NCBI GenBank assembly: GCA_903848905.1
Contig: CAINHP010000055.1
Span: forward strand, 1 to 32,136
Direction of reading: 5' to 3'
Length of the DNA: 32,136 nucleotides
Source of the DNA: an uncultured Pseudomonadota bacterium
GTDB lineage: Bacteria > Pseudomonadota > Gammaproteobacteria > Methylococcales > Methylomonadaceae
Shown: positions 1 to 32,136 of the stretch, piece by piece
Numbering within the stretch: position 1 is the stretch's first letter
Layout of the letters: each line of letters starts with the position of its first letter
Translations under genes and position numbers: made by a program
Notes under the pieces: model-generated
The model's input: the letters and a program-made list of their open reading frames with translations, nothing else
What the model was told of the DNA's origin: nothing
Database searches by the model: none

Positions 1-140
1 AAAATAAAAGGGTTTAAACAATAAATGAATAATAGGTTTTTTATTATCAATAATGTTAAGTAATCAACGCTAACTACTTAAAAATAACATATCGAAAAAT
101 CATATCATAATTGTATCAAATATCGTTAAAATCGTGTGTT

Positions 141-944
141 TTAATGACTATGTATTTCAAGCCATGCTAATTCAGATTGTGAAAATCCGGCGGCTAGTCG
201 TAATTCTTGATTAAAGCCACTTTTTAACGCGCCACCCTTGTAGTAAGTTAATAATGAAGTTTGATAGTGCTTTTCGCTTTCTAAATGTTGTGCATGACAC
301 AAGGCTTTAAACCATTTTGACCCGAGCCCAACGTGACCAATTTCATCGGTTAAAATTCGCGTTAAAATGGCCACAGCGTCATCATCACCAAGTTGTTTAA
401 ACTTTTCAATAAGCGGGGGTGTGACGTCTAAACCATGCGCTTCCATGCAACGAGGAACGAGTGCTAAACGCACAAGCACATCGTGCGATGTATCTTGAGC
501 TAAATCCCATAAACCACTGTGCGCTGGCAATGAGCCATAATCAATATTAGCAGTGTTAAGACGTGTGCGTAGCAATGAAAAATGTTGTGCTTCTTCATCG
601 GCAACACGAAGCCAATCACGGTAGAATTCGTCAGGTAAACCACGGAAACGATAAATAATATCCCAAGCAAGATAAATCGCTATAAATTCAACATGCGCAA
701 TCGCATGAAAAAATGCGTTGAGTCCTGCTGGTGTTGTCAGTTTGCGTCGTGGCATTTCACGTGGTGCAAGAAGAATCGGGTGCTCAGGAAATTTGACTTG
801 CTCGATGGGGCGAACCACGTCGTGTGAATCAAATGTTAACACGCCTTCTTTGGCATAAAACTGCGCTTCATGGGTTAGGCTCAATAATTGCTCAACTGTG
901 CTGTCGTGAAGACACTTCTGAGCGTAATGAAAAATAGTTGTCAC
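141..944 (-). CDS. DUF455 family ferritin-like protein
   Basis: This 267-residue soluble protein matches the DUF455 family, a ferritin-like four-helix fold of unknown reaction. Candidate di-iron ligands are visible: E86 in AIAHVE, E118 and H121 in DEEAQH, E168 in CMEAHGLD, and E201 and H204 in TDEIGH. This is the repeated ExxH pattern of ferritin-like di-iron proteins. The start is GTG at 942-944, three bases after the stop of the upstream phosphorylase gene, so the two are probably co-transcribed and translationally coupled. No signal peptide or membrane segment is seen. The family assignment is firm; the substrate is unknown. Confidence 0.85.
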   Translation of the reverse strand: MTTIFHYAQKCLHDSTVEQLLSLTHEAQFYAKEGVLTFDSHDVVRPIEQVKFPEHPILLAPREMPRRKLTTPAGLNAFFHAIAHVEFIAIYLAWDIIYRFRGLPDEFYRDWLRVADEEAQHFSLLRTRLNTANIDYGSLPAHSGLWDLAQDTSHDVLVRLALVPRCMEAHGLDVTPPLIEKFKQLGDDDAVAILTRILTDEIGHVGLGSKWFKALCHAQHLESEKHYQTSLLTYYKGGALKSGFNQELRLAAGFSQSELAWLEIHSH

Positions 945-947
945 GGG

Positions 948-1688
948 TTAATAGGTAGAAATAAAAGATTGAAGTAATGCGCCAGCGTTTGCCATGCCGT
1001 GATGTAAATTTTCTTCAATTTCAGCCATGGTGATTTCGCCCGCTGTTTTTCCTGCACCCCAGTTTGCAATAACGGCAACGCTTGCGTAGTTGATACCAAT
1101 TTCTTTGGCTAATACCGCTTCAGGCATGCCTGTCATGCCAACAAGATCGCAACCGTCTCGTTCCATGCGCGTGATTTCTGCGGCAGATTCAAGTCGTGGA
1201 CCTTGTGTGCTGCCGTATGTTCCAATCGGGCTTATTTTCAAATTCAATGTCGCGGCGCAATGAATTAATGCCGCACGCAATTTTTGGCAGTAGGGGTAAC
1301 TGAAATCGATATGGGTGACATTCCCATCATTACCATCAAAAAAAGTATGCTCACGCCCGTAGGTGTAATCGATAATTTGATCTGGAATGGCAATATGCGC
1401 GGGTTGCATCTCAGCCGTGATTCCCCCAACTGCGGCAACGGCAATAATGTCTTGAACACCTAAATGTTTAAGAGCCCACACATTAGCGCGATAATTGATT
1501 TTATGCGGTGGAATCGTATGTGGATTGCCGTGTCTTGCGAGAAATACAACTTGTTTTTGATGGATTTCACCGATTAAAAAATCGGCAGAAGGATTGCCGT
1601 AAGGGGTGCTAACAGTTTCACGGTGCGTTATGTTGAGTGCGGCAAGTTGACCAAGTCCAGTACCGCCGATAATAGCTAATGTCGTCAT
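948..1688 (-). CDS. S-methyl-5'-thioinosine (or thioadenosine) phosphorylase
   Basis: A 246-residue member of the MTA/MTI phosphorylase (PNP/MTAP) family, which releases the base from the methylthio-nucleoside left over from polyamine synthesis. The phosphate loop IIGGTGLG is at residues 6-13, RHGNPHTIPPHKINYRAN lies near residue 50, and QGPRLESAAEI lies near residue 165. Residue 209 is Asn (ANWGAGK), where methylthioadenosine phosphorylases carry Asp. Asn there favours 6-oxopurines, so methylthioinosine is the more likely substrate, as in Pseudomonas. The ATG is preceded by a good AAGGGAA ribosome site. It fits with speD in the same window, since polyamine synthesis generates methylthioadenosine. 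Confidence 0.87.
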   Translation of the reverse strand: MTTLAIIGGTGLGQLAALNITHRETVSTPYGNPSADFLIGEIHQKQVVFLARHGNPHTIPPHKINYRANVWALKHLGVQDIIAVAAVGGITAEMQPAHIAIPDQIIDYTYGREHTFFDGNDGNVTHIDFSYPYCQKLRAALIHCAATLNLKISPIGTYGSTQGPRLESAAEITRMERDGCDLVGMTGMPEAVLAKEIGINYASVAVIANWGAGKTAGEITMAEIEENLHHGMANAGALLQSFISTY

Positions 1689-1736
1689 GATTTTCCCTTA
1701 TGAATTTTTTAAGGCGTATTAGAAATTTTTAATGAT

Positions 1737-1764
1737 TTGAGGATGGATGTGTTTTGATTATAAT
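1737..1764 (+). promoter_or_regulatory. Candidate sigma-70 promoter of the ComEA-like gene
   Basis: A perfect TATAAT at 1759-1764 lies 16 bp after TTGAGG at 1737-1742, which matches four of six bases of the -35 consensus. It sits 36 bp ahead of the ATG at 1801. No transcript data support it. Confidence 0.45.
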
Positions 1765-1800
1765 CCAGCCTTATTTTAAAACGAGAAACATTGAATTGAT

Positions 1801-2085
1801 ATGACGAAGAAATTATTTATGTTTATGCTTTTATTTTCAGCCAATGTTTTTGCAGCGCCCGTGAATATTAACACGGCCGATGCACAAAAAATTGCAGATT
1901 CGCTCAAAATGATTGGAGAAAAGAAAGCGCAGTCAATTATTGAGTATCGCGTCAAAAATGGTCAATTTAAAAATGTTGACGATTTGAAAAAAGTGGCGGG
2001 TATTGGCGACAAAATTATCGAAAAGAACAAAGACGATATTCTTTTTTCAGATTCGTTTACATCAATGACACCAGTTAAGAAATAA
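1801..2085 (+). CDS. Secreted ComEA-like helix-hairpin-helix DNA-binding protein
   Basis: A 94-residue protein with an N-terminal signal peptide, likely cut after NVFA at about residue 18. One ComEA-type helix-hairpin-helix unit follows: VNINTADAQ, then IGEKKAQSIIEYR and VAGIGDKIIEKN. The family binds double-stranded DNA through the sugar-phosphate backbone; in competent bacteria ComEA pulls DNA through the periplasm. Stand-alone small proteins of this type are common in gammaproteobacteria, so a role in DNA uptake is possible but not shown, and no other competence genes are nearby. It is a single-gene unit with its own promoter and terminator. Confidence 0.85.
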   Translation: MTKKLFMFMLLFSANVFAAPVNINTADAQKIADSLKMIGEKKAQSIIEYRVKNGQFKNVDDLKKVAGIGDKIIEKNKDDILFSDSFTSMTPVKK

Positions 2086-2118
2086 AACGGTGCTCATAAA
2101 TTTAGAACACCGTTTTTT
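2086..2118. terminator. Bidirectional rho-independent terminator
   Basis: The arms AACGGTGCTC and GAACACCGTT form a nearly perfect stem followed by six T. It starts right after the ComEA-like stop and ends eight bases before the convergent rho stop. It has A-rich sequence on the other side and can serve both genes. Confidence 0.8.
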
Positions 2119-2125
2119 CATATAT

Positions 2126-3382
2126 TTAACGCTTCATTGATTCGAAGAATTCACTGTTGGTTTTAAAATCTTTTAATTTACCAATCAGGAATTCTGATGC
2201 AGCCGTTTCATCCATCGGTTGCAGAATTTTGCGTAAAATCCATGTTTTTTGCAATGTTTCGGCATCGACTAAATATTCTTCACGGCGTGTACCAGAACGA
2301 TTAATATTTATGGCAGGGTAAATGCGTTTTTCAGCAATTTTGCGATCAAGATGGAGTTCCATGTTGCCTGTACCTTTGAACTCTTCAAAAATCACGTCGT
2401 CCATTTTTGAGCCTGTATCTACAAGTGCGGTGGCAATAATGGTTAAACTACCGCCTTCTTCAATATTTCGCGCGGCACCAAAAAAGCGTTTAGGTTTTTC
2501 AAGTGCATTGGCGTCAATACCCCCAGTGAGGATTTTGCCAGAAGAAGGGACAACCGTATTGTAAGCCCGAGCTAAACGGGTAATTGAATCGAGTAAAATG
2601 ACAACGTCGTGTTTATGTTCAACTAATCGACGTGCTTTTTCAATGACCATTTCCGCGACTTGAACGTGGCGTGTTGCGGGTTCGTCAAACGTACTTGAAA
2701 TCACTTCGCCGCGAACACAGCGTTCCATTTCGGTCACTTCTTCAGGGCGCTCATCAATGAGCAATACAATCAAATAACATTCCGGATTTCGCTCGGTAAT
2801 CGCTTGCGCTAAACTTTGTAAAATCATCGTTTTCCCCGCTTTAGGTGGAGAAACAATTAAGCCACGCTGACCTTTACCAATAGGGGCAATTAAATCGATC
2901 ATTCGCCCCGTCAAATCTTCACTTGTACCGTTGCCTTGTTCTAATACAAAGCGTTGATGTGCAAAGAGAGGGGTTAAATTTGAAAAAGTGATTTTGTTTT
3001 TGGTGTTTTCGGGCGGCTCAAAATTAATTTGATCGACCTTCAGCATCGCAAAATAGCGTTCGTTATCTTTAGGTGGGCGAATTTTACCCGTAATAGTGTC
3101 ACCTGTTTTTAGCGAAAAACGGCGAATTTGACTTGGTGATACATAAATATCATCAGGGCCTGCAAGATACGAACAGCCCGGTGTACGTAAAAAACCAAAA
3201 CCATCTTGAAGAATTTCCAAGACACCGTCACCGGAAATATCATCGCCTGCTTTTGCTTGTTTTTTTAAAATGGCGAAAATCAAGTCTTGTTTGCGAGATC
3301 TCGCGACATTTTCTAGGCCAAGAGATTCAGCAATTTCGATAACTTCACTGATTTGTTTTAGTTTTAGTTCGGTAAGATTCAT
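2126..3382 (-). CDS. rho: Transcription termination factor Rho
   Basis: A 418-residue protein, the normal length for the hexameric RNA-dependent ATPase that ends transcription. The order is an N-terminal helical Rho_N domain ([19 protein letters not shown]), a cold-shock-like RNA-binding domain with [13 protein letters not shown] near residue 65, and the RecA-like ATPase. Walker A is SPPKAGKT near residues 178-185 and Walker B is in [16 protein letters not shown]. The Q- and R-loop regions [31 protein letters not shown] and [19 protein letters not shown] are intact but given here only as landmarks by their ends (GGSLT to KGTGN; EKRIY to SGTRR). It is preceded by a long leader, as is usual for autoregulated rho genes. 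Confidence 0.98.
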
Positions 3383-3503
3383 AAAAGACAGCTCAAAAGA
3401 AAGGAAGCGTTAGGAAATAAATTCGCAACGGGGGATATAAAAAGAAAATTAAAGAATATTAATGAAATGATATGCTTGAATACGCACGAGTGTGAGTTGG
3501 CGA

Positions 3504-3533
3504 ATTATAACCTAATCAACCTTTATCGTCCAA
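3504..3533 (-). promoter_or_regulatory. Candidate sigma-70 promoter of rho
   Basis: Read on the minus strand, TTGGAC (3528-3533) and a perfect TATAAT (3504-3509) are separated by 18 bp. The implied leader to the rho ATG is about 115 nt. The -35 match is weak. Confidence 0.45.
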
Positions 3534-3540
3534 CCTAAAT

Positions 3541-3588
3541 ACACAATAAAATGTATGGTGAATATCGATATTGTGTTACATTTTATGT
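3541..3588. repeat. Nested dyad-symmetric element upstream of ntrC
   Basis: A perfect 12-bp palindrome, AATATCGATATT (3561-3572), is flanked at nearly equal distance by inverted arms ATAAAATGTA (3546-3555) and TACATTTTAT (3577-3586). A further pair, ACACAATA (3541-3548) and TATTGTGT (3569-3576), overlaps them. The shared centre near 3566 suggests an operator for a dimeric or tetrameric regulator, or a cruciform. No known consensus was recognised. Confidence 0.5.
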
Positions 3589-3693
3589 TATTCATTGCGT
3601 AGATTACAGGCTGATGCTGGCCAGTTTTGTGGTAATTTTTGTTTGTTTATTAATTGGTTATCACTTTTTTAAAATTACTGTAAAAATAATTAC

Positions 3694-5115
3694 ATGAACA
3701 AATTAGAGACTGTTTGGATTGTTGATGATGATAAATCCATTCGTTGGGTGATGGAAAAAGCCCTGCAAAAAGCGGCGATGACAACGCGCAGTTTTGTTAA
3801 TGCGAACGAATTACTCATTGCGCTTGAGCATGATGTCTTGCCCGATGTGTTAATTACGGATATTCGAATGTCAAGTATGAATGGATTAGAGTTACTTGAA
3901 AAAATTCAACTGACATATTCGCAATTGCCAGTCATTGTTATGACGGCATATTCTGATTTAGATAGCGCAGTGGCAGCGTTTCATGGTGGAGCGTTTGACT
4001 ATTTGCCCAAACCATTTGATATTCAAGAAGTCGTTGATCTTGCTCGTCGTGCCTGTGTTCATTCAAAGCAGCAGCGAAGCATTGCAGAAAATCCAGTTGC
4101 CATAAAATCTAGCGCCATGGCAGATATTATTGGTGAAGCACCAGCGATGCAAGAGGTTTTTCGCGCTATTGGGCGACTAGCGCGCTCACAAATTACCGTG
4201 CTAATTAATGGTGAATCGGGTACAGGTAAAGAATTGGTGGCAAAAGCATTGCATCGGCACAGTCCTCGCAGTGAAAAGCCATTTATTGCCCTTAATATGG
4301 CAGCTATTCCAAAAGATTTAATGGAGTCTGAATTATTCGGTCATGAAAAAGGAGCTTTCACAGGCGCGGTTCAGCGAAGAGCAGGGCGGTTTGAGCAGGC
4401 GAATGGCGGAACTTTATTTTTAGACGAAATTGGTGATATGCCTGCTGAATTACAAACGCATTTATTGCGTGTTTTAGCAGATGGTGAATTTTATCCAGTT
4501 GGGGCGTATGCCTCGACAAAAGTGGATGTTCGAATTATTGCGGCAACGCATCAAAATTTGGAACTTCTCGTGGAGCAAGGGCGTTTTCGCGAAGACTTAT
4601 TTCATCGACTGAATGTTATTCGTATTCATATCCCACCGTTGCGGGATAGAAAAGAGGATATTCCTTTGTTGCTACAATATTTTCTCCAGCAAGCGTCGAA
4701 TGAATTGGATATGGAAGTGAAAATTTTAAAGCCTGATGCACTTGCGCTACTGGTAACATTAGATTGGCGTGGAAATGTGCGGCAACTCGAAAATATGTGT
4801 CGCTGGTTAACGGTGATGGCATCAGGTAGGGAGATTCATCTACATGATTTACCCCCAGAGCTTTTGGTGAGTAGCGAAAAAACGTCATCGGGCGACGAAT
4901 GGCAACATTTGCTGCGCCAAGAGATTGAGCAACATTTGCGTAATCAAACCGCTGAAATTGCCAAGCATATTATTCCAGAAGTTGAACGGGTTTTAATTAA
5001 GGCGGCGCTGGACTTTACAGGGAATAAACGCTATGAGGCCGCAGTTTTATTAGGTTATGGTAGAAATACATTAACGCGAAAAGTGAATGAATTGAGCATT
5101 GATGTGATGGATTAA
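3694..5115 (+). CDS. ntrC: NtrC-family sigma-54-dependent response regulator
   Basis: A 473-residue three-domain regulator. The receiver domain (about 1-125) has the acidic pocket VDDDKS and phospho-acceptor D56 in LITDIRM. The AAA+ domain has Walker A GESGTGKE at 173-180, the sigma-54 contact loop GAFTGA at 220-225 and [13 protein letters not shown] as Walker B. A Fis-type helix-turn-helix closes the protein ([19 protein letters not shown]). Length, order and motif wording match NtrC (GlnG), which activates nitrogen assimilation genes such as glnA. Neither ntrB nor glnA is adjacent, unlike the usual glnA-ntrB-ntrC cluster, so its kinase lies elsewhere or differs. Glutamate synthase in this window is a plausible target by pathway only. 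Confidence 0.92.
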
Positions 5116-5132
5116 ATAAAAAATGTATCCTG

Positions 5133-5178
5133 TCACACGCGCTGTAAAGATAGTGTGATACCATTCAGCGCATTTTTA
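5133..5178 (+). promoter_or_regulatory. Two mutually exclusive hairpins ahead of the OsmC gene
   Basis: The arms TCACAC (5133-5138) and GTGTGA (5153-5158) form one stem. GCGCTG (5139-5144) and CAGCGC (5166-5171) form another, followed by ATTTTT. The arms alternate (A-B-A'-B'), so both stems cannot form together in a simple way. The second looks like a weak terminator for ntrC; the first could act as antiterminator. Function is inferred. Confidence 0.4.
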
Positions 5179-5192
5179 AAAGAGGATTTTTT

Positions 5193-5612
5193 ATGCAAGC
5201 AACAGTGAAATGGGTTGATGGCATGATGTTTTTGGGCGAATCAGGCAGTGGTCATACGGTTGTAATGGATGGACCACCCGATCATGGTGGTCGTAATATG
5301 GGCATACGACCCATGGAAATGCTGCTACTTGGTATGGGGGGGTGCTCGTCTTTTGATGTTGTGCAGATTTTGCAAAAAAGTCGAAGTGATTTAGTAAACT
5401 GCGTTGCGACGTTAAGCGCTGAGCGTGTTGATGCCATTCCAAGTGTATTTAGTAAAATTCATATCCATTTTGTGATTAGTGGACATGATTTAAAAATCGC
5501 CGCAGTTGAACGTGCTGTAAAACTGTCGGCAGAAAAATATTGTTCTGCGTCAATTATGTTGACAAATGCAGGGGTGGAAATTACCCATGATTTTGAAGTT
5601 ATCGAGGTTTAA
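5193..5612 (+). CDS. OsmC family protein, YhfA type
   Basis: A 139-residue OsmC/Ohr superfamily protein closest in wording to Escherichia coli Yhf[18 protein letters not shown] at the N terminus, [12 protein letters not shown] and [10 protein letters not shown] later. The two conserved cysteines are C51 and C117, the thiol pair that reduces peroxides in characterised Ohr/OsmC members; activity of the YhfA branch is not established. It has an AGAGGA ribosome site and lies 5 bp upstream of speD, so the two are probably one transcript. It is cytoplasmic, with no signal peptide. Confidence 0.88.
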
Positions 5613-5617
5613 ATAAG

Positions 5618-6415
5618 TTGAATACGAAATTACAATTACACGGCTTTAACAATTTAACAAAGTCGTTAAGTTTTAACATTTATGATATTTGTTATGCACC
5701 TGCTGAGCAACAACAGGCATATATTGAGTATATCGATGAAGCGTATAACGCAGATAAATTGACGCAAATTCTAAAAAATGTGGCGGATATTATCGGTGCT
5801 CAAGTGTTAAATATTGCTCGCCAAGATTACGATCCTCAAGGTGCAAGTGTCACTATGTTAATTTCGGAAGGCGACTCGCCACCACCGCCCAACATGAATA
5901 GTCAGTCACCGGGTCCACTATTATCTGAAACAGTTTTAGCGCATTTAGATAAAAGTCATATTACCGTACACACGTATCCAGAAAGTCATCCAGACAATGG
6001 TATTAGTACCTTCAGAGCGGACATTGATGTATCGACGTGTGGAAAAATTTCGCCACTCAAAGCGTTAAATTACTTGATTCACAGTTTTGAATCCGATGTT
6101 GTAACGATGGATTATCGTGTGCGTGGTTTTACGCGTGACGTTTCAGGTAAAAAACATTATATCGATCATGATATTACCTCTATTCAAAATTACATTGCGC
6201 TAGATACACAAAACAGTTATCAAATGATTGATGTTAACGTGTATCAAGAAAATATTTTTCACACTAAAATGATGCTTAAAAATAGTGCGTTAGAAAATTA
6301 TTTATTTGAAAAAGAATGTAATTTATCCAGTGAACAAAAAATTGAAATTGAGAAGAAAGTGGATAAAGAAGTGACTGAAATTTTCTATGGTCGCAACTAC
6401 CGTCAACAAGAATAA
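5618..6415 (+). CDS. speD: S-adenosylmethionine decarboxylase proenzyme
   Basis: A 265-residue SpeD of the Escherichia coli class (264 residues there). It supplies decarboxylated SAM, the aminopropyl donor for spermidine synthesis. The proenzyme cuts itself before Ser to form the pyruvoyl cofactor; the expected site is S113 in [13 protein letters not shown]. The start is TTG at 5618-5620, supported by GAGG ten bases upstream and by alignment of the N terminus ([20 protein letters not shown]); no ATG fits. The rare start may keep expression low. No spermidine synthase gene is adjacent. By-product methylthioadenosine would feed the phosphorylase at 948-1688. Confidence 0.95.
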
Positions 6416-6431
6416 AGGCATTATTCAAGTC

Positions 6432-6477
6432 AACGGTTAGAGCAAAATTTATTAAATTTTAAGAGGCTTTAGCCGTT
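6432..6477. terminator. Weak bidirectional terminator candidate between speD and glcF
   Basis: AAAATTT (6444-6450) and AAATTTT (6454-6460) form a 7-bp A/T hairpin with a 3-nt loop. Outer arms AACGGTTA (6432-6439) and TAGCCGTT (6470-6477) add a stem with one mismatch. It sits between two convergent genes and overlaps the glcF 3' end. The stem is mostly A/T, so strength is doubtful. Confidence 0.35.
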
Positions 6478-7703
6478 TTGAGTTGCCTAGCTAATAACAC
6501 TATTGGGTGGATAACAGCGATATTCATGTTTTTTTCACGAAGTCCAGCGGCGATATGAAGTGAGCAGCCAATGTTTGAGCTAACTAAATAATCTGTTGAT
6601 TGAGGCGATGTAATATCGAGTAATTCATCAAGCAGTGTTTGAGCCATTTTCTCATGACGTAGACTATAGCTTCCTGCTGCACCGCAACACTGGATCGTTT
6701 CAGGTAGTGTTGTTAATGCAATTTGAGGGATTTGTTGCAATAATTTCACGACACTTTTTTCGGTGCGCAATCCGTTTTTCAGTGAACAAGGTGAATGCAG
6801 TGTTACTTTTGCTTTAAGTGCAACAAGTAGATTGCTTAAATCAATCTCTTTTTGCATTAAGAAATGGCTAATATCCATGACTTTTGATGAAAACTCTACT
6901 GTATTGTATTCACGTAAAGTACTGCCGCAACCACTAGCGATACTGATAATAGCTTGTAAATTTTCCTGTGAAAAAGCGTTTGTATTTTGCGTCGCTAAAT
7001 GGTCTGATGTATTTTTATCTCCCTCATGCAAAGCTAACGCACCACAACAGGTTTGATGCTGCGGTACATGCACGTTAAATCCCACGCAAGTCAAAATATC
7101 AATTGTGCTAAAAACCGTTTCGCTATCGGCTAATTCCCCCATACATCCCACAAATAAACCTACATCTCCTTTTGTTTCTTTTTTCTTGGTTGTTTTAGCT
7201 GGGTAGTAAGTTTGCAATATAGGTGCTTCTTGAGGAAGGGGGATGAGGCGTTCTAATTTTTTTAAACCAAATAATGTGGGAACACGTAATCTCCGAGCGA
7301 GGGCTTGAATGTTGTGTTTTTGATAAAAGTTCAAGGTTTGTTTCAAAATATGTAGTGAATTTTTATTTTGAACGATATTTTTGAGTAAACGTGCAGTAAA
7401 AGGCGGTTTTTTATCTTCATGAACTTCAGCGCGAAAATCATCAATGAATTTTCCATAGGGCACAACAGCGGGGCAGGCTTTTTCACATGCACGGCAAAGA
7501 AGGCAGCTATCGATATGATTGAGTAAATTTGGTGATATGGGTAATTGCCCATTTGACCATGCTTGAATTAATGCGATACGCCCTCTTGGTGATTCGTTTT
7601 CGTTTTGCGTATGTGTGTAGGTTGGGCAATGTGGCAGACATAATCCGCATTTCACGCAACTATCTGCAACAGCCAATAATTTTTGTTTGTTATTTTGATT
7701 CAT
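6459..7703 (-). CDS. glcF: Glycolate oxidase iron-sulfur subunit-like protein
   Basis: A 414-residue protein with the GlcF layout. Two ferredoxin-type [4Fe-4S] motifs come first (CVKCGLCLPHCP near residue 16 and CLLCRACEKACP near 67), then two cysteine-rich CCG domains (VGLFVGCMGE...TCCGALALHEG and LHSPCSL...QCCGAAGSY). The family passes electrons from a flavin-dependent oxidase (GlcD/GlcE, for glycolate to glyoxylate) towards the respiratory chain. No glcD or glcE lies beside it, so the partner must be elsewhere, and a different 2-hydroxyacid oxidase partner is possible. The ATG overlaps the upstream membrane-protein gene by 14 bp, which implies coupled translation. Confidence 0.87.
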   Translation of the reverse strand: MNQNNKQKLLAVADSCVKCGLCLPHCPTYTHTQNENESPRGRIALIQAWSNGQLPISPNLLNHIDSCLLCRACEKACPAVVPYGKFIDDFRAEVHEDKKPPFTARLLKNIVQNKNSLHILKQTLNFYQKHNIQALARRLRVPTLFGLKKLERLIPLPQEAPILQTYYPAKTTKKKETKGDVGLFVGCMGELADSETVFSTIDILTCVGFNVHVPQHQTCCGALALHEGDKNTSDHLATQNTNAFSQENLQAIISIASGCGSTLREYNTVEFSSKVMDISHFLMQKEIDLSNLLVALKAKVTLHSPCSLKNGLRTEKSVVKLLQQIPQIALTTLPETIQCCGAAGSYSLRHEKMAQTLLDELLDITSPQSTDYLVSSNIGCSLHIAAGLREKNMNIAVIHPIVLLARQLKTAKAS

Positions 7704-8193
7704 TTTGCGTTTCCAACTGGGCTAAAGCATCAATAATATTTTGGTATTCAGTGATTTTTGGACGATACAGAAAAACGCCTAATCCTGCTACGCTGGTTAA
7801 AATATAAAGTGTGTTCACGTTATCACCTAGCAAGAACATGATTGCGCCAAAGCCGCCAATTAACACCATAATACTTTGCGAAACAGTCACTGTTAATGTG
7901 TATCGCGCTCTTGCAAGTCTTGATAGGTTTTGCATTGATTTTAATGGAGGCATGGTTTGGTTTAAACGCAAAAAAATGTACCGTAGTAAATTGGTTATGG
8001 GTAAGAGTAAAATAACGCTAATGTAACATCCTGTTCGCCATAAAATAAGGTCTTCAGGAGAGAAGAATTGGTGTTGCCAGTGGATGTTTTTTTGAGATAA
8101 AAACAATGATATGCAAAGTAAAATAACGACATTACTCGTTATAATCCAAGCAAAAAATAATGGATGCTGTGTGGAGAAAGAAGTGGATTTCAA
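7690..8193 (-). CDS. Unknown four-helix membrane protein
   Basis: A 167-residue protein I do not recognise. Four hydrophobic segments are visible: around residues 10-32 (FFAWIITSNVVILLCISLF), 50-72, 104-124 (SQSIMVLIGGFGAIMFLLG) and 128-142. A polar C-terminal tail ends in EYQNIIDALAQLETQNESK. An in-frame stop lies just upstream and the next ATG is far inside, so the start is best placed at TTG (8191-8193). It is translated through the start of glcF with a 14-bp overlap, so it may work with that protein, for instance at the membrane, but this is context only. Confidence 0.7.
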   Translation of the reverse strand: MKSTSFSTQHPLFFAWIITSNVVILLCISLFLSQKNIHWQHQFFSPEDLILWRTGCYISVILLLPITNLLRYIFLRLNQTMPPLKSMQNLSRLARARYTLTVTVSQSIMVLIGGFGAIMFLLGDNVNTLYILTSVAGLGVFLYRPKITEYQNIIDALAQLETQNESK

Positions 8194-8397
8194 AAGGTAA
8201 ACTCGTTAAAAATTCAGATTGTATGCGCTTATTTTATGCGTTAATGTATCGGGCGTAAATTTTTCATGCAATTTAAAAATTTATGGCTTTTAATAAAATT
8301 GGTTTGCAGTGAACGCATTCCCGTTTTTTGTGCCTTGTATGTTGTGAAAAGTGCTGTAATAATGAGGCAATTAAAGTACAGATACGGGTTTAATTTT

Positions 8398-8703
8398 ATG
8401 TTTGAAGTGGGTTTTTCAGAATTGGTGATGGTAGGACTCGTTAGTTTACTTGTTATCGGACCTGAACGGTTGCCTAAAGTGGCGAGAGTAGTGGGTTTTT
8501 GGATTGGTAAGATGCAGCAGATGGTGACGAGTGTTAAACTTGAAATTAGCCAAGAGTTGCATGCGGAAGAAATTCGCCAACTATTGAAAGAAAATGAAAC
8601 CATGTATCAACTAGACGATAAAATTGCAGAAAAGACGCTTTCAGATACTGCGGCACATTCCACGTCACCGGCGATATCTAAAACACCACAATCTCATGAA
8701 TAA
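8398..8703 (+). CDS. tatB: Sec-independent protein translocase TatB
   Basis: A 101-residue TatB: short periplasmic N terminus, one membrane helix, hinge and amphipathic helix. The sequence MFEVGFSELVMVGLVSLLVIG then PERLPKVARVVG is diagnostic, including the conserved Glu at position 8 and the G-P hinge. TatB binds twin-arginine signal peptides together with TatC. The reading frame stays open 44 codons upstream, but the family begins exactly at this ATG. It overlaps tatC by 8 bp. No tatA is visible upstream, where tatABC operons normally place it; the gene before it is divergent and unrelated. Confidence 0.93.
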   Translation: MFEVGFSELVMVGLVSLLVIGPERLPKVARVVGFWIGKMQQMVTSVKLEISQELHAEEIRQLLKENETMYQLDDKIAEKTLSDTAAHSTSPAISKTPQSHE

Positions 8704-9511
8704 CAGCTCTTCTCATACGGATGATTTGCCGTTCATTTCACATTTAATTGAGTTACGCAATCGCTTGATGCGTATTGTTATTTTTATTGCGTGTATTGCT
8801 CTGCCGCTTTCGATTTATGCAAATGAAATTTATGCACTATTAGCACAGCCATTAATGGCGCATTTGCCGCAAAATAGCACGATGATTGCTACAAATGTTA
8901 CGTCACCCTTTATGACGCCTTTTAAATTGTCGCTGGTGACGGCTGTTTTTATTTCGATGCCTTTTGTGCTATATCAATTTTGGGGATTTCTCGCGCCGGC
9001 ACTTTATCGCAATGAACAGCGCACTATTTTTCCATTGCTCGTTGCAAGTACGATTTTATTTTATTGTGGTGTGGCATTTGCCTATTTTGTTGTTGCGCCT
9101 TTGGTACTTGCTTTTTTTACTGCTGCTGCGCCTACGGGTGTTACGGTAATGACAGACATTGAAGCCTACTTGGATTTTGTGTTGACCTTGTTTTTTGCGT
9201 TTGGACTGTGTTTTGAAGTACCTATTTTTACAATTGTAGCTGTTTGGTCAGGTTTTACAACGATAGAAAGTTTAGTAGATAAACGCCCTTATGTGATTGT
9301 TGGTGCTTTTATTGTTGGAATGTTTTTAACGCCACCGGATGTTCTTTCTCAAACACTGCTCGCTGTACCGATGTGGTTGTTGTTTGAAGTAGGATTGTTG
9401 TTTGCGCGACTCAAAATAAAGCATTCCCCTGATGAGAATGTTAGTGATGGAACGAACGTCATTGTCGCGCCGTTAAACACGAATAAACGTCGTCGAAAAT
9501 CCAAGAAGTAA
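8696..9511 (+). CDS. tatC: Sec-independent protein translocase TatC
   Basis: A 271-residue polytopic core of the twin-arginine translocase, which exports folded, often cofactor-bearing proteins. The start chosen is the ATG at 8696, inside the tatB end, which gives MNNSSSHTDDLPFISHLIEL as N terminus. The conserved ELRNRLM motif, the PF..PF element (SPFMTPFKLSL) and six hydrophobic stretches follow, with TPPDVLSQ near residue 210 as the usual TatC signature. The C terminus is basic (TNKRRRKSKK), consistent with a cytoplasmic tail. Confidence 0.96.
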   Translation: MNNSSSHTDDLPFISHLIELRNRLMRIVIFIACIALPLSIYANEIYALLAQPLMAHLPQNSTMIATNVTSPFMTPFKLSLVTAVFISMPFVLYQFWGFLAPALYRNEQRTIFPLLVASTILFYCGVAFAYFVVAPLVLAFFTAAAPTGVTVMTDIEAYLDFVLTLFFAFGLCFEVPIFTIVAVWSGFTTIESLVDKRPYVIVGAFIVGMFLTPPDVLSQTLLAVPMWLLFEVGLLFARLKIKHSPDENVSDGTNVIVAPLNTNKRRRKSKK

Positions 9512-9532
9512 ATTAGTCAATTAGGTTGTATT

Positions 9533-9913
9533 ATGAAGAAGATGATGTTTTTACTTGCTTGTTATCTTGTGATTGCAGGATGTGGTGAAAAAGAAAATGC
9601 AGAGCCAATTGAACGTGTCACGGTGATGATTGAAAAAAGAGATAACCTTGCTTATGTGAAAGATGAAGATTTGCCCTTTACTGGGTTGTTTGAGGGGTAT
9701 TATCGAACGGGCTATAAAAAGGCTGAAATTCATTTTAAAAATGGTAAGCAAGAGGGAACTGCAAAACTTTGGCATGACAACGGGCAGTTGAGTAACGAAG
9801 CAAATTTTAGAAATGGCAAACTAGACGGCTTATCGACAGAATGGCTTAGAAATGGCAACAAAAGTAAAGAGCGTTTTTTTAATGATGGAAAATTAATCGC
9901 CACGATGGAATAA
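9533..9913 (+). CDS. Lipoprotein with MORN/YwqK-type repeats
   Basis: A 126-residue protein with a lipoprotein signal peptide: hydrophobic stretch then lipobox VIAGC, with Cys at about residue 17. After a linker come repeated units of about 22 residues built on the pattern FxNGKxxGxxxxWxxNGxL: HFKNGKQEGTAKLWHDNGQL, then NFRNGKLDGLSTEWLRNGN and FFNDGKL. This is the MORN-like repeat found in YwqK-family proteins. Gly at +2 of the Cys does not suggest inner-membrane retention, so outer-membrane anchoring is likely. Function is unknown. It follows tatC by 21 bp and precedes moaB by 10 bp, so it is probably co-transcribed. Confidence 0.8.
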   Translation: MKKMMFLLACYLVIAGCGEKENAEPIERVTVMIEKRDNLAYVKDEDLPFTGLFEGYYRTGYKKAEIHFKNGKQEGTAKLWHDNGQLSNEANFRNGKLDGLSTEWLRNGNKSKERFFNDGKLIATME

Positions 9914-9923
9914 ACGATAAAAA

Positions 9924-10436
9924 ATGAATGATTTTATTGAACTAAACATTGCTGTTTTAACGGTTTCAGATACGCGAAATGATACAAATGATATTTCTGG
10001 CCATACGCTAGTTGAGAGAATTCAACAAGCTGGGCATCAGGTAATAGAAAAAAAAATCGTGGCTGATAATATATATATGATTCGGGCGGTTGTTTCGCAG
10101 TGGATTGTAGAAGAGCAAATTAACGTCATTGTTACAACAGGTGGAACGGGGGTAACTGGTCGAGATGGCACACCTGAAGCGATTGCCCCACTATTAGATA
10201 AAGTACTGGATGGTTTTGGTGAAATATTTCGCTGGCTTTCCTATGCGGATATACAGACGTCAACTATTCAGTCGCGCGCCATTTCGGGTGTTGCGAATGG
10301 TACCTACATTTTTTGTTTACCTGGATCCTCAAGTGCGTGTCGTATGGCTTGGGATTCTTTGATACAAGCACAACTTGATTCACGCACACGTCCGTGCAAT
10401 TTGGTTCAACTTATGCCTCGGCTTTTGGAAAAATAA
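9924..10436 (+). CDS. moaB: Molybdenum cofactor biosynthesis protein MoaB
   Basis: A 170-residue MogA/MoaB-type protein. The family signature VTTGGTGVTGRDGTPEAI lies near residues 71-88, with GSSSACRMAWD near residue 138 and the C-terminal block RPCNLVQLMPRL. MogA/MoaB proteins adenylylate molybdopterin before molybdenum insertion; the bacterial MoaB branch is less certain in activity. The neighbours are not molybdenum genes. It is followed by the DUF423 gene after only two bases. Confidence 0.92.
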   Translation: MNDFIELNIAVLTVSDTRNDTNDISGHTLVERIQQAGHQVIEKKIVADNIYMIRAVVSQWIVEEQINVIVTTGGTGVTGRDGTPEAIAPLLDKVLDGFGEIFRWLSYADIQTSTIQSRAISGVANGTYIFCLPGSSSACRMAWDSLIQAQLDSRTRPCNLVQLMPRLLEK

Positions 10437-10438
10437 TT

Positions 10439-10843
10439 ATGCCTTCAGTTTTTTTATTTCTCGGTACAACTTTTGCGTTTTTGGGTGTTGTCTTTGGCGC
10501 TTTTGGTGCTCATCTACTTAAAACAATGATTACGCCCGAACTCCTTGCTGTTTATCAAACAGGCGTAACATATCAAATGTGGCATGCTTTTGGATTGATT
10601 GCCATTGCACTTATGCAACAATACGATCCACAATCTTTGTTGCTTAGGTGGGCGGGTTCGTTGATGTTTTTAGGTATTGTTTTATTTTCAGGAAGTTTGT
10701 ATTTGCTTGCCATACTTGATGTGCCTGAGTTAGGTAAAATTACCCCTATTGGCGGTGTAAGTTTTTTAATTTCATGGTCATTATTGGTGATTTTTTCAGG
10801 AAAAAAACAGACACGTCAACGCTATAAATCATCGCGGTATTAA
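10439..10843 (+). CDS. DUF423 family membrane protein (YgdD-like)
   Basis: A 134-residue small membrane protein of the DUF423/YgdD family. The start is the ATG at 10439, two bases after moaB; the frame is open further upstream but inside moaB. Four hydrophobic segments are visible, and the family core GAFGAHLLK (near residue 20) and YQTGVTYQMWHAFGLI (near residue 40) are present. The C terminus is basic (GKKQTRQRYKSS). The function is unknown. Confidence 0.88.
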   Translation: MPSVFLFLGTTFAFLGVVFGAFGAHLLKTMITPELLAVYQTGVTYQMWHAFGLIAIALMQQYDPQSLLLRWAGSLMFLGIVLFSGSLYLLAILDVPELGKITPIGGVSFLISWSLLVIFSGKKQTRQRYKSSRY

Positions 10844-10860
10844 AATTTAGGACAATAAAT

Positions 10861-11487
10861 ATGGAACTCGATACATTAACCAATCAGGTTATTGCGTTAG
10901 CAGGTATTGCACAATCAGTTGCATTAGTACATGAATTGGCGACAACAGGTAAAGTTGATTCACAAGGGCTTGAAACGGCGGTGATTTGCTTGCTCAAAAC
11001 CGAATCGGATAATGTCCTTGATATTTATGGCAATGATTTTGCGAATCTTAAAATAGGGCTTAACCATTTAAAAAGCCAATTAACGGGTTATGAAATCGCC
11101 TATCCAGATCAAGCGCGTTACGCTGCATCGCTTGTTTTTTTAGAACAGCAATTGAGGGGTAACCCGTCAATGCTAAAAACTATTTCAGTTGGTCTTGATC
11201 GTGCTAAATCACAGACTGAGCATTTTAGTTTAACGCATGAAAATGTGTTGGCAAATTTGGGTAACTTGTATTTACAGACGGTAAGTAAACTTCAGCCGCG
11301 TATTATGATTAACGGTGTGCCAGACCATTTATCGAGACCTGAAGTGGCGGATAAAATTCGAACTTGTTTACTTGCAGGTATTCGCAGTGCGATGCTGTGG
11401 AAGCAATGTGGTGGTAGACGTTGGAAGTTTTTATTATTTCGTAAAAAAACGGTGGTAGAGGTTGAGCGTTTACTGCAACAATTGTAA
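10861..11487 (+). CDS. hflD: HflD homologue (YcfC family)
   Basis: A 208-residue helical protein matching HflD: N-terminal LTNQVIALAGIAQSVALVHELA, AICLLKTESDNVLDIYG near residue 45, and the C-terminal IRTCLLAGIRSAMLWKQCGG followed by a basic stretch. In Escherichia coli HflD is a membrane-associated protein that binds phage lambda CII and affects lysogenisation; its normal cell role is unclear. It usually neighbours mnmA and purB, but here it sits between a DUF423 gene and prmC. AGGACAAT gives a clear ribosome site. Confidence 0.9.
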   Translation: MELDTLTNQVIALAGIAQSVALVHELATTGKVDSQGLETAVICLLKTESDNVLDIYGNDFANLKIGLNHLKSQLTGYEIAYPDQARYAASLVFLEQQLRGNPSMLKTISVGLDRAKSQTEHFSLTHENVLANLGNLYLQTVSKLQPRIMINGVPDHLSRPEVADKIRTCLLAGIRSAMLWKQCGGRRWKFLLFRKKTVVEVERLLQQL

Positions 11488-11508
11488 CCGTCGCTTACGA
11501 CATTTTGT

Positions 11509-12348
11509 ATGACTACAATTAAACAGCATTTAGATAATGCGTCTGATATTTTAGCGCATCATTCACTGTCACCGCGTCTTGATGCAGAAGTTTTGCTGGC
11601 ATTTGTTTTAGGCAAAAATCGTAGTTATTTGCGTACTTGGGATGATAAACAGCTTGAATTAAAATCACTAGAGCTATTTGCAGAGTTAGTTGAAAAACGA
11701 CGTGAAGGTGTGCCTATTGCCTATTTGACGGGGCAACGTGAGTTTTGGTCACGGGACTTTAAAGTATCGCCAGCAGTGCTGATTCCACGGCCTGAAACGG
11801 AGTTATTAATTGAGCTGTGCCTAGATAGCCTTTCTAGTAGCCAAAAATACGCTGTGTTAGACTTGGGGACTGGTTCAGGTGCAATTGCCATTACATTGGC
11901 TGCTGAGCGTCCACTAGTTGAAATGACAGCGTTAGATAAAAGTTTCGATGCGCTTGAGATAGCGAAAGATAACGCGGTTCGACATAATTGCCAACATATT
12001 GAATTTGTATTGAGTGATTGGTTATCTGCATTGTCGACTGATGTGACATTTGATTTTATTTTGAGTAATCCCCCATATATTGCACAAGATGATGTACATT
12101 TATCACAAGGCGATGTGCGTTTTGAGCCAATGTCTGCTTTAGTTGCCGAAGATAACGGACTGGGTGATATTAAGCGAATTGCAAACGACGCAAAAAAACA
12201 TTTACGTCCAGGTGGGCAGTTATGGTTTGAGCATGGGTATAATCAAGCGCAAGAAACACAAGAAATTTTAAAAGCGTTGAATTATAAAAATATAAAAACC
12301 TATTTTGACTTATCGGATCAACCGCGTGTGACAATGGGCTTTATTTGA
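11509..12348 (+). CDS. prmC: Release factor glutamine methyltransferase
   Basis: A 279-residue PrmC/HemK, which N5-methylates the glutamine of the GGQ motif in peptide release factors using S-adenosylmethionine. The N-terminal helical domain contains RREGVPIAYLTGQREFWSRD. The SAM-binding loop LDLGTGSGAIAI lies near residue 121, and the catalytic NPPY is at residues 187-190 (SNPPYIAQDD). Length is typical. No prfA is adjacent. It ends the operon, followed by a strong terminator. Confidence 0.96.
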   Translation: MTTIKQHLDNASDILAHHSLSPRLDAEVLLAFVLGKNRSYLRTWDDKQLELKSLELFAELVEKRREGVPIAYLTGQREFWSRDFKVSPAVLIPRPETELLIELCLDSLSSSQKYAVLDLGTGSGAIAITLAAERPLVEMTALDKSFDALEIAKDNAVRHNCQHIEFVLSDWLSALSTDVTFDFILSNPPYIAQDDVHLSQGDVRFEPMSALVAEDNGLGDIKRIANDAKKHLRPGGQLWFEHGYNQAQETQEILKALNYKNIKTYFDLSDQPRVTMGFI

Positions 12349-12360
12349 ACATTTAAGCAT

Positions 12361-12400
12361 AAAAAAAGCGCCCGTTTAGATTCCTAAACGAGCGCTTTTT
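12361..12400. terminator. Strong bidirectional terminator between prmC and fusA
   Basis: Seventeen-base arms (12363-12379 and 12384-12400) pair with a single C-A mismatch around a 4-nt loop. They are flanked by runs of A on one side and T on the other, so the hairpin works on both strands for the convergent genes. Confidence 0.9.
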
Positions 12401-12417
12401 GCGTTATGGATTAAACG

Positions 12418-14511
12418 TTACTTAGATTTTGCTTTATTACGTTCTGCGACTTCTTTAATCACTTCTTCAGAAACGTTTTTAGGGCAAGGCAAGTAATGTG
12501 AGAATTCCATTGAGAATTGGCCACGACCTGACGTCATAGTTCGTAAATCACCAATGTATCCAAACATTTCGCTCAAAGGTACTTCAGATTTAATACGAAC
12601 ACCTGTTGCACCCGCGTCTTGTGATTTAATCATCCCGCGACGACGATTTAAGTCACCAATAACGTCACCAACATGATCAGATGGTGTGAACGTATCAACT
12701 GCCATAATCGGTTCAATTAATTGTGGTGATGCTTTAGGAATTGATTGACGGAAAGCGGCTTTCGCAGCAATCTCAAACGCAATAGCTGATGAGTCAACTG
12801 CGTGGAAGCCACCGTCTGTTAAGTTTACTTTGAAATCAAGGCAAGGGAATCCGGCAAGTACACCTTTATCAAGCATTGATTTAAAGCCTTTTTCAACAGC
12901 AGGGAAGTATTCGCGGGGGACATTACCACCCGTAACAGTTGATTCAAATACGAAACCTGAACCAGGTTCACCTGGGGTGATGATGTAGTTGATTTTGCCG
13001 TATTGACCTGAACCACCTGATTGTTTTTTGTGGGTGTATTCGTCTTCCACTTCGCGTGTAATGGTTTCGCGGTAGGCAACTTGTGGTTTACCTACGATAA
13101 CGTCAACACCATGCGTACGACGTAAAATGTCCACTTTGATATCTAAGTGTAATTCGCCCATTCCTTTCAAAATTGTTTCGCCGCTGTCTTCGTCGGTTTC
13201 AACGTGGAATGAAGGATCTTCTTGAATCATTTTACCAAGTGCAACGCCCATTTTTTCAGAAGCACTTTTATCTTTTGGTGAAATAGCTAGCGAGATAACG
13301 GGTTCTGGGAACACCATAGGCTCTAATGTTGCTGGAAATTTTGGATCGCACAAAGTGTGACCAGTTTGCACGTTTTTCATGCCTAAAACAGCAACGATAT
13401 CACCGGCTTGTGCAGATTCTAATTCAATACGTGAATCGGCATGCATTTCAACAATACGGCCAATACGTTCGGTTTTACCGGTAAATGTATTTAAAACTGC
13501 GGTACCTTTTTCTAATTTTCCTGAGTAAATACGCAAGAAAGTCAACGCGCCAAAACGATCATCCATAATTTTGAATGCAAGTGCTCTCAAAGGTTTATCT
13601 GCGTCGACAATAGCAAAAGTTCCTGTAGCATTGCCATCTAAATCAACTTCAGGTTGTGGATTAACGTCAGTTGGGCAAGGCAAGTAGTCAATTACACCGT
13701 CTAATACTAACTGAACACCTTTGTTTTTGAATGATGAGCCGCAGAAAGTAGGGAAGAAATCCATGTTTATGGTGCCTTTACGGATACAACGTTTCAATGT
13801 ATCAATGTCAGGTGAAATTTCGTCATCTAAGTATTTTTCATACACGTCATCGTCTTGATCAACAACATCTTCAACCAATTTTTGACGCCATTCTTCAGCT
13901 TTTGCTTGCATATCAGCTGGAATTTCTTCGATGGTGTATTTCAATGGATCGCCAGATTCATCCCAAACCCACGCTTTCATTGTGAGTAAGTCAACAACAC
14001 CTACAAATTGGTCTTCTGTACCAATTGGTAATGTCATAACAACAGGTTTTGCTGCTAATACTTCTTCAACTTGTTTGACAACACGATAAAAATCAGCACC
14101 GATACGATCTAATTTGTTGACGTAAATTACACGAGAAACTTTTGAATCGTTTGCGTAACGCCAATTAGTTTCTGATTGAGGCTCAACACCGCCTGAACCA
14201 CAGAATACACCAACACCACCGTCTAACACTTTTAATGAACGGTAAACTTCGATTGTGAAGTCAACGTGACCTGGTGTGTCGATGATGTTAAAACGGTGAT
14301 CTTTCCAAAAACAGGTAGTTGCCGCAGATTGGATAGTAATACCGCGTTCTTGCTCTTGTTCCATAAAATCGGTAGTTGCAGCACCGTCGTGAACTTCGCC
14401 GATTTTGTGAATTTTACCGGTTAATTTCAAAATACGTTCGGTCGTGGTGGTTTTACCCGCGTCAACGTGAGCGAAAATACCGATGTTTCTATAAAGGGAT
14501 AAATCTGTCAT
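12418..14511 (-). CDS. fusA: Elongation factor G, second-type paralogue
   Basis: A translocation GTPase of 697 residues from the ATG at 14509-14511. The frame can extend to a GTG at 14559, but the family starts [20 protein letters not shown] motifs are [20 protein letters not shown] and NKLDR; domains II to V follow, with GGSGQYGKI and [14 protein letters not shown]. The wording ([21 protein letters not shown]) is that of the second EF-G encoded apart from the str operon in Vibrio and Shewanella, and here it is indeed not beside rpsL, rpsG or tuf. Whether it is the only EF-G of the genome cannot be seen. A TTGACA at 14623-14628 (minus strand) may be part of its promoter, but no good -10 follows. 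Confidence 0.93.
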
Positions 14512-14662
14512 GTGTTTACTTACTCTAAAGGGAGATGAAAAGACTGGTTGAAAGTTCACTATTTTAACCTAAAAATAGGCAAATAAGATAAAAAACCGTT
14601 AAGTAGTTGGAAAAATTTAGGATGTCAAGTGTGAGAATGGCCATTGAATACATTAAATTTAC

Positions 14663-16031
14663 TTAATATTTTGCTATGAAATTGAATGACTCTGTTGCAG
14701 AAGCAATTGCTTGCCATGCGATATCAAACATGAAATTTAATTCTTCGTATGTAATGGCGTAAGGTGGCATGAAATAAATGACATTGCCTAGTGGGCGCAG
14801 TAACACGCATTTTTTAATGCGTATTTATACATATGCAGGCTTCGACGCTCTTGCCATGGGTAGGGTTCGCGTGATCGTTTGTTTTTGACTAGCTCAATAG
14901 CTAAAACCATGCCTGTTTGACGGACGTCGCTGACGTGAGGAAGATCTATAAATCGTTTTGATAACTCGGCCATTTTTGCCGCTAAACGTGTGTTGTTTTT
15001 TAAAACGTTTTACGTTTCAAAAATAGTGAGTGTTGCTAAAGCAGCACGGCAGGCTAACGCATTGCCTGTATAGCTATGTGAATGTAGGAACGCTTTTTGG
15101 CTAGTATAATTATCATAAAATGCATCGTAGATTTTATCGGTGGTAAGCACTGCAGAAAGTGGCAGATAACCGACAGTAAGTCCTTTTGATAGGCATAAAA
15201 AATCGGGTGAAATGGCAGCTTGTTCACACGCAAATAAGGTTCCAGTTCGACCAAGTCCAACTGCTATTTAATTAGCAATGAGGTGTACATCATATTTATC
15301 GCAGGTTTCGCGTAGCAAAGTAAAATAAATAGGATCCTAGATGCGCATACTGTCAGCGCATTGTACAAAGGGTCCAATAATGACGGCACAAACATTTTCA
15401 GCATGTTGTTTTAGAATTGTTTCTAAATGTGCAAATTGACGCGTTGAATAATCTGCCCAAGTTTCGCTTTCTTCTCGAAAATAACAATCTGGGCTTGACG
15501 CTGTAATGACTTCCATAAGAAGTGGGGCATAGGTTTTTTATAAGGTTTTACGTTACCAACGTCAAGTGCTCCTAGCGTTTCACTATGATAACTGTTTTCG
15601 AGGGTAATAAATTTTGCTTTACGATACAGTCCATGATTCTGCCAGCTATGAAAGCTCATTTTTAGCGCAACTTCCACCGCAGAGGAGCCGTTATCAGCAT
15701 AAAAACAACGTGATAATCCTGCGGGTGTTAAATTGACTGATTTTCCAGCTAAATCAATGGATTTTTGATGGGTAAAGGCTGCAAAAATAACATGTTCTAG
15801 TGTATCTTATTGAGTTTTTAACGCGGCATTGATATTAGGATTGGCATGTCCAAATAAATTTACCCACCAAGAGCTAATGGCATCTAAATAACGTTGCTCT
15901 TCAAAATATTCAAGCCACACGCCTTTGGCCGATTTGATGGGGATTAGCGGGAAACTTTCATGGTCGTGTATTTGCGTGCAGGGATGCCAAAGTACGTTTA
16001 AATCACGTTGTGATAAAATTCAATTTTTCAT
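14663..16031 (-). pseudogene. bioA: Decayed bioA (adenosylmethionine-8-amino-7-oxononanoate aminotransferase)
   Basis: Reading the minus strand across frames gives an almost full-length BioA, the PLP enzyme that makes 7,8-diaminopelargonate in biotin synthesis. Recognisable blocks are [89 protein letters not shown] (PLP lysine), [19 protein letters not shown] and [16 protein letters not shown]. Five in-frame stops interrupt it: TGA at codon 4 (16020-16022), TAA at 15807-15809, TAG at 15337-15339, TAA at 15268-15270 (directly after an Asn replacing the PLP-contacting Asp of the ADEI motif) and TAA at 15010-15012. Two frameshifts fall in 6-base homopolymers at 15535-15540 and 14810-14815. It begins one base after the HAD gene stop. 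It cannot make an active enzyme. Confidence 0.95.
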
Positions 16032-16032
16032 T

Positions 16033-16701
16033 TTAACTTTTTCTGTTGCCGCGCAGACTGATTATTTCCCATTTTTGTGTGACTGCAAAATCACGTAATT
16101 TTTCGTCAGGGTCAACGGCAAATGGGAAATCTACCAATTTTAGCAGCGGTAAATCATTATGTGAATCACTGTAAAAATAACTGCCTTCTAGTCTTTTATT
16201 GTTGAGTGTTAACCATTCATTGAGTCTTGTCACTTTGCCTTCTTGAAAGCAAGGAACGCCATTAACATTGCCGGTATATTTACCATCAATCATTTCTGGT
16301 GTGGTCGCAATGAGGTGTTCAATACCGTAAAGAGCCACAATAGGTGCGGTGATAAACGAATTGGTTGCGGTAATCACCAGCAATGTGTCGCCTTGTGCTC
16401 GATGTTTTTCGATCAATGCTTTTGCTTTGTCAAGTAAAAGAGGCTTGATTATGGTATTAATGAAGTCTTGACGCCAATTATGCAGTTGCTCGATAGGATG
16501 CGCCGCTAAGGGTGCGAGGGCAAAACGTAGAAATGCCATCATATCGAGCGTACCATTCTGATAATCTTCATAAAATTTCGCATTTATTTTATCGTAGACA
16601 AGGCGATCGACAATGCCTCGGTCAACTAAAAATTTCCCCCATAAATAATCGCTGTCGTCAGCAATTAACGTATTGTCTAAATCAAATATGGCTAAAGTCA
16701 T
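16033..16701 (-). CDS. HAD-superfamily IB phosphatase
   Basis: A 222-residue HAD hydrolase of subfamily IB (SerB-like fold). Motif I FDLDNTL has nucleophile D7 and acid/base D9, motif II is LLVITATNSF near residue 108, and motif III/IV is YSDSHNDLPLL near residue 177. Related proteins in Pseudomonas lie next to rppH, as here (divergent, 16861), and have been annotated as phosphoserine or histidinol-phosphate phosphatases. The substrate cannot be told from the sequence. The gene is followed after one base by the bioA pseudogene, so the two were once an operon. Confidence 0.88.
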   Translation of the reverse strand: MTLAIFDLDNTLIADDSDYLWGKFLVDRGIVDRLVYDKINAKFYEDYQNGTLDMMAFLRFALAPLAAHPIEQLHNWRQDFINTIIKPLLLDKAKALIEKHRAQGDTLLVITATNSFITAPIVALYGIEHLIATTPEMIDGKYTGNVNGVPCFQEGKVTRLNEWLTLNNKRLEGSYFYSDSHNDLPLLKLVDFPFAVDPDEKLRDFAVTQKWEIISLRGNRKS

Positions 16702-16860
16702 GAATTGTTTTTATAAAAGTGGTTAAAAGAAGAGGAAGCTATGGCATCTCACGTTTTTTTATGGAACAATGCTGACATTATCGACAACCCGACCACACGG
16801 TTATTCTAACATAGGCTTAATTCAAAACAGTGTGCGGGCTAGCAAACAGGTTTTATTAAC

Positions 16861-17388
16861 ATGATAGACTCAAAAGGATACCGGCCCAATGTGGGTATCA
16901 TCCTTTGCAATGACGAGGGTCGCGTGTTTTGGGCAAAACGAGTGGGTGTCAATTCATGGCAATTTCCGCAGGGCGGTATTAATCCAAATGAAGACCCAGA
17001 AACCGCGATGTATCGAGAATTGTGGGAAGAAACAGGCTTACAGCAACAACATGTACAGCTCTTAGGGCGCACACGTTATTGGCTGCGTTATCAGTTGCCA
17101 GAGCGTTATATACGTAAACATTCTTTGCCATTATGCATTGGACAAAAACAAATTTGGTTTATCTTGCGTTTAATTACGCCGGAGTCAAATGTGCGTTTTG
17201 ACTATTGCGTCAATCCCGAGTTTGATGGATGGCGATGGGTAGATTATTGGGAGCCGCTTAAAGATGTGGTTTATTTCAAACGCAAGGTGTATCACAAGGC
17301 GATGAGTGAATTGGGTGAAATTCTGACCTTTGACAACGTACCAGTGAATCCAAGCGGCTATTTGGCAAAAGCCAAAGAATGGTGGTAA
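16861..17388 (+). CDS. rppH: RNA pyrophosphohydrolase
   Basis: A 175-residue Nudix hydrolase that removes pyrophosphate from the 5' end of mRNA and starts RNase E-dependent decay. The N-terminal [17 protein letters not shown] and the complete Nudix box at residues 38-60 ([20 protein letters not shown] then TGL) are textbook Rpp[21 protein letters not shown] follows near residue 122. Length matches the gammaproteobacterial enzyme. It is a monocistronic gene, divergent from the HAD phosphatase, with which it is often neighbour. No obvious ribosome site precedes the ATG. Confidence 0.96.
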
Positions 17389-17399
17389 AGATGGTAATA

Positions 17400-17427
17400 A
17401 TCGATTTTTTACATATAAAAAATCGAT
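17400..17427. repeat. Perfect inverted repeat between rppH and gltB
   Basis: The arms ATCGATTTTTT (17400-17410) and AAAAAATCGAT (17417-17427) are perfect 11-bp complements around a 6-nt loop, 12 bp after the rppH stop. There is no T-run after the stem, so it is a poor classical terminator. It may protect the rppH mRNA 3' end. Confidence 0.5.
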
Positions 17428-17583
17428 ATTGCTTAATTGAATGTTTAATATTACCTGTTTTATGTTAAGATTGGCAGGTTTAACTGAATGAAATTAGGAA
17501 GATTTTATTCTCAATGTACTAAATTAAGAAAGTAGATACTTAGCCATTACATTAAGTAATGCAAATAAAAACGAGCCAAATCA

Positions 17584-20500
17584 ATGACTAAATATTCTCA
17601 ATCAAGCAATTCACAACCTTTGCTCTACAACGCGGATTTGTCGCAAGATAGTTGCGGTGTCGGCTTTATCACCCATAAGCGTAGTGTGCAAACCCATGAT
17701 TTGTTGGCGAAATCACATGAGGCATTATGCACGATTCCACATCGCGGTGGAATGAGTGCTGAGGGTATTGGTGATGGCGCTGGTGTGAATATTGATTTGT
17801 CACTAAAGTTTTTCCGTAAAATCACAAGTAACCTGACTTTGGAGTTAGGGCAATTTGGGGTGGCGAATTTCTTTTTTCCAGAAGATCATGCGCATTACGA
17901 TTCTGCGGCAAATGAATTAGTTGAGCGTCATTTCAAAGAATTCGATTTGCCGTTAATTTCACGACGCGTTATTCCTGTTGATAATTTAGTTATTAACGCT
18001 GCCGCTGTTAAGGCGCAGTTGCCCATTGAGCAGTTTATTTTCGGACGCCCGTCGCATTTGCAAAATGCAACGCATGATGAATTTGAAAAACATGTTCAAC
18101 GCGCATTAGTGACTATTGAGCAAGAAGGTTTTAGCTGCACAGAATTGGCAGGTTTTTATCCGCTATCAATGAGTTCACGTACACAAGTGTATAAAGGACG
18201 TTTAAATTCGGGCGAAGTTATTCCTTATTTTACTGATTTGTATGACGTTGATCATGAAATTAGCACGTTATTTTTTCATACCCGTTTTTCAACAAATACT
18301 GCACCAGCGACGATGATGGCGCAACCGTTCCGCTATATGGCGCATAACGGCGAATTAAATACGGATAAAAAAAATCGGTTAAGTGAAAATGCGATTGCAC
18401 GTCAGCACGGTAACACCGTTTGTTTTCCAAAAGGTCAGTCAGATTCAGGGCGTTTAGATCAAACTTTAACACGCAGAATTAATGAAGATGATTTGAACAT
18501 TGTTGAAGCGGTTTTAGCAATGATGCCGCCAGCATGGGAAAATGATACAACGCTTTCGCCTCAAGTTCGCGCAATGCTTGAGTATTTTAGCTTGTACGAA
18601 GAAAAAAATGATGGCCCAGCTGCGCTCATTTTTAACGATGGTATTCGTGTCGGAGCAAGACTTGATCGACTCGGTTTGCGTCCGCTGCGTTCGGTTGAAA
18701 CGCATGATTATTTAGCGGTGATGTCTGAAGCAGGGCAGATTGACTTTCCGCCTACCGATGTTTTAAAACGTGGGCGCATTGAGGCAGGCGGCATGCTGTA
18801 CTTTGATCACAGTACCGGCGAAACCTACGACTCGCATCAGGTGATGGATCGTTTGGCAAAAGAAAAGAATTACACTGAGTTGCTTGCCCAGCGTTCATTG
18901 CATTTATCAGAGTTGCCCAAAGTTGAATTAAGTGAATTAAACAATGATCACGCCCTAGGCGTTCAGCAACGTTTTACGGCTTATTCGCATAACCAAGAAA
19001 GTTTCCGATTTTTGCTAGACCCTCTTTTGTCAACTGGTATGGAGCGTATCTCCGCGATGGGTTACGGTTTGACACCTAATGCACTGTCAGCAGGTGAAGG
19101 CGGGATGTCGCGCTATTTTAGTCAACGTTTTGCACAGGTGACAAACCCACCACTTGACTCAATCAGAGAAAGTGATGGTATGACTTTGCGCGTTGCGTTA
19201 GGCGCAAAGCCCAATTTTTCGGATAATAGTAAACAACTTGTTATCGAAAGTCCTATCTTGCAACGCACACAATTAGAGCAAATTCGTCGTCAAACTCAGG
19301 TCAAAACGATCACAATTGATGCACTTTACGCACCTAATTTCAATGATGCGCATGCTAATGAAATTCAATTGAGTGATGCGTTGAATATTGTTTGCGATAA
19401 AGTTGAGCAAGCGGCGAGAGATAGTACGGGTATTATCATTTTGTCGGATGTGGCTATTAGCGCACAGCAAGCAGCAATTCCTGCATTACTTGTTATTGCG
19501 GCGGCAAATCAACGTTTAGTGCAACAGGGTTTGCGCTTTAAATCATCATTAGTGTCAGAAACGGGGCAGTCAGCGAGTCCGCATGATGTTGCTACTATTT
19601 TAGGTTTTGGCGCGTCCGCTATTTGTCCCATTACGGTACATAGTCGCGCATTGACGCAATACGCCACTGCTGATTTGCAAAAAGTCCTAGATAAGTTCCA
19701 AAAAGGAACTGAAAAATCACTGATGAAAACAATGGGTAAATTCGGTTTATGTACAGCTGAAAGTTACATTGGAGGTGAATTTTTTGAGTCAAATTATTTT
19801 GATACAGATGAGCCAAAATTAAGCCCTTATTTCCCTAATATTCATTCATCTGTGGGTGGTGTGCGTTATGCGGATATCGCTGCAAGTGCAACGCAGTGGC
19901 ATCAAAAAGCATTGGCCGTTAATGATGAAAAAGATATTCCATTTTTAGGGTTATTCAAAGAGCGTCAAGATGGTGCTGGGCATTCGTATGGTAATGTGGC
20001 GGTGCGTGAATATATTCACATGACCGATGAGGCTATTTTATATGTCCCACAGGAAAAATCACCGCAAGCAAGCGATACCGCTTATTTAGACTTAGGTTAC
20101 GGTAAACGCACGCCTGAGCAAATTGATGCGTTTGGCATTACGCCAGCGTACAGTAGTTTTACGCAGAATTTATATGTTGAGCGTGATTCACGTCCAGCGG
20201 CATTGCGCGATATTATGGATTTCCCGGTTAATGTTTCAGGGGCGAGCAGTGTTGATGATTTTGACAGTATTTTAGGGAAACAAAATCTTCGAGGTAACGT
20301 TAATTATTTGATTCGTGGCTTATCGGTAACGAGAAAGGATAGTGAGTTTAAAATTGTATTTACCGAAAATAATACGCAAAACAGACTTGAGTCTTTAGAG
20401 GCGCATTTAAGAAAACGGTTTATTGAAGATTTTCATCTGGTGTCTTGCTCATTAAATGTCGTTGGTGATGCGTTAACGGTTACTAATGTGCCGGCGGGCA

Positions 20501-23049
20501 GTTTGTTATTTGATTATCTCAACACCATTAAAACAGCGCGTTCAGCCCTGGCATTAAGTGAAGTTCAACCTGCGCATGAAATTACGAAAACGTTAGCGTC
20601 AGGGGCGATGAGTCATGGTGCGTTACTTGGTGAAGCACATGAAGCGGTCGCGCAAGGGACTAATATTGTTGGGGCGCTGAGTAACTCAGGTGAAGGTGGT
20701 GAGCATTTCAGTCGCTTTAACAGTATTAAATCGAGCAAAATTAAACAATTTGCTTCGGGTCGTTTCGGTGTTTGGACGGGCTATTTAGCTGATCCAACTC
20801 TTGAAGAAATTGAAATTAAAATTGCGCAAGGTGCAAAACCAGGTGAAGGTGGGCAGTTGCCTGCAATGAAGGTCTCTGTTGAAATTGCAGCACTGCGTGG
20901 TGGTACACCAAAAGTTGAACTAGTCAGTCCGCCACCGCATCACGATACATACTCGATTGAAGATTTAGGGCAGCTTATTCATGATGCAAAAGCAGCGCGT
21001 GTCAAAGTTGGTGTGAAACTCGTATCTTCAGAAGGGATTGGGACGATTGCAGTCGGGGTTGCAAAAGCGGGTGCAGATGTTATCAATATCGCTGGTAATA
21101 CCGGTGGTACTGGCGCTGCGGCAGTAACGAGTTTGAAAAATGCAGGACGCTCACCAGAAATTGGTATTGCAGAAGTGCATCAGGCACTATCGGTGAATGG
21201 GTTGCGTGATAAAGTAATTTTACGTTGCAGTGGCGCACATCAAAGTGGTCTTGATGTAGTTAAGTCGGCTATTTTGGGTGCAGATTCATTTGAATTTGGC
21301 ACAACAGCGCTTATGATGCTACGTTGCGTCATGGCGAAAAATTGTAATATTAAATGCCCAGCTGGGTTGACGACAGCGCATGAAGAATTTAAAGGTGATG
21401 CACGCGTACTCGCGCAATACTTTATGAATGTGGCGCACGAAGTACGTGAATTGTTGGCATCTTTAGGGTATCGAAGTTTACGCGACATTCGTGGTAAAAC
21501 AGACTTGCTGCATTTAATTGATCATCCTTGCATGGTAGGTCAATTGAATTTGACAAAAATGTTGCGTGAAGTGGAAGAAGTTAAAATTGAGAAACCTATT
21601 TATTTGGAAGCAGGTTTTAAAATTGATGATGCAATCTTATCGCAAGTAAAAGCTTTTTTAGAGAATGGTCAAGTTGAACAACTTATTATTGAAGGCGATA
21701 AATTTAAACTCAATAACAGCCATAAAACGGTTGGTGGCCAAGTAGCTATTGATATTGAACGTATTTTGAATTATGAATTAAAAGAAACGCCTAAGTTTAT
21801 CTATACACATTCTAATGGGCGTCGTTATTTGGCGCCTGAAACAGTGATTATTCGCACGCACGGTAGTGCAGGGCAGAGTTACGCTGCGTTTTTAAATGAT
21901 GGCATGAAATTACATCATTTAGGTACAGCTAATGATGGTGTAGGGAAGTCGGCGAGTGGTGGTGTGATAGTTGTTGAATCTCCAGGCGGTGGTATTAAAA
22001 CCCAAGGCAATAACGTATTAATTGGAAACTTTGCGCTATTTGGTGCAACAGGTGGCAAGGCGTTCATAAATGGTGAGGCAGGGGATCGTTTTGCTGTTAG
22101 AAATTCTGGTGCGATGGCTGTTGTAGAGGGTGTTGGCGATTTTGGTTGCGAATACATGACTAATGGTGCAGTACTTAATATCGGAACTTTTGGTAAAGGG
22201 TTCTGTAACGGTATGTCAGGTGGTAATGCGTATCAATACGATCCAGATAATAAATTAACAACACTTTATGATAAAACGTCTGTTGAATTGCATGATTTAA
22301 CCGAAGATTCTGATACAGCAAAAGCTCATGAGCAGATTGTACTATCAATGCTTGAAGAGCATGCGCAATACGCTAATTCCAGTAAAGCACGTAATTTGCT
22401 AACAAATTGGTCAAGTGAGCGTAAACATTTTAAATTTGCTGTACCACTTTGGCTTTATAAAACGCAAACAGCAAGTTACTTGCAATCCTCAATGGATGCA
22501 AAAGAAATAGTTGAAGAATTAGCCGTTGATTTAGCTCAGCAACAAATTGCAGGAATTAAGGTGGCTTATCAATCTGGTCGTTTTTTGTTTAACGGTGAAG
22601 TACCAGCTTACGGCGAAACAGATAGCGTACTGGCGGTAAAATTAATTAATAGTTTTGCTGTGTTTAAAAAAGCGCAGGCTGTTGCGAGCGATATGCTAAA
22701 AACAGTTCCTGAATCAGAGCGCACAGCATTACATATTCAGCAGGCGGCGAAAAAATTAATTTTAGAGCGCCCACGTAAATTACAAGATGCACTGCTAAAG
22801 ACTACTCGTGAAGCTTATGCTTCTTACAGTCATGAGCAATTAGCTGTGTTGTTAGCACATAAGCGTTTAATAGATTATAAAACCGCACTCATTAATCGTT
22901 CTGTGCAAAGCATTAATTCAATGGGATCAACTGTTTGGATTATTGAACAAAGTCGAATCAACCGTGCAGCACTTACGCAAGTACCTTGTGTAAACAAGCA
23001 ATTAGCTGCGTTGGTTGGATTGGAATTGACGCAAGATTTGGCTGGTTAA
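17584..23049 (+). CDS. gltB: Glutamate synthase large subunit, long form
   Basis: A 1821-residue glutamate synthase, which makes two glutamates from glutamine and 2-oxoglutarate. The N-terminal amidotransferase domain has its nucleophile at C24 (DSCGVGF), freed after removal of a short propeptide, and HNGELNT near residue 257. The central domain covers about 480-780, the FMN-binding domain about 1000-1300 (GAMSHG, SNSGEGGEHF, GAKPGEGGQLP, SPPPHHDTYSIEDL) and the GXGXG domain about 1440-1560. The iron-sulfur cysteines are C1248, C1254 and C1258, spaced C-x5-C-x3-C; the usual GltB spacing is C-x5-C-x4-C. It is some 300 residues longer than Escherichia coli GltB. The excess is an insert at about 882-994, before the FMN domain, and a C-terminal extension of about 190 residues after 1633. 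A cysJ-like gene follows after 31 bp; no gltD is present. Confidence 0.93.
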   Translation: MTKYSQSSNSQPLLYNADLSQDSCGVGFITHKRSVQTHDLLAKSHEALCTIPHRGGMSAEGIGDGAGVNIDLSLKFFRKITSNLTLELGQFGVANFFFPEDHAHYDSAANELVERHFKEFDLPLISRRVIPVDNLVINAAAVKAQLPIEQFIFGRPSHLQNATHDEFEKHVQRALVTIEQEGFSCTELAGFYPLSMSSRTQVYKGRLNSGEVIPYFTDLYDVDHEISTLFFHTRFSTNTAPATMMAQPFRYMAHNGELNTDKKNRLSENAIARQHGNTVCFPKGQSDSGRLDQTLTRRINEDDLNIVEAVLAMMPPAWENDTTLSPQVRAMLEYFSLYEEKNDGPAALIFNDGIRVGARLDRLGLRPLRSVETHDYLAVMSEAGQIDFPPTDVLKRGRIEAGGMLYFDHSTGETYDSHQVMDRLAKEKNYTELLAQRSLHLSELPKVELSELNNDHALGVQQRFTAYSHNQESFRFLLDPLLSTGMERISAMGYGLTPNALSAGEGGMSRYFSQRFAQVTNPPLDSIRESDGMTLRVALGAKPNFSDNSKQLVIESPILQRTQLEQIRRQTQVKTITIDALYAPNFNDAHANEIQLSDALNIVCDKVEQAARDSTGIIILSDVAISAQQAAIPALLVIAAANQRLVQQGLRFKSSLVSETGQSASPHDVATILGFGASAICPITVHSRALTQYATADLQKVLDKFQKGTEKSLMKTMGKFGLCTAESYIGGEFFESNYFDTDEPKLSPYFPNIHSSVGGVRYADIAASATQWHQKALAVNDEKDIPFLGLFKERQDGAGHSYGNVAVREYIHMTDEAILYVPQEKSPQASDTAYLDLGYGKRTPEQIDAFGITPAYSSFTQNLYVERDSRPAALRDIMDFPVNVSGASSVDDFDSILGKQNLRGNVNYLIRGLSVTRKDSEFKIVFTENNTQNRLESLEAHLRKRFIEDFHLVSCSLNVVGDALTVTNVPAGSLLFDYLNTIKTARSALALSEVQPAHEITKTLASGAMSHGALLGEAHEAVAQGTNIVGALSNSGEGGEHFSRFNSIKSSKIKQFASGRFGVWTGYLADPTLEEIEIKIAQGAKPGEGGQLPAMKVSVEIAALRGGTPKVELVSPPPHHDTYSIEDLGQLIHDAKAARVKVGVKLVSSEGIGTIAVGVAKAGADVINIAGNTGGTGAAAVTSLKNAGRSPEIGIAEVHQALSVNGLRDKVILRCSGAHQSGLDVVKSAILGADSFEFGTTALMMLRCVMAKNCNIKCPAGLTTAHEEFKGDARVLAQYFMNVAHEVRELLASLGYRSLRDIRGKTDLLHLIDHPCMVGQLNLTKMLREVEEVKIEKPIYLEAGFKIDDAILSQVKAFLENGQVEQLIIEGDKFKLNNSHKTVGGQVAIDIERILNYELKETPKFIYTHSNGRRYLAPETVIIRTHGSAGQSYAAFLNDGMKLHHLGTANDGVGKSASGGVIVVESPGGGIKTQGNNVLIGNFALFGATGGKAFINGEAGDRFAVRNSGAMAVVEGVGDFGCEYMTNGAVLNIGTFGKGFCNGMSGGNAYQYDPDNKLTTLYDKTSVELHDLTEDSDTAKAHEQIVLSMLEEHAQYANSSKARNLLTNWSSERKHFKFAVPLWLYKTQTASYLQSSMDAKEIVEELAVDLAQQQIAGIKVAYQSGRFLFNGEVPAYGETDSVLAVKLINSFAVFKKAQAVASDMLKTVPESERTALHIQQAAKKLILERPRKLQDALLKTTREAYASYSHEQLAVLLAHKRLIDYKTALINRSVQSINSMGSTVWIIEQSRINRAALTQVPCVNKQLAALVGLELTQDLAG

Positions 23050-23080
23050 ATTGGAAAAATAAATTTAGGTTAACGATAAA

Positions 23081-24775
23081 ATGAATAGACATCAACTTCC
23101 AAATGACTCGCCCTATAGCGAAAGTCAATATGCGTGGCTTAGCGGATTTTTCGCTGGGTTGCATTCGCAATTAGTCAGCAACACAAATAATCAAACGCAA
23201 AGTGCGCATACTGTTCATATTTTATATGGTAGTCAGACAGGCACGGCAGAATCTTTGGCGCGTGATGTGGCAAAATCAGCGAAAGCCTACGGGCTTAATC
23301 CAATTATTAAAAGCATGGATGAAGTTGATGCAGGTGCATTAGCAAAAATAGACACATTGCTTATTGTGACCAGCACTTATGGTGATGGTGAAATGCCTGA
23401 CAATGCCCAAGTCTTGTGGACAGAAGTGTCAGGTGATGCAATGCCGAAACTTGCGCAATTACAGTTTGCCATTCTTGCATTAGGTGACACGAGTTATGAT
23501 TTATTCTGTCAAGCAGGTATTGATTGGGATAATCGATTAGAACAGTTAGGTGCGAAGCGTTTGCATGCAAGAGTTGACTGTGATGTTGAATATGAAGAAT
23601 TGGCACAAAAATGGATGCAAACGGTTATTCCTTCTTTGGCGGGGAGTCATGCGGCAGTTATTACTGCTGAAGATACTAAAGACGTTTCGCAATATAACCG
23701 TAAAAATCCTTTTCCAGCAAAATTATTGATTAATCGTTTATTGACGTCTGAAAATTCATCCAAAGAAACTCGTCATTATGAAATTTCGATTGCTGGTTCT
23801 GGCTTAAGTTACGAAGCGGGTGACGCACTTTGCGTGGTAGCGGCAAATTGTCCTAAATTAGTTGCTGAGATATTAAAAGCGATAAATGCTCAGGGGAATG
23901 AATTTGAGCATGCGTTGCGTAAGCAGTTTGAAATAAAATTACCGAGTAAAGAATTATTAAAGGAAATTGCGGTACGCTCGGGCAATAAAGAATTAGCGAG
24001 AGTTTTAAAAGATAAAGAAGCTTTAAGTAATTATTTATGGGGAAGAGATATACTTGATTTATTGTTGCAAAATCCAACAGCAACTTTTTCAGCAGATGAG
24101 TTCCTTGCCTTATTGAAACCCCTGCAGCATCGCGCTTATTCAATTTCATCTAGTGGCAAAGCGCATCCGGAAACCGTTCATTTAACAGTGGCGAGTGTAC
24201 GCTATGATGCGTTTGATCGTCATCATAAAGGGGTTTGTTCAACGTTTTTAGCTGATTTAACAGATGAATCAACTGAGGTTCGTTGTTTCTTTACGCCAAA
24301 TAAAGTGTTTCGTGTGCCAGATAATAATGATTTGCCTATGATTATGGTGGGGCCAGGTACAGGTATTGCACCGTTCAGAGCATTCCTGCAAGAGCGTCAA
24401 GTGCGTGGAGCAAAAGGTAAAAACTGGCTATTTTTTGGTGATCGTAATGCGGCGACAGATTTTATTTACCGTGACGAATTAGAAGTTATGGGAAAAAGTG
24501 GCTTATTAACGCGTTTAGATTTAGCGTTTTCACGTGATCAAGCCGAGAAAGTGTATGTGCAAGATAAAATGCGCGAACACGGTGCAGAATTGTTTGGATG
24601 GATTGAAGCGGGTGGATACTTTTTTGTATGTGGTGATGCTTATCACATGGCAAAAGATGTTGATAAAGCGTTGCATGATGTGATTGCTGTTCATGGTAAC
24701 AAAACAGAACAACAAGCTATTGATTATTTGAATTTACTGAAAAAAGATAAGCGTTACGTTCGTGATGTGTATTAA
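23081..24775 (+). CDS. cysJ: CysJ-type NADPH diflavin reductase
   Basis: A 564-residue diflavin reductase. The flavodoxin-like FMN domain has YGSQTGTAESLA near residue 50, STYGDGEMPD near 99 and ALGDTSYDLFC near 131. Next comes a ferredoxin-reductase-type FAD domain with RAYSISSS near residue 351 and GVCSTFL. The NADPH domain has VGPGTGIAPFRAFLQER near residue 427, FFGDRN and FVCGDAYHMAKDV. It ends KRYVRDVY, as CysJ does. CysJ feeds electrons to sulfite reductase CysI, but cysI is not here; the gene lies 31 bp after gltB where gltD is expected. I infer it may donate electrons to this GltB. It could also serve a CysI encoded elsewhere. The stop overlaps the next gene by one base (TAATG). Confidence 0.9.
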   Translation: MNRHQLPNDSPYSESQYAWLSGFFAGLHSQLVSNTNNQTQSAHTVHILYGSQTGTAESLARDVAKSAKAYGLNPIIKSMDEVDAGALAKIDTLLIVTSTYGDGEMPDNAQVLWTEVSGDAMPKLAQLQFAILALGDTSYDLFCQAGIDWDNRLEQLGAKRLHARVDCDVEYEELAQKWMQTVIPSLAGSHAAVITAEDTKDVSQYNRKNPFPAKLLINRLLTSENSSKETRHYEISIAGSGLSYEAGDALCVVAANCPKLVAEILKAINAQGNEFEHALRKQFEIKLPSKELLKEIAVRSGNKELARVLKDKEALSNYLWGRDILDLLLQNPTATFSADEFLALLKPLQHRAYSISSSGKAHPETVHLTVASVRYDAFDRHHKGVCSTFLADLTDESTEVRCFFTPNKVFRVPDNNDLPMIMVGPGTGIAPFRAFLQERQVRGAKGKNWLFFGDRNAATDFIYRDELEVMGKSGLLTRLDLAFSRDQAEKVYVQDKMREHGAELFGWIEAGGYFFVCGDAYHMAKDVDKALHDVIAVHGNKTEQQAIDYLNLLKKDKRYVRDVY

Positions 24776-25416
24776 TGCACGAAAAATATTTTGATATTAC
24801 TTGCCAAAAATGTCCGCGTTTAGCGGCATTTTTGTGTGATGTAAAAGAAAAAAATCCTACATACCATGCAAAGCCTGTTGCGCCGTTTGGGGATGAGAAT
24901 GCAAGGTTGCTTATAGTGGGTCTTGCACCAGGAATGCACGGAGCAAACGCCACAGGTCGGCCATTTACGGGTGATTTTGCGGGCATTTTACTTTATAAAG
25001 CATTGCATGAATTTGGATTTAGTAATTGTTCTGAATCGACGGCATTTAATGATGGTCTATTCTTAAAAAATGCACGAATTACCAATGCAGTCAAATGCTT
25101 ACCACCACAAAATAAACCTAAAAGTGAAGAGATAAATACTTGTAATTCTTTCTTAAGTGCGGAATTGAGAACGTTGCCAGAAAACGCCGTTATTCTTGCG
25201 CTTGGGAGTATTGCGCATCAAGCGGTTTTAAAAGCCTACGATTTGAAAGTAACTAGCGCAAAATTTGCACACAACAGTTATTTTGAATTTGAAAATAAAA
25301 ATTCACTTGTTTCGTCATACCACACAAGTCGCTATAACATTCAAACTAAAAGATTAACCAAGTCTATGTTTACAGACGTTTTTAAAACAATAGCGTATCT
25401 GTTAGCACGTTCGTAG
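24775..25416 (+). CDS. Family 5 (UDGb-type) uracil-DNA glycosylase
   Basis: A 213-residue protein of the uracil-DNA glycosylase superfamily. Motif A, GLAPGMHGANATGRPFTGD, begins near residue 43 and is the family 5 (UDGb) form, with no Asp or Asn general base at the usual site. ITNAVKCLPPQNKP is near residue 102, and SYHTSRYN near residue 179 corresponds to the HPSPLN-like motif. The cysteines near the N terminus (CQKCPRLAAFLCD) fit the iron-sulfur cluster of this family. Family 5 enzymes remove uracil and hypoxanthine-type deaminated bases from DNA. Start and cysJ stop overlap as TAATG, so it is translationally coupled to a nitrogen-metabolism operon; the functional link is unclear. Confidence 0.88.
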   Translation: MHEKYFDITCQKCPRLAAFLCDVKEKNPTYHAKPVAPFGDENARLLIVGLAPGMHGANATGRPFTGDFAGILLYKALHEFGFSNCSESTAFNDGLFLKNARITNAVKCLPPQNKPKSEEINTCNSFLSAELRTLPENAVILALGSIAHQAVLKAYDLKVTSAKFAHNSYFEFENKNSLVSSYHTSRYNIQTKRLTKSMFTDVFKTIAYLLARS

Positions 25417-25440
25417 ATAATATTTGGTGTGATACAAATG

Positions 25441-25479
25441 AAAAGCCGTGTCTAAGAATATTTAGAGGCGGCTTTTTTT
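25441..25479 (+). terminator. Rho-independent terminator of the gltB operon
   Basis: A stem of AAAAGCCG and CGGCTTTT extended by TCTAA/TTAGA with a small internal mismatch, followed by seven T. It separates the gltB-cysJ-UDG operon from the multicopper oxidase gene. Confidence 0.85.
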
Positions 25480-25525
25480 GTGTACAATGGATTTTTAAAA
25501 AAATAAAAAGGGCTCACTTAAGTTT

Positions 25526-27190
25526 ATGGTAAAAAAATATTTTATTTGGGGTGGGTGGTTAATCGCATTAGCTCTAATTATTTTGTTAGTTAAGTGGTTT
25601 TTCGTGCTGGAAGAGCATGCTCGAGCTAGGCCTCCTGCGACGGTTTCTAGTAGTGCAGATAATGCAAATGTTGAAAAGCCGTGTACAGATGATCATGTTG
25701 AATGGCGAGGAGCTCAGGAAATTGAAGGTGTTTCTATATTGGCGTCGCCAGTTTGTGAGCCTGATAATCCGTACACTATTGCAGCGGCAACTAAGGGTAC
25801 AAATAATGTGTCAATGTCAACGCTTATGCAAAGTCATTTGGCGCAAGATTCTATTGTGATGGGGGAAGATTTAGATCACGATGGTGATCCTGATGTTATT
25901 CACATTAAGTTAGAAGTTGTTGAGCTTAACGGATTTAGTCCAGATGGGGATTATTTGATGAATACATATAATATTGCTCCTGGATTACAGCCTTCATTGT
26001 GGGTCTATGCACCTAAAATGCAAGGGATGGCCGTAAAGAATTTCAATTCCCGTGTTGCTCATCCATTGCTTCGAGCTCCTTCTCCTGTTATTCGTGTTGA
26101 GCAAGGTGACAAAGTATATATAACGCTAGAGAATACGCATTACCTTCCACATACAATTCATTTACATGGAGTAGACCATCCGTGGTTAAACTCAAAGGGC
26201 CAAGATAATGATGGTATGGAGGAGCATGCGATTTTTCCAGGCAAACAACATACCTATGAAATTCAGCCCAGGCATGCTGGTACGATGCTATATCACTGTC
26301 ATGTCCAAACTGCTCAACACTTCATGATGGGGTTGAATGGTATGTTTATTGTGGAAGAAAATCGGCCAAACAATTGGGTGCAAACATTGAACGTGGGTGC
26401 AGGGCAGGTGCGGCATCCTTCTGTCTCGGTTAAAAAACAATATGATCAAGAATATGATCTTCATTATCAATCTCTCGATAAGCAGTTGACAAAAATTCCA
26501 CAAGAAGCGAATGATCCTCGCTTAATAAGTCAGAAAATGAGTCGTGATTACAATATGTCAACTTCAACGGAAAATTACTTTCTATTGAATGGGCATTCAT
26601 TTCCTTACACATTAAGAGATGCAATGATTGTAGCGGGTGAAAATGAAAACATAAAATTACATATCGCAAATCTGCAGCGAACACCCATTGCTGTGCATTT
26701 TCATGGGCATAAGGCAACAATTATGGCCTATGATGGCGTAGATGCTCAGCAAGGCTCTCAGATAACACGAGATGTCTTTGATGTTTCGCCTGCACAGCGA
26801 CTTGATCTATCCCTTAAGACACAAAATGATGGGTTAAATAGTTATGGAGCAGGGCTTTGGATGTTTCATGATCATGTGCCAACAGGGTCAACCACCGATG
26901 GGATGGAGCCGGGAGGAAACATGGCAATTTTAGCGTATAAAAAATTATTGGATGAACAAGGAATGCCCACTATGCATGAGGGTATGTTCAATGATGTTTT
27001 CAATAAAGAGTATTACGCAAAAAAACGTCCAATTTGGTCTGTTGGTGATTTTGCCTTCCTGTTAGGGGATGCTGGCTTGGTAGTTCCTGAAAATGGAGAG
27101 TTAATCGCATTCTTCATTGTGTTGGGATTATTGCTGGGAATAATTGGAATGCTTATGTGGATTTATGTGAAGAAAGATTATGAAAATTAA
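25526..27190 (+). CDS. Membrane-anchored two-domain multicopper oxidase
   Basis: A 554-residue copper oxidase. An N-terminal anchor (about residues 7-27) and a C-terminal helix (about 527-548, ending VKKDYEN) place the body in the periplasm. Cupredoxin domain 1 has HTIHLHG with H209, H212 and H214, and YHCHVQTAQHFMMG with H257, C258, H259 and H265, giving a type 1 copper Cys plus trinuclear-centre histidines. Domain 2 has VHFHGH (H391, H393, H395) and MFHDHV (H448, H450) but no Cys. So the type 1 copper seems to be in the first domain only. The next gene, a cupredoxin, overlaps by 11 bp, and pmoCAB follows. Possible roles are Cu(I) oxidation or copper handling for pMMO, or oxidase/electron-transfer activity; none is proven. 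Confidence 0.85.
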   Translation: MVKKYFIWGGWLIALALIILLVKWFFVLEEHARARPPATVSSSADNANVEKPCTDDHVEWRGAQEIEGVSILASPVCEPDNPYTIAAATKGTNNVSMSTLMQSHLAQDSIVMGEDLDHDGDPDVIHIKLEVVELNGFSPDGDYLMNTYNIAPGLQPSLWVYAPKMQGMAVKNFNSRVAHPLLRAPSPVIRVEQGDKVYITLENTHYLPHTIHLHGVDHPWLNSKGQDNDGMEEHAIFPGKQHTYEIQPRHAGTMLYHCHVQTAQHFMMGLNGMFIVEENRPNNWVQTLNVGAGQVRHPSVSVKKQYDQEYDLHYQSLDKQLTKIPQEANDPRLISQKMSRDYNMSTSTENYFLLNGHSFPYTLRDAMIVAGENENIKLHIANLQRTPIAVHFHGHKATIMAYDGVDAQQGSQITRDVFDVSPAQRLDLSLKTQNDGLNSYGAGLWMFHDHVPTGSTTDGMEPGGNMAILAYKKLLDEQGMPTMHEGMFNDVFNKEYYAKKRPIWSVGDFAFLLGDAGLVVPENGELIAFFIVLGLLLGIIGMLMWIYVKKDYEN

Positions 27191-27851
27191 GATATTAAAA
27201 GACTTATTTAAAATAATTTCTATTATATTTATCTTGGTGTTGAATGTAGCGCAAGTAAGTTTTGCAATGATGTCCATGGATGAAAAGGGAATGGTCATGA
27301 ACGCGAATAATGATAATTTACCTAAAGACTGTCCGAAAATTTCAGAAGAAGTTAATTTGAGTGTTCATGCAGGAAGGAAATACGCCACGAAATTTAATGG
27401 AAAAATGTTTGCCTTTGACCAGCAAGAGTGGAATGTGGCGCCATGTGCAAAAATCAATATTACATTTATAAATGACGATCAAATCAGGCATCAGTTGATG
27501 ATTCATGGTTTGCCTGGTTATTTATATCCAGAAGGTATGCTCCATTTGGAACTTTACGGTGAGGGTGAGCTTCACGCATCAGTTATATTGCCTAGCCAAA
27601 AAAAGACGTATCTTGTGCATTGTGAATTGGCACAACATGCAGAGAAGGGTATGAAAGCGCAATTGAAAGTGGGTGGTGGCGATGGGGATCTGCCAAGTAT
27701 TCCCGCACTCAGTGCGCCAGTGAAAGTAGATATTTATAAATTAGATTGGCAGGCAGTAATGTGGGGCGGAGTGCTGATTTTACTAGTCTCAGTGCTTGCT
27801 TTTTATAGTGGTCGAGTTTTGTTTTTGTATTATTTGAAAATGAACAAATAG
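27180..27851 (+). CDS. Membrane-anchored blue-copper (cupredoxin) protein
   Basis: A 223-residue protein with a signal peptide (cut probably after VSFA, residue 30), a periplasmic domain and a C-terminal membrane helix (about 196-217, then YYLKMNK). A complete type 1 copper ligand set can be read: H104 (IRHQLM), then C148, H153 and M158 in VHCELAQHAEKGM, spaced C-x4-H-x4-M. This is a plastocyanin/nitrosocyanin-like fold by pattern, not a named family I can assign. Being tied to the membrane and overlapping the multicopper oxidase gene by 11 bp, it is a likely electron or copper partner of that enzyme, or of pMMO, encoded 225 bp downstream. Confidence 0.8.
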   Translation: MKIKILKDLFKIISIIFILVLNVAQVSFAMMSMDEKGMVMNANNDNLPKDCPKISEEVNLSVHAGRKYATKFNGKMFAFDQQEWNVAPCAKINITFINDDQIRHQLMIHGLPGYLYPEGMLHLELYGEGELHASVILPSQKKTYLVHCELAQHAEKGMKAQLKVGGGDGDLPSIPALSAPVKVDIYKLDWQAVMWGGVLILLVSVLAFYSGRVLFLYYLKMNK

Positions 27852-27896
27852 CTGAAAATTAGAATATTTTTTTTAGGTTAAAAAAGATTGTGCGTC

Positions 27897-27920
27897 ATTT
27901 AGAAAATTATTTAGAAAATT
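27897..27920. repeat. 12-bp tandem direct repeat upstream of the pmoC promoter
   Basis: Two exact, adjacent copies of ATTTAGAAAATT (27897-27908 and 27909-27920) end four bases before the -35 element at 27925. The position suits an activator site or an A+T-rich UP element for strong transcription. Confidence 0.75.
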
Positions 27921-27924
27921 GCAG

Positions 27925-27952
27925 TTGACAACAAAGAATGAACTGGTAGACT
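27925..27952 (+). promoter_or_regulatory. Candidate sigma-70 promoter of pmoCAB
   Basis: A perfect TTGACA (27925-27930) is followed after 16 bp by TAGACT (27947-27952), four of six matches to TATAAT. It implies a leader of about 118 nt before pmoC. pmoC of other gammaproteobacterial methanotrophs is also transcribed from a sigma-70 type promoter, so this is expected. Confidence 0.65.
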
Positions 27953-28033
27953 TGACCACGCTAAAAGGAGTTGCGACATTTTGACGCAGTTACCAGAGTT
28001 AAGATGCGGGAAAGGGATGTGATAAACATTGAC

Positions 28034-28051
28034 TCCCGAAAACAATCGGGG
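28034..28051 (+). promoter_or_regulatory. Leader hairpin before the pmoC ribosome site
   Basis: CCCGA (28035-28039) pairs with TCGGG (28046-28050), plus one T-G pair, around a 6-nt loop. It lies 14 bp before the strong AGGAGG ribosome site of pmoC and may stabilise the mRNA or adjust translation. The stem is short. Confidence 0.35.
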
Positions 28052-28076
28052 ATTTAGTAATTTTTAGGAGGTTAAA

Positions 28077-28829
28077 ATGGCCGCTACAACCGAATCAGTG
28101 AGAGCTGATGTTGCGGAAGCACCGCTTTTAAACAAAAAAAATATGTTCGCAGGCGCAGCACTTTACATTGTGTTCTACGGCTGGGTTCGTTGGTATGAAG
28201 GGGTTTACGGCTGGTCAGCTGGTTTAGACTCATTTGCGCCAGAATTTGAAACATACTGGATGAACTTCCTTTATATTGAAATGGTACTAGAAATCGTAAC
28301 CGCTTCTGTATTATGGGGTTATATCTGGAAAAGTCGTGATCGTAAAGTGATGTCAATCACACCACGTGAAGAATTGCGTCGTCATTTCACACATTGGGTA
28401 TGGTTAGTAATGTACGGTATCGCAATTTATTACGGTGCGTCTTACTTCACTGAACAAGATGGTACATGGCATCAAACAATCGTTCGTGACACTGACTTTA
28501 CTCCAAGTCACGTTATCGAATTTTATTTGAGCTACCCAATCTATATCATTACTGGTGTTGCTTCTTTCTTATATGCTAAAACTAGATTGCCAACCTATCA
28601 ACAAGGTTTGCCATTACAGTATTTAGTATCAGTAATTGGACCTTTCATGATTCTTCCAAACGTAGGTTTGAATGAATGGGGTCACACTTTCTGGTTTATG
28701 GAAGAATTGTTTGTTGCTCCTTTACACTACGGCTTCGTATTCTTCGGATGGGCTGCTTTAGGTGTATTAGGTGTTGTGAACATCGAAGTTGGTGCTCTTT
28801 CTAAACTGTTGAAAAAAGACTTAGCTTAA
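28077..28829 (+). CDS. pmoC: Particulate methane monooxygenase subunit C
   Basis: A 250-residue integral membrane subunit of pMMO, the copper enzyme oxidising methane to methanol. The metal ligands known from Methylococcus capsulatus are conserved with a constant offset of 28: D128, H132 and H145 (D156, H160, H173 there; EQDGTWH...PSH) for the CuC site, and N199, H203 and H217 (N227, H231, H245; NEWGHTFW...PLH) for the CuD site. TAGGAGG gives a near-ideal ribosome site. The gene order C-A-B is that of pMMO operons, not of pxmABC. Confidence 0.98.
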   Translation: MAATTESVRADVAEAPLLNKKNMFAGAALYIVFYGWVRWYEGVYGWSAGLDSFAPEFETYWMNFLYIEMVLEIVTASVLWGYIWKSRDRKVMSITPREELRRHFTHWVWLVMYGIAIYYGASYFTEQDGTWHQTIVRDTDFTPSHVIEFYLSYPIYIITGVASFLYAKTRLPTYQQGLPLQYLVSVIGPFMILPNVGLNEWGHTFWFMEELFVAPLHYGFVFFGWAALGVLGVVNIEVGALSKLLKKDLA

Positions 28830-28873
28830 TATTAAGCTTTTCTGAATAAAAACTGTTTAAAACTGTTGTAAAT

Positions 28874-28935
28874 TACTATCTCCCACTGCTCTGCCAATTT
28901 AATAACGGTGGAGCAGTTAAAATAGAGAGATAGTA
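28874..28935 (+). promoter_or_regulatory. Nested hairpin between pmoC and pmoA
   Basis: An outer 9-bp stem (28874-28882, TACTATCTC, with 28927-28935, GAGATAGTA) encloses an inner 7-bp stem (28885-28891, ACTGCTC, with 28911-28917, GAGCAGT). No T-run follows, so it is not a terminator. It is a likely RNA processing or stability element that would uncouple pmoC from pmoAB transcript levels. The 143-bp gap holds no clear promoter. Confidence 0.6.
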
Positions 28936-28972
28936 TCATAAAAATAATTTAAATCCTTTAGGAGGTAAGCTA

Positions 28973-29722
28973 ATGAGCGCATCTCAATCAGCTGTACGGT
29001 CTCGCGCTGAAGCGGTAAAAGTTTCACGCACATTTGACTGGATGATTTTGTTTACGTTGTTCTTCGTAGTATTAGGTGGTTACCACATTCACTATATGTT
29101 GACTGGTGGTGACTGGGATTTCTGGACAGACTGGAAAGATAGACGTTTATGGGTAACCGTTGCGCCAATCGTTTCAATCACGTTCCCTGCTGCAGTTCAA
29201 GCATGCTTATGGTACCGTTACAGATTGCCTTATGGCGCTGTTGTATGTATTTTAGGTTTGTTATTAGGTGAATGGGTTAACCGCTACTTAAACTTCTGGG
29301 GTTGGACATACTTCCCAGTAAACTTCGTATTCCCTTCACAATTAATTCCTGGTGCAATTGCACTTGACGTAATTATGATGTTGGGTGGAAGTATGACATT
29401 AACTGCTGTTGCTGGTGGTATGGCATGGGGTTTATTGTTCTATCCAGGTAACTGGCCAGTTATGGCTCCATTACATGTACCTGTTGAATACAACGGTATG
29501 ATGATGACTTTAGCTGACTTACAAGGTTACCACTACGTAAGAACTGGTACACCTGAATACATCCGTATGGTAGAAAAAGGTACATTAAGAACTTTCGGTA
29601 AAGACGTTGCTCCAGTATCAGCGTTCTTTTCTGGCTTCGTAAGTATCATTATTTACTTCTTGTGGCATTTCTTCGGTAGATGGTTCGCTTCAACAGCTTT
29701 CGTCGATGGCGAAAACGTTTAA
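28973..29722 (+). CDS. pmoA: Particulate methane monooxygenase subunit A
   Basis: A 249-residue membrane subunit (247 in Methylococcus capsulatus) and the standard marker gene of methanotrophs. GGDWDFWTDW, QACLWYRYRLPYG, YFPVNFVFPSQLIPGA and WPVMAPLHVPVEYNG are diagnostic of PmoA rather than AmoA. E195 (GTPEYIRM), near the PmoC metal site in crystal structures, is conserved. The ribosome site AGGAGG stands eight bases ahead of the ATG. Phe, Tyr and Asn codons mostly end in C, in contrast with the surrounding genes, as expected for very high expression. Confidence 0.98.
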   Translation: MSASQSAVRSRAEAVKVSRTFDWMILFTLFFVVLGGYHIHYMLTGGDWDFWTDWKDRRLWVTVAPIVSITFPAAVQACLWYRYRLPYGAVVCILGLLLGEWVNRYLNFWGWTYFPVNFVFPSQLIPGAIALDVIMMLGGSMTLTAVAGGMAWGLLFYPGNWPVMAPLHVPVEYNGMMMTLADLQGYHYVRTGTPEYIRMVEKGTLRTFGKDVAPVSAFFSGFVSIIIYFLWHFFGRWFASTAFVDGENV

Positions 29723-29754
29723 TCTGCGACTACCATTACCACATAGGGGGATAT

Positions 29755-30999
29755 ATGAAATTATTAAAAGACAAAGTTGCTAAATTGTCCTTTGTTGCAT
29801 TGCTTGCGGCTTCTTCTGCAGCAATGCTCTACACACCAACAGCTGCGGCTCACGGTGAAAAATCACAAGCAGCGTTCATGCGTATGCGTACTATTCACTG
29901 GTTTGACCTAAACTGGTCAAAAGAAGAAGTGAAAGTTAACGATACAATGACCGTAACAGGTAAATTCTTGGTTTTCGCAGGATGGCCTGAAACTGTTGAC
30001 AAACCAGACATTGCTTTCTTAAACGTTGGTATTCCTGGTCCAGTTTTCATTCGTGCAGGTTCATGGATTGGTGGTCAATTAGTACCACGTTCAGTTTCAT
30101 TGGAATTGGGCGAAGTTTATGAATTCAAAGTATTATTGAAAGCACGTCGTCCAGGTGACTGGCACGTACATTCAATGATGAACGTTAAAGGCGGTGGTCC
30201 AATCATCGGTCCTGGTAAATGGACAACCATTACCGGTTCTATGAAAGACTTTGTTAACCCTGTAACAACATTAACAGGCGAAACAATCAACCTTGAAACC
30301 TACAATCTTGAAAATACATACTTCTGGCATACCTTGTGGTATGCAATTGGTTTAGCTTGGTTGGCTTATTGGGTTCGTAAACCAATGTTCATTCCACGTA
30401 GTATCGCGGTTGAATCAGGTAAAGCAAATACATTGATTACTAACACTGACAGACAAGTTGGTATTGGTTTCATCGTAGGTACTATTGCTTTAGTTGCAAT
30501 GAGTATGGTTTCTACAAATGAAAAGTATCCTGTAACAACACCGCTACAAGCTGGTTTGTTACGTGGTATGAAGCCTTATGAAATGCCTGCAAGAACTGTT
30601 ACTGTTAAAGTTGAAGATGCAACTTACCGTGTACCAGGTCGTGCAATGCAAATGACTTTGAAAGTTACAAACAATGGTGATTCAGCAGTTCGTTTAGGTG
30701 AATTCAACACTGCTTCTGTTCGTTTCTTAGATCCAGCTGTATTAGAAGATACAACTGGTTATCCAGACGATTTGTTAGCTGAAGAAGGTTTGACTGTTAG
30801 TGATAACAGTCCATTGAAACCAGGTCAAACAAGAACTATTCAAGTAACTGCGTCTGACGCTGCTTGGGAAGTTTATCGTTTAGCTGATTTGATCTACGAT
30901 CCAGACAGTCGTTTTGCTGGCTTGTTGTTCTTCTTTGATGAAAACGGCAAACGTCAAATGATTACAGTGGATGCTCCATTAATTCCTGTATTCATCTAA
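29755..30999 (+). CDS. pmoB: Particulate methane monooxygenase subunit B
   Basis: A 414-residue subunit with a large periplasmic copper-binding part. The true start is the ATG at 29755; the frame runs on upstream inside pmoA, but GGGGGATAT and a clear signal peptide (MKLLKDKVAKLSFVALLAAS and on to TPTAAA) support this one. Cleavage exposes H33 as the mature N terminus. H33, H48 (RTIHWF) and H137/H139 (DWHVHSMM) match the copper ligands of Methylococcus capsulatus residue for residue. Two membrane helices (near 188-205 and 235-255) separate the two cupredoxin domains. The gap to pmoA is 32 bp. Confidence 0.98.
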   Translation: MKLLKDKVAKLSFVALLAASSAAMLYTPTAAAHGEKSQAAFMRMRTIHWFDLNWSKEEVKVNDTMTVTGKFLVFAGWPETVDKPDIAFLNVGIPGPVFIRAGSWIGGQLVPRSVSLELGEVYEFKVLLKARRPGDWHVHSMMNVKGGGPIIGPGKWTTITGSMKDFVNPVTTLTGETINLETYNLENTYFWHTLWYAIGLAWLAYWVRKPMFIPRSIAVESGKANTLITNTDRQVGIGFIVGTIALVAMSMVSTNEKYPVTTPLQAGLLRGMKPYEMPARTVTVKVEDATYRVPGRAMQMTLKVTNNGDSAVRLGEFNTASVRFLDPAVLEDTTGYPDDLLAEEGLTVSDNSPLKPGQTRTIQVTASDAAWEVYRLADLIYDPDSRFAGLLFFFDENGKRQMITVDAPLIPVFI

Positions 31000-31027
31000 T
31001 CGTTTAGCTTAGCTATCTGAAAAGATA

Positions 31028-31063
31028 AAACCCCCGTTTACGAAAGTAACGGGGGTTTTTTAT
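31028..31063 (+). terminator. Strong terminator of pmoCAB
   Basis: A stem of AAAACCCCCGTT and AACGGGGGTTTT closed by AC-GAAA-GT (a GNRA-type tetraloop), followed by T. It lies 28 bp after the pmoB stop. The following 99 bp up to the convergent lipoprotein gene are A+T rich with no other feature. Confidence 0.92.
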
Positions 31064-31162
31064 TATCTGAAAAATTAGTTAGATTATGAAATTATAACCA
31101 AAAACTAATGTGAAATAATTAATACAATAAATAGCCAAATAACAATTATGATATCAGTTTAA

Positions 31163-31795
31163 TTAATTAGTTTTACGTTTTTTACGGAAATAAAAAATAC
31201 TAAATATAAATGCAATTAAAGCTGGAATTCCACCAGCAATTGCAATTTGCATGTTTTCAGTTAATTTAGACAGTATTGATGATTCACCCACGTGAAAATT
31301 AATTTTGAGTCTATCTTCTTCAGATATCGCTTCGTCGCCACCTATAGCTAATATGAGCGAATAATCACCTAATTTATCTAAATCAGCTTGAGCTTCTACA
31401 ACCCCTTTTGAATATATTTTGGGTTGAACTTCATTAAGTGTGCGAATTTCTCTGAAATCTAAAGGTTTTTCCCATATTTTTTCAATTTCAACAACACGTA
31501 TTCCTATGGGGGTTTTACGAATATCACGATCGATTAGGTCTGCGGAAAAAAAAGCTTTACCAATAGTGGGTAATTCTTGACAGTAAGGTTTTAAAAGAGC
31601 TTCGCGATCATTGCCTTCGAGTAGTGTTTTTGGTTTTAAATAAGCGCTGAAATGTACAGCATAAAAATCATTTGCAATTAGACATCCTACGCTATTTATA
31701 TCAGCAATTTGTGGAGGAGTTCCTAATTTATCATTGCTGCAACTTGTCAGAAGTAATGTTGAAATAAGAGTCGTTACAAAATATTTTTTCTTCAT
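31163..31795 (-). CDS. Unknown periplasmic lipoprotein with C-terminal membrane helix
   Basis: A 210-residue protein I cannot name by family. It starts with a lipoprotein-like signal (STLLLTSC, Cys about residue 19), has a mainly beta-type polar body with the motif DRDIRKTPIGIRVVEIEK near residue 95, and ends in a membrane helix (IAIAGGIPALIAFIFSIFYF) followed by RKKRKTN. Signal, periplasmic body and C-terminal helix is also the layout of PmoD/AmoD-type accessory proteins that accompany pmo and amo operons. Together with the adjacent CopC gene, this makes such a role plausible, but residues of a copper site are not evident. It is convergent to pmoB and 54 bp downstream of copC. Confidence 0.65.
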   Translation of the reverse strand: MKKKYFVTTLISTLLLTSCSNDKLGTPPQIADINSVGCLIANDFYAVHFSAYLKPKTLLEGNDREALLKPYCQELPTIGKAFFSADLIDRDIRKTPIGIRVVEIEKIWEKPLDFREIRTLNEVQPKIYSKGVVEAQADLDKLGDYSLILAIGGDEAISEEDRLKINFHVGESSILSKLTENMQIAIAGGIPALIAFIFSIFYFRKKRKTN

Positions 31796-31849
31796 ATTAT
31801 TTTTATTATATAGTTAGGGGAAGGAGGGGTTAACCTTTAAATACTATAA

Positions 31850-32136
31850 TTAAGGTGTTTTGATGGTGAATTGAAATTTTCCGGTAACAATATGTGTGTC
31901 AATTGATACGACACGATATCGTATTGTATAAGTCCCAGAAGATAGAGTTGGTGTTGTACAATAAAGATGAGAAGCATCCATTAATTCTTGTTTAACATCC
32001 TTGTTATCAACACGATTACCTGCACTATCAATCACTGCAAGTGCTTTGTATTCATTTCCAACTTTATCATTAAACCAAACATCAATTTGTTTCGGAGAAC
32101 TGTTTAATGTCGCATTTTTTTCAGGTTGAGATTTCA
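31850..32136 (-). CDS. CopC-domain copper-binding protein (5' end outside window)
   Basis: The last 95 codons of a CopC-like periplasmic protein run off the window edge. The visible part has the CopC beta-sandwich wording: NATLNSSPKQIDVWFNDKV, then KALAVIDSAGNRVD, and at the end YTIRYRVVSIDTHIVTGKFQ and FTIKTP. The Asp and His of SIDTH correspond to the conserved Asp-x-His Cu(II) ligands of CopC. The N-terminal His ligand and signal peptide would lie beyond 32136, as would any copD partner. CopC genes commonly accompany pmo and amo operons, and this one faces pmoCAB. Confidence 0.85.
   Translation of the reverse strand, partial: KSQPEKNATLNSSPKQIDVWFNDKVGNEYKALAVIDSAGNRVDNKDVKQELMDASHLYCTTPTLSSGTYTIRYRVVSIDTHIVTGKFQFTIKTP

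Follow-up and report, generated by a model that had tools for sequence, protein, structure and literature searches.

Results

Gene content of the locus

Two genes, ORF1 and ORF2, lie directly before pmoCAB in the window, by which we mean the whole 32,136-nucleotide stretch of DNA that was analysed (Table 1). The 3' end of ORF1 and the 5' end of ORF2 have 11 bp in common, and 225 bp separate the end of ORF2 from the start of pmoC. A preliminary description of this DNA had read the two as overlapping genes for a multicopper oxidase (MCO) and a cupredoxin, and the coordinates, the Pfam matches and the conservation presented below all agree with that reading. The source of the pair is a lake bacterium. 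A PmoD-family gene and a truncated copC, both missing from the preliminary gene list, are also present in the window. The true start of pmoB probably lies some 75 bases further in, judging from relatives with a 414-aa ORF.

Table 1. Genes and candidate signals in and around the MCO-cupredoxin pair.
Feature	Position	Strand	Size and basis
Terminator-like hairpin with T-run, 3' of the upstream UDG-family gene	25440..25482	+	fold of 25415-25500
Candidate promoter of the pair, TTTAGA-16-TACAAT, overlapping the hairpin	25461..25488	+	consensus scan
ORF1, membrane-anchored MCO, copy A	25526..27190	+	554 aa; Pfam, PDB sequence match, motifs, hydropathy
ORF2, membrane-anchored cupredoxin	27180..27851	+	223 aa; Pfam, model fold, motif, hydropathy
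Candidate pmoC promoter, TTGACA-16-TAGACT, with TG preceding the second hexamer	27925..27952	+	scan
pmoC	28077..28829	+	PF04896, E 8.5e-122
pmoA	28973..29722	+	PF02461, E 2.1e-128
pmoB	29680..30999	+	PF04744, E 3e-190
PmoD-family protein	31163..31795	-	profile match 60.4 bits, tblastn, alignment A3
copC, cut by the contig end	31850..32134	-	open ORF; by-eye match to the complete L231 gene (PF04234, E 3.4e-21)

Upstream of ORF1, the stretch 25415-25500 folds at -26.5 kcal/mol (z -6.1), and 0 of 200 shuffles folded as well; the hairpin that it contains is absent from the list produced by a simple terminator scan. The sequence TGTACAAT precedes ORF1 in 9 of the 12 window-genus sequences that were aligned (counted by eye), and the candidate pmoC element is kept in all 11 aligned intergenic stretches of that genus, L118 having been left out of this alignment because its start pattern was not found. 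The promoter scan totalled 22 against 22.9 in shuffled sequence, with no excess, so that only the conservation of these elements lends them weight. The pair probably has its own promoter. The pair and pmoCAB occupy the same strand with separate candidate promoters, and given the conserved promoter-like element of pmoC, adjacency alone is no proof that pmoC is co-transcribed with the pair.

ORF1 is a multicopper oxidase with an additional N-terminal region

The ORF1 product matches Cu-oxidase_3 (E 1.3e-21) and Cu-oxidase_2 (E 6.8e-20) in Pfam. An alignment of 14 MCOs from inside and outside the order reveals eleven positions invariant in all 14, namely H209, H212, H214, H257, C258, H259, H265, H391, H393, H448 and H450. 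With ligand roles assigned by homology, as they were for ORF2, these comprise a type 1 site (H209/C258/H265) and a trinuclear site of eight His, so that ORF1 displays the type 1 Cys-His and the four HxH-type trinuclear motifs of two-domain MCOs. The complete motif set occurs in 51 of 53 sequences, with HNH replacing HDH in the remaining two. The axial position, taken from the alignment with 3g5w, is Leu270 in ORF1; of the 53 sequences, 50 have Leu there and 3 have Met.

The best PDB sequence matches of ORF1 (phmmer) are 3g5w (E 7e-26), which we take to be the blue copper oxidase of Nitrosomonas europaea, and 2zwn (E 1.8e-23). Two 3g5w segments and the Pfam stretches fall in the last two thirds of the protein; the N-terminal ~180 aa have no Pfam match, and this region of the MCOs carries a D.D.DGDPD loop found in 53/53 sequences. 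The structural model of the MCO is poor (pLDDT 52) and was set aside. Hydropathy places hydrophobic segments at residues 10-28 and 526-544. The protein had first been described as a double-anchored, two-domain MCO: segments at both ends bear out the anchors, but because the N-terminal ~180 aa match no Pfam family, 'two-domain' fits the last two thirds of ORF1 only.

Two specific assignments do not fit. ORF1 is not a NirK, since HCH and HDH are both present, and the histidines of these motifs mark the O2-reducing MCO type, unlike NirK. Nor does it score as a copper-resistance MCO of the CueO/CopA kind, reaching 35.3 and 41.0 bits against the curated copper_res_A and CueO models, far under their cut-offs of 525 and 479. 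CueO has a long Met-rich insert, and no insert of this kind is present in the MCO.

ORF2 is a predicted cupredoxin with a Met/His-rich tail

ORF2 scores slightly above the Pfam cut-off for Cu-oxidase_2 (22.2 vs 20.4 bits) and under the cut-off for Copper-bind. Its hydropathy profile shows hydrophobic segments at 12-30, probably a signal peptide, and at 192-216. The full H-C-H-M type 1 site already ascribed to the protein is confirmed as H104/C148/H153/M158 in the form C-x4-H-x4-M, and the motif H..HC-x4-H-x4-M recurs in 46 of 48 cupredoxins, the remaining two having Leu in the Met position (by eye). The hydrophobic segments in ORF1 and ORF2 similarly uphold the earlier picture of two anchored copper proteins, whose copper domains would face the periplasm.

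The N-terminal tail of the cupredoxin is rich in Met and His, with a median H+M fraction of 0.28 vs 0.10 in the core. Tail exceeds core in 44 of the 45 cupredoxins that could be scored (3 of the 48 were unscored; the tails of L190 and L194 were clipped to 4 and 7 residues by the search pattern). The AlphaFold model of ORF2 is of moderate confidence (pLDDT 69). Foldseek places AcoP first, followed by rusticyanin, pseudoazurin and auracyanin, with many near-equal matches, and a second structural aligner places nitrosocyanin first among near-ties. Among the 50 matches listed, the model aligns to cupredoxin-fold chains with Z of 9.9-11.7 across 87-125 residues. As modelled, ORF2 thus combines the Greek-key fold and the His-Cys-His-Met site of a cupredoxin.

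The pair is copy A of an old two-gene unit

Homologues of the MCO (E up to 1e-30) and of the cupredoxin (E up to 1e-10) each occur in 290 of the 301 genomes of the order, Methylococcales as judged by named relatives; for the weaker matches, order-wide positions are those among the matches listed. Conservation across the order indicates that the pairing of these genes is not due to chance. Within the best 80 of a longer list of loci (65-98% identical to ORF1), the cupredoxin lies next door in 79; those relatives that carry names belong to Methylococcales, with the isolate UBA10906 (83%) among the nearest. The cupredoxin adjoins the copy-A MCO in 13 of 14 loci from the window's genus, the remaining locus being cut by a contig end, and in 45/45 loci outside it; by script-chosen starts, the stop and start of the two genes mostly overlap.

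The window's genome encodes a second MCO (55%, contig C86) and a second cupredoxin (60%, contig C246). A midpoint-rooted tree of 53 MCOs contains one deep split (support 96/95) that divides 29 copy-A-like rows from 24 B-type rows. The two-gene unit is old, with ORF1 and ORF2 as its copy A; a few other Gammaproteobacteria also carry it, most of them with copper membrane monooxygenases (CuMMOs). Since the window's genus branches from deep within copy A, the simplest account is that it acquired its pmo linkage separately from the B-type. A phage origin of the pair was rejected, with no phage match at E 1e-20, as was a recent plasmid origin: matches came from 29 plasmid records, and the 20 listed are 22.7-30.9% identical and by name comprise one Deinococcus plasmid, the others being haloarchaeal.

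Clustering and co-occurrence with CuMMO genes

In the window's genus, pmo genes are found in the sampled stretch at 12 of 14 loci, and the other two stop at contig ends. Outside this genus, none of 45 sampled copy-A loci has a pmo gene nearby in stretches of 5.5-19 kb, and pmo adjacency was rejected as a feature of the whole order. The preliminary description suggested checking whether the pair is conserved beside pmoCAB in Methylococcales, and named a pair lying mostly far from pmo genes as evidence against its proposal. Such conservation holds within the genus but fails at the 45 copy-A loci elsewhere, where half of that contrary evidence is now in hand. The adjacency of the pair to pmoCAB is specifically a genus-level arrangement.

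Clustering of the pair with CuMMO genes is nevertheless seen in the window's genus, g35, g36, f2 and f3, and outside the order in G310 and G549. The pair follows pmo genes, in the same orientation, in g35 (L200, L201, L202, L208), g36 (L203, L204), G310 (L190) and G549 (L195), and precedes them in G009 (L205) and G002 (L206); counted by genome, pmo genes accompany the pair in 4/6 of g35 and 2/2 of g36. The remaining set of 30 loci (B-type, a few copy-A-like and truncated loci) has pmo genes in the stretch at 10, a count that is no frequency, since part of the set was picked with MCO and AmoC already on one contig.

AmoC was sought in 37 chosen genomes and in class- and phylum-wide draws, not across the whole order of 301. 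Across the class, an even draw of 274 genomes contains 9 with AmoC, 9 with the MCO and 7 with both (Fisher p about 6e-11, shared ancestry ignored); the order accounts for 3 of these 7, the window's own genome among them. The phylum-wide draw of 299 genomes contains 3 with AmoC, 2 with the MCO and 2 with both; the two draws share genomes, so their counts are not added. Among the 37 chosen genomes, 22 have AmoC and MCO, 4 have AmoC without pair genes, 4 have the MCO without AmoC, one has AmoC and the cupredoxin only (G243), one has the cupredoxin without AmoC (G248) and 5 have none. Within genus g35, AmoC is present in 6/6 tested pair-bearing genomes and absent from 4 of 5 pair-less ones; one of the six, G039, has a broken or short MCO frame (440 aa, two tblastn pieces).

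AmoC occurs without the MCO in G328 and G512 (class draw), G746 (phylum draw) and G192, G071, G079 and G111 (chosen set). Some of these are incomplete MAGs, but completeness is given as 100% for G746 and G512. A profile search returned nothing at E 1e-10 in G746 and G328, and one weak general match (43.7 bits) in G512. Such genomes indicate that the MCO is not essential for every CuMMO. The chosen genomes with the MCO and no AmoC are G344 and G463, also the MCO-only genomes of the class draw, together with G004 and G010; G463, G004 and G010 (87, 94 and 85% complete) have no AmoC/AMO match.

The preliminary tie between the pair and CuMMO or pMMO is thus strengthened by co-occurrence in the draws and by clustering in separate lineages, and the same data bear on a general role in periplasmic copper detoxification, in which a CueO/CopA-like pair would lie near pmo genes simply as a reflection of copper-rich methanotrophs. 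MCOs of copper resistance are common, the curated copper-resistance models do match ORF1, if weakly and far under cut-off, CopC is encoded nearby in the window's genus, and in most sampled loci the pair lies away from pmo genes. A distribution this narrow, tracking CuMMO in both draws, the recurrent proximity to CuMMO and PmoD genes, and a dedicated cupredoxin partner nonetheless make detoxification improbable.

PmoD is a recurrent neighbour

The order pmoC-A-B-PmoD-MCO-cupredoxin can be read in L200 and L202 (g35), L203 (g36) and L190 (G310). At these loci the gene between pmoB and the MCO encodes a protein of ~180-210 aa with two invariant Cys, and a profile of 15 such proteins matches PmoD in the PDB (6cpd, E 2e-28); by this sequence profile, the third gene beside the B-type MCO is PmoD. 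Of the 30 loci in the remaining set, 18 have it adjacent to one or other gene of the pair. The B-type paralogue often stands in the order PmoD-MCO-cupredoxin, in several lineages directly 3' of pmoCAB-like genes, and in the window's genome PmoD adjoins the second cupredoxin (L198). PmoD was found beside copy A at 0 of 45 loci outside the window's genus (tblastn E 1e-4). The pair had initially been set apart from the known pmo accessory genes, a separation that does not survive, as its B-type paralogue usually adjoins PmoD.

The PmoD-family gene of the window is divergent in sequence and convergent to pmoB. A profile built without the rows of the window's genus finds it as the sole match in the six-frame translated window (60.4 bits, E 2.3e-18). 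Its product has a lipobox-like LTSC signal and a C-terminal hydrophobic stretch (by eye), and the Cys pair is invariant in the PmoD-family alignment A3, which matches 6cpd. Two Cys, a signal sequence, a C-terminal membrane helix and the profile match together place it, as a predicted member, in the PmoD family. It was rejected as a CuA-forming in-operon PmoD (Cx7MxHxnC), its motif being C-x9-H-xn-C, which puts it at most in the non-CuA class. PmoDs of the C-x9-H-xn-C class are reported to bind copper without CuA and to be often near copC (PMC6189053). A relative of the window gene is present in 9 of 10 stretches from the genus (L038-L047, absent in L046). In this genus copC adjoins the PmoD-like gene; in L231 copC is complete, with a thioredoxin-like gene beyond.

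Other gene contexts of the pair

Neither AmoC nor AMO is matched in G344, a 99% complete genome in a single contig. Here PmoD, MCO and cupredoxin lie directly 3' of caa3-type oxidase genes, all on one strand; the cluster includes COX1 and COX2 with cytochrome c domains, and the remaining oxidase genes were identified by inspection. The genes next to the pair in G662, where the cupredoxin is His-rich, were read as norCB, whose products are copper-free. Together these contexts suggest a module for membrane redox enzymes that is broader than pMMO.

The same oxidase and nor neighbours make electron transfer the main rival to a role in copper handling. The cupredoxin would then carry electrons back and forth between pMMO and quinol or cytochrome, with the MCO acting as a small terminal oxidase that drains excess electrons or scavenges O2 near pMMO. 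An intact C-x4-H-x4-M type 1 site is consistent with such a shuttle, as is the top Foldseek match, AcoP being an anchored partner of cytochrome c oxidase; the axial Leu would in turn point to a type 1 site of high potential in the MCO, since in laccases an axial Leu goes with high potential. Conversely, the fold match is generic and drawn from a model with pLDDT 69, and the frequent PmoD link and the Met/His-rich tail favour copper binding. We therefore regard electron transfer as rather unlikely.

The norCB-like neighbours and the match to 3g5w also bear on a nitrogen-oxide copper cluster like ncgABC-nirK of Nitrosomonas, which would handle NO or nitrite by-products of ammonia oxidation by pMMO. 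Of the analogy drawn at the outset, the relatedness of the MCOs stands, 3g5w being the best PDB match, whereas membership in such a cluster was rejected: in ncgABC-nirK, nirK lies downstream of the MCO and cytochrome genes, and in the window pmoCAB, not nirK, follows the pair. Nor-like genes were noted at one locus only (by inspection rather than systematic search), the histidine pattern fits an O2-reducing MCO and not NirK, and the pair is also found in g35 and G310 with divergent CuMMOs. This reading is very improbable.

Discussion

We propose, with a probability of roughly 0.5, that the pair and PmoD form a periplasmic copper redox or maturation module for membrane copper enzymes, mainly CuMMOs. 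Both proteins would sit in the inner membrane and expose their copper domains to the periplasm. PmoD would join them; its gene is next door in the B-type and convergent downstream of pmoB in the window. The cupredoxin may capture copper at its type 1 site and along its Met/His-rich tail, and exchange copper or electrons with the MCO, in whichever direction the flow would run. The MCO, with O2 as oxidant, would act on Cu(I) or on the cupredoxin as its presumed substrate. Copper near the membrane would thereby be held safe and deliverable for the monooxygenase, possibly through contact with pMMO, and in one lineage the delivery may be to cytochrome c oxidase. Weighing against this proposal are the AmoC-bearing genomes that lack the MCO, the MCO-bearing genomes in which no AmoC was matched, the norCB-like neighbours in G662, the probable separate promoter of the pair, the absence of a CueO-like Met-rich insert and the broken or short MCO frame of G039. 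A copper role is favoured by PmoD, by the Met/His-rich tail and by a reported copper response.

That response concerns Methylococcus capsulatus, whose MCA2130 probably neighbours a B-type MCO, to judge from family f4 (loci L196 and L216), taken here to be Methylococcaceae. MCA2130 is described as a pmoD homologue beside an MCO that is down-regulated without copper, and Kam1 as having a pmoD adjoining an MCO (PMC6688271). The tags MCA2128-2130 do not appear in the main text of the transcriptome paper (PMC4831470), which leaves the statement in PMC6688271 as the basis for the copper response. Genes for PmoDs with a Cx8MxnC motif commonly have a multicopper oxidase gene in their vicinity (PMC6189053), and the accessible text of that paper makes no mention of a cupredoxin partner, of near-universality in the order or of a copy-A pmo linkage. 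PmoD near an MCO is already published. No description of the MCO-cupredoxin pair was found in searches of an open-access library, and the available portions of PMC4831470, PMC517821, PMC7902576, PMC4059628 and PMC10652631 do not describe it.

How pMMO obtains its copper and its electrons is an open question. Co-occurrence with CuMMO and repeated clustering make the pair and PmoD a short list of testable pMMO partners, and the pair good candidates for helping CuMMOs to obtain copper or electrons. Isolated pMMO is 10- to 100-fold less active (PMC6189053). A stronger form of our proposal, possible though doubtful, is that MCO, cupredoxin and PmoD make up a complex dedicated to the O2-dependent loading of copper into CuMMOs (or to their electron supply), adopted also by cytochrome c oxidase in one lineage and hence a general maturation machine for membrane copper oxidases. 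If true, this complex would be a missing component and could explain the activity lost on isolation.

Comparisons with known systems highlight what sets the pair apart. Like ORF1, the short two-domain enzymes 3g5w and 2zwn have two matched cupredoxin segments, with the type 1 site in the first and trinuclear His in both. They are smaller (318-339 aa vs 554 aa), and unlike them ORF1 has the extra N-terminal ~180 aa with the D.D.DGDPD loop, a hydrophobic segment at each end and, in the alignment with 3g5w, Leu rather than Met as the axial residue. The copper-resistance MCOs CueO and CopA belong with ORF1 to a common MCO family, with a plausible cuprous oxidase chemistry. AcoP, rusticyanin, pseudoazurin, auracyanin and nitrosocyanin have the cupredoxin fold as in ORF2, from which they differ in sequence (12-23% identity in structural alignments), in its Met/His tail and in its MCO partner. 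The PmoD/AmoD family consists of small anchored periplasmic copper proteins tied to pMMO/AMO; ORF1 and ORF2 are not PmoD, and the PmoD-family members are the gene beside the B-type MCO and the gene at 31163-31795.

Features in and around the MCO and cupredoxin genes, and a second CuMMO operon

The N-terminal region of the multicopper oxidase (MCO) ORF1, spanning residues 30-180, has no match in a Pfam comparison. It contains a D.D.DGDPD loop, possibly a calcium site, that is kept in 53 of 53 MCO sequences, and its cysteine pair C53/C77 is invariant (14/14 sequences). The pmo island that the window's genus carries includes a thioredoxin/TlpA-like gene past copC, as located in L231; the window stops short of this gene.

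The window's genome also encodes a second, pxmABC-like copper membrane monooxygenase (CuMMO) operon with the gene order A-B-C, named by eye. Its B- and C-like frames are interrupted, reflecting either decay or assembly error.

Many loci of the B-type, the deeper paralogue of the pair, encode a small VTT/DedA-like membrane protein close to the cupredoxin, with tblastn matches in 13 fetched loci. In the single-contig genome G344, caa3-type cytochrome c oxidase genes are followed at once by PmoD-MCO-cupredoxin; searches of G344 for AmoC and AMO returned no matches. This genome is a case of PmoD without CuMMO. In G662, genes read as norCB adjoin the MCO and cupredoxin genes, and the cupredoxin tail is very rich in histidine.

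Coordinates of the features described
Feature	Locus	Positions	Source
ORF1 (MCO)	window	25526-27190 (+)	G000
pxmABC-like operon	L239	8715-11265	G000, contig C150
Thioredoxin/TlpA-like gene	L231	10363-10845	window's genus
VTT/DedA-like protein	L200	6509-6943	genus g35
VTT/DedA-like protein	L203	5867-6298	genus g36
VTT/DedA-like protein	L205	2865-3314	G009
VTT/DedA-like protein	L206	4823-5287	G002
caa3 oxidase genes, PmoD-MCO-cupredoxin	L191	8545-16406	G344
norCB-like genes, MCO, cupredoxin	L225	6131-11024	G662
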